A stretch of 64,000 nt of DNA, taken from NCBI RefSeq assembly GCF_964355755.1, contig NC_092677.1, forward strand, positions 13,662,601 through 13,726,600, given 5' to 3'. A program made the position numbers and the translations under genes. Every line of letters starts with the position of its first letter. Position 1 is the stretch's first letter. This document shows, piece after piece, positions 1 to 64,000 of this stretch. Below the pieces are notes generated by a model. It searched no databases. It was given only the letters and a program-made list of their open reading frames with translations, and was not told the DNA's origin. This DNA is from Antedon mediterranea (Eukaryota > Echinodermata > Crinoidea > Comatulida > Antedonidae).

Positions 1-1953
1 ATTATTGTTTTAATAGTAATTATACAGGGCCGATGGCGTTTTTCCAATCTACATTTTTAATAGTTTTTTAACATAGGCCTATAATTTAACCTTAACTTTT
101 GCAATTTGATGTATTTTTCTTTGTTTTATTGTCTTAAAATGATGTCAAGCAAAATGAATTTCTATTTTAAAGTGGACCAATACAATTTCTTGAATCTTGA
201 AGTGATTTCAATATACAGTAATTTATGATACCAATAGTTTAAAAATATGCCAAAAATATTTATTTAAAAACTCGGGCCAGGACAAACCTTGGAATACAAT
301 TTTTAAAAAAATATAAGTTCACAAAAAGTTGATAACTCATAAAAATACTGTATAATGCAGCATACAGCAAAAACTAAAACTTTGGAAAAAAAAAATACTT
401 TGAAATAAAAATTGTCATAATTCAGCATGTAACACTGTCAAAAACACAAGAATTTAATATTTTAAAAAAAAACCATTCATTTTGGGACAATAAAAGTTGA
501 ATAAATATATCACATAAAAATAAAATAATAAATACGGACTGTATTGTTTGCATCCTCAAAAAAAAATCTCAATAAAAAAATACTCACCAAATAGAAAAAG
601 ACTTGTAAGGTGATAAGTAAAAAGTGAAGAAAAATTCTTGTAATAAACGGTTGAAAAAACAGTTGATTCAAAAACTGAAAAAAAATAATGGGACCATATA
701 TAAATAAAATGTAAGAAATAAAAAAAATGGGCCATGCGTTTTTTGGTGTTTTTTTTCTCATCAAAAGTTGATTTTTTTATTTTATTACGTCATTTTATGA
801 ATAATGATTATTTATAGCCTATTTAGATAATAAAAACGATTTCAATTTATAATATTGTTACGTTGTATGTTAAGGTCTACTTATAAAGAGTATTATTTAT
901 TAACAAAATAAAACTACAATATTTTTGTTGACAGCAAAAATCTGTTATTTTCATATTTAAAAAGAAGTGATGCTTCGAGGCCTAGCCTAGTATAGAATAG
1001 TAGGTTAGGCTGGCCTAGCTAGCAAGAAAAATAGCCTTAACTGCAGCACATTCCTTCGTGAGTCTGGCCGGTGGTGGCATGGCGTGTCTTCGTCGAACAT
1101 TAGAACAATCATTCATTTGATCAACAATACATTCGTAATTAACTAAATAAAACGATAAAAAACCTTACTTTATCTACTAGTACTACTAGCCTAGGGCCTA
1201 GCTAACTCTAGGGTAGGGCCTACCTAGACTCTGATGAGTAGGCTAGACTAGAACATTGATTGTTTCTAAAATCGCTGCACAATCGGACAAATCATATAGG
1301 CCTAGCTTAAAATACGTCACAAAAGGCCAGTTCGATTAAAAGAACCTAGGCCTGCAAATAAAGCACCGAATCACCACCGCCATATTGATTTCTTGCGCTG
1401 GCCTGGCTGCCGAATCCGCCGCCGCTTGCCTGGATGGCTCTCTACCGACCGGTGGTCTAGGCTTCTGGATATTCATAATAAATTAGAAAATTCAGTCGAA
1501 GCCAACCAAATTTCTACCGACATTTATCAAAACTACAATACATCACTATTATCCTGAACACTAAAATAACTGTCAAGAATTAAAAAATAACAATAATGAA
1601 TAAATAAATACATTAATAAGAACCTTTAACAAAATATTGAAGACAACCACGCTTTTCTAGTTTTTAATAAAATCGACGCCTTTTCTTTCCCACGTGACCA
1701 ATGATGAGATTTATCCAATTGGTGGCGCTATTTTAATATTTCTCTCTTAATGATAGCCAAAAGCTGGATGGCAAACTAACCCTTTCGGTTAAAGATTCTT
1801 TGTCCCCCAAAAACATGATAATTGAATATTAATAAAAACTTTCACTAGGCCTAGGCCATTTCGCAGTTAATCACTTTTGTAGGAAAAAAATATAAACAAT
1901 AATTGTAATTGTTTGTAATACTGTGTGTAGTAGCTTCGCATGCATCGTTGAAA

Positions 1954-1981
1954 CAGGGAGTTGTAAAATAACAACTCCCTG
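1954..1981. repeat. perfect 11 bp inverted repeat (hairpin)
   Basis: CAGGGAGTTGT at 1954-1964 is followed by the loop AAAATA and by the exact reverse complement at 1971-1981. It would fold as a stable stem-loop in either strand. No gene context explains it; it may be the remnant core of a fold-back MITE. Confidence 0.8.
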
Positions 1982-2110
1982 GTTGAAATATAACCTTTTA
2001 TGATCATTCACCAAATGCCATTATTGTACCATTACACGAATATAAAATTCAGTATTTCTTTTATATAACATCTAAATAGATTCCTGTCATTTTAATTAAA
2101 TAAAAGGTAG

Positions 2111-2137
2111 ACATATTCAATGCTAGTCTGGGTTCCA
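2111..2137 (-). repeat. short dispersed repeat, copy 1
   Basis: The reverse complement of this stretch (AAAACTCCGTCTGGAACCCA and a few more bases) matches 27477-27503 on the plus strand with one substitution. Only about 27 bp are shared, so these may be ends of a longer, otherwise diverged element. Confidence 0.5.
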
Positions 2138-3239
2138 GACGGAGTTTTGTCTTAATATTAGTAAAAAGATAAATATTTTGGCACATATAGGGTTTCATAT
2201 TTATACTACTTGATTTTGTATTTTCAGACAAAAATCGAAAAAAAAAAAAATAAAAAAAAAAAATGAATACAAGCTTGAGGCAAGTCAAAAAAGTCAAGGC
2301 CTACATTTGATTTACATTGATTAAAACGGTAACATTTGGTTTTTAATAGTATTAATTAATGGATTATCTAAACACACCACCTACTGTAGTGTTAATTATG
2401 TCAACAAACGACCAAACAATCCTAGGCCTAGACTAGCAAGGCTAAAACGCCTAGGCGGCATAGGCTAGCCTAATACTAAATAACAGGCCTAGCCTAGTAG
2501 GACTAGACTAGAGAGGAAAGGCAACTGGAACTCATCTAGGCTAAGGCATAGGCTCAGCTTATAATGTTTTTTTCCAACGATTCCACGTCTTGTAGAGATG
2601 TTCCTACTAATCAAAATCTTACAGACAATCTAAAGCTAATTTAAATGCCTTTTTGATCTAAATTAGTACATTCCCTCCAAAAATGTACTGACATCGCGAA
2701 ATCAGTTACAACATCTTCGCAGCGAATATACAAAATAGGCGGCGCTGTTGCATTTTAAAAGTAAAAGTACTGTATGTAAATAAAACAAGAAATATTTCTT
2801 ACAAAAAACGCTTTCGACATTTTTTTAACATTAATCATTGTTCCAATCGTAAAAATACATACAAATCACAGATAGTTCTTTAAATATGAATCACATGCCC
2901 ATATTTCCTCTAATTAATTGTATACACAGCATTTGAAAGAAGACATGTGTTCCTTTCCAACAATGTATTATTTGCTAATAAATATAAATCTACTAATTTA
3001 AAAATGGTCAATTTTGAACGTCAATGTGCTGTAGCCTGTTTGTGTGTGACCTCAACCTGTACTGTCTACGCTATTGACCCACAATCGTCCAATATATTAA
3101 CAGGAATTAATTTAGGTGTTATATAAAACTTAATCGAACGATTGATAATATAAGCCATGAAACTTTCTTACATAGGCTAATTTCCAAAAGAAAATGTATT
3201 TACGTAACGCATTCCTTTTGTTAATTACTATATATAATT

Positions 3240-4536
3240 CAGGGGCGCAGCCAGTGGGGGGGTCACGGGGGTCCTGACCCCCCCCCCCCCCCCCCTTTTT
3301 TTAGAAAAAAATAAATAAAAACATGAGACAACAATACAGATCAAATCATCCTGGAGATACTGTGGAAGATTACTACCGAGCAGTATTACCAAATCAACTT
3401 CTTGATTACAAACCGAGTTAAAACCCCGTTTTTCTGCCGATAAAAGGCCATGCTTTAAAATATTTGGCGTAGCACCCGAGTCTATAGTGAAGTGTAATGT
3501 TGAAGAAGTCTTCAAGGAACTTGAATTTGGTACGATGATCTGCCAAGACACGAACATCTTCATTCCGAGCTTCAGTGATGGAAGCGACTGTGTAAAATTA
3601 GCGGATCCAGATGTGTTCCCGAATGTGCGTGCACTTCTTCTAATCGCGTAGGCCTATGCACGTAACGTCTGCTGAAGCTGAGCGGAGTTTTTCGACTTTA
3701 TGGAGAACGAAAACCTGTTTGGGAAATCACATGTCTTATGAGCAGCTTTCGGGATTGTGCCTCATGAACATACACTTTAACATGAACATTAATACAGAGA
3801 ATGTCATTCGCGAATTCTGTCTCCAAGCCAAGAAGAATATATGTTCCAAACTTATGTTTAAAGATGCATCACGCGATGTCAAGAGCGCCGTTATAGTAAC
3901 TAACGTAAAATGTATGATAATAATTTAGAAGTTAGTTATTACAATTATGTATAAGCTATCACCTATACTATACATTCGAACAAAATAGGTATATTTTTAA
4001 ACAAAATATTGTATGTACTGGGTATGATAAGCGTCTCACATACACACGGAGCCAAGATAGCTTCTTGGACTTGCACAGTGTATGAACTCTAACCTTACGG
4101 TTCTCATTTAATAATATCACTCCCTCCATGCTATCATTCTAATTTCTTTTTTCAAACTTTTGCATCTCTACGTTCATTTCATGCAACTTTTGTATTGGTG
4201 AAAAGGGAGGAATTCAAATAATTTCTCCTCTGAGTTTACAGCCTCTCTACACAAATCAACAAACAAGCAAGAAAAAAAGTGTTTGTCTGTGGCAGCCTGG
4301 AATATAAAAATGTTCTGTAATGAAAATGAGAGTTGTTTTTTGTTTTCTTTGTTTCAGTTTATTAGTGTTAACATTGTCATATTTGTGTGTGCGTAAACCG
4401 ATTCAAATGATCTAGATTGCCCAACCGGGGGCCCTTGGCGGCCCCCTGGCCCCCAGCCCATGGTTGCTCGCTTCGCTCGCAAAATACTCACATATTGGTT
4501 GACCCCCCCTTTAATTCTTTGCTGGCTGCGCCCCTG
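3240..4536 (+). mobile_element. hAT-type DNA transposon, decayed
   Basis: The element is bounded by a perfect 15 bp terminal inverted repeat: CAGGGGCGCAGCCAG at 3240-3254 and its reverse complement at 4522-4536. CAGGGGCG-type ends are typical of hAT elements. The interior holds the C-terminal part of a hAT transposase in broken frames. Both flanks carry TAATT right at the ends, but a clean 8 bp target duplication is not evident. The duplicated block at 11265-11500 lacks the insert and shows the empty site. A C19 run lies just inside the left end, and a GC-rich segment with the words GGGGGCCCTTGGCGGCCCCC and GCTCGCTTCGCTCGCA (about 4425-4480) recurs in the element at 56846-58455. Confidence 0.85.
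3320..3928 (+). pseudogene. hAT transposase C-terminal fragment (hATC dimerisation region)
   Basis: The open stretch 3656-3928 begins HVTSAEAERSFSTLWRTKT and continues with SYEQLSGLCLMNIHFN. This is the classic hATC dimerisation motif (…TSxEAERSFSxLxxIKT…LxGLxLxxI). Upstream, other frames give HPGDTVEDYYRAVLPNQLLD and LADPDVFPNVRALLLIA, which fit the preceding part of a transposase. The join between LLLIA and HVTS is broken by a stop and a frame change at a TAGGCCT word (about 3650-3656). The protein cannot be made as it stands; the transposase N-terminus, including the zinc finger and catalytic aspartates, was not found. Confidence 0.8.
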
Positions 4537-4783
4537 TAATTATAGGGCGTGATACAATGAAATGGTAATGGATGAACTTAGGTATATAATAGATAGGCTA
4601 ATAGACAATTAAAACGTTTAAAAATTGACTGATAATTATAAAATACAAGGTTGAGAAATCATTAAAAAACGGTAATGACGAAATATAATTAAATAAAAAG
4701 CAATTACCATTCATTACCAACTTGCTTATCTTATCTTATAATTATCGAAAAATAGATTTGATTGATACGATTCAGAAAATGAA

Positions 4784-7700
4784 TCGTAAATAATATAAAT
4801 ATGGCCAGTACACGTCGTTCTCATTACGTTCTCTATCTGTGTTTTATTATATGCCATCTAAGATATAATTTCATCTTAAAAACCAGCACATATCATCCTG
4901 AAGCAAATATAAACACTGTGCAATGTATCAACGGACGTAAGTTTATGCAGTTTGACGATTATTTACCTCTAATCATTCACAACTTGCTAGGCCTCACTGT
5001 GCATTGCTGTACACACCTGCACACAACAATTAATACCGATGTCCACCTTTGTTATGAACAATGGCTGGGCATTCAGCCTGAAATTGCCGGCCTACTCGAT
5101 TGTAGACGCTGTAGGAACAATGGTACTACTCATCTCAAATACAGTGGTGCCAGAGTTCCATACTTTTCAGCTAGATCTTGTGTCTCAACTTTTCAACCTA
5201 CGCTTATCAAGTGTGGCGACATCGAAGTCAATCCCGGACCAACGATCGGCCAACATGTTTTAAATTCCACATGCTCTACCACGTCCAGTCATCAAAATCA
5301 AAACAATAACAACAACACTCCTAAGCTCTACTATCAGAACATTAGAAGCATAAAAAATAAATTAGATGTATACAACTCTGAATTGCAAGGTCATCTTTTA
5401 AATAATTCATTTGACTTCGTTTGTTTCTCTGAAACATGGCTCAATTCATTTGTTTCCGACTCAGAATTATACTGTCCTGGTTTCACCACACATAGGAAAG
5501 ACAGAAACGATGGTAGAAGGGGAGGCGGAATTATGTTGCTTACCTCCAACAAGTTTAAATCGAGACGATTGGTCCATCTTGAACATAAAGATGTGGAATT
5601 ACTATGGACTGAAATCAAAATGAGTAAAAGTAAGGTTGTACTTATCGGAGTCGTCTATAGAGCACCAAACAGCAATCGTGAGAGTATTTTAAAAATCGCC
5701 CAATTGGTTGAAGATGCAATGTCTACTTACCCCCGGCATCAACTCATCTTGGTAGGAGATCTTAACCTTCCCAACATTAAGTGGACAACTGATGGTACGG
5801 GATCAGCATCCACAAATTCAATTGGTGAACTATTCATTAACAGCTTGTTGAACGGTCTTAATTTGATCCAATGTAATGTTACGGCTACATGTAACAATAA
5901 TATTCTTGATTTAATTTTATGCAATTCTAAGGAACTTATTTCTGACATTGTTGTTGGTCAAGATATTTTTTCTTCTGACCATCGCTCTCTTATATTGTCT
6001 TTAAATTTTTATGTTACCAATATTAGTCATAATAGATTATATAGAAAATCTTATAATTTTAAAGCAATTAATGACAGCGACCTTATTGATCATTTCGACA
6101 AAGTTCCTTTTGATATCATTAACACCGAAGACAATGTTGATGATTGTGTAACTGTTTTTTACGATTTAATTGACGCCGCCCTCCGCGATCTTGTCCCCAT
6201 CAAAACATTCAGACGCCAAATGCCGCCATGGTTTGACCATGAAATTAGAGCTATCTTGAAACGTAAAGAACACCTTTTCAGAATGTGGAAAAAACATAAA
6301 CTAATACACTTTAAAAATGATTTCATTACGGCCAGAAAAACGTTCAAAAAGCTTGCCAAAAAGAATTACTCACAATATATCCGTTCCCTCTCTGATAGCA
6401 TAAAATCTAATCCCAAGCGCTTTTGGACATGGATCAAGACGAAAACAAAAACGTCGTCTTATCCGTCTGTTTTGAACTACGGGGACAAGGTCGCGGAGAG
6501 TGCGAAAGATAAAGCTATTTTGTTTAATTCATTTTTTCATTCTGTTTTTCAAAAATCTAGTTTAAGTATCACTGACCAACATCATGCTCTCCCTGAATCA
6601 TCCCTTGATTATTTAAGTATACCTGATATTCAGCCGGATTCTGTTTACAAATTGCTTACGTCTATCAAACCACATAAAGCTTCTGGCTGTGATGAGCTGA
6701 GTAACCATGTTTTAAAAGTTTGTGCGAAACCTCTCTCTATTCCTATCTGTTCTATTTTTAACAAATCTCTGACTTTTGGTAAATTCCCATCTTTCTGGAA
6801 GCAATCTAATGTTGTTCCTATCTACAAATCTGGTTCCAAGAAATCCGTCACCAATTACAGACCGATTTCAATTTTGCCTACCATCTCAAAACTTTTCGAA
6901 CGAGTCATGTATAATCACATTTGGTCCCATGTTCATTCTACCATCTCTCTCTATCAGCATGGTTTCGTTCCCAACAGGTCATGTGAAACAAATCTTGCTT
7001 GTCTTCTGACAACTGTGTATGATGCCATCAAGGGCAGAGCACAATGTGATGTTATATATACTGACTTCTCAAAAGCTTTTGATTTGGTGCCACACAATCT
7101 TCTTATTTTTAAACTTCAACGACTTGGTTTTAATCCTCATCTTTTGTCCTGGTTCAGAAGCTATTTGGATGGTAGACGTCAACGTGTAGTTATCGATGGC
7201 GAGGCATCTGAGTGGCTTCCAGTTCATTCCGGTGTTCCTCAGGGGTCAATCCTCGGTCCCCTCCTTTTTAATTTGTATGTGAACGATATTCCATCGCTGT
7301 TTCGCTATTCAGATTGTCTTATGTTTGCTGACGATCTAAAAATTATTAAAACTATCAACAGTTATGAAGATGCTGAAATGCTTCAGGGAGACCTTACTAA
7401 ATTTAGTTCCTGGTCCACTTTGTGGGGCATGATGTTAAACTCTTCGAAGTGCAATATTTTGTCCTTTACTTTAAATAAAAATAAAATTGTTTATGTCTAT
7501 TCCGTCGACGACAAACCTATTAATAAGGTGCATCAACATCGTGATCTCGGTATTATTTTAGATAGTTCCCTTACTTTTTCTTTTCATGTTGATCATCTTC
7601 TAAATAAATGCAATAAGCTGCTTGGGCTGATGTGGCGCAATGGAAAATATCTCGGTCGTTCTTCCAAAGTTTATCTATATATCACCTTAATCCAACCTAA

Positions 7701-8262
7701 TTTAGACTTTTGTTCTGTTATTTACAATTCAATCTCCAAAACCCAAGCCTCACGTATTGACCGACTCTATTCTAGATTTTTGCGCTACATCAGCCACAAC
7801 CACAATCAGAATAATCTTTTTAAATGTAACAATCTTTATAATTGTGATGATAAAAAAATATATCCTATATCTCCCCCTTCATTACGTAGATGTCACAATG
7901 ATCTTATTTTTCTTTTTAAATGTCTTCATTCTATTTTTGACTGCAACTTTATCTCCAATTTCGGTATTCGTGTTCCCGCCCGTAATTTAAGAAACAATAG
8001 TATCCTTTGTGTTCCCTGTTGTAGAGTCAATGTTCTCAAAAGTGGTTACATCAGTAGATTAAGTTTATATTATAATAGTTTAGTCCAGGCCCATCCCCAT
8101 ATTGACATTTTTAATTCCAATCTTTATCTGTTTCGTCGTAATTTAAGTGTTTCTGAGTTGTTGTAATTGTTTTGTATCTGTTAAACCAAGCTGTAAGTGG
8201 CGGATTTGTTTCTGCTGTTGTTTCTGGTTTTAAAAATAAAATAAAATAAAAAATAAAAATGA
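4784..8262 (+). mobile_element. CR1-like non-LTR retrotransposon with intact ORF
   Basis: A 3.4 kb ORF with APE-type endonuclease and reverse transcriptase is followed by a short 3' UTR and an AAATA-rich tail (about 8230-8262), as in CR1/L2-type elements. Compared with the paralogous empty site near 11565-11590, the insertion lies between CAGAAAATGAA (about 4774-4784) and AAAATGAAAATTGGCCAATC (from about 8256), suggesting a target duplication near AAAATGAA. Only ~17 bases separate the proposed 5' end from the ATG, so the 5' UTR is very short or truncated. A separate ORF1 is not seen. The 5' boundary is uncertain by several bases. Confidence 0.85.
4801..8166 (+). CDS. 2A-containing endonuclease/reverse transcriptase of CR1-like retrotransposon
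   Basis: This is an uninterrupted 1121-residue polyprotein. Residues 1-146 are a Cys-rich leader of unknown function that ends in CGDIEVNPGP (138-147), matching the 2A consensus D(V/I)ExNPGP; 2A sequences cause ribosome skipping between Gly146 and Pro147. The APE-type endonuclease follows: YYQNIRSIKNK, SETWL with Glu211, GDLNLPN with Asp320 and Asn322, and the closing SDH at 392-394. The reverse transcriptase carries NYRPISILPTISKLFE, YTDFSKAFDLVPH, GVPQGSILGPLLF and the catalytic FADD at 842-845. The C-terminal thumb/tail (LDFCSVIYN) matches the fragment at 61272-61985. 2A peptides upstream of the endonuclease are known from sea urchin and other invertebrate CR1-like elements, where the leader can act in protein targeting. 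No stop or frameshift is seen, so this copy may be recent. Confidence 0.92.
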   Translation: MASTRRSHYVLYLCFIICHLRYNFILKTSTYHPEANINTVQCINGRKFMQFDDYLPLIIHNLLGLTVHCCTHLHTTINTDVHLCYEQWLGIQPEIAGLLDCRRCRNNGTTHLKYSGARVPYFSARSCVSTFQPTLIKCGDIEVNPGPTIGQHVLNSTCSTTSSHQNQNNNNNTPKLYYQNIRSIKNKLDVYNSELQGHLLNNSFDFVCFSETWLNSFVSDSELYCPGFTTHRKDRNDGRRGGGIMLLTSNKFKSRRLVHLEHKDVELLWTEIKMSKSKVVLIGVVYRAPNSNRESILKIAQLVEDAMSTYPRHQLILVGDLNLPNIKWTTDGTGSASTNSIGELFINSLLNGLNLIQCNVTATCNNNILDLILCNSKELISDIVVGQDIFSSDHRSLILSLNFYVTNISHNRLYRKSYNFKAINDSDLIDHFDKVPFDIINTEDNVDDCVTVFYDLIDAALRDLVPIKTFRRQMPPWFDHEIRAILKRKEHLFRMWKKHKLIHFKNDFITARKTFKKLAKKNYSQYIRSLSDSIKSNPKRFWTWIKTKTKTSSYPSVLNYGDKVAESAKDKAILFNSFFHSVFQKSSLSITDQHHALPESSLDYLSIPDIQPDSVYKLLTSIKPHKASGCDELSNHVLKVCAKPLSIPICSIFNKSLTFGKFPSFWKQSNVVPIYKSGSKKSVTNYRPISILPTISKLFERVMYNHIWSHVHSTISLYQHGFVPNRSCETNLACLLTTVYDAIKGRAQCDVIYTDFSKAFDLVPHNLLIFKLQRLGFNPHLLSWFRSYLDGRRQRVVIDGEASEWLPVHSGVPQGSILGPLLFNLYVNDIPSLFRYSDCLMFADDLKIIKTINSYEDAEMLQGDLTKFSSWSTLWGMMLNSSKCNILSFTLNKNKIVYVYSVDDKPINKVHQHRDLGIILDSSLTFSFHVDHLLNKCNKLLGLMWRNGKYLGRSSKVYLYITLIQPNLDFCSVIYNSISKTQASRIDRLYSRFLRYISHNHNQNNLFKCNNLYNCDDKKIYPISPPSLRRCHNDLIFLFKCLHSIFDCNFISNFGIRVPARNLRNNSILCVPCCRVNVLKSGYISRLSLYYNSLVQAHPHIDIFNSNLYLFRRNLSVSELL

Positions 8263-8564
8263 AAATTGGCCAATCGTAGGATATGTTTAATTATTGCTTG
8301 AGGTGATTTTTTGTGACGTTACGTAATCAATTATATCCATCTGTCAACCCACTCAAAATAATGATACGATTGAAATGTTCGATCTTATACAAGTTATTGG
8401 ATTTATATGGATCGTTTTAGTTTGTTCGTCACTCTTGGGTTAACTCTATCGCTAGCTTACGCCATGATACACGTACAAACTGAATTCTGTTGAGATCCAT
8501 CCTTATTGAAGTTTAAACGCTATTGCAACAAATACTTTCTCAAATCATTTGAAGATTTACAAAA

Positions 8565-9452
8565 ATGAATTCTACCGAAATTGAATCAGCAACAACAGTG
8601 ACAATAATATTCAGGACGGTCATATTCTTCATCATTATGCTTTTTGCAATTGTTGGTAATTGTTTAACTCTTGCTATAATCTATACTGTTGAATCACTTC
8701 ACACGAAAACGTACGCCTTTGTCGCGAATCTAGCAATCGCAGATCTTTTACTCGGTATATTGGTTATGCCTATTGTTCTTGCTGCTTCTATAAGTGACGG
8801 ATGGCCATTTGTACAAGACTGGCCATCCGTCTTCGGTCAATGCTACCTAACAAGCACTGCCACTCTGTGTGCAATATCAATTGAAAGGTATCATTCTATT
8901 ATCAACCCTTTACACTACGATTCAAAAATTATCATTTTATTATGTTGGACGTGGATCCAGTTTCTTATTTTCGTCATCATGGGATTTGGAAGAGTTGAAT
9001 ATATTCCTTATTCATTTATTTGTCTACACATGTGGCAAGAGAGCCATATTCTCACAATATCCTTGTCTGTCGTTGGTCTGTTTCTTCCGGCTTTATTAAC
9101 TGTCAAATCGTATTACCATATAGGTAAGTTAACTTTCCAGCAACTAAAGCGTGTTCAAAACGTTGCGACTATCGCATCAAATTCGACAAATGCTATGATG
9201 AAGGCCAAGATTAAATCCGCCATCGTCTTTGCAGTCCTCATTGGTACTTTTATGACATTGTTTTTGCCGTACCAAGTTGTTGTGAATTGTCAATTTTGGA
9301 AGATGTACTTACCAAATTGGTTTAAAACTTGTTCAATGTGGATGGCATTTATGACATCATCATGTAACCCTGTAATATATTGTCTGATGAATAATATAAG
9401 ACATTTAGAGACGGACTCAAAAAAATTCGACGTAAAATTCTTCGATCGCTAA
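8565..9452 (+). pseudogene. class A GPCR, damaged paralogue (open but probably non-functional)
   Basis: This intronless ORF of 295 codons is closely related to the receptor at 11897-12820. It keeps the TM1 GNCLTLAI motif, LAIADL of TM2, SIERYHSIINPL (ERY in place of DRY) and NPVIYCLMN of TM7. Three lesions stand out. An in-frame deletion at the start of TM3 (DW to QCYL, residues 86-94) removes the conserved disulfide cysteine 3.25. About five codons of intracellular loop 2 are missing (residues 118-122). A frame change after CLMN replaces the basic helix 8 with an unrelated tail. A membrane receptor with these losses is unlikely to fold normally, so it is listed as a pseudogene although no internal stop is present. 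It could still be translated. Its upstream region was interrupted by the hAT and CR1 insertions. Confidence 0.75.
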
Positions 9453-9657
9453 ATGGTTCTTTTTTAAAGTAGTTCAAGACATTATAATATTAAATCGAAC
9501 ATTTAACAAAAGTTTTTAATACGTAGTAACCTTCATACAACACTTTAAAACGTTTTTAAGAACATGAAAATGTGTTCACCAATCGACGGGTATACCCGTA
9601 CCCCATAGACAAAGTGTTGACTGAAACAATCGGTGCAATGTTCAATCGGTCTATTGG

Positions 9658-9776
9658 TTGTTATGCCTATTACTGCTTCTATTAAGTGACGGATAGCCAG
9701 TTATACAACACTGGATCTGTGAGGTATCTTCTGGACAAACCCAAATAGTTGGTTGCTACTTTTTTGCTGCCACTAA
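9658..9776 (+). pseudogene. fragment of a third GPCR copy
   Basis: This ~115 bp stretch aligns by eye with TM2-TM3 of the receptor at 11897: GTTATGCCTA, then CTGCTTCTAT, AGTGACGGAT and CACTGGATCTGTGAGGTATC. It still has the WxCEV codons (cysteine 3.25) that the copy at 8565 has lost, so it was not copied from that gene. An in-frame TAG interrupts DG-PVIQHW, and no flanking receptor sequence is left. It shows the array once held at least three members. Confidence 0.75.
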
Positions 9777-9946
9777 AAGGTTGGGTATTGTAACCCGAAA
9801 TACCTGAGTAAATTTAGTTTTCCCTGGCCGAGGAAACATCCATTTCCCCCTTCCCAAAGAGGGAAATCAAAGTTTACTCCACTAATTGGTGGTGGTAAAC
9901 TAGCATAATGTTTTTCACCATAATAATGGTATAGGCTGTGCCTTAT

Positions 9947-9948
<2 letters not shown>

Positions 9949-9995
<47 letters not shown>
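9949..9995. repeat. (TA)n microsatellite
   Basis: Uninterrupted alternating TA of roughly 45 bp. Open frames crossing it (runs of YIYIYI) are artefacts. Confidence 0.95.
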
Positions 9996-9999
<4 letters not shown>

Positions 10000-10146
10000 C
10001 AATGATGTTGCGTAGCACTGGGTAAATTATATATAAATCATACTGTAAATTATAGAAACAGTGCTCATATTCGGAACATGATCTCATAATCGCGTCGAGC
10101 ATAGCTCATTGGCGAAAGTTCCATATTTTTTAGTTGTATGAAAAAA

Positions 10147-10218
10147 TGTCTCTGGCTGGATTCGAACCTGCAACCTCTCGCTTACAGGGCGAGTATCATA
10201 CCACTAGACCACAGAGCC
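10147..10218 (-). tRNA. tRNA-like sequence, anticodon UGU (Thr-like), probably pseudogene
   Basis: On the minus strand the sequence folds as a cloverleaf. The acceptor GGCTCTG pairs with CAGAGAC (one mismatch), the A-box region reads GTGGTCTAGTGG, the anticodon stem CTCGC/GCGAG closes a seven-base loop CCTGTAA (anticodon TGT), and the T arm has loop TTCGAAT and B box GGTTCGAATCC with one T-stem mismatch. Two stem mismatches and the setting between (TA)n tracts favour a tRNA-derived pseudogene or SINE head, though a functional tRNA cannot be excluded. Confidence 0.55.
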
Positions 10219-10235
10219 ATGTATGGTATTATCAC

Positions 10236-10237
<2 letters not shown>

Positions 10238-10283
<46 letters not shown>
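10238..10283. repeat. (TA)n microsatellite
   Basis: A second alternating TA tract ~250 bp from the first; the tRNA-like sequence lies between the two. Confidence 0.95.
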
Positions 10284-10286
<3 letters not shown>

Positions 10287-10904
10287 TATTAATTATATTT
10301 GTTATAGAGATCTACTTTTATTTATATAAAATCAAAATTTCACGTTCTATAATTATGAATTTTCGTTAATACATTACGAATACCGACACATGATTACATC
10401 ATAATTATTCTTTGGTTATGTTATTGAGTAGAATTTAAATATTAGTATTACAAAGTACAAACAAAAACACTCATTTAAAACGTTCTAATATAAAATGTGT
10501 TTACGGGTAGTAGAAAACGTGTTGAATGAACAAGAAGTTGGGGAATGTTATAGGACTCTAAACGTTCTGTACCTTAAATTCGTTTACGTAGAAAGAATAA
10601 CAATCTTATCGTTTTCGTAATCCTAATTTTTACCTCCATTTCTTTTAGTATGTGAAAAGAAGTCATCATTGTATGACGAAACCATGACCTACTGAGTTTG
10701 AGTATTGTTACAACTTTATTATACGAGATACGAGATAAGGCTCTCCTTTATTATTTCTCAAATAAATACGCAAGTAATAAACATAAGAAAGCGGTTATAA
10801 CATTATGATTAAAATGTATATTAGTTGATCGATGTGTGGCCAGAATTGGCGACGTATAATAAATACAAAAAAAAACCTGACGAAAAACTACTCCACAGTA
10901 CAGT

Positions 10905-11095
10905 AGTTACAGAGACAATTAATTCTGTTGTGCAGTACCCACTGATTGGGCTTGAATCTATACCCCTAGCAATCAACGCAAGTTCGGTGGTCAAAGAGGC
11001 TAGTGATCTGGAGGTCGTGGGTTCGAGACCCACCCGATAATTACTTGCAAATATTCCCGCAAGTATTAGGCGCCTAAGTAGGGCAAAACATTACA
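10905..11095 (+). mobile_element. tRNA-derived SINE, copy 1
   Basis: The core TAGTGATCTGGAGGTCGTGG with the pol III B box GGTTCGAGACC (11020-11030), then ACTTGCAAAT, CGCAAGTATT and GTAGGGCAAAACAT, is shared in order with the minus-strand copy at 60395-60560. The tRNA-related head has an anticodon-like stem-loop (GGCTAGTGATCTGG) and a perfect T arm (GTGGG/CCCAC); the A box is poorly conserved. Boundaries are approximate. Confidence 0.65.
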
Positions 11096-11264
11096 TAAAT
11101 TTCATGTGGGGCAGGAACAAGGGTAGTATACAAAGACAAATAAGAATAACATGAAAAAAATGCTACTATATCTATATAAGAAATTAAAAAATAAACATTA
11201 TAAACAAAATTGATAAAAGTAAAAAGGCCTACTGTAGTTTGAATAATGTTATATACAAAATATA

Positions 11265-11896
11265 AGCCATGATACTCTCCTATATTTAGTTCCAAAAAGG
11301 TCAAAGAACTTCGATAATTACCGTAATTTAAGGTCGTAATACAATGAGTAATATGGATGTTGAACAGTAGTACTCAGGTGGCTTATAATTGGCAATTAGG
11401 CCTACGTTTATAAATAGCTGAGAATTGAAATACAATGCTAGAGAATCATTAAAAGATAGAAAGAACGAAATACAATTGAATGAAAGCGGTATACCATTTA
11501 CCAACTTGCTTATCTTATGACCTTAATTATGGATATATGAAAAATAGATTTAATTGAAACTTTTCAGAAATGGATTGACCAATCGTACAGATTTTTATTG
11601 CCAAATACATTTATTTCACACATGTTTGACTGATGTTGGATGGCATGCCGTTTCAGATACTCCCCTTCGAGTCTTTCAGATACGCCCTTACGAGTTAATT
11701 TTCGTGTTTTATTCGCTCATGAAGAAATAAGTTATTCACTCAATTCATGGAATCAATGATTGTAGAGGGATTTAAGTGATTTGGTTTAATTAGTTTATTA
11801 CACGCACAGAACTGGAAATCATTCATTTATATTCATTGTAAATACTTCTCCAGAGTGGTTTCCTGTACATCTACTTGTATTTGTTGACAAAAAAAA
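11265..11896 (+). repeat. duplicated 5' flank of the GPCR array (intact copy)
   Basis: This block is paralogous to 3160-3239 plus 4537-4785 plus 8255-8564. Shared landmarks in order are AAGCCATGA, CGTAATACAATGA, ACCAACTTGCTTATCTTAT (11500 here, 4716 there), GAAAAATAGATTT, CCAATCGTA and the start-codon context AAAATGAATTCTACCGAAAT. It shows what the flank of the 8565 gene looked like before the hAT and CR1 insertions, and so may hold the ancestral promoter of both receptors. No TATA box was identified with confidence. Confidence 0.75.
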
Positions 11897-12820
11897 ATGA
11901 ATTCTACCGAAATGGAATCAACAACAGTGGCTATAGTTTTCAGAACGGTCATATTGTGTATCATTATGGTGGTTGCAATTGTTGGTAATTGTTTAACTCT
12001 TGCTATAATCTACACTGTTGAATCACTTCGGACAAAAACGTATGTCTTTGTCGCGAATCTAGCAATCGCAGATCTTTCAATCGGACTATTCGTTATGCCT
12101 ACTGTTCTTGCTGCTTCTATAAATGACGGATGGCCATTTGTACAAGACTGGATCTGCGAAGTGTCTTCGTTTATTAATGTACATTGCTACCTATTAAGCA
12201 TGGCTACACTATGTGCAATATCAATTGAAAGGTATCATTCTATAATTAACCCTTTACTTTATGCTTCGAGAATGAGTAAACGAAATGTTATCATTTTATT
12301 ATGTTGGACGTGGATTCAGCCATTTTGCTTCACCATTGGATTATTGGGAAAAGTCGGATACAACCCTTATTCATACACTTGTCTACCACATTTCGAGGAC
12401 ATCCCTATGTATGCAATGTTTCTATCTGTTATGTGCTTGTTTATTCCAGCTTCAATAACAGTCATAGCTTATTACCATATATACAAGTTAACTTTCCAGC
12501 AACTCAAACGCGTTCATCATTTCCCTACACCAATGGCATCGAATTCGACACATAATTTGATTAAGGCCAAGACAAAATCCGCCTTTGTCTTTGCAATTGT
12601 CATTGGTACATTTATGACATTGTTGTTGCCGTCTCAAATTATTGTGATTACTCAAACATTTGAAGTGTACTTACCAAATGGCTATACAACTTTTTCAACG
12701 TGGTTTTCGTTAATGACATCATCATGTAACCCGGTAATATACTGCCTTATGAATAGGCAATTCAGAAACGGACTTGGCAAAATGATGCGTATGCTTCGTC
12801 GATGGCTAGACCATGGATAA
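11897..12820 (+). CDS. class A (rhodopsin-like) orphan GPCR, intronless
   Basis: This is a 307-residue seven-transmembrane receptor in one exon. Residues 2-4 (NST) are an N-glycosylation sequon, and TM1 has GNCLTLAI (Asn31 = 1.50). TM2 has LAIADL (Asp59 = 2.50). Cys87 (3.25) can pair with Cys162 in extracellular loop 2. The TM3 end is ERY (111-113), TM6 has Pro245, TM7 is NPVIY (278-282), and a basic helix 8/tail follows (RQFRNGLGKMMRMLRRW). Position 3.32 is Asn94, not the Asp used by amine receptors, and 6.48 is Leu where most receptors have Trp, so the ligand cannot be named. It would signal through G proteins at the plasma membrane. Large intronless, lineage-specific receptor expansions are known in echinoderms. 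It is the best-preserved of the three copies here. Confidence 0.88.
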   Translation: MNSTEMESTTVAIVFRTVILCIIMVVAIVGNCLTLAIIYTVESLRTKTYVFVANLAIADLSIGLFVMPTVLAASINDGWPFVQDWICEVSSFINVHCYLLSMATLCAISIERYHSIINPLLYASRMSKRNVIILLCWTWIQPFCFTIGLLGKVGYNPYSYTCLPHFEDIPMYAMFLSVMCLFIPASITVIAYYHIYKLTFQQLKRVHHFPTPMASNSTHNLIKAKTKSAFVFAIVIGTFMTLLLPSQIIVITQTFEVYLPNGYTTFSTWFSLMTSSCNPVIYCLMNRQFRNGLGKMMRMLRRWLDHG

Positions 12821-12839
12821 CATGCACTTCGTCTATCTA

Positions 12840-15790
12840 AATAATCATTATTGTATTTACTGTTCCAGAATGGAGTTTCAAAAGAGGACAAATCAGTGAG
12901 TTCATGCATTTTGAAATGTTGTTATTTTTTACGTATTTATAAAGTAGGCCTCTTTTATAAAGATATAGGCCTACATTTATACTGTATACCTGAAGGTGTG
13001 TTCGATATGAGTTGTATATCGCATTAAAAAGAAGTAGCAATTGGATTAATAGCATTAAGCTGCATAGCTCCTGAGATGGAGCACGTACGGACACCGAAGT
13101 AACCAGGAAGGGAGTGACTGGAGATTTATGATCTTGAGCATGAGAACTATAATGATGAAAGTGTGAAAGCGTTTTGCCAGCAGAGAGAAAAGGAAACATA
13201 GTGAAAACAGCATGCTTGTCCCAAATCTGTTTCGAAACTAAGAACAGCAGCGTCAATTTCTCTTTTTTTCTCGATGGCCTTCTTTCTCTTTTTGCATTCG
13301 CTCACGTTCAGAACCTTTTTAACAAGGCAATTCTTTAAAACGTTGTTTCAGATATGTTCAATTGTTGTGTCAACTGCACAACGTGTGGTTATCTTTGATC
13401 AGAGTAGGCCATCAAATGATGTATAGAAAACACAACATTAAAAATAATACCGAATTGATACCTGGTGATGTATAATATGTTGTAGACGACGATGATAGTT
13501 CATTTATACAGGTCCAAATTGGTCTGGAATTTGGGGTGCATTTTTAGGTAAAAGTTTTTGTTAATTCGGGTATGCTGAATAAAAAAAGATGAAGAATAAA
13601 AATGGAAATGGAGGATATTTTCATGTGGATGCTGGACAAAATTGACAACCTATAACTTTTCAAAGCCAACTGACGTGACCTTAGTTATACATTAGTTCAA
13701 TAAATGTTGTGATAAAAATTAAAATGGTCGCCAATATGGGTACCATGTGTTAAACATTAATGTGTTCCTTATTATAGTGGTAACGTAACCGCGTAATTTT
13801 TTCCACGTAGAATTTGTATCTATCCTGAGCGGATTTCCGCTCATCAACCTGTTAGTCCTGCGTTTTGTGTAAATGGTCTAAGCTATTCTATATATTCTAT
13901 ATTGTTGTTTTCCACTTACCGATTGTGTGTGTAAATTGGCGTTAACATGCAAGATAAAAAAAGATATTTTTGGGTAGAAACTTGAAATTAAAAAAATGTC
14001 TGAATGTTTGTTGTACTGTGCTATTCCACTATTGACAGCCAAAAAAGGACACCAAAATTCGGTCATCATTTTATTTATATCATAGTTATAATTGTCTTTG
14101 AAGAGCAACTGTTCAAAGTTGTCAGTAATTCTTATATTCATCACACATATTTTACTTTATATCGAAAAATAAATGTTCTAAATAGGCCTACTACTCTACA
14201 TAATATTAACAATATAATAAACCTTTTTTTCTTATATATTTTTTTTACATCTAAATGTACAATTACATATCGCAAGATATGGCTGGAATTTTAAGCTGCA
14301 TCAAAACATTGAATTATTAAGGTGACACCACCACGCCTTGTCCTGTTTCTACTAATATCCACTTGTCAACATTTTTCCTTCACCCAGCACTTAGCCTCAG
14401 TCAAACACAGAATAATATACTCCGTCCTCGCTAACACAATTAATCAATACATACATTTAGGATGTATTCTCACGTGAAAACCATGCTTATCGTTTATTAT
14501 TTAGAAGTAACTTATGATTAGTAGATTATCGGATAATTATGCTGATTCAACATGTATCCCATAACTTCCACAGGAGAATACTGTTCTAAAATTATCTAAC
14601 GACAAACATATAAGTGACTTCAGCATTAAGGTAATGCAAGGGATTTTTCGATAATTATGGAACCGTTCAGACTTTCTTTACAATATAATATAATATTGTT
14701 ATTGTTGTTGGTTTCTTGTTGGGCCCATTTTCGTTAACTTAGTTGGATAGGAATCAACTTGCCCATAACTAAGCCTCAACGGGCCCTGTGATTAACATGT
14801 TTACATAGACTTTCTGTAACTAAATTATTTAATTTCGTTGGAAACATTTTTAAAACTAGAACTACTGGACAAGTCTTCTGTATCTGTATGTTTAACGTAC
14901 ATTTATCGCGTATCAATAAATAGCAAAATGTGCTTTTGTGAAAGTATTTAAATTTCAATGGTGTTCAATTTATTCTTAAAAATTATGGGCTGGTGCCATT
15001 CTTATGGTTTGATCTAGCTGATTCCATTCAATTGTCTTTGGGTAGATGAGTAATGATAACAGTTTTTATTGGTTGTTGGTATTATGTTGTTAACGTAGAT
15101 CAAATAAAGAAAACTTGAATTTGTTTTTTCCTTGCCACTTTCTTAAATTAGAGAAATTAAACTCTTCTAAAACATGAAAAGCCCACCATTGATGCGTAGG
15201 CCTACATATATATAATACTCTCTAAAATATTGGCTTTAGGGTAAAATTCTTCTAGTTAGGGCGGTTTACCATCAATATTTTGAGCTTGCTGTTGATGAAG
15301 ATGATGAGTATAAATACAGAAGAGTATAAGACTAAGAGCGGCAATTTTGAAATACTCTGTACATTTAAAAACCGAATTTAAAAAGCCAGAAGAATATTAA
15401 AAAACTATTGAAAAATAAAAGTTAAATACAACAAATGTTTTTATCTACTCCCCTACAATCTCTGTATAATGAAATAGTGTGCTCACTAATTATATAGAAT
15501 ATTATTAAATCAAAACTGATGCTTGATAGTAGGTACTGTGTTTATGGACATCGAGGGCCAGGTTTTAAAGACCCCAAACAATGATACCCTACTTTAAAAT
15601 AGAGGGGAAATCAGACATATTAAACTAACATAACATAGACACACTGTGCTAAGAAAAATGTTATCTATGATTATATTTCCCTATCATATAAGATGTATTG
15701 TCCCCCTGAAAAAATAATTATTGACATATTTGTTGTTGTGGTAGAGCCTAATATAACAGTAGGTGTGTTAAAAACATTCTGAACTACTAG
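12840..15790. other. intergenic, no gene seen
   Basis: AT-rich DNA without recognisable exons or domain-bearing frames on either strand. It has scattered TAGGCCTA words and a few A/T microsatellite-like tracts; nothing else is supported. Confidence 0.55.
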
Positions 15791-16043
15791 ACTGTACACA
15801 CTAAAGCTTGGTTTCCACAAGGACACACTGCAAAGAAGTAAGCGCAAAGCTAGCATGTTAACCAATCACAAGGGATAGATTCTGTACACACTAAAGCTTG
15901 GTTCCCACAAGGACGCAACGCAAAGACGTAAGCGCAAAGCTAGGATGTTAACCAATCACAAGTGAAAGATTTTCGTCATTGGACAACTTGCGTGTGCTGC
16001 GTCCACTTTCTTTTGTTGCGTCTTAGTGGAAACCAAGCTTTGA
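15791..16043. mobile_element. fold-back MITE (family 2) with tandem duplication of its left part
   Basis: A full copy runs about 15893-16043 and has inverted ends AAAGCTTGGTTCCCAC and GTGGAAACCAAGCTTT. Its halves are partly self-complementary (…CGCAACGCAAAG… against …TTGTTGCGTC…; AACCAATCACAAG against CATTGGACAACTTG). Immediately before it, 15791-15881 repeats the flank CTGTACACACT plus the left half, so about 90 bp are duplicated in tandem. Related copies lie at 16519-16645, 56200-56300 and 63893-64000. Confidence 0.75.
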
Positions 16044-16411
16044 GGTACATTCACACCTGCTGCATTTTCTGCATTATTAAACAAATGAAAATAGTATAAC
16101 GATTAGAAAAAAGTCTGTTCCACTTAAAAGGAAGAGAAAACATTTAGATTGATCTATCTGATTTCTGATTTAAAATTTAAAATCCAGTTTGCGACTAATG
16201 ACGAGAGTGTTTAGATTTAGAACAAATGCGGGGCCATACGTACTGTAACTCACCAGAACAGATGTGAATGGCTCTTTATGAAATGACCTGACTGCACAGA
16301 TGTGAATGCACCTTTACATACAGAAAGTCTCTTTTTTTTGTGTGTCCTGTTCAATTACGGTCAAAGCAATGGCAGATTTATTGACTAATATTATGCACTA
16401 CCTTATTTAAC

Positions 16412-16524
16412 CATGTGACAAAAAAAAATGTGATGTGCCCATATATGTACACGATAATGTCATATCACTACCATATTTTGGCACATCATAGTTTTTGGCA
16501 AACTAGTTTGATAGTATAGACTAG
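16412..16524. mobile_element. fold-back MITE (family 1), partial copy
   Basis: It shares GTGATGTGCCCA, ATATCACTACCATAT, GGCACATCATA and the end TTTGATAGTATAGAC with the copies at 18717-18846 and 30016-30166. The left terminal repeat is missing. Confidence 0.7.
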
Positions 16525-16645
16525 AGACTAGGACATAATGCAACGCATCACAAGCGATGGATTATTAAAACTGCTGCTTTTCATTGGTCAACTTGATTGC
16601 ATTGCGTACATGTTTTTGCGTTGCGTCTCTAGTGGGAACCACACA
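16519..16645. mobile_element. fold-back MITE (family 2)
   Basis: The words GCAACGCATCACAAGCGATG, ATTATTAAAACTGC, TTTTCATTGGTCAA and GCGTTGCGTCTCTAGTGGGA match the family 2 plan of a palindromic element. It directly abuts the family 1 copy. Confidence 0.65.
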
Positions 16646-18716
16646 TTAGTATTATTTACGCCACTACTAAATTAAACTATAAAAAGCGACTGTTAAATAC
16701 AAACAAAACAATTAAAATTAAAACATGAGAAAAATGTAGTAACAAATAAAATTGTTGTATCATGCACCATTTTATTATTTTTGTTACTTAAAGTTTTTTG
16801 GTTGTTCTTTAAATTCAATGAATGAATGGGGTTTTTTGTGTTTATTTTTAGCAGCATTCTAAAGCAATATTAAGTCTGTAATTTTTTAAAAGCTTTCATT
16901 CATCGGTTACTACAACCCCAATCACTTCTTACGTCAAGAGAATTCCATTTATTTTATAAATTGCACCCAAATTGAATGCAGAAACTCTTGAGATGTATAC
17001 ATATAGCGTTCACGCAAGAATTAAGTAGAAACAACAATCAAATTATTATGTACTATGATACCGTTAAAACAATTTAATAAATTAATAAATATAGAATCTA
17101 TACTATATACTATATAATGATATATCTCATATAAATATATTGTTTTTTTCTGATTATATTTAAGCATTGATTTAAAAGCAGGGCAAACGACGGGATAACA
17201 TTGAAGAAATAAAATACATTATTTATGCATATCACTCAATGATATTCTTTAGACTAATTGCAACCTCTATCTTTTCGTATTATCAACACCATCATATTTA
17301 TTAAAACACAGAATACTATATGCCGAAGTAATCTATACAGATGTTTAAAGATAAAATTCTGCCAACATTATCTTTAAAAACGTTTAAACTGTATACAAAT
17401 AAATACAACTGCTATTTCTTCTGTGCATTTAAACATATTAATAAAAGTATATTATTAATATTTTTAAAATCTTCAATAAATATATTAAAATATTGATTTG
17501 ATCATTAGTTAAAATATCCAAATGGAGGCAATGCATGTTATCAATTTGAATATAGAGCATATGACACCTGCACCATGCAGATACAGTAAACTCTTTTTAA
17601 GAGTTTTATATTCTTAATTTTAATTCTACTTTATTCCTCTAAATTTCTATACATATTAGATATATTATAATATAGATAATATACATATATATTTTTTTTA
17701 AGTGGCTGCTAGCCACTATGACACCTACAATATTATTACCCCTTGTCCCATAGCAACTTTATTCGCTTGTAACGTGACAGCAATTACAGATTCTTTTTGT
17801 CCCTCCCTGTCGAGAAAAAAACGAAACAAGAAAAACACGATAATTTTAAAGAATTCAAAACGATCGTTGTTACTCGCATTTGACCCATACTTGTTGCTTT
17901 ATGTTGGTCACTTTTCCATTGAGCATTTTTAAAACCGTTTTTTTTATAGAAAAGTTTTCTTGACGACAGCATAAATGAAAAAAAAATTGTTAAAAACCAA
18001 TCTCAAAATTGATTTTAGTCTCGAACTGTTTTTGAATCCTCAATTTTTTATTTGCAATTAATGAAATCACGGTCTCTGCCTTAGAAAGTACCATAATGCC
18101 ACAAACATTTATCAACGCTTATTGACTCTACACCCAAATTAATTTAACACACTCATTTTGTCAATGCTTTACATTTTTCATTTGGTTTGAAAATCAACCT
18201 TTAATTTTTTATTTTTTTTTATTAATTTTCATTCTTTTGTAGCTTATTGTACCATACCATAAAGTAGAAGGCGAGTAAAAACAAATGGAATGGCGTTTTC
18301 TAATTCATTTCACATTTGACTCAAATGTAGGTAAAACCAAGCAGTTGCATTTCCAAATGATAGCAGGGATGTCAGAATAGTTGTAGGAATAGTCTATTAT
18401 TGTAGAGCGATGTTTAAGATACTTTGATCTTTTGTGACTTATTGTTGGTTTATTCAGGTAAGCTGGCACAAAATAGAAAAAGATAATATTTTTTTATGTA
18501 CGCATGAAAAATTGATTCACAGCGAATTTAGGTAAATGACACCGCCAAATGGTCGCAAATGGCATTCTCGCACATAAAATTCATGATAAATGGCACTTCC
18601 CACTATTCTAGTTTTTCTACTTTTAGACATAACAGATGCGCATGTTCCATGTTCTGTCATTTTATTATTTTATTTTTCAATTGATGTTCAAAACGCCAGG
18701 ATATAACTAAGGCTCT
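16646..18716. other. intergenic, no gene seen
   Basis: Strongly AT-rich. No exons, RNA genes or clear repeats were recognised; the short open frames near 17.7-17.9 kb have no family features. Confidence 0.5.
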
Positions 18717-18846
18717 GTCTACACTACTGAACTAGTTTGACAAAAAAGTGTGATGTGCCCAAATATGGTAGGTAGTGATATGACATCATCATGTCTATAT
18801 ATGGGCACATCATATTTTTTTGTCACATAAATTTGATAGTGTAGAC
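18717..18846. mobile_element. fold-back MITE (family 1), complete copy
   Basis: A 130 bp element with ends GTCTACACTA and TAGTGTAGAC. The interior is a near-palindrome: AGTGTGATGTGCCCAAATAT on the left against ATATATGGGCACATCATATT on the right. It lies just downstream of the last coding exon of the RRM gene and could fall in its 3' UTR. Confidence 0.8.
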
Positions 18847-18891
18847 AGATTAATCAAATTTAAAACAACTTACCAAATAAGGCAAAATAAT

Positions 18892-21800
18892 TTAAGGTTT
18901 TTCATCTGTAACCTCTTCGTATATCTTATTTTGATGAGCCTCAGCTGAATGTTTCATTAGCTCCCATGCTGATAATGCCTTCTCACCACAAGCTGCACAT
19001 TTCCATGAAGATGGCTCTGAAAACAACAAAGTCGATAACAAAATTACCGTAAAACCTCAAAGAGAAGCCCATCTAAAAAAAAAAAAAACCTCTATATGGT
19101 TTGCAAAATTAATCTCGAAAAGAAGCCCATCACGAAATCAAGCATGCTGGGCTTCTTTTCATGAGAGTGTGGGCTTATTTGCGAGATAGCAAGAGAAATG
19201 TATGAGCGTGTTAAATCAATTAATGAACTTACAACCCTAAAATAAATAATCAGGCCTCATATTTATTCTACAATTTTATTTGATTGAATCTTGTATCTTT
19301 ATCTTCTTCTGCTTCCTTTGCAAATATGTAAATTGGCAGGGAATATCTTAAAATCATATTAGTGTAGTAGAAATTCACACAAATTTACAGCATTCATTTC
19401 GAAAAGAAGACCTTCAGTTTGCGGTAAAAATAAAATTCCAGCTATTTTAATATACAAAAAGACAATTCAAAAGATGGAGTCGGAACTTTTCACTTACAAC
19501 TTGTAACCAGGTTTGATCTCCCGTTTTAATACGTTTTCACACATGCATACACGAAAAATGAGAAATTGCTATAATTGGGTCAGTTTAATACCAGGAAAAT
19601 ACATGCGAACGCAGTAACAACTTGTGACATCTCCAAACAAAAAAACAGGCCTCTCACCGGAGTGTTTTTCACAAAATTGTCTTCACATTATGCAAACCTG
19701 GTTACAAGTTCTTATATTTTGCAGGTGTGAAAAAAGGTATTATATGCTGTTTTATTTGCAAGAGGTCTTACCATCTCCAGAGACTGGATCATGTTGTACC
19801 TGTCTGAGGTTACAAGACGCACCAGCAATTTTTTCCCCAACAGCACCACTTCTAAAAATAGTGAAAAAAACAATAATACAGTACATCATAGTTTATAACA
19901 CACCTGAGTACATCCTTGATTCGTTTGATTGGAGAATCGTGGGTCACATGATATTCAATAACTACTCCATTGAACTCTTACATCATCAATCAAAACACAA
20001 GGCTAGGAAAATTTGCTTTCAGCTTGCTCAAATGTAAAAAATTATATAACACATATAAATAAATGTTTATGAGGTGGATGGTGAGAATCTTTTTATGAAA
20101 AAGAGCGTGATTTACCCATAATCAATTCGTTTGAATCCTTTTGGTCTGCCTGCATCAGGCTCACTGGCAACATATATATCTGAAATAAAAAAAAGAAATT
20201 ATTACAAGAATGTGTTCAAGTATTAAAATAAATTACAGTATTGTTGGGAGTATTAAAAACAAGGGTGTTTATATACCCAATGGTTGCAGGCTAGGATGTA
20301 TATATGGGAAATGAGAGTTTGAAATATAACAATGCAACCAAATAAATATTATCAGAAGTCCATATAAATTAACAACTGAGTACATCTCTGTTAATAATAA
20401 TAATTACCGTAGTTCCCTGGGTATAATCCCACCCCCCTTGTACATGAAATTTTCCTGAATTTGAGAGGTGGGACTATACCCGGGATTTCATTGGTGCATT
20501 AACTTAAAATGACGATCCTTCTTCTGGCTACGATCTAGGCTATCTAAAGCTATATTCCAATGTAGGCCTAGAAATTAGACAGCAAGGTCATCTAGGCCTA
20601 GGCAGCCCAATTGGTCTTACCTGTGTTATGCCTACCATTTAGATTTTACTCCAGATTTCTACTTAAAAAAATACCCTAAAATGTTATCTAGGCTAGGCCT
20701 AGCTTCCTAAATAATATCGACACAAACTTGTACGATTGCTCTCGGTTCCCTACGATTGAGCTCTGTGTAATTACAGAGCTCGAGCGTGGGGAAATCTCAA
20801 ATCGCATGTTGTTGCACGTGACACAAACTACTGCGCAAGCTCCGGTCAATGTAGAGGGCATTGTTTTTTTACGGTAATCAAGCATGCAGTAGTAACAACA
20901 AGGAATAATGTACACGGTGAAAGCATGTGCAGAATGCGACGATAGGCCTGCCTCACTTAATGTTTGTTTTAGTCATTTTTCGGCATTGTTTCAAAAGACA
21001 ATTTTCCTATTTAATTTGTTTATTTAAAAAAAATTTACATTACACACCAGATATATTAGATTGCAAGATATTTTTACATAGGAAGTGACATTTGCTGGTA
21101 CTGTATGGAAATAAACCCACAAAATTTATTATAGCAAAAATATATAGAGGTATACTGGGATTAAATGTTTTTGTTTTGAGTACGTGTTGTGGCCATTGGA
21201 TATTGTGTTCTGCCAACAGAGAAAACAGAATTTCTATGTTTTTTTTTTCTTAAAACAAATGACAATAAATGATACTTGACTTGACTTATGTCAACGAAGA
21301 AATGACTCAAGTATGCACGGCTGGGAAAAATGTTGAAATAAATGAAGTTGAATTGTATCGAGTTGAAAATGTTATGGAACCGAAAGGCAACATGACTTGA
21401 ATTCAATTCAATCAAAAGACGATCAACCTAGAAACCATCAAACTGAGTCCCGAGGTGGGGGAGCTAGGAATCCCAATATCCGTGCATGCTTACAGTGAAA
21501 CAACACAACATAGTATAATTTTCGGATACTAATACCTATAGGTTGTTTAGCAACAATTCTATTATTTTCAGCTTCCTTAGCTCGTCTTGCATTGAATTCA
21601 CTCGTAAACTGCACAAAACCGAAACCTTTATGTAGAGAAATACCAGTGATTCTACCATATGGTGCAAACACTCGTTCAATATCACGTCTTGTAACATAAC
21701 CTGTGTTCAGATTCCCTACAAATAACAAATAGTTTTGTTAAAAATTATAATCTTCTGAAGCTTCTAAGAGTGAAAAGCATTCACACTTAATAAACAAAAC

Positions 21801-22136
21801 AACTCATTTAAGCATTTTAGTGAATAACTTCATTTAATTACCAGTTACAAGCTGTAATTGGACCTCTAGAGGTCCAATTACAGGGTAATTACTGTATATA
21901 TGTGACTCAATTGGTGTGAGCCTTCATCACAGCTGTTACATAATCTCGCAGAGTGAAAGGGGCAACTTCTTACCTATAAACAATCTGGAAGCCTTTGATT
22001 TTGGGTCGTTACTGTTTGTAGCACTGCCAACTGTACATAGATGGCTGTTGTCGCCATGATAGTAAGCTCCGTAAGTCGGAAAGCCAGGTGGAGGAAATGG
22101 ACCTCCATACGGACCGTAAAATGCCCCACGATGCAT
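18892..22136 (-). CDS. hnRNP C/RALY-like RRM protein with C-terminal C2H2-like zinc finger (5 coding exons)
   Basis: The coding exons on the minus strand are 22136-21974, 21715-21536, 20179-20116, 19851-19772 and 19016-18892. All junctions are GT/AG and the phases agree, giving 203 residues. Residues 1-30 are rich in Gly, Pro and Tyr (YGPYGGPFPPPGFPTYGAYY). The RRM spans about 51-120, with RNP2 LFIGNL (52-57) and RNP1 KGFGFVQF (84-91). NDPKSKASRLFIGNLNT and the EP-rich stretch after the RRM closely follow hnRNP C/RALY. Residues 169-190 form C-x2-C-x12-H-x4-H (C169, C172, H185, H190). The expected role is nuclear pre-mRNA binding. The basic-leucine-zipper region of vertebrate hnRNP C is absent; the zinc finger takes its place. 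An AG lies 15 bases upstream of the ATG (exon edge near 22151), so a 5' UTR exon, or an in-frame upstream coding exon, may exist. Confidence 0.85.
19044..19427. mobile_element. intronic MITE-like element
   Basis: It begins TTACCGTAAAACCTC and ends TTTGCGGTAA, giving imperfect inverted ends. GAAGCCCAT occurs twice on the left and its complement GGGCTTCTTTTC on the right. It lies in the last intron of the RRM gene. Boundaries and family are tentative. Confidence 0.45.
20404..20496. mobile_element. short inverted-repeat element in intron
   Basis: GGGTATAATCCCACC on the left and GGTGGGACTATACCC on the right form an imperfect inverted repeat ~60 bp apart. It lies in intron 2 of the RRM gene and resembles a small fold-back MITE. 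Confidence 0.5.
20758..20781. repeat. 9 bp hairpin GAGCTCTGT / ACAGAGCTC
   Basis: A perfect 9 bp inverted repeat with a six-base spacer (GTAATT), in intron 2 of the RRM gene. Confidence 0.8.
21852..21883. repeat. perfect 32 bp palindrome
   Basis: CTGTAATTGGACCTCT is followed directly by its exact reverse complement, with no spacer. It sits in intron 1 of the RRM gene, between exon 21974-22136 and exon 21536-21715. A cruciform or RNA hairpin is possible; it may be a very young fold-back insertion. Confidence 0.9.
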
Positions 22137-22244
22137 TGCCAGATTGTGTTTCTAAAAAAAAAAACTAAAACCAACAGAAATTTTTGGTTAAACATATTAC
22201 TACACTTTGTTGAATATTCTTTATTGTACTGAGACAGTAGTAGC

Positions 22245-22653
22245 CCTTTTACACCGCCAAGCTTAGAACAAACCCGTTTCGCGTCCTCCGGGTAAATTTC
22301 CTTTTTACACCGGATTCATTAACCTGGGAATGACATGGTTTGCGTGTACACTGCAAAATACTAACCCATGTAAATGTATTAGATTAATCGAAATACTATA
22401 TTTTTTTTATGGCAATACAAAAAAATTTAGTATACTCGTGAAGAATATTTATTAAAATAACAAATAATTATACAGTACGTTTAATATATTAAATAATGGA
22501 ATAAACAAAACCAGTCTTATCTAAATTGTATGTAAATTAAATACTATACTAGTGAGCAAGGAAAGCAATCAACCGGGAAAACACACGCGGGTCTGTTTAC
22601 ACCAGGAACATGCAAGTACACAGGTTCATATTTTTGCTGGCGGTGTAAAAGGT
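22245..22653. mobile_element. non-autonomous DNA transposon with TIRs
   Basis: The left end CCTTTTACACCGCCAAGC and right end GCTGGCGGTGTAAAAGG are inverted repeats (~17 bp) about 409 bp apart, with no coding capacity between them. No clear target-site duplication was found. It lies just upstream of the first coding exon of the RRM gene. Confidence 0.75.
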
Positions 22654-22854
22654 AAGAATTAATAAAAATTAAATATAAATTATTTTGTACCGTACTGTAC
22701 ATGGTGAAGTGAAAATGTATATAAACACATGGTGTCCATGTAAATAACAGTATGGATAAGCATGGAATTGTACAAAATATATAGCCTCACATAAAATTAA
22801 CACTAACATCGTCATATCATTCTGTCAATGTCATTAGTCCAAAAATGTGCATGT

Positions 22855-23590
22855 TATATTGTATGGTCTAGATTTGCTATTAGCTCTAGCAAGTCCATAG
22901 AATATATGACCCAAAAGTCACTTTATTTCTGGCAAAGTTCAAGGAACATATGAACTCAAGGGGTCACTTGATTAGTTGATGGAATACAGTATATAACCTC
23001 AAGGTCACTTGTTTTCGGTCAGTTCCAGAAATTCCATGTCCGGCCTTAAATTTTTGCTATTTAGCAATAAGTTCATTAAATGAGGGGTCAACTGATTTCT
23101 TCTATTATCCCTTTAGTTCAAAGGACATGACCTTATGGGTCAATTGATTTCTGCAACAATTCACAAGTTCCGAGGAATATATGACCTCAACAAGGGTCAC
23201 TTGAATCCTGCCATGTTAGTCCCAGCAAGTCCATAGAAAATTATGACCATAAGGGTCACTTGATTTCTGCCAAAGTTCAAGGAACATATGACCTCAAGGG
23301 TAACCTGATTTCAGGCATTAGTTCCAGCAAGTTCTAGGAATATATGGCCTCAAGGGTCACTTTATTTCAGGCATTAGTCCCAGCAAGTCCATATAATACT
23401 GTGACCTCAAGGGTCACTTCATTTCTGTCAAAAGTTTAATGAACATATGAACTCAAAGGGTAATATGATTTCTGCCATCAGCCCAACAAGTTGATGGAAT
23501 ACAGTACATGACCTCAAGGTCAGTTGATTTCTGCAAGTCCATGGAATATAAGACCTCAATGGATCACCCTATTTCTGCCATGAGATGATT
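22855..23590. repeat. diverged tandem array built on TGACCTCAAGGGTCA
   Basis: About a dozen degenerate units of roughly 45-65 bp alternate phrases such as CCAGCAAGTCCATAGAATAT and AAAGTTCAAGGAACATATGA with a core close to TGACCTCAAGGGTCACTTGA. The core is an everted pair of nuclear-receptor half-sites (TGACCT … GGGTCA/AGGTCA, spacing 2-3). Whether it binds anything is unknown. Confidence 0.75.
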
Positions 23591-26500
23591 TGTATACTCT
23601 AAAAAAGGACTAATTAACGCATGTGAGTATTGGAGGAAATACATTAAAAACATTACATTTGAGTCTTTATTTATATACTCTTTTTCAATTCATGGCATTT
23701 GATTGGTTAATAGTGTAGCTATGGTATAGCAAACTACACAACCCCTAAACTGCGCATGTCCGTGTTTCTCCTCAATAAACATTGAATCTATACACGTGCG
23801 ACGATGTGTAGGCCGCCTACGATTATTGGTTATGATTATTGGTTATGATTTTAGCCAGTTTACCTTGCAGAAGTATAGCTGACTTATCATCGGCCAGTTA
23901 AAATATGAAAAACAAATAAAGTATTTTTGCGAATATTGATGGCATAGCTGGAACTGACAAATTATCAAATGCAGGCCTTGATGATGAAAAACAATGAACT
24001 GGATCTGTGGTTAGGCCTACTGTACTCCAACCAAAGTCAATGTTATGCATTCGTTTCGGCCTACTGTACCTGCAACCAAATTGTGTGGTACAGTATATAA
24101 AACAAATATTGACATGACTGGGCTATCGGGGCATGATTAAAAATATAGCTCTCTGTGATCTGGAGACAATACTATGCCCCCCTTGGGCTGTCATTATATA
24201 CTGTACTGTGTTACTTTAATACTCAGTGTACAATAAAAGTATGCACACCACAAACAAAACTACTCTACACAGGTCTTTCAAAGTCAGCATATTACAGTAT
24301 ACACTTCAAGGTATTATGTCATTTTGTAATTCCCAAAATCAAGAAATGTATTTATAGAACAGAAAGAACTACAGTACAGTATTATTAACATGAATTAAAC
24401 GAGGAAGTATTTTAACTACATAGGAAGGAAGCCATTGAATGAAATAAACTTAAAAGGATTTATTAAATTCAATAAAAATACATACAAGACTATTGCATAC
24501 AAACACATGTTAGACATCTGCTCTTTTTTTTTATTAGAATTATTTTGATTTGTAGTATTCGCTTTTCTACATTTTTATTAATTTTATAAGAATAAATAAT
24601 TAGTAATAGTTTCAGTAATTATCCATTAGACCAACCAGTGAATTCATGATTGTGATAGAATATGGCCAAGAAATCTGTCTAAATAGTAAAAATCATCCAA
24701 AAAAATGTGCCATTCCGGGCTAAAGGAAAATGTGGCCAACCAGCTTGAAAGGCTTTGATAATGCAGTTTAGGGAGGAGTAACAAATTTCATATTAGTGCT
24801 ACAGTATAAAAGATAGAAGTATAATATTTAACTGCATGACATGCCATAATGACAATGCACTCCTCTGTACATCAGGGGTTTCCCCCTTTTTTTCCCACAC
24901 AGTTTTTAATACTGTTAAGGTTAAATTAACATTCACTTAACTTATTCTTTTTTGTTTTTTCTTTAGAATTGATAGAAATGAACATAAAATCTAAGAAACG
25001 ATGCAAACATTGAGGCTTTCAGCATAATGCGCTATATCAAGTACCAGTTATTATTATTATTAATCAGAGGGTAATCACACACAAACAGAACTTAAAAAAT
25101 AAAAAAAAAAGCCTGCTGTACATCGAAATGGTCTTATTTTGTAATATGGACTTCAAATACAAAATCAATAAACATGTATTTGTTTGTACTGGATACTGTA
25201 CTATACTAAAAAAACACATCCCACATACACTATGATTATTGGATTTGACAGAAATATGCATAATTTATTTGACTGTACAGACTAAAATTCAATTTTAAAT
25301 CTTTAATTTATGAGGATTTCATTACATTATTAGTACTTGCAAAGTGATCCCTACTTTTCATTCCTTACGTCAATGCCAAGTAATATTATTCTGATGGTAC
25401 AGTGAGCTTATACATTTCAATGTTCTTAAAAAATGTTATATAGTACTACTGTAGTATATGAAACCTACTGTAACCGTAAATACTATACATATCTTCGTTG
25501 CTCTTTTCTTGAAATTGTCAAGTAAACTAATAAAATAGTAGGCTTTTTTTCTATAACAGCCGAGTACTGTAAATTATGTACTTTTTACCAGAATACTTTG
25601 GACTATTATAAATTCAAAATCTGAGTCTAAAGTAGCATACTGTACAAATTTAGTTTCATGCAGGGAAGAGTGAAATTGGTATAATGAATGTAGATGAATA
25701 AGTGAGCACGTCTACATTTATTTACTGTAATGCAGTTGGAACAAACATACATGATAACCTGTTTTATTTAGCTACTGTCGCACGCTTTTTTGGGGTAATC
25801 ATGGGTTATTGCAGTGGCTGGCTGCATCATAAACTGTTAGTTATGGTACAACTGTAAATTGTAGTCAATAATTTGGACATGATCCCTAGAAATTAACCGG
25901 TTTTTTTTTGTGTATAGCCTTCTGCATTTCTACAGTACTGTACATAATGCCAGTATGATATTGATACATGCTTATTTACAGAACTACTACTATGATAATA
26001 TGCTTTATTTAAACACGAAAACTTGGCTCAACTAGCAGTTGTTTTTCTGCAAGGCCGTTTTTCTGTAAGCATTACAGGTACTATCTACAGTTACATGACA
26101 GCAGTTATCCCCCGAACAATATTATCATTGAGTAATACTCACCTAAAAAAAAGGGTGATACCCTCTGCTTTCACCCACTGATAAACCTGCAAAAACAAAA
26201 TGATAATAAGAAAAACTCCACGGAAATGCAGCTTAGGCCAATGCGCCTCAACACATGTTTTAAATTTAAGAACACAAGCCATTGAACTTGGAACAATTGT
26301 GTTGATATTAAAAACGATAGTATGGTAATTTTTTTCTGTACTGTACATGTCATTGATTTTCAGTAATAAAAAGGGGGATTTATTGATAAGGCAGTAGATA
26401 TAGTATAGCTTTATTATGAATTGGAGATAACTCAGACATTTTAAGGTCATTCTAAATTTGATAGAATTAAATTAAAGACTATTGGCTATAGAAGAAGACT

Positions 26501-27476
26501 ATTGAAGACTACAGTATTTCATAAACAATATTTTTGTTCTTAAGTGACACAGAAAAGCCCATATCAGAGGTTGAATCTGCCATTTTAAAACTATAGACTA
26601 GCTCAAAAATGTTTGTATACTGTATGCCTATCACATGACAATTATTTAGCCAATTGTACAGTAGCTACTGATAGCCAACAGGCATTCAATCTACTTAGTA
26701 ACGACTGTAAACATAAAACAATTTTTTCTTCTTGAATCTTCAGTATAAAAACCTGCTCTTTAAAATCTGTAATAGGAGTTCATAAAGAGATGGTGTTGTG
26801 TTTTGAGAGAGATAAATTAGGTTTTCTAAAACTAAAAATAAGATATATGGATCTGCGCGTAATGCATGCTGGTACAGTATTTGTAGTGACTGCTTAAAAA
26901 TACTAATGTAAAATAATATACTTGCTCAAATTTTTAACAGTTTAAAGATGCAAACGAAAATTATCGAAAAAGGCCCATTTAGTATCCAATTAAAAAATTA
27001 TGCAGTTTGTGACATTAAATTTGATAGAAAAACATCTTTAAATGATACACTTGATTGGTTAAATGGTACGGTTAAATTGCTGTGTGCCAAATCCAAAAAA
27101 TGACTAGAGGCCCGGCTAGCCTACCACTATGAATTATACTGTAGAGTGTCTTGTAGACAGTAACATGGAAAGGCATAGTACAACCATCAAGGGATTTTTT
27201 GTAAGTAAGGCCTACCTGTATGAAATTACAGGCTATACATATAACACGATGTTCTGTAAAATTTACGCCCAGTATTGCCTGGTAGAGTTTCATTAAATGT
27301 TATTGTGATGTATTTCATTGGGCGTGTTATGCATTTCAATATAAGGAAAGTCTGTATAAATACTGATAGGATTTATTCCGAAACTGAAGACCGCCCCTGT
27401 GATTTTTGTCTGAAAATACAAACTCAAGTAATACACGTATGAAACGCCATATGTGCAAAAATATTTATATTTTTAC
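23591..27476. other. intergenic, no gene seen
   Basis: AT-rich DNA conspicuously rich in TACAGTA/TACTGTA words. A minus-strand open frame around 26139-26450 has no recognisable domain. No exon, RNA gene or complete element was identified. Confidence 0.5.
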
Positions 27477-28645
27477 AAAACTCCGTCTGGAGCCCAGACT
27501 AGGCGTAGGCCTACAGTAATGTAGATTAATCTGACCGGTCAAAGTTACATCGGCCTGGCCCCAGCAGGATTGACAGAATGGAACTGATTTACAAACAATA
27601 CACTTAGCTATCGGGCCTGTCACACCAAAATCAGTCCGGGCCAAAATCGGTCCGGCGGACCAGTTTTGGCTGCCAAAATCAGTCCGGGGGACCATTTATG
27701 GCTGCCAAAACGTGTCCGGCCGGACCAATTTTGGCCGCCAAAACTGGTCCGGCCTGGATAAAATCGGTCCGGGCAGTAGGACTGTTTTTGGCCGCCAAAT
27801 ATGGTCCGGTCTTACAAATATATGGTGCGCAAAATGAGTCATAATGTATATATCATTAAAAAAATGCCATGATTAGTCATTATATCGAAAACTACAGGGT
27901 TTTATTTGTTATTTTAATATTATAAATTAAGCCTGTTTTTTTAATTATTATTAGTAGTAACTCATCAATAATTAGTACTAATTGTTAGGCTTTTGTATAC
28001 AATATGTATCTGCCTGTTTTTAATCCATTTTGTTCTTTTTTAACATCTTCGTTTCCCCATGATGTTAAAAACAATTTAATTTATTAATTATTTATTGTTA
28101 ATCAATCAATATATCAATTCAATACAATTATTATAAAACAATTATCCAATATTGATTAGGCTGAGGAAGGAAAAAGGCCTCAATCATAAATAAAATCTAG
28201 CTGGCAATATCAGCGTCTCATAGTCATACCCGTTCGTGTGAGTGTGTGGCAGGCCGAAATATGAGTGAACACCTAAGTCATGTTTTTAGATAAAATACAT
28301 TTATTTATAGTATTTATCCGACAAGATAACTTACTAATATATATCATGGGATATTTTTCTAGCCATAAACAACTTAAAACAGCATCATAGGCCTAGTAAT
28401 TCAATTAAAATCGACAGAAGAAAAACCCGGACCGATTTTGGCAGTGGCGGACTGCTTTTGGCCACAATTTTAGAGCCAAAACTGGTCCGGCCGGACCGAT
28501 TTTGGCCCCGGACCATATTTATCGTGACAGGCCTAATATTAATAAATGTGGTCCGGTCGGACCAGTTTTGGCATTACATTTGTGGCCAAAGGCAGTTGCG
28601 CTTTGTGGACCGATCTTGGTTTGACAGACAATTAAGACTATCGGG
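27477..28645. mobile_element. TIR element with clustered GGTCCGGNCGGACC palindromes
   Basis: A left block (about 27615-27815) and a right block (about 28430-28645) are made of repeated modules: AAAATCGGTCC, GGTCCGGCCGGACC, CCAGTTTTGGC and GCCGCCAAAA. The inner ends are inverted: GGGCCTGTCACACCAAAATC on the left against the complement of GTGACAGGCCT at 28524-28534 on the right. AT-rich DNA (27815-28425) without coding capacity lies between. More modules lie outside the right end, which suggests nesting or a larger element. A 27 bp segment at 27477-27503 matches 2111-2137 in reverse. Confidence 0.65.
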
Positions 28646-31600
28646 ACCAACGCCTATCTGTTTACCCCCACCCAGCAGTAGCTTCTTTCTGTCGACGATG
28701 GCAAACCAAGTCATTAAATGTCAAATTTGAGCAGACATTCATCAGATGACATGTTGAGAAACTACAATAAAAATATTCTTTGATTTACACTGATTTTAAT
28801 CTAGTAGAGTTGACATATTCGTATTGTTTAAAATACTGAAATTTTGCATGATTTTAACAACAGCTGGTCGCCCAAGCGGTTGCGAGCCAGGCTAGATTAT
28901 TAAGATGATTAGCCACGAAGAGCTGCAGTCGTCACACGTCAGTGAAGCCAGATATAGCTTGACAAACGGGCCTAGCAAATTTATTTAACACCATCTGTTT
29001 GCACTGTCAGTACATTGACACGACAAAATAAACGTTCAAATATGTTAATTGATATTTTACACATACAAATCTAAAATATATACAATGATTACCAAATAAA
29101 CACCAGGTTCTTCAGAAAAAACAACCTGTCACTTTCCAAAAAGTCCGTCAGTTTTTCACTGGAGGAATAAAGTGAAACGTGTGTGTGTTTTTCAGGTCAC
29201 TTCTAGGTCATGGGAAAAAATAAAAATAAGTTGCCAGGAACTCACACGTAATTTACTCAAATTTCTACCGAACTAGGTAGCAGCAGTGATTCTGCGCTGG
29301 AAAATCATCAATTTTCTCTCAAAAGAGGGAGTTTTTTATTTTAAATAAAAGACTCTCTCCAATTAAGAGGTCTCTAATTAAACCACTGTACAGTGACCTC
29401 TCACACCTACCATTTATCCGTAAGTTGCTCCCTTCAAAAAAGAAAGAAAGATTCAATTTTCGAGGGAAGTTTCCCCTCTAATTAGGCCTAAAGACCACTT
29501 AAAATAAACTTTTAGAATTGTATCTCAGAGTAGATAGCTATTTGAAGAAAAGCCGACAAATATGCTTATTAGTTATATGCAAATTGTTGTATTGGTTAAA
29601 ATAAATGTTATACTGTACTACTAGTTCCAACTTAAAGTGTTTTCAATCTTTTGAAGTAAGATATTTCTCCATCAGATAGAATGGACTCAATCGATTGCCA
29701 TTCTAGTTCACCATAAAAGGCTTCTTGCAACATTATAATGGTATTTTCAAAAGATATTTAGCCATTTGATATTGTATATATTTTAAATTTTTCGAATAGA
29801 CGTGTTGCTTTCACAAACCAATTACTGCATGCATACAGTAGTACGTCATACTTGGTATTCCAATACATTTCCAAGGTATATTATTTTATTCAGTTTGTCT
29901 GATTGCATTTATGTGCCAACGATTAATTAAAAAACTGTATTGTTTCTGATCATTATATCTTTTACGTGCAGAGTGGTGTGCACTTATATTTGTTTTTATA
30001 TGACTAAGGCTATATGTCTACACTATCACAAACTAGGTCGCCAAAAAAAGTGTGATGTGCCCAAATATTGTAGCGCTATGCCCAAATATGGTAGTGATAT
30101 GATATCATCATGTTCATATATGGGCACATCACATTTTGTTGTCACATAAAGTTTGATAGTGTAGACCGGGCTTAAAGGCTTTGGTTTTATCATGAATTTA
30201 TATAGGGCTTTATATTCTTATTTGTGCCCAGTATGTTTAGCTATCTGGTTAGGCTATACGACGTCACCACAAAATCATCACTATTGCAAGCAGGAGCTAA
30301 GAGGACGGTTTATATCATAGCACACTAGCGGCATGAGATATTGTACGTGATCTCAGATTTATATAGGCCTAGTCCTTCAATTTCATTTATCCATGGGTAC
30401 AAAATCAATAGCATCAGGCTACTATTTCAAATTGGTCAGGATTTCGCACAGCCCATTCGGAATCCAATATTCGTACGTTCTAAAGTTCAAGTCAGACACA
30501 TAAAACGACGTCCTCCTCCGTAAATGTCGGTCATGATCATCAGTTCGAAACGTATGGTTGGTTATGGTTTACATTTATTAAAACTTATATCAAATTAATT
30601 GTATCAAATAACATTATCTAGTAATAATCAACGCATCTATGCATGTGTGTGCGTGTCTGGTAAACGTATACAAACAGCCTGTATGTATAAGATAAATATG
30701 AATAATGTAAAGACAATAAATGCATATAGGCCTATACTTAATTATTGCCTGAACAAAATATAATGTAGGTCTAATTAATATTAAAGGATGATTGTCGGTT
30801 ACATAATGGAAGAAGACAATTTATTTTGCTATGTATTATAAAAAGTCTGCAAACAGTTTTTATTAACCAATGTAACCTTACACATCATCTAAGTTATCAT
30901 CACAATAATACTGATGTTACGTTGTATAATGTTGAAGAACTCTAACTACAGTATAGCACCGTTTTACGAACCAGTCTACGAAATGAGCATTGCTCAACTG
31001 TCTAAAAACAACAAGAAGAAGTTATTCGATTATGTACATTAATTGACGTTCTGATTTGTTATACAAATAGTTATTGCATATAATCTAATTTGTGAGATAT
31101 GAACAAAGACATCATTAACCATCCGATTAATCCCACTATCCTAATTTGTACGAATCATTTAACATTCTCTAATTAAAACACGTATTGCACTGTATATGAG
31201 TCACACATTTAATATACAGGCGTTTATTATTGCTTAATACAAATATAATATCAAAGAAAGGCGAATCTGTTTTTGAGCAAATCGAACATGATTAGATTGC
31301 AAATTCTTTAGCAGTAGTAGAATAATATAAACACCACATTAACGCATGCGTATCATATTTCCGCAAATGTTCGTAAACATTTTTCTTTTTGTCGCTCTCT
31401 TATCTGCCATTAAAAAAATTTATGATAAATAAATAAATGATAACAATATTACCACAATAAGTGTATTACCAAAAGGGCGATATTCAATGTTCAACGCCTA
31501 TAAATACTTTTCATGTAATAGGTAGGTAGGAAAATCATGAATTATTTATCATTTATTTATGATAACATGAATGCTTTAAAAAAAATACCACTGTCTCCTT

Positions 31601-31794
31601 CTACAACTTACAAATATTACGCAAATTTTCTTGTACCTATTAACATCATCGGATCTATCAATTAAAATCACACCGTGCCTAGTGTAGCCTACAAAAGTCT
31701 ACCATAAATCAAAAACAACAACAAAACAAAACTTTGGCAGTATTTCCTATTACTTAATTATGTTGTCCATTTCTGTTACTAATGAAAAATTGAA
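28646..31794. other. intergenic, one MITE, no gene seen
   Basis: No exons recognised apart from MITE family 1 at 30016-30166. Short A/T-rich inverted segments occur near 29330-29390. The rest is featureless AT-rich sequence. Confidence 0.5.
30016..30166. mobile_element. fold-back MITE (family 1), complete copy
   Basis: The ends are GTCTACACTATCA and TTTGATAGTGTAGAC. The left arm contains a short internal repeat (GCCCAAATATTGTAG, then GCCCAAATATGGTAG), which explains why it is ~20 bp longer than the copy at 18717-18846. Confidence 0.8.
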
Positions 31795-32625
31795 TTAGTT
31801 GCTAACTGTTGTACGCTTTTCGTACAACTTATCATAAAATGGTTGTGAAATGTTAACATATTCTTGCACTATTTCTGGCAAATCTTCAAATTTTGGAAGT
31901 GGTTTGACAGACCCAGCCACGAATCCACCAGCGCTTAGACTGTTTCCATGAAAACCAATCATTTTATCTATGTTAAGGTAATCGTCGTCAGCATTCCATT
32001 GAACTGGCTGCTCAAGACCCCAGCTTAACATTTGCTCTGAAAACTCCAAACCAACCTCGTCACAGAGTATCTTCAGAATGCCTTTCGGGTTTTCAAGGAG
32101 ATCATCCGTATCCAAAACGAGTGGTTCCTTTCCAGTTTTATCTACAACATAATTGTAGAGCTCATGGAGTTCTTGAAAACCAAGACGAGGAGTAAAATAT
32201 GTTTTAAAAATGTCGACACCCAATTCAGGGTTAAAATTTTTCCAAACACGATACATTGACAGGTACGTCCTGATTGGATGACGTATGAGAAACGTATGTT
32301 GGTAGCCATCGGGTATTAAGTCATAGTTGCCGTTGAGATTAAAAGCAAAATCTTTGGCAAAAATAACTTTCTTACCCTCAAATTTCATTTCCATCTTTTC
32401 TTTAGTCGCTTGAAATGACAGGTCTTTTCTCATTGGTAGTTCAACTGTTAGATACCGCCGAAAGCGTTCGGGTCCGAGAAAAGCCGATGTTGTGAATGGT
32501 TCGTAGATAAGTTCGACATCGGGCACACACTCCATGCTTCGCATTAAGGCGGTTGTGAGAGAACGCGGCTGACTCCAAGCAATGAAGCGTATTTGTTTTA
32601 GCTTATCTCTACTTTCAGAACTCAT
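31795..32625 (-). CDS. sulfotransferase-fold protein (branched-chain aminotransferase-like protein family)
   Basis: A 276-residue protein in a single coding exon. SQPRSLTTALMRSM (18-31) is the P-loop-like 5'-phosphosulfate-binding loop, and RHPIRTYLSMYR (115-126) fits the 3'-phosphate-binding motif of PAPS-dependent sulfotransferases. YEPF (41-44) and KDF (91-93) are typical of this soluble subfamily, often labelled branched-chain-amino-acid aminotransferase-like although it has no aminotransferase domain. The substrate is unknown. No signal peptide or membrane segment is seen, so it is probably cytosolic. A TTTTTTTTTAG acceptor lies about 20 bases upstream of the ATG, so at least one 5' UTR exon is likely. 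Length fits the family. Confidence 0.85.
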   Translation of the reverse strand: MSSESRDKLKQIRFIAWSQPRSLTTALMRSMECVPDVELIYEPFTTSAFLGPERFRRYLTVELPMRKDLSFQATKEKMEMKFEGKKVIFAKDFAFNLNGNYDLIPDGYQHTFLIRHPIRTYLSMYRVWKNFNPELGVDIFKTYFTPRLGFQELHELYNYVVDKTGKEPLVLDTDDLLENPKGILKILCDEVGLEFSEQMLSWGLEQPVQWNADDDYLNIDKMIGFHGNSLSAGGFVAGSVKPLPKFEDLPEIVQEYVNISQPFYDKLYEKRTTVSN

Positions 32626-32645
32626 CTTGCGAGTTTTCAGCTACT

Positions 32646-35600
32646 CTAAAAAAAAACAATAAAAAAACGATAAAATCACAGTAACTTGTAGGCTAGACTT
32701 GTCTTAAGTCTGTAGTTATTTTATTTGTTATTTAGTCCACAGTCGGCGTTTCGATTTTTGTCTTGAAACTTTTTTTCTTATTCAAGCTCAAGTATTAGGC
32801 CTACACATATGCAACATCTACGTGTCTTTATCCGGTGATACTTTTACCATTATACCAACACAGTACCTCTTCAATTTCATTCGCTCAATCGTGAACCAAA
32901 TAAACTGTAGTTTGGCGATGATGATGTACTGCATTCTTCAACATGCACAGCACGGTGTGCTATCTACATTCCCAGTTTGAACACACGGATAGCGAATGGG
33001 ATTCGAACCGTGGACAAAAAGAAACCGTATACGGTTCAGCGTACAAAACAGTGACTACCACAAAATGAGTGATAGATGTGTTAGTGCGCAATCAATAATA
33101 ATCAATTTACAGTTTAATCATCATTATTAGTTTATCCAGAGAGTTGTATTTAAGAGTTAAACGAATTAAGAGTAGCACACATTATCGTAGCAGTCAAAAG
33201 GAGATTAAACTAAACCCTTGAAATGGTCTCTCATTGGCAGTAGTAAAACTTGGCTTTAACACTATTTTTGAATTGATAATATTTCAATTATTAATTCCAA
33301 TAAAATATTCCTCTTGTATTTATGTAGGCCTAAGCTGTGGAAACCCAGTGGTGCAATAAGGCTGTCTCAGAGCGGAAAGTGATAAGTGATGGAAAACATT
33401 TTGTTCACTTCATGGTTTTAGAAGTGAACATTTCCACACTACATATATCCATTACTTAAATATTGTATTATTTTAGTATCATGTAATATTATAATAATGC
33501 GTGCCCACGAAATCCCTCGGGTATCGTTCATGCAATAATTATGCAATCAACATAAATTCGACGGTTGTTCCGCTTGATACAACACAGAAAAAACAAAATG
33601 ACAGAGAATCGCAAGCCTATAATATATTAACATAATATATTCGTAAAGAGCGCATATAGATTTGACAAAAAAATCAAAGTGGGAAGGTTTTCATTTTAAA
33701 AACATTATAGCTGACATTTTTTCACAGGATGTTTTCCAGTTATATCTCCATGAGAAGCATACTGATGCCTACATGTAATTTCTATTTTAAGGAAATTAAA
33801 ATGTATAGTCTTTTTATAATACCTGATACGGCGTATGTTTGTTATCATTAAGTAAAATTATATTATGTCCAGCTAGACGATCGGTGCCTCAATAGGCCTA
33901 CTATTAATGTAAACCATGTAATGGAGTTCCCTCGTAGTAGGCCTAATGCAATCTCTCATAATAAAGTATAAGTGTACCACAGTAAGCGGATCACGCTGTG
34001 AATAACACTTAATAATAATGATATATTATAATCCATTCTGAATTCACCACACCATCTGAATGATTCTGACATTGACAAACAACATTTTATATTTTATTGT
34101 TAATGATAATGTGCTGTAGAAAATGTATGTATAACAAGAGAAAATGTGAAGATGTAAACAAATGAACAAAAAGGGTATGTAAACAGATGATGAAAACAAA
34201 CACTGTTAATATAATAATATGTATAGTGTATTGAAATGAAAATGTGATTAGTAAAGTATGGAAATAAAAGTGCGATGAACCCACATAAAGATAAAAAAAC
34301 AACATTTTATATTGATAATAATTAATATTTAAACATGAAATATTACTAGACGCCGGTCTAATTTTTAACATTCTGTGAAGGTATAGGCCTACGTACGGAG
34401 CATTTAAACTTCCTCAAATTCAAACAACGCTTTTAAATGATCTTTCTGTAAAAACAATAATGACCCAGAATCTCCCACATGGAGGGCTCACGGTTTGTAT
34501 TCATACGAGTGTATCATATATTATGATAGGCATCATTAACATACCACTCCAAATATTATATCTGACAGAATTGTACACTGGTTGGTCACACGTTTACAAC
34601 ATTCAATATTAACAAAATAAAAACATACAATACCTACCCCTTTTCTTTCAGAGAGTTACAAAGAAGCTGTGTTTTGTGTGAATCTGTGTTCAAATTATAA
34701 GGAATCTGCTTATCGTATTGGCGATGAACAGAAAGATTGATCATTCATTCACAGTTTAAAGATCTACCCACTGGACTGTACCATTAAACAGCAGGTATAG
34801 TTCAGTAAACAACTGATAATGTGAATGCCCGCTATTATTATTAATAAAAACTTATTTATAATTAAACATTTGCTTATAAAACTTAAACTAAATTAGCATG
34901 AAATACTGAAAACTAAATGTACATATACATAGCTAATTAAAATGTAAACGTCACTAATACTTACAGTAAATTGTTACGCCCAAACTCACCACGTCACACT
35001 AACTAAGGTCAAGTTCATATTGGTAGCCAAATATGGAAGGCCAACATAGTCAAATCGTATAGAATGTGACAGTTCGTTTCGGAAGCCTCTATCTCATAGG
35101 TAAACCGTAATGTTTCATATGATAATGGAGGTATAAAATGTATACCTCCGTGCTGATAAGTTATGTATGGCACGCCACATACTGGTATATATCTAGCATA
35201 TTATACCACTGTGGAGAGTAGGACATAGGCCTACTGTAGGATATAATACAGAACGGTAGCATACGGTTTCAATAAAGACAAAATGTAGGCCTTTGGATTT
35301 GTTGTGCTTATAAAAAAAATCCAGTAACGTTTTGGTTTTTTTAAACTATTTTCACTAAAACATTTAAACAATACAAAAATAATAAGGCTTCTAGTGGTTT
35401 TTTTCTTTTTTTTTTCTTCTGATATTGATATATTTAAAAATAGTAAAACCATTTACCAATTTATGAGAACGTAAATATTGGGTTTACTCAATAAGTAGAC
35501 AGTATAATACGGGTCTTTCGGTTTATCTAAATACTACAAATTGTCGTTAGGCCTATGTGTCGCTCGATTGTGTTTCTTTATAGAGTGACAATTGTTTGTT

Positions 35601-37139
35601 TAGTTGCGACCTTTTCAGTTTACATGCTCCTTCTCGTAAAACTGGAGTCAAGTCCACTTTTTATGTTCCGTTTACTAGAGTAAATGTCTGGAAAAGAGGG
35701 TTTCAGACACGCTTGCCTTCATTAAATAACTATGAGTGAGTCAAATGTAAATGTTGATATTTTTTTCAATAGTTATTCTTCAATCAAGACTCATTGTATT
35801 CTTTTTTTTAAATAATTGTGCTTAATATGCTAATTTTTACTATTTTCATGTGTACACCCATTATAAACCATAACTTACCAGAAAACACACAATTTAACAA
35901 CAATAAACAACAAAGAACACCGAGATACTGACTAAACTTTGTATTTTTAATACTTACGAGTGAGCCCTCTATAGTTTTGAAGGGCTCAAACTTTTTTGGA
36001 ATTACAGTAGGCCTAATGAATACATTGTATCTAGAAGGTACATTGAGAAATAGTATAAATTAAATTAGAACATATTAAATTGTTACGTCACTACTGACTC
36101 GTTCGGTTAACCATATTATGTACCGCTGCTATTGAAAAGGAAAATATTGGCGTACAAAAGGTGGGATAAATTAGTATATTATATTTTTAAGAAAGTTCAA
36201 AGGTTATTAAAAAAAAAACCTAGGTAGACAGCGGGAAAATCTAACATACGGGCTCTCCAGACCATCTCAGACTACTTAGACAGCACGAGAGGCGAACTGA
36301 TGCATTAGGTAAGTTGAGATGTTTTGTTTCAAAAATATACGCAAATCAAACGTAAATATTGCATCAGCTGTACTGAAGAACAACCTGTATTATCCAAGAA
36401 TAATAGCTAATAATTTATTTCACTGAAACACTAAGTACGATCCGAAATAAAGTTTTAGTTTGATGTGGTTCCCGAAGCCATGCCGTTGGCACCATCCGGG
36501 CGCGGGGCTTACGGTTCGAGAAGAACTCAACACACTGAACTTGTGTGTTCAGAACAAATTACAAAGAAAATTAAATAAAATAATTACACAATTATTCAGT
36601 ATTCGGTGATATATTATCCCGAATATCAATTGATTTACACATTGTTTGCATTCATTTATAATCCAATTCCAACTTCAGATCGTTCCAATTTTGTTAGTTA
36701 AAAATAGGGTTTCAGATAGTTTTTAAAGTAAGTAAACCACTACGACACACACGCCGCCATGTTTCCAGATTTTGTTTTCGCTAATGTTTATTTTACGTAC
36801 CCTATTTGTGTTTTGTATAGACATACGGTTGTTAAAACTTTGAATAAAATAATTAATAAATATCAATTAAATGTATTTTATTACGTATAATTTGTATTGA
36901 TAAGTTATTCAGGTAGGTATGAATTATTTTGTTATGTTGAAAGCCACTCACCAACTAAAGCACGAGGCGAGCGTACATCTACGTCACACGGTCACATGGT
37001 TGTTGGTGACAGTGGGTAGTTTTTAATGTGACTGCTCAGAACTTTAGAGTATCAAGGACAAACATATTTGTTAATTAAACGCAGGGAATTATTTCTTTTG
37101 TTCATCTTCATTATCTTTAATGAAAATATAACTTCATAA
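32646..37139. other. intergenic, possible promoter area, no coding exon recognised
   Basis: The sequence is mostly AT-rich. Around 36475-36530 a more GC-rich patch occurs (CCATCCGGGCGCGGGGC), and at 36752-36762 a CCGCCATGTTT word of the YY1 type. At 36301-36312 GATGCATTAG is followed by a strong donor GTAAGT on the plus strand. These may mark a promoter and first exon, but no coding frame supports it. A tRNA-like B box (GGTTCGAATCC, minus strand) is at about 33001-33015. Confidence 0.4.
35127..35149. repeat. 9 bp hairpin GGAGGTATA / TATACCTCC
   Basis: A perfect inverted repeat with the five-base loop AAATG. No associated gene. Confidence 0.8.
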
Positions 37140-38084
37140 TTTTGCATAAATATTGAAAAATGTGTCTGTGTGTTTATTTCAATACATCATCAAAATACAT
37201 TGAGAATAAAAAAATATTGAAAAATGTATCATTCACAAAACATTGAGAATAAATAAATATTGAAAAATATGTATGCCTCTTTATTTCAATACATCATTCA
37301 CAATACATTGAGAATAAATAAATATTGAAAAATGTGTCTGTGTGTTTATTTCAATACATCATTCACAAACATTGAGTATAAATAAATATTGAAAAATGTG
37401 TCTGTGTGTTTATTTCAATACATCATTACAATACATTGAGAATAAATAAATATTGAAAAATGTGTCTGCATCTTTATTTCAATACATCATCACAATACAT
37501 TGAGAATAAATAAATATTGAAAAATGTGTCTGTGTTTATTTCAATACATCATCACAATACATTGAGAATAAATAAATATTGAAAAATGTGACTGTGTGTT
37601 TATTTCAATACATCATTCACAATACATTGAGAATAAATAAATATTAAAACATTTGTTGTCTTTATTTCAATACATCATCACAATACATTGAGAATAAATA
37701 AATATTGAAAATGTGTCTGTGTGTTTATTTCAATACATCATTCACAATACATTGAGAATAAATAAATATTGAAAAATGTGTCTTAGTGTTTATTTCAATA
37801 CATCATAAAAAAAAAAAATTAAGAATAAATAAATATTGAAAAATGTGTTATTGTTTATTTCAATAAATAAAATTTGTCTGTTTGTTTATTTCAATACATC
37901 ATCACAATATATTGAGAATAAATAAATATTGAAAAATGTTTCTGTCTTTATTTCAATACATCATCACAATACATTGAGAATAAATAAATATTGAAAATGT
38001 GTCTGTGTGGTTATTAAATACATCATCACTATACATTGAGAATAAATAAATATTGAAAAATGTGTCTTAGTGTTTATTTCAATC

Positions 38085-38285
38085 CATATGTTTACGTTAA
38101 GTTTGTACATTCCCGAAACCTTGAAATATCGGTATGGTGTCCGGCGGGGGATAGTTTCACCATGTAGTTTAAGTTCTATTTATTTATTATTAGCCGAAAT
38201 GGTTTAATTCATTTCAAAATAAATGTTTTTTATATATTTACAAATGACAATAAATTTACTTACTCATTCACAAAACATTGGGAAA
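38085..38285. repeat. satellite-embedded segment, copy 1
   Basis: A non-satellite segment with the words CCCGAAACCTTGAAAT, GGTATGGTGTCCGGCGGGG, CACCATGTAGTTTAAGTTCT and GCCGAAATGGTT, then AATGACAATAAATTTACTTA. Nearly identical copies lie at 40203-40398 and 42207-42405 within the array. Confidence 0.9.
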
Positions 38286-40202
38286 AAAATAAATATTGAC
38301 AAATTTGTCTGTGTGTTTATTTATTTATTTATTTATTTATTACCATCTTTACTGAGGGTAGCCTATCCAGTTCCTAATGGAACTGATCATTTAGGGCCCT
38401 CGATAAAACATACACACAGTAAAACACATAAAATATTGAATATTCAAATGACATAAAATAGGCCTAAAAATTTTCAATACATCATTCACAAAACATTGAG
38501 AATAAATAAATATTGAAAAATTTGTCCGAGTGTTTATTTCAATACAACATTCACAAATATTGAGAATAAATAAATATTGAAAAATGTGTCTTTGTATTTA
38601 TTTCAATACATCTTTCACAAAACATTGAGAATAAATAAATATTGAAAAATGTGTATGCCTCTTTATTTCAATACATCATTCACAATACATTGAGAATAAA
38701 TAAATATTGAAAAATGTGTCTTAGTGTTTATTTCAATACATCATAAAAAAAAATTAAGAATAAATAAATATTGAAAAATGTGTTAGTGTTTATTTCAATA
38801 AATAAAATTTGTCTGTTTGTTTATTTCAATACATCATCACAATATTGAGAATAAATAAATATTTAAAAATGTTTCTGTCTTTATTTCAATACAACATTTG
38901 TTGTTTTTATTTCAATACATCATCACAATACATTGAGAATAAATAAATATTTAAAAATGCTTCTGTCTTTATTTCAATACAACATTTGTTGTTTTTATTT
39001 TAATACATCATCACAATACATTGAGAATAAATAAATATTGAAAAATGTGTCTGTGTGTTTATTTCAATACATCATCAAAAAAAAAATTAAGAATAAATAA
39101 ATATTGCAAAATGTGTTAGTGTTTATTTCAATAAATAAAATGTAGTGTTTATTTCAATAAATAAAATTTGTATGTTTGTTTATTTCAATACATCATCACA
39201 ATATATTGAGAATAAATAAATATTGAAAAATGTTTCTGTCTTTATTTCAATACATCATCACAATACATTGAGAATAAATATTGAAAAATGTGTCTGTGTG
39301 TTTATTTCAATACATCATCACAATATATTGAGAATAAACAAATATTAAAAAAGTGTGTCTGTGTGTTTATTTCTGTAGATCATCAAAATATATTGAGAAT
39401 AAATAAATATTGAAAAATTTGTCTGTGCGTTTATTTCAATACATCATCACAATACATTGAGAATAAATATATATTGAAAAATGTTTCTGTCTTTATTTCA
39501 ATACATCATTCACAAACATTGAGAATAAATAAATATTGAAAAATGTGTCTGTGTTTATTTCAATACATCATCACAATACATTGAGAATAAATAAATATTG
39601 AAAAATGTGTCTGTGTGTTTATTTCAATACATCTTTCACAAAACATTGAGAATAAATAAATATTAAAACATTTGTGCTTTTTATTTCAATACATCATCAC
39701 AATACATTGAGAATAAATAAATATTGAAAAATGTGTATGCCTCTTTATTTCAATACATCATTCACAATACATTGATAATAAATATATATTGAAAAATGTG
39801 TCTTTGTTTATTTCAATACATCATCACAATACATTGAGAATAAATAAATATTGAAAAATGTGTCTGTGTGTTTATTTCAAAACATCATCACAATACATTG
39901 AGAACAAATAAATATTGAAAAATGTGTCTGTGTGTTTATTTCAATACATCATTACAAAACATTGAGAATAAACAAATATTGAAAAATGTGTCTGTTTGTT
40001 AATTTCAATACATCATCAAAAAAAAAATTAAGAATAAATAAATATTGAAAAATGTGTCTGTGTGTTTATTTCAATACATTATCACAATACATTGAGAATA
40101 AATAAATATTAAAAATGTGTCTCTGTGGTTATTTAATACATCATCACTATACATTGAGAATAAATAAATATTGCAAAATGTGTCTTGGTGTTTATTTCAA
40201 TG

Positions 40203-40398
40203 ACGCATGTTTATGTTAAGTTTGTACTTTCCCGAAACCTTGAAATACCGGTATGGTGTCCGGCGGGGTATAGTCTCACCATGTAGTTTAAGTTCTATTT
40301 ATTTATTATTAGCCGAAATGGTTCAATTCATTTCAAAATAAATGTTTTTTATATATTTACAAATGACAATAAATTTACTTACTCATTCTCAAAACATT
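40203..40398. repeat. satellite-embedded segment, copy 2
   Basis: Same segment as at 38085, about 2.12 kb further on; differs by a few substitutions (GGGGTATAGTCTCACC). Confidence 0.9.
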
Positions 40399-42206
40399 GG
40401 GGAAAAAAAATAAATATTTACAAATTTGTCTGTGTGTTTATTTCAAAACATCATTCACAAAACATTGACAATAAATAAATATTGAAAAATGTGTCTGTGT
40501 TTATTTCAATACATCATCACAATACATTGAGAATAAATAAATATTGAAAAATGTGTCCGTGTTTATTTCAATACATCATCACAATACATTGAGAATAAAT
40601 AAATATTGAAAAATGTGTCTGTGTTTTTTTCAATACATCTTTCACAAAACATTGAGAATAAATAAATATTAAAACATTTGTTGTTTTTATTTCAATACAT
40701 CATCACAATACATTGAGAATAAATAAATATTGAAAAATGTGTCTGTGTTTATTTCAATACATCATCATAATACATTGAGAATAAATAAATATTGAAAAAT
40801 GTTTCTGTTTGTTTATTTCAATACATTATCACAATACATTGAGAATAAATAAATATTGAAAAATGTTTCTGTCTTTATTTCAATACATCACAATCCATTG
40901 AGAATAAATAAATATTGAAAAATGTGTCTGTGTTTTTATTTCAATTCCTCATCACAAACATTGAGAATAAATAAATATTGAAAAATGCGTCTGTGTTTAT
41001 TTCAATACATCATCACAATACATTGAGAATAAATAAATATTGGAAAATGTGTCCGTGTGTTTATTTTAATACATCATAAAAAAAATTTTAGAATAAATAA
41101 ATATTAAAAAATGTGTCTGTATTTATTTCAATACATCATCACAATACATTGAGAATAAATAAATATTGAAAAATGTGTCTGTGTTTATTTCAATACATCA
41201 TCACAATACATTGAGAATAAATAAATATTGAAAATTGTGTCTGTGTGTTTATTTCAATACATCATTCACAAAACATTGAGAATAAATAAATATTAAAAAA
41301 TGTGTCTGTGTGTTTATTTCAATACATCATCACTATACATTGAGAATAAATATATATTTAAAAAATGTGTCTGTGTCTTTATTTCAATACATCATCACAA
41401 ACATTGAGAATAAATAAATATTGAAAAATGTGTCTGTGTGTTTATTTCAATACATCATCACAATACATTGAGAATAAATAAATATTGAAAAATGTGTCTG
41501 TGTTTATTTCAATACATCATCACAATACATTGAGAATAAATAAATATTGAAAATTGTGTCTGTGTGTTTATTTCAATACATCATTCACAAAACATTGAGA
41601 ATAAATAAATATTAAAAAATGTGTCTGTGTCTTTATTTCAATACATCATCACAAACATTGAGAATAAATAAATATTGAAAAATGTGTCTGTGTGTTTATT
41701 TCAATACATCATCACTATACATTGAGAATAAATAAATATTGAAAAATTTGTCTTAGTGTTTATTTCAATACATCATCACTATACATTGAGAACAAATAAA
41801 TATTGAAAAATGTGTCTGTGTGTTTATTTTAATACATCATTCATAATACATTGAGAATAAATAAATATTGAAAAATGTGTCTGCGTATTTATTTCAATAC
41901 ATCATTCACAAACATTGAGAATAAATAAATATTGAAAAATTTGTCTGTGTGTTTATTTCAATACATAATCACAATAGATTGAGAATAAATATAATTATAT
42001 TGAAAAATGTGTCTGTGTGTTTATTTCAATACATCATTACAAAACATTGAGAATAAACAAATATTGAAAAATGTGTCTGTTTGTTAATTTCAATACATCA
42101 TCAAAAAATTAAATATTGAAAATGTGTCTGTGTGGTTATTTAATACATCATCACTATACATTGAGAATAAATAAATATTGAAAAATGTGTCTTAGTGTTT
42201 ATTTCA

Positions 42207-42405
42207 ATGACACATGTTTACGTTAAGTTTGTACTTTCCCGAAACCTTGAAATACCGGTATGGTGTCCGGCGGGGGATAGTTTCACCATGTAGTTTAAGT
42301 TCTATTTATTTATTATTAGCCGAAATGGTTTAATTCATTTCAAATTAAATGTTTTTTATATATTTACAAATGACAATAAATGTACTTACTCATTCACAAA
42401 ACATT
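42207..42405. repeat. satellite-embedded segment, copy 3
   Basis: Third copy, about 2.0 kb after the second. The three copies mark units of a higher-order repeat. Confidence 0.9.
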
Positions 42406-45400
42406 GGGGAAAAAAAAATATTGACAAATTTGTCTGTGTGTTTATTTCAGTACATCATTCACAAAACATTGAGAATAAATAAATATTAAAAATGTGTCTG
42501 CGTATTTATTTCAATACATCATTCACAAACATTGAGAATAAATACATATTGAAAAATTTGTCTGTTTATTTCAATACATCATTCACAAAACATTGAGAAT
42601 AAATAAATATTGGAAAATGTGTATGTGTGTTTATTTCAATACATCATTCACAATACATTGAGAATAAATAAATATTGAAAAATTTGTCTGTGCGTTTATT
42701 TCAATACATCATCACAATACATTGAGAATAAATATATATTGAAAAATGTTTCTGTCTTTTTTCAATACATCATTCACAAACATTGAGAATAAATAAATAT
42801 TGAAAAATGTTTCTGTCTTTTTTTCAATACATCATTCACAAACATTGAGAATAAATAAATATTGAAAAATTTGTCTGTGCGTTTATTTCAATACATCATT
42901 CACAAACATTGAGAATAAATAAATATTGAAAAATTTGTCTGTGCGTTTATTTCAATAAATCATCACAATACATTGAGAATAAATAAATATTGAAAAATGT
43001 TTGTCTTTTTTCAATACATCATTCACAAACATTGAGAATAAATAAATATTGAAAAATGTTTCTGTCTTTTTTTCAATACATCATTCACAAACATTGAGAA
43101 TAACTAAATATTGAAAAATTTGTCTGTGTGTTTATTTCAATACATCATCACAAAACATTGAGAATAAATAAATATTAAAAAATGTGTCTGTGTCTTTATT
43201 TCAATACAACATTCACAAACATTGGGAATAAATAAATATTAAAACATTTGTTGTTTTTATTTCAATACATCATCACAATACATTGAGAATAAATAAATAT
43301 TGAAAAATGTGTCTGTGTTTATTTCCATACATCATCACAATACATTGAGAATAAATGAATATTGAAAAATGTGTCTGCGTATTTATTTCAATACATCATT
43401 CACAAACATTGAGAATAATTAAATATTGAAAAATTTGTCTGCGTTTATTTCAATACATCATCACAATACATTGAGAATAAATAAATATTGAAAATTGTGT
43501 CTGCTTACTTATTTCATTACATCATTCACAAACATTTAGAATAAATATATATTGAAAAATGTGTCTGTGTTTTATTTCAATACATCATCACAAACATTGA
43601 GAATAAATAAATATTGAAAAATGTTTCTGTCTTTTTTTCAATACATCATTCACAAACATTGAGAATAAATAAATTTTGAAAAATGTTTCTGTCTTTTTTT
43701 CAATACATCATTCACAAACATTGAGAATAAATACATATTGAAAAATTTGTCTGTTTATTTCAATACATCATTCACAAAACATTGAGAATAAATAAATATT
43801 GGAAAATGTGTATGTGTGTTTATTTCAATACATCATTCACAATACATTGAGAATAAATAAATATTGAAAAATTTGTCTGTGCGTTTATTTCAATACATCA
43901 TCACAATACATTGAGAATAAATATATATTGAAAATTGTGTCTGCGTACTTATTTCATTACATGATTCACAAACATTGACAATGAATATATATTGAAAAAT
44001 GTGTCTGTGTTTTATTTCAATACATCATCACAAACATTGAGAATAAATAAATATTGAAAAATGTTTCTGTCTTTTTTCAATACATCATTCACAAACATTG
44101 AGAATAAATAAATATTGAAAAATGTTTCTGTCTTTTTTTCAATACATCATTCACAAACATTGAGAATAAATAAATATTGAAAAATTTGTCTGTGCGTTTA
44201 TTTCAATACATCATTCACAAACATTGAGAATAAATAAATATTGAAAAATTTGTCTGTGCGTTTATTTCAATAAATCATCACAATACATTGAGAATAAATA
44301 AATATTGAAAAATGTTTGTCTTTTTTCAATACATCATTCACAAACATTGAGAATAAATAAATATTGAAAAATGTTTCTGTCTTTTTTTCAATACATCATT
44401 CACAAACATTGAGAATAACTAAATATTGAAAAATTTGTCTGTGTGTTTATTTCAATACATCATCACAAAACATTGAGAATAAATAAATATTAAAAAATGT
44501 GTCTGTGTCTTTATTTCAATACAACATTCACAAACATTGGGAATAAATAAATATTAAAACATTTGTTGTTTTTATTTCAATACATCATCACAATACATTG
44601 AGAATAAATAAATATTGAAAAATGTGTCTGTGTTTATTTCCATACATCATCACAATACATTGAGAATAAATGAATATTGAAAAATGTGTCTGCGTATTTA
44701 TTTCAATACATCATTCACAAACATTGAGAATAATTAAATATTGAAAAATTTGTCTGTGTTTATTTCAATACATCATCACAATACATTGAGAATAAATAAA
44801 TATTGAAAATTGTGTCTGTGTGTTTATTTCAATACATCATTCACAAAACATTGAGAATAAATATATATTGAAAAATGTGTCTGTGTTTTATTTCAATACA
44901 TCATCACAAACATTGAGAATAAATAAATATTGAAAAATGTTTCTGTCTTTTTTTCAATACATCATTCACAAACATTGAGAATAAATAAATTTTGAAAAAT
45001 GTTTCTGTCTTTTTTTCAATACATCATTCACAAACATTGAGAATAAATAAATATTGAAAAATGTTCTGTCTTTTTTTCAATACATCATTCACAAACATTG
45101 AGAATAAATAAATATTGAAAAATTTGTCTGTGTCTTTATTTCAATACAACATTCACAAACATTGGGAATAAATAAATATTGAAAAATGTGTCTGTGTGTT
45201 TATTTCAATACATCATCACAATACATTGAGAATAAATAAATATTGAAAAATGTGTCTGTATGTTTATTTCCATACATCATCACAATACATTGAGAATAAA
45301 TGAATATTGAAAAATGTGTCTGCGTATTTATTTCAATACATCATTCACAAACATTGAGAATAAATAAATATTGAAAAATTTGTCTGCGTTTATTTCAATA

Positions 45401-45780
45401 CATCATCACAATACATTGAGAATAAATATATATTTAAAAAATGTGTCTGCCTCTTTATTTCAATAAATAAATTCACAAACATTGAGAATAAATAAATATT
45501 GAAAAATGCGTCTGTGTTTTATTTCAATACATCATCACAAACATTGAGAATAAATAAATATTGAAAAATGTTTCTGTCTTTATTTCAATACATCATTCAC
45601 AAACATTGAGAATAAATAAATATTGAAAAATGTGTCTGCGTATTTATTTCAATACATCATTCACAATACATTGAGAAAAAATATTTAAAAATATGTCCGT
45701 GTTTATTTCATTACATCATCAAAAAAATATTGAGAATATATAAATATTGACAAATGTGTCTGTGTGTTTATTCATTTCTT

Positions 45781-46456
45781 GTAAGTAAGAATTTTAAATG
45801 TTACATTATAGGTTTAATATATTATTTCGGTGACTAAATATTTTGAACTTTCAGTCAATACAATTTGAGGACAGTGCTGATTATATTGTGCGTAGATTTT
45901 TTACAATTTTAACTAAATAAGTTATTTTAATTAGGCCTAGTCCAGGTAGTTAATTTAGATTACAATTTAAAAGTGAGTTGGATAGTGGCGGGAGTGGTGA
46001 GTATTTGTATTTAGACATCATCTTCAATTACCTAATTTCCAAACTTTTGTAACAAAAATAATTTTCTGATGCCTTTCTCAATTTTAAAAATCACAAAAAA
46101 ATATTTATAAATGTATTAACGCACCCTCTGTGGGAAAGATACTTTTATCATTTCATATTGGCATCGGTGTGTTCCGACCGAGATGTGTGTTTTTTCTTTG
46201 GTTTGCAGTTTCTGGACTAGATGTTTGAGTTTGTATGACAGCGTCCAAGTAAGACAAACAAAACAAGGAACTAAAAATATTTTTTGAAAATAATTATGTT
46301 ATTCCTCTTTTTTCTTTAAAAGGTGCTAATTCCAGAACAGACTACATAAATGAGGTATGTGTTTATTGGTAAGTTTATTTATGGTAAATATTTATTAAGG
46401 CAAGTTAGAAATGTGCATTATTTTGATATATGTTTCTTCTCTATTATCTGTAATAG
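45781..46456. other. non-repetitive gap between satellite and putative exons
   Basis: Possible short exons bounded by AG and GT (for example 46209-46241 and 46323-46354, plus strand) can be drawn but do not share a reading phase with each other or with the exon at 46457, so they are not called. Confidence 0.35.
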
Positions 46457-46888
46457 ATCTTGATGATATAGGTGTTTGTTTCACTCATCAAGATGGTAGG
46501 AGTCCTGAAGAATTGCGATGGCTAACCATGACAGGACAACCAATATGCTACACTGCAACTTGTCATTTAAAGTTGGGTACCAATCACAGGTAATGATGTG
46601 TACAGTCATAACTACAGTTTTTCTTTACCTAGCACTCACCAGCAGATTTTTTGCTGTACCAATGCCATACTCAATTAGAAATGGGGACATATTCAGAATA
46701 AGTGTGGTAGACATGGTGGTAAGTATAAAGTGCATTGATCTAGTATTTGTTTTCCTCAAGCTTTCTTTTTAGGTCTTGGTATAGGTTTCTTGTTGTGCTA
46801 CTTGGATTAACAGGGCAAGTCCCAGAGATTAACACTAGAATGGAGCTCATTGGAGATATTAATGTCAGATTTCAGGATTGCAAAAACC
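46457..46888 (+). CDS. three putative exons of an unrecognised gene
   Basis: Exons 46457-46589, 46646-46718 and 46814-46888 are bounded by AG/GT (donors GTAATG, GTAAGT and GTGAGT) and keep one frame across both introns. The product fragment is about 93 residues and contains DIGVCFTHQDGRSPEELRW, LTMTGQPICYTATCHLKLG, FFAVPMPYSIRNGDIFRISV and RLTLEWSSLEILMSDFRIAK. It looks like a real globular protein, not low-complexity sequence, but I do not recognise the family. The introns are very short (56 and 95 bp). The frame does not continue convincingly downstream, where a retrotransposon fragment begins near 47050, so the gene may be truncated or may skip this insertion. Confidence 0.45.
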
Positions 46889-47049
46889 GTGAGTATTAAA
46901 ATATTAATTATTATCTGTGTACCTCTCTCCCCAAGCACTCTTTTCAGATTTTGCCACTGTAGGCCTACAGATTGCAAACAATGTAAGTATTGCATTCTTA
47001 TATAGGGGCAGAAATTCCAGAAAATATCAAGAAGAATTAAAGATCATTG

Positions 47050-48650
47050 GCTTACTGCAACACAGGATTACAGGATATCACACTGCATTCTCAACGGATC
47101 TTGCTTTATTAGACATTTATGATAATATAACTAAAGCCCTAAGTAATGATAAATTTACTATTGGACTTTTCCTTGACTTGTCAAAGGCATTTGACACCAT
47201 TAACCATGGTATCCTTCTATATAAACTTAGACATTATGGAGTCAGAGGCTTCCTCTTCAACTCATTACAAGTTATCTATCTAATCGTTACCAATTTACCT
47301 CTGTCAATTCCTTTATTTCTAGTTACTCGCTTATTACATGTGGATTTCCCCAAGGCTCAATCTTAGACCCACTTTTATTTTCTATTTTCGTTAACGACAT
47401 ACCCTCCAGCTCTAGAATACTCAAATTTATTCTTTTTGCCGATGATACTAACATATTTTATTCACATTCTAATCTTAACACTTTATTTAATATCATGAAC
47501 ATTGAACTTTGTAACATATCAAACTGGTTAAAATGCAACAAATTAATTCTTAACATATCCAAAACCAATTACATTATTTTTTCAAAACCTAAAGCCAAAA
47601 CAAAAACAGATAAAAATATATACATTGATAAAATGCTAATTAACCATGTTCATGAAATCAAGTTCCTTGGTGTCACTATTGACTCAAATTTGACGTGGAA
47701 GCAACATATTAATACGACCAGTAGCTTGATCGCTAGAAACATAGGTATAATTAACAAACTTAAACATCTACTCCCTCAACAAATCCTACTCACATTATAC
47801 AATGTCTTAGTTTTACCTTATCTTTCATATATTAATTTAAGTTGGGCCGTTACCTTAGATAAGTTAGATACATTGTGCCCATGGCTTAGTAATGAGACTA
47901 CCCATATTGACTGCTGGTTCAAATTACAAAAACGTGCTTTACGTATTTGTGCAGGGCAATCTTATAGATCACATTCAAAATTACTTTTTTTATAAGCTTA
48001 ACGTTCTAAACATTTATGATTTGAATAAGCTTCAGATAGCTCTATTTATGTTCCGCTTATCTAAAAATATCTTGCCTTTTCATATAAGTTCTCTATTTTC
48101 AAAAACTGCTGAAGGTCATACACATAACACTAGAAGTTCGATAAATAATTTTATTCCTGATAAGTCGTTTTATAAGCCCCGTCGTCACTCTGTTTTTTAT
48201 GTTGGACCTAAGGTCTGGAGAGTTATCTCACAAGAGTTAAAAAGAAAATGTACAGTCTCTAGTTTTAAATACAACTACAAAAAGCTTTTAGTCTCTGAAT
48301 ATAATAAATAATTTATTAGTACTTAAATACTACGTAACTTATTATTACTTGTGCAAATGCTAAAGTTTAAAACACTTATGATTCATTTTATTAACTTATA
48401 CTCTGTTTTCTTATTTACTTTTAAAATTTTTTATTTTACTTATGTATTTTTACTTCTTATTTTATATTCTTACTATGTATTAATTACTCGTCATACTTGA
48501 TAATGTTTATTGTATCTTTTCTGGTGGGTAAGCCTTAAAGTTCTTTGAACTTATTTGCCCACCAGCCACACATCTTTCTTGTATATATATGTTTATTGTT
48601 ACTTAATTATCATATTCATTTTGTGTGGAAAATCAATAAAAAACAAACAA
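47050..48650 (+). pseudogene. 5'-truncated non-LTR retrotransposon, RT with two frameshifts
   Basis: Reverse-transcriptase blocks appear in order: GLFLDLSKAFDTINHGILL (frame to about 47300), then GFPQGSILDPLLFSIFVNDI and LFADDTNIF with the catalytic FADD in a second frame (47339-47995), then NWLKCNKLILNISKTNYIIF and the C-terminal part. The last part returns to the first frame (to 48311) with RRHSVFYVGPKVW. The endonuclease and the RT fingers are missing. The 3' end is A-rich (CAATAAAAAACAAACAAAAC near 48632-48655). It cannot encode a working enzyme. Confidence 0.85.
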
Positions 48651-48655
48651 AACAA

Positions 48656-49060
48656 ACTGCATTCTAAACTGTAAGTAGACTAATCGTACATTATTACCAC
48701 ATTATGGTTTTTTGTTACAATAATTGTGTAACCTAAATGATGATATTTTCAATCATTATCTAATCTGTTTTTTTTTATTGTATAAATTAATTGCTTTTAC
48801 AGATTTCAGTAACAACTGTAACCAAAACAATAATTCATTCATTAACTAAAATGCTACTGTTTTTTTAAAAATAAATTATTTTTATTCAGGTAATAAATGG
48901 GAAATTCAGTGATATTATATCATTGGCAAATTTGTAGGCCTATTGGTTTTATAAAATAATATATTATATATAAATAAATTATTGATTGTTGCTCTTTTTA
49001 AAAAATAATGATAATGTTTTCCTTTTGTTTGATAAATATACTTGATTTTCTAGGTATTTT
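48656..49060. other. intergenic, nothing recognised
   Basis: AT-rich spacer between the retrotransposon tail and the GTCGG-type element; no feature seen. Confidence 0.5.
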
Positions 49061-49140
49061 TAGTCGGGTGCAAACGCGACTCTAAGCTTACTATGTCGGT
49101 TGGTCGGTCGGTCCGTTGGTGGATCGGTAAACACTAACTC
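49058..49140 (+). mobile_element. GTCGG-type dispersed element, fragment
   Basis: It starts TTTTTAGTCGGGTG, then ACGCGACTCTAAGCTTACTA and TGTCGGTTGGTCGGTCGGTC. The same order (TAGTCGCG, GCGACTCTA, CACTATGTCGG, GGTC repeats) is seen at 51690, 53449 and 62203. Confidence 0.65.
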
Positions 49141-50939
49141 AAATTTTATTTCATAGGTTTTTTTTCCTATATATATTTTCAATGTTTTTCTTAGTAATTC
49201 TTGATAAATATGTTAATATTTTAATATTTTTGTGGGTAAATAATTTAAATGTTTTATGCATTTTTCTAACAAATGATCTAGTTTATTGACTTTTTGTTGA
49301 TTAAATAATGATTGCTTTTCTAGGTTTTTTATTCATAAATATGTACTTTTTATATACTTTCTTATATAGATATACCTTCTCATTTAGCAGGTCCATGACC
49401 GTCTTCTTGCTCGATTCTTCACTGTTGCTTCTTTTATTCAGAATATGTATTCTTTTTTTAATATTATATCCATTATATAAATATTATTCCTTCCTTTCCT
49501 TGTTTTACCACATATCTTCATAATATCATAATTTTCAATAGTTCTTCTCTATTTCTATGTCATCAATTGCTTTTGCTGCTCCACTATCATTTTCATTATA
49601 TGCTTCTCCACCCCTACTTCATTAAATATATCCTCATTCCTTCTGTGTGGAGTATAATGAAACATTTTCTTTCCCTGTAATCCATGTTTCGCATCCATAC
49701 AATCAACGTACCATACCCCTGATTTAACCATATCTTTTCTTGTTTTAATGCTTGCCTTGTCAGAAATAGAATTCCCTTTGCCCTTTCTATCCACCTTATT
49801 ATCTATCTATTTCTACCATGTTCTGTCTACCATTTTTCTCCTAAAGAGTAAGATCGATGTAACTTGTTCATCAATATATGTTTCTATTTTCTTATAAACA
49901 CACACAGGACCGTAAGGTTTCAACCCTACCACTTTTTGACAGACCTTTGACTATACCCTGTGTCCCGAAAAGGGGATTTGTTCCATCTTTTTGTGATCAC
50001 CTCACCACTTCCATTCTCGGGGTTTGGCACTGTCACATGATGTTAATTTTTCTATTATTGGTCTTTTCCTTCCATTATTTTTCCTTCTTCATTTATGTTA
50101 TTCATTATTTGCGATTACCACCTTGTCATCAGCCAATTTTTTTGTTTGTTCTAATTGTGCCCTCTGCTACTTTGACTCGACCTTTAGGACAAATGCTTCC
50201 TCGTAGAAATTCCATAATTCCTCCTCAACGCCTCTACACATCTTTGTTCTTTTTGATTATTCTCCCTCTTCTCTTCATATAGCTCCCATAATAAACGCCT
50301 GTAATCAACAATAGTTTTGTATTAAATATGCATCATTTCTAACCACTTTATCCTATAAAAGGTATTTTCATAACTTTTAAAACAGATGTATAGTTCATTG
50401 TCATGTCAATTTTTTCTCATCAAAAACACCCCATCCTTTCATCATTTACTTCTTCCTCTTTTAGAGATAACATTTTGTTTTGTTTCTGATCTGCTGCATA
50501 TAGGTAATCTATATAGTACTTTCCATCTGTGACTGCAAATAAAGATTCTAGTTAATATAGTTCCTTCTAATATCAATAATAATGTCCTTTCTCTTTTGAT
50601 AATTCCTGCTAATTATTTCACTGATTTCCTTCCTATTTTCTATGATTAATCAATTTCCTTACACTTTCTACTGATATCCAGTCTTTCTTTTCCTTGTCAG
50701 TTATTCACCATAGCTGTTAAGACTTTGGTAATTGTTTTTATTTTACCATTCCTTCCCTCACCCATATGTAAGAAAATCATCTCTTCAGTAATTCATGGAT
50801 TTTTTGGCTTCTACTGTAGCTTTTTGGCGTCATTGATATGCTTAATTGCACTGTTACTTTCTTCATAATCCATTTTCCTTCAGTTTTTTGCCTTTTATCT
50901 AGTATCTTAATTTCCTGTTGAGTGGAAAGGCAAATTACT

Positions 50940-51090
50940 GAAAAAATGACAATGCTGTGGGTATCAGTGGCTGGATCTCAATGGAGATACAAAAATAAAA
51001 AGCGAAAAGCTAAATCAAAACGATAAAGTAAACAGCCAGAAAAGTTAGCAGAGCTTTCGGGCAACACTAGCCCTTCATCAGTGCAAGTGA
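50940..51090 (-). mobile_element. probable Penelope-like element terminal fragment
   Basis: This short segment surrounds the hammerhead-like motif and interrupts the decayed retrotransposon. Sequence on both sides (50150-50420 and 51170-51440) belongs to the duplicated retrotransposon. No Penelope reverse transcriptase or GIY-YIG frame was found, so the family assignment rests on the ribozyme motif only. Confidence 0.45.
51048..51084 (-). ncRNA. minimal hammerhead-ribozyme-like motif
   Basis: Reading the minus strand from 51084: GCA (stem I), CTGATGA (conserved core), an extra A, GGGC with loop TAGTGTT and GCCC (stem II), GAAA (conserved core), GC, then T and C (positions 16.1 and 17, the cleavage base), then TGC (pairs with GCA as stem I). 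The AGCT around A15.1-U16.1 is self-complementary, as expected for minimal hammerheads that work as dimers in Penelope-like elements. The unpaired A before stem II is a deviation that may weaken activity. Confidence 0.6.
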
Positions 51091-51689
51091 AGGAATTTGG
51101 ATAACGTCATAGTATAAAGCTGGCAAGTGCTGCCTGGGTGGACAGGAATAAAAGAAATATATGTGTATTAAGTGCCCTCTGCTCCTTTGACTCCTTTAGT
51201 ACAAATGCTTCTGCTCGTAGAAATTCCTTGTATATAATATAAATTAGGCAACATAATTCCTCCTTGACACCTCTACACATCTTTGTTCTTTTTGATTTAA
51301 TACTCTCCCTCCTTTCTTCATATAGCTCCCAAAATAAATGCCTGTAATCAACAAAAAGTTTGTTTAAAATATGCATCATTTCTAACCACTTTATACTATA
51401 AAATTTCATAATTTTCAAAACAGATGTATAGTTCATTGTCATGTTCTTGTGACATTTCTCCCATTACACGTAAAAATAGCATCTCTTGTACCTTTGCTTT
51501 TAACAAACCCAATTGATAATTTACTGTACAATATAATCTGAGAATAATAATGTCAGTCAACTATTCATTGCTCTGAGCTTTATTTTAGAAGTATAGATCT
51601 AGTATATGTTTAATTATACTTACAGTTATGTGTTCCTCACATCTCTGTAGGTTTATCTTTGATTCTAACCATATACCGTACCTTATTTT

Positions 51690-51780
51690 TAGACTCTACA
51701 GCTCACTATGTTGGTTGGTCGGTAAACACTAACTCAAATTTGCGCATGCGACTGCAGCCATGTATATGGCCTTGTTAAGT
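51690..51780 (+). mobile_element. GTCGG-type dispersed element, internally deleted
   Basis: TAGACTCTACAGCTCACTAT then GTTGGTTGGTCGG gives the left part, and GCATGCGACTGCAGCC then ATGGCCTTGTTAAG gives the right end, which matches the right end of the longer copy at 62203-62978. Confidence 0.55.
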
Positions 51781-52620
51781 TCAGTTATTTTTGTTTCTCC
51801 TTAATTTGCTTTAGCATGTATTCCATATCTATTCCTCCCGCCTTTCCAATATTTAGTTTTTCCTAGCCTTCCTCATCTCACACCCCATCCTTTCATCATT
51901 TACTTTGTCTCTGATCTGCGGCATATATGTATTCTATATATTCTTTCCATCTGCGACTTACATAAAGATTCCAGTTAATATAGTTCCTTCTAATATCCAT
52001 AATAATGTCGTTTCTCTTTTGATAATTCCTGCTAATTATTTCACTGCTAATTTCCTTAAAGATTCCACTTCTTTTTTAATATCCTTCATCATAATAGAAA
52101 CAAGGCTGTGGTGTGAACCAACATCAGCTCCGGGATAGCTATGGCAATTTTTTACTGCATCTTGTATCTCTCTATAAATTGTTCTTCCTTGCAAAACCAA
52201 ATTTTGAAAATTACAAACTTATAGATATTAGCAAATGCCATTAATTTATCTATCTCCTCTGCCCATTTTATAGTTCATTTTCTTTTTGATAGTAATCCAG
52301 TAAATCATCTATTTCTTTTCATAGACTCTTGTTGGCATGTAAAGCAGTCTATTGACAGAAATGACTCAATTCTTGTCATAAGTCTTTCATATTTAATTTC
52401 AATAATGTTTTTTGCATATACGGCATATTGTTCTTGTTTTTCACTTCCAGAATTTATCAATTTTTATTCATTAAATGTTAAGCCAATATCACCAGTTTTT
52501 GTTAATCTTGTATCAATATATTGAATTGATCTCTATTTATCTCCATCAGCCATCTGCACATTTTCTTTTACTCTTTTTAAAATCAAAGTTCGCACATTCC
52601 ATGTGCCTATTTTCAAGTGG

Positions 52621-53448
52621 GGCATTGGCTGATTGGCAACCGGTCCATCCAAATTACTAACCATTCTGGACACATGACTTCCAATATTTTAACATTTTCT
52701 TGGAACCTGTTATCAGTGGTTTCTTTATTTGTATTATTCAAAGGAAAAACTTACAGTGAGGTGCAGGAAGTTCCTATTGCCTTCCTCACTGATAGCTAGC
52801 TACTGCCGATCAGGTTATCCCTTTTTAGCCATTTCTAGCCCAGGCTACCATGCTCTTTTGAGTTGTTCCAGCAACACATTTTCTTTCAGAGATTGTTGCC
52901 TTTGCTTTTTACACAACACCTCCCTCTATAAATATTTTGGATTTTTTCCTAGGTATTTCTTGATAAAATGAATATGCTAATGTTTTACTGATTTTCATGA
53001 TAAATGTAATGTTCTTCTATGTAAATATATATATATTTAATATCCTCATAAATGACCTGTTGTTTTATAGATACTTATTTGGTTTTCTAAGGTTTGTTTT
53101 CCACCAAAAAATCTAAAGTTTTATTTTTATAAATATATTGAATGTTTTTCTAGTTAAATAAATATTTATCATTTCCTTTTTTCCGTCAAAATACACAAAA
53201 TGCTTTATTGTACACACTTTATAATGGTTACATATGTTAAATGTTGTCCTAGCTATTTTGATAAATATATGGTAATATTCTGGGGATAAGTATTGACTGT
53301 TTGTCTAGGTTTAGATACAATTATGCTAATGTTTTATAAATATAATATTGATTTTCTTTTCTAGGTTTTTCTTTCCAAAAATATGCCAATGTTTACTCAT
53401 TTTGATAAATTATATGTTTTATATGCAGATACTGATTGTATTCTGTGG
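52621..53448. other. AT-rich spacer, nothing recognised
   Basis: Repeated short phrases of the type TGATAAATAT and GTTTTTCTAG recur at irregular spacing (about 52950-53400), perhaps an old degenerate tandem repeat. No gene seen. Confidence 0.4.
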
Positions 53449-53520
53449 TTTTTTTTTTAGACAAGAGCGACTCTACAGCTCACTAAGTCAGTCAGTTGGT
53501 CGGTCGGTCTGTTTTTTATA
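53449..53520 (+). mobile_element. GTCGG-type dispersed element, short fragment
   Basis: TTTTTTTTTAGACAAGAGCG, then ACTCTACAGCTCACTAAGTC and TTGGTCGGTCGGTCTG. Truncated on the right and followed directly by AT-rich DNA leading into the 31 bp satellite. Confidence 0.5.
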
Positions 53521-53607
53521 TATTTATTGATGAATTATTCTACTTTTGTACTGTTTTCAATAGATTGTGTATAATTTCATATTTATTTAGGAATATATTT
53601 TTTTATA

Positions 53608-55735
53608 ATAAATATGTTTTTCTATGCATTAGTTGATATGATATATGTTTCCTTATGCATTAGTTGATATGATATATGTTTTTCTATGCATTAGTTGATA
53701 TGATATATGTTTTCCTATGCATTTCTTGATATGATATATGCTTTCTTATGCATTACTTGATATGATACATGTTTTCTTATGCATTAGTTGATATGATATA
53801 TGTTTTCCTATGCATTTCTTGATATGATATATGTTTTCCTATGCATTACTTGATATGATATATGTTTTCTTATGCATTAGTTGATATGATATATGTTTTC
53901 CTATGCATTACTTGATATGATACATGTTTTCTTATGCATTAGTTGATATGATACATGTTTTCTTATGCATTTCTTGATATGATATATGTTTTCTTATGCA
54001 TTTCTTGATATGATATATGTTTTCCTATGCATTACTTGATATGATACATGTTTTCTTATGCATTAGTTGATATGATACATGTTTTCTTATGCATTAGTTG
54101 ATATGATATATGTTTTCCTATGCATTACTTGATATGATACATGTTTTCTTATGCATTACTTGATATGATATATGTTTTCTTATGCATTTCTTGATATGAT
54201 ATATGTTTTCTTATGCATTTCTTGATATGATATATGTTTTCTTATGCATTTCTTGATATGATATATGTTTTCTTATGCATTACTTGATATGATATATGTT
54301 TTCCTATGCATTACTTGATATGATACATGTTTTCTTATGCATTAGTTGATATGATATATGTTTTCTTATGCATTTCTTGATATGATATATGTTTTCCTAT
54401 GCATTTCTTGATATGATATATGTTTTCCTATGCATTACTTGATATGATACATGTTTTCTTATGCATTAGTTGATATGATATATGTTTTCCTATGCATTAC
54501 TTGATATGATACATGTTTTCTTATGCATTACTTGATATGATATATGTTTTCTTATGCATTTCTTGATATGATATATGTTTTCTTATGCATTTCTTGATAT
54601 GATATATGTTTTCTTATGCATTTCTTGATATGATATATGTTTTCTTATGCATTTCTTGATATGATATATGTTTTCTTATGCATTTCTTGATATGATACAT
54701 GTTTTCTTATGCATTTCTTGATATGATACATGTTTTCCTATGCATTTCTTGATATGATATATGTTTTCTTATGCATTTCTTGATATGATATATGTTTTCT
54801 ATGCATTTCTTGATATGATATATGTTTTCTTATGCATTTCTTGATATGATATATGTTTTCTTATGCATTTCTTGATATGATATATGTTTTCTTATGCATT
54901 AGTTGATATGATATATGTTTTCTTATGCATTTCTTGATATGATATATGTTTTCTTATGCATTTCTTGATATGATATATGTTTTCTTATGCATTTCTTGAT
55001 ATGATATATGTTTTCTTATGCATTTCTTGATATGATATATGTTTTCTTATGCATTTCTGGATATGATATATGTTTTGTTATGCATTTCTTGATATGCTAT
55101 ATGTTTTCTTATGCATTTCTTGATATGATATATGTTTTCTTATGCATTAGTTGATATGATATATGTTTTCTTATGCATTTCTTGATATGATATATGTTTT
55201 CTTATGCATTTCTTGATATGATATATGTTTTCTTATGCATTTCTTGATATGATATATGTTTTCTTATGCATTTCTTGATATGATATATGTTTTCTTATGC
55301 ATTTCTTGATATGATATATGTTTTCTTATGCATTTCTTGATATGATATATGTTTTCTTATGCATTTCTTGATATGATATATGTTTTCTTATGCATTTCTT
55401 GATATGATATATGTTTTCTTATGCATTTCTTGATATGATATATGTTTTCTTATGCATTTCTTGATATGATATATGTTTTCTTATGCATTTCTTGATATGA
55501 TATTATGTTTTCTTATGCATTAGTTGATATGATATATGTTTTCTTATGCATTTCTTGATATGCTATATGTTTTCTTATGCATTTCTTGATATGATATATG
55601 TTTTGTTATGCATTTCTTGATATGATACATGTTTTCTTATGCATTTCTTGATATGATGTTTTCTTATGCATTTCTTGATATGATATGTTTTCTTATGCAT
55701 GTCTTTGTATGATACATTATGTTTTTCTATGTTTT
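53608..55735. repeat. 31 bp satellite array (about 2.1 kb)
   Basis: Close to 70 units of 31 bp: TGATATGATATATGTTTTCT followed by TATGCATTTCT. Variation is concentrated at two places: the three bases after GCATT (TTC, ACT or AGT, by phase) and C/T in TTTTC(C/T)TATG. The left half mixes variants, while 54.9-55.6 kb is almost uniform for one variant, as expected from recent local expansion. Since 31 is not a multiple of 3, frames through it change every unit; it is not coding. Confidence 0.95.
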
Positions 55736-55744
55736 TTATTAACC

Positions 55745-55870
55745 AACACCAAGGAGCACCATTGCAAGTGCTACATGCCCTAGGTGCCCTCGCTGTGATC
55801 ATCAACCTTGACGTGGTAGCGAGGCTTGTGTGTTTCCAATTCGGAGACCAGACTAATGATGATCATAATC
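55745..55870 (+). mobile_element. 5' fragment of a non-LTR retrotransposon (possible)
   Basis: The stretch ATCAACCTTGACGTGGTAGC, then GAGGCTTGTGTG, resembles the conserved region found near the start of RTE-type elements in many invertebrates (…CTTGACGTGG…GAGGCTTGTGTG…). This rests on pattern memory; no endonuclease follows. Confidence 0.35.
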
Positions 55871-56199
55871 ATTTTTCCATATCATGAGCAAACTATTAGA
55901 AGACTATTAGTTTATTTAAATTTAAAAGCATAGTTTCTTCATTAAACAAAAAAATAATATAGAGGAGTATCAATTAATTTCATTTATTAATTTAATCAAC
56001 ATTTATTTTTTTCAATCCACTAAAACAGATGAAAATAATTATTACAAATGATGAGTTTCTTTTGAAATAAAGAATTGAAGGAGGGCTTAATCCCTAAAAT
56101 ATAAATATTGAGTTGGGTAAGCCTGACAGAAAAAAAAACCAAACAAAAACAATATAATCGCAATCTGTTTAGATGTTGTCACTGTAGCTACTAATGGTA

Positions 56200-56300
56200 A
56201 AGCTTGGTTCCCACTAGCGAAGCAATGTAACGCAGCGACGCAACGTATTGAAATGCCCTTCCAATAATTTTGTTTGCCTCCGTCTGCGTGAAATCAAACC
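56200..56300. mobile_element. fold-back MITE (family 2), left part
   Basis: TAAAGCTTGGTTCCCACTAG, then ACGCAGCGACGCAACG, match the left end of the family at 15893. The right half has diverged or been replaced. Confidence 0.5.
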
Positions 56301-56845
56301 TGTTTGTTGCGCGTCAATGTTAGCATGCCATAGATTTTGAATTGGTTCACCCCACATACTTTTGAGTAAGCGCTGTACTATGTTTACTAGTGTTCTTTTG
56401 CCTTGCGTTGTTGCGTGAAATCAAACTGATTTGATTTCCTGTGGCGATGCAGCACTGTTACGTTGTCGGTTCCTACTTCTACTCCACGTTCTACTGGGTC
56501 CCAGTACAGTGTGGCCAGCAATAGAAATAAAATTATGCTAGGTGGCAGCACAAAGTTATGCCAGATTATGCTATTGCTAGGCACAATTAAGGTCAAAATA
56601 GCACAAAAACAATGTATCTAAGGGCAGTGTATGTTTGTGTTTATGTACCACAAAAGTGAGAAGCAAAAAAAAAAAAAAATCAGGTTTTCGGCAAAATTAT
56701 TTTAGATTAAGTAAAAATTATGCTAGTTTAAAAAAAAAATATGCTAGATAATAGGCTAAATCGTGGCAAATATGCTGTAGAATTTTCAAATTATTCCAGA
56801 TTATGCTAGATTTTCTAAAATTATGCCTAGCATAAATGCTAGATG

Positions 56846-58455
56846 CAGTGGTGGCGCCAGCGGGGGGGGGGGGGGGGGGCTACGGGGGCTCTAGCCCCCT
56901 CGTCGGGGAGCCTAGCCCCCCGTCGGGGGAACACGGGTACTTTTTGTCGGGGAATATAATATACAGTAAAAAACGTTCGCGTTCACTTCATATAGCTTCA
57001 GCGCCTAGAAAACCACGACGTTCCATTGACCGTGAGAGAGTACGTCAGAGGGCTATTATGCACTTTTATGCATTCATTTATTGCCAGCGATCTAATTTAC
57101 TACTAAACATTAGCTAGGTACGCACTTGTCTGGCGGTATCCCTTTGTACGAATCGTTCAACGTTGGGTCGAGACGCGTGATATCAAGTTCCATCCAGGGA
57201 CCAAAATGTGTAATGTAGTTATTTCCCAGGCGAAGTTTACCGACGGTTACCGAAGGAAACACGGGTACTTTTTGTCGGGGAATATAATATACAGTAAAAA
57301 GCGTTCGCGTTCACTTCGTAGCTAGCTTCAGCGCCTAGAAAACCGCGACGTTTCATTGACCGTGAGAGAGTACGTCAGAGTGATATTATGCACTTTATAT
57401 GCACTCATTATTGCCAGCGATCTAACTTACTACTAAACAATAGCTAGGTTCGCACTTGTCTGGCGGTATCCCTTTGTACGAATCGTTCAACGTTGGGTTG
57501 AGACGCGTGATATCATGTTCCATCCAGGGACCAAAATGTATACTGTAGTTATTTTCCAGGCGAAGTTTACTGACGGTTACGTCGTACTACAGCAAAAACG
57601 AATTATGTTAATTGTTCGTATGTTCACCAATTTTTTTAATTTACAAGTAACATTCTGTACCGTGGGGCACCTAAAATAAATTTTTCATCCATTACTAAAC
57701 AAAAAAACATGCCATTTTCGCTTAGCCAACATCTTATTATATAGCTAAGTTATTACATTTTCAATGTCCTGTATGTCATGAATTTCTCACCACTCGGAAG
57801 TCCAGATGGTACGCACGCATACACTTGGGAGGAATAAACTTATTTCCCCGACTGAAAAAGGTCTACGCTTGCGTTTTTTAAGCCTCTAGGCCTGATGTTT
57901 CCGAAGTATAAAATGCAATTTTTTGAAGACCTGCAGCTCTAGTTTTAAACAGTTTCTTAGCTCAGCCCCAACAATAAAGCTGGTCATATTTCGAAGTACA
58001 AAAAGTGCATTTTCCGGGACCTAACATCTCTATTTTTCAAACATTTCTTAGCTCAGTCACAACCTTGATAGGGACTTATATATTTTGTTTCATGTTTTGA
58101 AGTATAATAAGTCCAATTTCCGGGACCTCCAACTCTATTTTTCTAAATTTTCTTTGAACTTTTATTTTTTAAATTGAAAAATATAGATTGAAACACTCAT
58201 CGCGCATCGTTTTTTTGCACGCAGTATTTTATTTATGCATTATAAAAAATGGAAAAAATGGCTACCCTAAATCTGATTAAAATGACCTCAAATGACGCTA
58301 GAACGCGTTGCTTCCGGGGGCTTCGCCCCCTGGACCCCCACCGGGGGCCCTTGGCGGCCCCCTGTCCCCCAGCCTAGTGATGCTCGCTTCGCTCGCATAG
58401 CCCCCTCGTCGGGGAATGTAGCCCCCGCGTCGGGAAGATCCTGGCGCCACCCCTG
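56846..58455. mobile_element. hAT-type element with 8 bp target duplication
   Basis: The terminal inverted repeats are CAGTGGTGGCGCCAG (56846-56860) and CTGGCGCCACCCCTG (58441-58455), which differ at one base. The flanks are identical 8 bp direct repeats GCTAGATG at 56838-56845 and 58456-58463, the target-site length of hAT. A G-run lies just inside the left end, and the right end contains GGGGGCCCTTGGCGGCCCCC and GCTCGCTTCGCTCGCA, shared with the hAT at 3240-4536. No transposase frame is recognised, so it is non-autonomous; a 328 bp internal tandem duplication is present. Confidence 0.92.
56930..57582. repeat. two-copy 328 bp tandem repeat inside the hAT element
   Basis: Both copies begin AACACGGGTACTTTTTGTCG and end GGCGAAGTTTAC(C/T)GACGGTTAC, with about 5% difference. 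Copy 1 is about 56930-57257 and copy 2 about 57258-57582. Confidence 0.9.
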
Positions 58456-58828
58456 GCTAGATGCCAGATGGGTCAAAATAATTATGCCAGATAGCATAAT
58501 CATGCCAGATTTGGCCACTACAGGTAAGTTCTGTAGAGTTAGTAATAATGGGGATGCGAAAATATTGTTGAATTGGAGATTTCACCTAAACTGCCAATTT
58601 GACAATAATTGGACCTTAATGGCCTCCCTCAATTATTTAGGCTATCCTTCAACAGCAATTACATTTTTAATCATTAATCATTTTTTTTATATTTTTCTAG
58701 TACGACGATATGCAAAGTTGAATTACACAACAGATGTCATCAAGTGAGCAGTATATGTCATACTCCCTGCCAAAATAAAATATCATTATTTTATGTACAA
58801 GGTACTCGAAATCTATAATGTAGGCTAC

Positions 58829-58925
58829 TCGCAGAACCATCAACGTACATGCCTCTTTCTTTTGTCTTTCTTTCTTCACACGATAATAATAAACAACACA
58901 TTGTGCGACATTCACTTTAATATAT
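58829..58925. repeat. ~95 bp repeat, copy 1 (flanks the cofilin-like gene)
   Basis: CAGAACCATCAACGTACATG, then CCTCTTTCTTTTGTC and TTTCTTCACACGATAATA, match 59870-59965 in the same orientation. Copy 1 lies downstream of the minus-strand gene. Confidence 0.8.
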
Positions 58926-59103
58926 TTTTTATTTTATATAATGTTCCGATCTTTGTTTATGTTATTGTTGCTTATTTGAATGTATTATTATATAGTTTAT
59001 TATGTTTAGATTCGACCTGTTAGTGGCGGTTTCATCGCTGGCAGTTGTCAACTGAAAAAAAAAAACTGACGTGGAGCAAGACAAAGCTCTCATTGGCATT
59101 CTA

Positions 59104-60640
59104 CTATTGACTCGCCAATTTGTCTATTTCCGACTTCAAATTGTCTTTAGTCGATGCTGAGCCAGCGCGCGCGTTTAAAATTGGGGCTAGTCTTCTCACA
59201 TCACCATAAGCCGCTTCCGTCGCTATTTTGACATCAACAGGTACATTCTCAGGAACCCTAAAAAGAAATGAACTATGTTTTTAGTAAAAAATGTGTGACA
59301 ATTATAAAATATTATCAAGATCAAAAAGAGTTTTGTCTGCATAATATTTCACATAAACTCTCTCACCAATGTAAAATATTTCAATAATGATAGCACATTT
59401 GTACAGTAGGCCTACTATGAATTTACATGCTTTAGCAGTGCTAATACATTCAAGATCAAACTTACCATTTTACAAGAACGTAAATACTGGGACGATCAGT
59501 TCTCAATACATCGTATATAATATAACACGCATCTACGGTCTCTTCTAAATACTTCAGCAAATCTTCATAATTCTGCTGTCTTCGACCTGCCTGATTATCT
59601 ACTTTTCTTCTAATGAGCACTTCACTTTTATTAGATGATACTCCCAAAATCATATATGCGTATGATGCTCTAAGCATGCAGTCATTCACTTCCGCTTTGA
59701 CGGAATCGCTTATGGTACATGGCATCTGTAGTGATAAATAGGAATTTGTTATTCTGTATATCTTTAATTAACATTTTGGTTGAAAATAGATAGATTTGAT
59801 CCTTATGCATTTGCAAGAAGTGATCATAAAAGACGTTGAAAACATCTTTTTATCCCTATTTTGTGTTTTACTCACAGAACCATCAACGTACATGCCTCTT
59901 TATTTTTGTCTTTCTTTCTTCACACGATAATAAACAACACATTGTGATCACTTCAATATATTTTTTTTATTATACATGTTGGTTTACATACACTTTCGCA
60001 TACAAAAAGGAGTTTTTTAGTAACTAGTAAGGACTACAACTTCAATATTCTTGGTGAGGTGACATTACTCTTTTCCTTAATATCTGTTTTTAATTGTGGT
60101 AAGTACTAACTAAATACATTATGAAGCCGATTCTTTGCTTACAACATGTACAGCAGTATGAATTTTTAATAAATGTTTGACCGACTCTTTGCCAATACAT
60201 TTCACACCAGGCCTAATAACAATTATATACAATGGTCCTGATTCAAAATGCATAAGGCTTAAATTAATCTGAATTTTAAACGAATTGGAAGCGTATAAGG
60301 GAGTATCAATTAAACCTAATTCTAATGAAAAGTTACATAAAAACCAACCTACCAAAAACTGTCCTCCACGTTCAAAACAATAATTAATTTGATGTTTTGC
60401 CCTACTCCTTTATACTAAGTACATTTGAGAATACTTGCGAAAAAATTCGCAAGTAGTTCTCGGGTGGGACTCGAACCCACGACCTCCAGATCACTAGCCT
60501 GGCGTTCATACCTCTAGAAAAACTACAATTACAATAATTAATTTCTTTCTTTATAAGTTTCACTTAATAATCGAAAAGGTATAATTGATTAAAAACAAAA
60601 AAAACTTGTTATAAAATGTATGAAATCTTACCATAGACAT
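59104..60640 (-). CDS. ADF/cofilin-like protein (3 exons)
   Basis: The minus-strand exons 60640-60632, 59725-59466 and 59257-59104 join in phase with GT/AG borders to a 140-codon protein, the usual size of ADF/cofilins. The first coding exon holds only three codons (MSM). A first intron right after the start is a known trait of ADF/cofilin genes. Domain landmarks are YAYMILGVSS, YEDLLKYLEE (FVKxLP region), CYIIYDV (CRYALYD region), IYVLVKWVPENVP (LVFIFWAPExAP region) and a C-terminal helix. Expected role: binding actin monomers or filaments in the cytosol. It is divergent: the long-helix KMIYAS/K motif of cofilins is replaced by VKIATEAAYGDVRR, so actin binding may be altered. A more distant ADF-H family is possible. 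Confidence 0.75.
59870..59965. repeat. ~95 bp repeat, copy 2 (in intron 1 of the cofilin-like gene)
   Basis: Matches 58829-58925 in the same orientation with small indels; the two copies bracket the last two exons. Confidence 0.8.
60119..60330 (-). CDS. possible terminal exon, unknown protein, inside intron 1 of the cofilin-like gene
   Basis: The minus-strand frame contains TPLYASNSFKIQINLSLMHF, GPLYIIVIRPGVKCIGKES and KHLLKIHTAVHVVSKESAS before a stop. Composition is protein-like, and a TTTTCATTAG acceptor sits near its start. I do not recognise it. It could be an alternative last exon of the host gene or a relic of a transposon. Confidence 0.25.
60395..60560 (-). mobile_element. tRNA-derived SINE, copy 2
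   Basis: On the minus strand it carries GGCTAGTGATCTGGAGGTCG, B box GGTTCGAGTCC (complement of 60467-60477), a perfect T stem, ACTTGCGAATTTTTTCGCAAG-type inverted words, then AGTAGGGCAAAACAT. It is homologous to 10905-11095 and lies in intron 1 of the cofilin-like gene. Confidence 0.65.
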
Positions 60641-61187
60641 TTTGGATCCTGTTGTATCAGAGATATTATAACAAACACTCTAGTCAACTAACGTTTCACG
60701 AATATTGCAACATTATGGAATTATTTTACTCTGAACACAACGTTTTATAATAATGATATACCAGTAAATTTACATTCAAAACTTTGGAGTGGCTCTTATC
60801 GGCCAATTTTAATAAATATAATACTTTTTATAGGCCAATACTTGTAAATATTATACATATTATTATTATCTCCTTATAACATTTCTCAGAGGGAATTAAA
60901 CAGATTTTTCTCTCAGGACTCATGAGGACGTTAATGGTATATGTTGCTCACCCGAACAAGCCAAAATGCAAAATAATAGTTACTAGCTATAGGTAGTTAA
61001 AATGTAAATACGACAACCATCCTTGTACGGATTAATAAACATGTCTCTTCAACACTAGTTATCGAGATACAACAAAATCATCTTCTCTAGGATTACTACT
61101 TACCGAGCCTGATATAAGAACAATATGTCAAAGTTCAAATTACACAAAATGTTAGTTATAAATTTGTTTTCGTACTTACATATCCAT

Positions 61188-61209
61188 GTAATATAACACG
61201 TTATATTAC
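61188..61209. repeat. 10 bp hairpin GTAATATAAC / GTTATATTAC
   Basis: A perfect inverted repeat with a two-base centre (AC). A related TATAACGTGTT word follows ~25 bp later. Confidence 0.8.
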
Positions 61210-61271
61210 AGTACTCGTTAGGGCAATATAACGTGTTCGTAGTAGGTCATACCATTTCGACCAATCACGTT

Positions 61272-61985
61272 CTCGTACTTTTTTTTTATTTATTTCATCA
61301 TCACCCTACAGTGACCAAACGTTACCATTAACAGGGTTGAAAGTCGTAAAATATAACATATTATATACAAGCAAAAATCAACAGATAACAAGACAACATT
61401 TAAATATTACTGACATTAGACAAAACCTTGTGACGGAAGCAAGCAAGGGAATCAAAAAAAATATCAACAGATCCATCAATTTTACATAGTGAGTGGTATA
61501 ACTTAGGCAAACGATTAACAAAACCATTTTTAGTAATATTTACCCTCCCTCTTGATATAGAAAATAAAGCAGGATTACGAAATTGATATTGTGGAACAGA
61601 AATAGGAAAGCACACTTTAAAATTACCATGGAAAATTGAGTTCACAGCCTTAAAAAGAAAAATTAATTCAAATAACTTACGCCTACCCGCTAAATTAATA
61701 AGAACGTCTTTGCTAATAGAACCAAATTTACGCACATAAAATCGACAAAACTTGTTCTGTACACTTTGTAATCTAGAAGACTGGGCAAGAGAAATACAGT
61801 TAAAAATAACACTGCAGAATTCAAGATTCGACCTAACTAAAGATTTGTATAAAATAACTAACGCCTTTTTATCGTTAATATGTCTGCAATGTCTCCAAAG
61901 AAAACCCAAAAGTCTATTGCATTTAGAGACTATAAAATCAATATGTTTACAGAAGGTTAATGAACTATCTAAAAAAATACTTACA
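61272..61985 (-). pseudogene. 5'-truncated CR1-like retrotransposon (RT C-terminus)
   Basis: The minus-strand frame runs from FLDSSLTFCKHIDFIVSKCN through LLGFLWRHCRHINDKKALVI, NLEFCSVIFNCISLAQSSRL and the tail to a stop near 61400, followed by a short 3' UTR and an A-rich end (AATAAATAAAAAAAAA, about 61275-61295). It aligns with the C-terminal ~200 residues of the ORF at 4801-8166, in the same order and with similar motifs. Typical 5' truncation during target-primed reverse transcription explains the missing endonuclease and RT core. Confidence 0.85.
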
Positions 61986-62200
61986 TAGACTATTATGTAA
62001 TTTAATGCAATATATATTGTAAGTGTATCAGTAAAAGAGACATAACTATGGATGGCTTGAGGGGTAATGAGTTAAAGAGAAGGGTCACCTTTAGACGTTC
62101 TAAAAGTGTTTGAGGGAAGATGACGACTTCGTACTAAACTTTCATTCAAAAAACAGTTTTGAATAAAACACCTTGTGGTGCCCTTCAATTGTACATTGAC
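61986..62200. other. spacer, nothing recognised
   Basis: Short AT-rich spacer between the CR1 fragment and the GTCGG-type element. Confidence 0.5.
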
Positions 62201-62202
62201 AT

Positions 62203-62985
62203 TTTTAGTCGCGTGGAAGCGACTCTATAGTTCACTATGTCGGTCGGTCGGTCTTTCTGTCTGTCTGTCGGTCGGTCCGGTATCACTATGTGTTTTATCG
62301 CTTTCTGACCTTATCTTGATATCAGTTTAATCTAGCTAGGTCAATTTTTCACAGTATATTCCTTATGGCCAGGAATCAATGTGGTAATGTTTTCACGGTG
62401 CGCAATAAAAAATTACGCGGTCTACGCACGATTTAACGAAATCACGTTTGTAATCATATCTTCACAACCATGAATCACAATAAAATAAAATTTGGTACTC
62501 ATAAATTTCAGGGCATAAATCATCATATGGCAATACAATTACGTGCGTAGCGCATGTAACGCATGCGTACGCACGCTTAAAATTTTCAAAATTTATTTTC
62601 GATGAAATAAGAGTACATTTCAGGCAATTTTAAGCGTTTACAAAATTGCCATGAGTGCGCATATTTTTGCGCGCGCACTGCGCGTTAAATGTTATTACGC
62701 ACTCTTTTTTCCCGATTTCTGTTTTCTTGACTTACTTTTCAACTCGAAATTACGTTATACAAGCACGTCGAAAGTGACAGGCTACGCACGTGTAAATTAA
62801 AAAAATATAAATGTTTTTAAACATTTCAACATTTTTAAACATGTTCAGTAATTTCGGTCAGTATAGTTCACTATGTCGGTCGGTCTGTCTGTCTGTTGGT
62901 CTGTTGGTCTGTCTGTCGGTCTGTCTGTCGGTCTATCGGTCTGTATGTCGGTCCGGTATCACTATGCATTGTAGCACGCGACTTA
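62203..62985 (+). mobile_element. GTCGG-type element, longest copy
   Basis: It starts TTTTTAGTCGCGTGGAAGCG and ends GCACGCGACTTAATGGCTGT, so AGTCGCGTG/CACGCGACT make short inverted ends. Two tetranucleotide tracts (GGTC/TGTC repeats, about 62238-62280 and 62873-62955) occur, each after the word CACTATGTCGG. Between them is a CpG-containing segment with repeated words of the CGTGCGTA type. No coding capacity is seen. Fragments lie at 49058, 51690 and 53449. Confidence 0.65.
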
Positions 62986-63892
62986 ATGGCTGTTGGCCTT
63001 GTTTAATTATTAATTTTATAAGTAAAATTTACCTAAACTGCCGATAGGCCTACAACGATAAATTGTTTTTTGTTTATAAGCAAAGTTGAGTCTGAGGACA
63101 GGTATATTAAGGTATTTTAAACAGTAGGATATTTATTGATTGATTAAAGTATATTTTCTTTATTTTTCTTTCTTTTTTTGTGTTCTTTCTTTCTTTCTCT
63201 CTAATTGAGCAATACGTACTTCTTAATTTTGTACTGGGCCAGACCCATAAAAATCATTTCTTATATTGAAGCTATAATTTCTACAATTAAAATTAAATAA
63301 TAACGCGGAGAGAGGGAAACCCTGTCTTGCCATTCATTTGAAAACTTCGGACAAATTAAATCCATCCATTATTTACAATTGCCATTTTCAATCCCAGGGT
63401 TGGAACTCGCGACTCTTTCATCTCCGCTTCCTAAGCCTCAAAGACTTAGTTTAACGCGCACGAAGCATAATAAATTATAAAATAGTTTATCCATCCTTAA
63501 ATGGCGAGTTACTCGCTGTTGAATATTTTCACTCCGCGATTATGTGTGCGGCTCATTTCATTTTTCAAAGCATTCGTTAAGACGTTACAGACAACGTGTT
63601 TTATATTATTCCAAAATAATGTATAGAATTCTACTCGCAACCCATCACATCTTGGAGGTTTTGCGTTGCGTTGGTTGCGGCTCTGATCTTTTTTTGTCGA
63701 TCCTCTGTTTTTCGGCATCGTCGAGTTTTATTCTTAATGGTCAACCTTGTACCTGTTAATTATTATTATATTAGTTTAAATATTGTAATTACCTGTATAC
63801 AGTAGCTTTAATATTTGGATAGCTGTTTGTATAGGGCCTATCCCGTCCTAAAAACAAGTAGGCTTACATATTGGTGGGCATAGCGCTTGGGT
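62986..63892. other. intergenic, no gene seen
   Basis: A T-rich tract with (CTTT)n-like repeats lies at 63150-63200. A degenerate tRNA-like stretch (minus strand, about 63395-63465) and an open frame at 63509-63718 (minus) are not supported as genes. Confidence 0.45.
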
Positions 63893-64000
63893 TACCACTA
63901 CAGTAGGGCTCCGGCAGCGCAAAGCCACGTAGGGCGGCAACGCAAGTAATTTGACCAATCACAAGCGATGTGTTATTCGAACTGCCGCTTGTGATTGGTA
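63893..64000. mobile_element. fold-back MITE (family 2), cut by window end
   Basis: It contains CGCAAAGCCACGTAGGGCGG, GCAACGCAAG, then the palindrome centre GACCAATCACAAGCGATG … CGCTTGTGATTGGT. The right end lies beyond the window. Confidence 0.65.

What the first reader, a model, noticed from the sequence alone, without database searches (positions are those of the whole stretch)
51048..51084. Hammerhead-ribozyme-like motif of the minimal, dimer-forming type
The minus strand has CTGATGA, a GGGC/GCCC hairpin and GAAA in the right order. A 3 bp stem I (GCA/TGC) and the self-complementary AGCT at the place of stem III match minimal type I hammerheads described in Penelope-like retroelements. 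A single extra A sits between the core and stem II. The motif stands in a short segment that interrupts another retroelement.
Basis: partly seen in the sequence, partly recalled or inferred. Interest (0 to 1): 0.72.

Follow-up and report, generated by a model that had tools for sequence, protein, structure and literature searches.

The report
Hammerhead ribozyme in Penelope-like retroelement repeats
The spotted 37 bases are a real and very common motif in this genome: a tiny hammerhead-ribozyme sequence that sits in the end repeats of a Penelope-like jumping gene, a kind already described in other organisms.

Summary
The motif is present as described (window 51084-51048, minus strand). It lies in a 236-bp piece (51161-50926) of a repeat about 99% identical to other copies in the genome. 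The core pattern occurs 492+526 times in 354 Mb; the reversed control pattern 0 times. Longer copies continue upstream into a frame with reverse transcriptase and GIY-YIG endonuclease. One element carries the intact ribozyme in both flanking repeats, 3,163 nt apart. Against: Rfam gives no hammerhead hit even at E<=10, folding in context does not favour the ribozyme, and cleavage is untested. New here: a census of insertion 5' ends. They pile up at TCACTTG, just before stem I, suggesting that the ribozyme forms the extreme 5' leader of the element's RNA; a second hot spot lies at A15.1/G15.2; the predicted cleavage site is no clear peak, so most templates were probably uncleaved. An apparent core-mutant family proved to be, in the 4 of 32 copies read, part of a larger repeat. 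New member of a known kind.

The parts
50926..51161 (-). 236-bp fragment of the 3' part / pseudo-LTR of a Penelope-like element ('tail'; tail position p = window 51162-p)
   Evidence: query 290-525 of 701 matches the scored genome copies at 98-100% identity, flanks do not; common 3' end and variable 5' ends in 24 of 24 compared copies
51048..51084 (-). minimal type I hammerhead motif, 37 nt
51082..51084 (-). stem I 5' strand GCA
   Evidence: read; pairs with TGC 51050-51048
51075..51081 (-). core CTGATGA (C3 at 51081)
51074..51074 (-). extra unpaired A between core and stem II
   Evidence: required by the pattern, so kept in 1018 places by construction
51059..51073 (-). stem II GGGC/GCCC with loop TAGTGTT
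51055..51058 (-). core GAAA; its last A (51055) is A15.1, first base of AGCT and place of a 5'-end hot spot
51052..51055 (-). self-complementary AGCT in the place of stem III (can pair with a second copy)
   Evidence: dimer evaluation
51050..51051 (-). predicted cleavage site between C17 (51051) and U1.1 (51050)
   Evidence: position by hammerhead numbering (recalled); activity not tested
51085..51090 (-). initiator-like TCACTT; main cluster of insertion 5' ends at tail 71-77, presumed RNA start
   Evidence: TCACT named as Inr-like in a rotifer Penelope pLTR (PMC3846280, passage)
51112..51116 (-). TATA-like TATAC about 28 nt upstream of the presumed start
   Evidence: sequence; function inferred

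Best explanation
The window holds a dead, truncated fragment of a Penelope-like retroelement whose pseudo-LTR encodes a minimal type I hammerhead. In complete elements the same motif stands in both pseudo-LTRs, about 3.2 kb apart, so that a read-through transcript carries two copies. Shown: the motif, its copy number, the RT/GIY-YIG frame, the two-pLTR layout, and 5'-truncated and tandem copies. Inferred: transcription starts at the initiator-like TCACTT, so that the ribozyme forms about nt +5 to +41 of the RNA; two copies join through AGCU/AGCU in place of stem III and cleave between C17 and U1.1, possibly with help of the element's protein. Cleavage would cut off the capped leader and separate unit-length RNA, but most new insertions seem to have been copied from RNA that was not cleaved.
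For: 1018 core copies against 0 for the reversed pattern. RVT_1 E=6.3e-4 and GIY-YIG E=1.3e-4 in L025; open 650-aa RT+GIY-YIG frame in L030, ending 227 nt before the ribozyme. 156 protein matches in the genome. Of 24 loci L026-L049, 22 carry recognisable tail sequence. Both pLTRs with an intact motif at C7:11785094 and 11788257; a second element has a perfect 5' and a mutated 3' motif (L059, L037). Tandem motif pairs 171 nt apart in L031 and two tails 28 nt apart in L011. 5' ends: 24 of 64 loci on C1:0-29.4 Mb start at tail 71-77, 3.9 expected if even. The isolated 37-mer folds with stems I and II, -9.9 kcal/mol. Literature passages.
Against: No Rfam hammerhead match at E<=10 in the window stretch nor at E<=1 in seven loci. 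In longer context the predicted fold is not the hammerhead (67-nt and 87-nt stretches), and the best dimer fold (-21.8) is not the double hammerhead (-17.1). Only 7 of 24 loci L026-L049 hold a strictly intact core of this family. Conservation of the motif is not exceptional within the tail: 26 of 200 windows of 37 nt are as low or lower in differences. Cleavage itself is untested, and the cleavage site is not a clear 5'-end peak (4 of 52 loci).
Confidence: 0.85

Rival explanations
1. The stretch is kept as a DNA core promoter or as an RNA landing structure of the element, and the hammerhead resemblance is a relic without catalysis in the cell.
For: 5' ends cluster at an initiator-like TCACTT beside the motif; the cleavage site is no clear peak; in the Anolis element catalytic mutants did not change insertion in vitro and no RNA-seq ends at the cleavage site were found (PMC11167929, passages).
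Against: The full core with the self-complementary AGCT is what a dimeric hammerhead needs; in the same Anolis paper the ribozyme did cleave when protein was added.
Confidence: 0.2
2. A non-autonomous animal retrozyme: short tandem monomers with a canonical type I hammerhead, amplified through small RNA circles.
For: Short solo copies and some short-spaced direct repeats exist (L031, L011); retrozymes and Penelope hammerheads are reported together in animal genomes (PMC7229834, passages).
Against: The copies are the continuous 3' end of an RT/GIY-YIG element, 5'-truncated at many places, and there is no stem III. Most of the 24 copies are single.
Confidence: 0.05
3. The hot spot of 5' ends at A107/G108 (A15.1/G15.2) is caused by one-base microhomology with TA-rich targets, not by the folded ribozyme stopping the reverse transcriptase.
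For: Targets are TA-rich; in L069 and L078 the target duplication itself continues with A, so the true end may be G108 (by eye). The pattern asks for ATAT.
Against: 13 of 52 loci at one position in 31; other A- or TA-starting positions have 5 or fewer. One search, which excludes A before the junction, still finds 22 joined to other sequence, against 11 for T112. Four more are internal deletions of stem II ending at the same base (though that pattern fixes the base).
Confidence: 0.5
4. Chance resemblance.
For: Short motif; loose core patterns do occur by chance (control 95+100).
Against: 1018 against 0 in the control, in the predicted element type.
Confidence: 0.02

Closest known systems
Minimal type I hammerheads in pseudo-LTRs of metazoan Penelope-like elements (Cervera and de la Pena 2014; Lunse, Weinberg and Breaker 2017; both papers not held, known here only through references and passages of others)
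   Same: type I order, no real stem III, both flanking repeats, many dispersed copies, possible dimer action (PMC7761336, PMC6155905, PMC6466107; passages)
   Different: an extra A between core and stem II, whose frequency in published examples I could not check; motif about 230 nt after the stop codon and at the presumed RNA start
PAc, Penelope-like element of Anolis carolinensis (PMC11167929, passages)
   Same: pLTR-ORF-pLTR, RT and GIY-YIG, hammerhead in the pLTR
   Different: there the ORF starts within the hammerhead; here the motif in L051 lies well upstream of the conserved coding stretch
Penelope families of Adineta vaga (PMC3846280, passages)
   Same: pLTRs of about 0.2 kb, partial tandems, inverted pLTRs, target duplications of 8-10 bp, Inr-like TCACT
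   Different: no hammerhead named in the text (term 'ribozyme' found 0 times); far lower copy number
Animal non-LTR retrozymes (PMC7229834, passages)
   Same: type I hammerhead in a retroelement
   Different: retrozymes are short non-coding tandem monomers with canonical motifs

Membership tests
Penelope-like element, endonuclease-bearing | reverse transcriptase | tested here: met
   RVT_1 E=6.3e-4, 20.0 bits, below the curated cut-off 29.6; YIDD motif in L025 and L030
Penelope-like element, endonuclease-bearing | C-terminal GIY-YIG endonuclease | tested here: met
   PF01541 E=1.3e-4, 22.7 bits, cut-off 22.6 in L025; 21.8 bits in L017, just below
Penelope-like element, endonuclease-bearing | pseudo-LTRs on both sides of the ORF | tested here: met
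   L051 with L060; L059 with L037
Penelope-like element, endonuclease-bearing | 5'-truncated and partly tandem copies | tested here: met
Penelope-like element, endonuclease-bearing | target-site duplications | tested here: inconclusive
   strings of 11-19 bp shared at both ends and adjoining the 5' junction in L099, L105, L106 and by eye in L069, L078, L090; many flanks are TA repeats, where it cannot be judged; none seen for the window copy
Penelope-like element, endonuclease-bearing | clade within Penelope-like elements | not tested
   no reference set of eukaryotic proteins at hand
Hammerhead ribozyme, type I | core CUGANGA ... GAAA and H17 | tested here: met
Hammerhead ribozyme, type I | stems I and II | tested here: met
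   3 bp and 4 bp; isolated 37-mer folds so
Hammerhead ribozyme, type I | stem III | tested here: inconclusive
   absent in one copy; only AGCU/AGCU between two copies; dimer energy does not favour the double hammerhead
Hammerhead ribozyme, type I | match to an Rfam hammerhead model | tested here: not met
   none at gathering score or E<=10, none in seven loci at E<=1; no positive control run. The canonical family is therefore not claimed, only the minimal Penelope variant
Hammerhead ribozyme, type I | self-cleavage | not testable with these tools
   needs an RNA assay
Non-LTR retrozyme | short non-coding tandem monomers with canonical motif | tested here: not met
   copies run into an RT/GIY-YIG frame; no stem III

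The most novel reading that the evidence does not exclude
The ribozyme is the extreme 5' leader of the element's RNA (start at TCACTT, stem I from about nt +5), and the 5' ends of genomic insertions are a fossil record of its behaviour: most templates were uncleaved (ends at +1 and just after), a fraction stopped the reverse transcriptase at the edge of the folded core (A15.1/G15.2), and few or none began at the cleavage product U1.1. The ribozyme then acts mainly as a regulated 5'-end switch or roadblock rather than as a needed processing step.
Probability: 0.3. Interest if true: 0.55.

Novelty: new member of a known kind. Interest (0 to 1): 0.4.

Why it matters
The role of the minimal Penelope hammerheads is called unknown in the reviews I saw in passages (PMC7761336). 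If insertion ends do record RNA ends, any genome with many Penelope copies can be used to ask whether the ribozyme cut the RNA before it was copied, without an experiment. Here the answer leans to 'mostly not', in line with the in vitro result for the Anolis element (PMC11167929).

Tried and rejected
Rfam searches for a hammerhead: no hit; most low hits were microRNA families in AT-rich stretches and were ignored.

A core-mutant family: the pattern with C3 changed to A occurs 20+12 times and first looked like a sub-family that had multiplied without a working ribozyme. Four of the 32 were read (L107-L110): they are about 98-99.5% identical to each other over nearly all of the 3.7-3.8 kb fetched, past both ends of the Penelope piece. 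They are copies of a larger repeat that contains one internally deleted element, so they say nothing on ribozyme-free retrotransposition. Rejected. The other 28 were not read at their flanks.

Selection on the motif: the 37-nt window differs less than the tail average (0.0154 against 0.0345 per site in 42 distinct tails) but 26 of 200 windows do as well or better; not decisive.

Peak at the cleavage site: 4 of 52 loci at T112, Poisson p about 0.09; one search gives 26 places, of which by eye 14 are point changes of C17, 1 an internal deletion and 11 truncations. Not a clear peak. One search counted 53 rows because one locus (C1:1909755) was entered twice; 52 is right. The p-values assume evenness and were computed with 53; in its hand-typed table for C1 one locus at 66 was left out and one near-duplicate at 87 left in, which leaves the total (64) and the count at 71-77 (24) unchanged. 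Three near-duplicate places were dropped before that count.

Limits of the census: it sees only copies with ATAT close upstream; listings stop at 100 rows, so searches were read in part; ATAT must lie nearer the junction at the upstream edge of each window; one locus at 74 (C1:2758590) belongs to the larger repeat above.

Papers not held: Cervera 2014, Lunse 2017 and Arkhipova 2017.

Full report
What is there. On the minus strand at 51084-51048 the window reads GCA, CTGATGA, A, GGGC, TAGTGTT, GCCC, GAA, AGCT, C, TGC. This is the order of a type I hammerhead: 3-bp stem I, core, 4-bp stem II, GAAA, and AGCT instead of a stem III hairpin, with C as residue 17 before the predicted cut (numbering recalled). 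The motif occurs once in the window and 0 times in shuffles. In the whole genome (354 Mb, 18 contigs, unnamed) the pattern CTGATGAAGGGN{2,12}CCGAAA occurs 492+526 times, against 0+0 for the same pattern read backwards. Counted by eye, 80 of the 100 listed places are letter-identical to the window copy.

What carries it. A 701-base query around the motif matches other places only over window 51161-50926, at 98-100% identity in the best rows; 40 of 1800 candidates were scored. The 24 copies compared (L002-L025) share one 3' end (...CCTTTGGAT...) followed mostly by TA-rich sequence, and have different 5' ends, as 5'-truncated retrocopies do. The longest of them run upstream into open frames. L025 gives RVT_1 (E=6.3e-4, below the curated cut-off) and GIY-YIG (E=1.3e-4, at the cut-off). 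L030 has a 650-aa open frame with YIDD and the GIY-YIG part, ending 227 nt before the motif. A search with the GIY-YIG part finds 156 matches, listed from 53 to 100% identity. These are the marks of an endonuclease-bearing Penelope-like element.

Both repeats. Fetching places with the N-terminal part of the frame gave L051, where the whole 236-bp repeat also stands upstream of the frame. With L060 downstream, the element on C7 has an intact motif on both sides, at 11785094 and 11788257, 3,163 nt apart; the C2 element (L059, L037) has an intact 5' motif and a 3' motif with GCCC changed to GCCA (coordinates by arithmetic from the locus starts). Short direct repeats of the motif also exist: 171 nt apart in L031, and two tails 28 nt apart in L011.

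Older copies. Of the 24 loci L026-L049 (4, 20 chosen over the identity range), 22 hold recognisable tail, and 7 hold a strictly intact core of this family. Loss of the core in old copies is what neutral decay gives. In 42 distinct tails the motif differs less than the tail mean, but 26 of 200 windows are as good, so I do not claim selection from this.

Against activity. No Rfam hammerhead model matches; I ran no positive control, and the minimal form lacks stem III. The isolated 37-mer folds with stems I and II at -9.9 kcal/mol, but in 67- and 87-nt stretches other folds win, and the best dimer fold (-21.8) is not the double hammerhead (-17.1). In the Anolis element the ribozyme cleaved only with protein added, and its mutants did not affect insertion in vitro (PMC11167929, passages).

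Census of 5' ends. Because new copies land mostly in TA-rich DNA, patterns of the form ATATN{0,30}anchor pick copies whose 5' end lies within 30 nt of an anchor. Tail positions are used (window = 51162 - position). Raw matches: 41-71, 385; 63-93, 1144; 94-124, 140; about 123-153, 40 rows or 14 places. Many rows are the same place with several ATAT starts. On C1:0-29.4 Mb, where the four listings are complete, 24 of 64 places start at 71-77 (TCACTTG region), 3.9 expected if even, and 2 at 89-106, 10 expected. The peak sits on the initiator-like TCACTT, with TATAC about 28 nt upstream; an A. vaga Penelope pLTR is described with a TATA box and an Inr-like TCACT (PMC3846280, passage). In L105, L106 and L099 a string of 11-19 bp shared by both ends adjoins this 5' junction. 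An inverted pLTR in the larger repeat L107-L110 also starts exactly at 74. The simplest reading is that the RNA starts there, so that the ribozyme is its leader; this also explains why stem I is so short.

Second hot spot and cleavage site. Among 52 places read in 94-124, 13 start at A107 (A15.1), 4 at T112 (first base after the predicted cut), 4 in 93-104 together (corrected for one double entry). With the base before A107 not A, 30 places are found: 4 point changes, 4 internal deletions of stem II, 22 joined to other sequence, one of these an inverted pLTR piece (classes by eye; flanks L061-L082). The flank comparison, with low-complexity filter on, shows one related pair (L079, L080); for L077 it used the wrong place. 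With the base before T112 not C, 26 places are found: 14 point changes, 1 internal deletion, 11 truncations. So A107 is favoured over T112, and T112 is not a clear peak. A15.1 is where the non-Watson-Crick extension of stem II (A9-G12, G8-A13, N7-A14; recalled) ends, so a stop of the reverse transcriptase at the folded core is attractive; but one-base microhomology with TA targets is not excluded, and in L069 and L078 the end may be G108.

Conclusion. The finding is a new member of a known kind: the minimal Penelope hammerhead. The extra A before stem II is real and common here; whether published examples share it I could not check, since the two key papers are not held. The census of insertion ends is the part I did not find described in the listings; the library lacks most subscription papers, so this is no claim of priority.

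Noticed in passing
window 44000-45770: Array of about 62-64-bp tandem units
   Followed up: no
window 53512-54000 and on: Array of 31-bp tandem units
   Followed up: no
window 4801-8166: 1121-aa open frame with endonuclease and reverse transcriptase domains, a LINE-type element
   Followed up: no
window 8565-9452 and 11897-12820: Two open frames of rhodopsin-type 7TM receptors in the same orientation
   Followed up: no
window 31795-32625: Open frame with a sulfotransferase domain
   Followed up: no
window 50213-50623 and 51252-52046: Repeated stretches 1.04-1.42 kb apart on either side of the Penelope fragment; nature unknown
   Followed up: partly
L022:1797-3067: About 18 tandem units of about 68 bp made of the last part of the Penelope tail (tail 162-225): a satellite seeded by a retroelement end
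   Followed up: no
L043:1515 (+) and L031 (-): Other hammerhead-like motifs with different letters, e.g. CTGATGA GTGAGTTGCACGACTCAC GAAAC in L043 and CTGACGA GATCTAATAAGATC GAAAC in L031; no Rfam hit at E<=1
   Followed up: partly
L107-L110: A larger repeat of at least 3.7 kb with tandem units of about 155 bp at one end that contains an internally deleted Penelope element and an inverted pLTR
   Followed up: partly
G000:C4:61864-62222 and L030:1-358: The 5' flank of the L030 element is a 99% identical direct duplicate of about 359 bp
   Followed up: no
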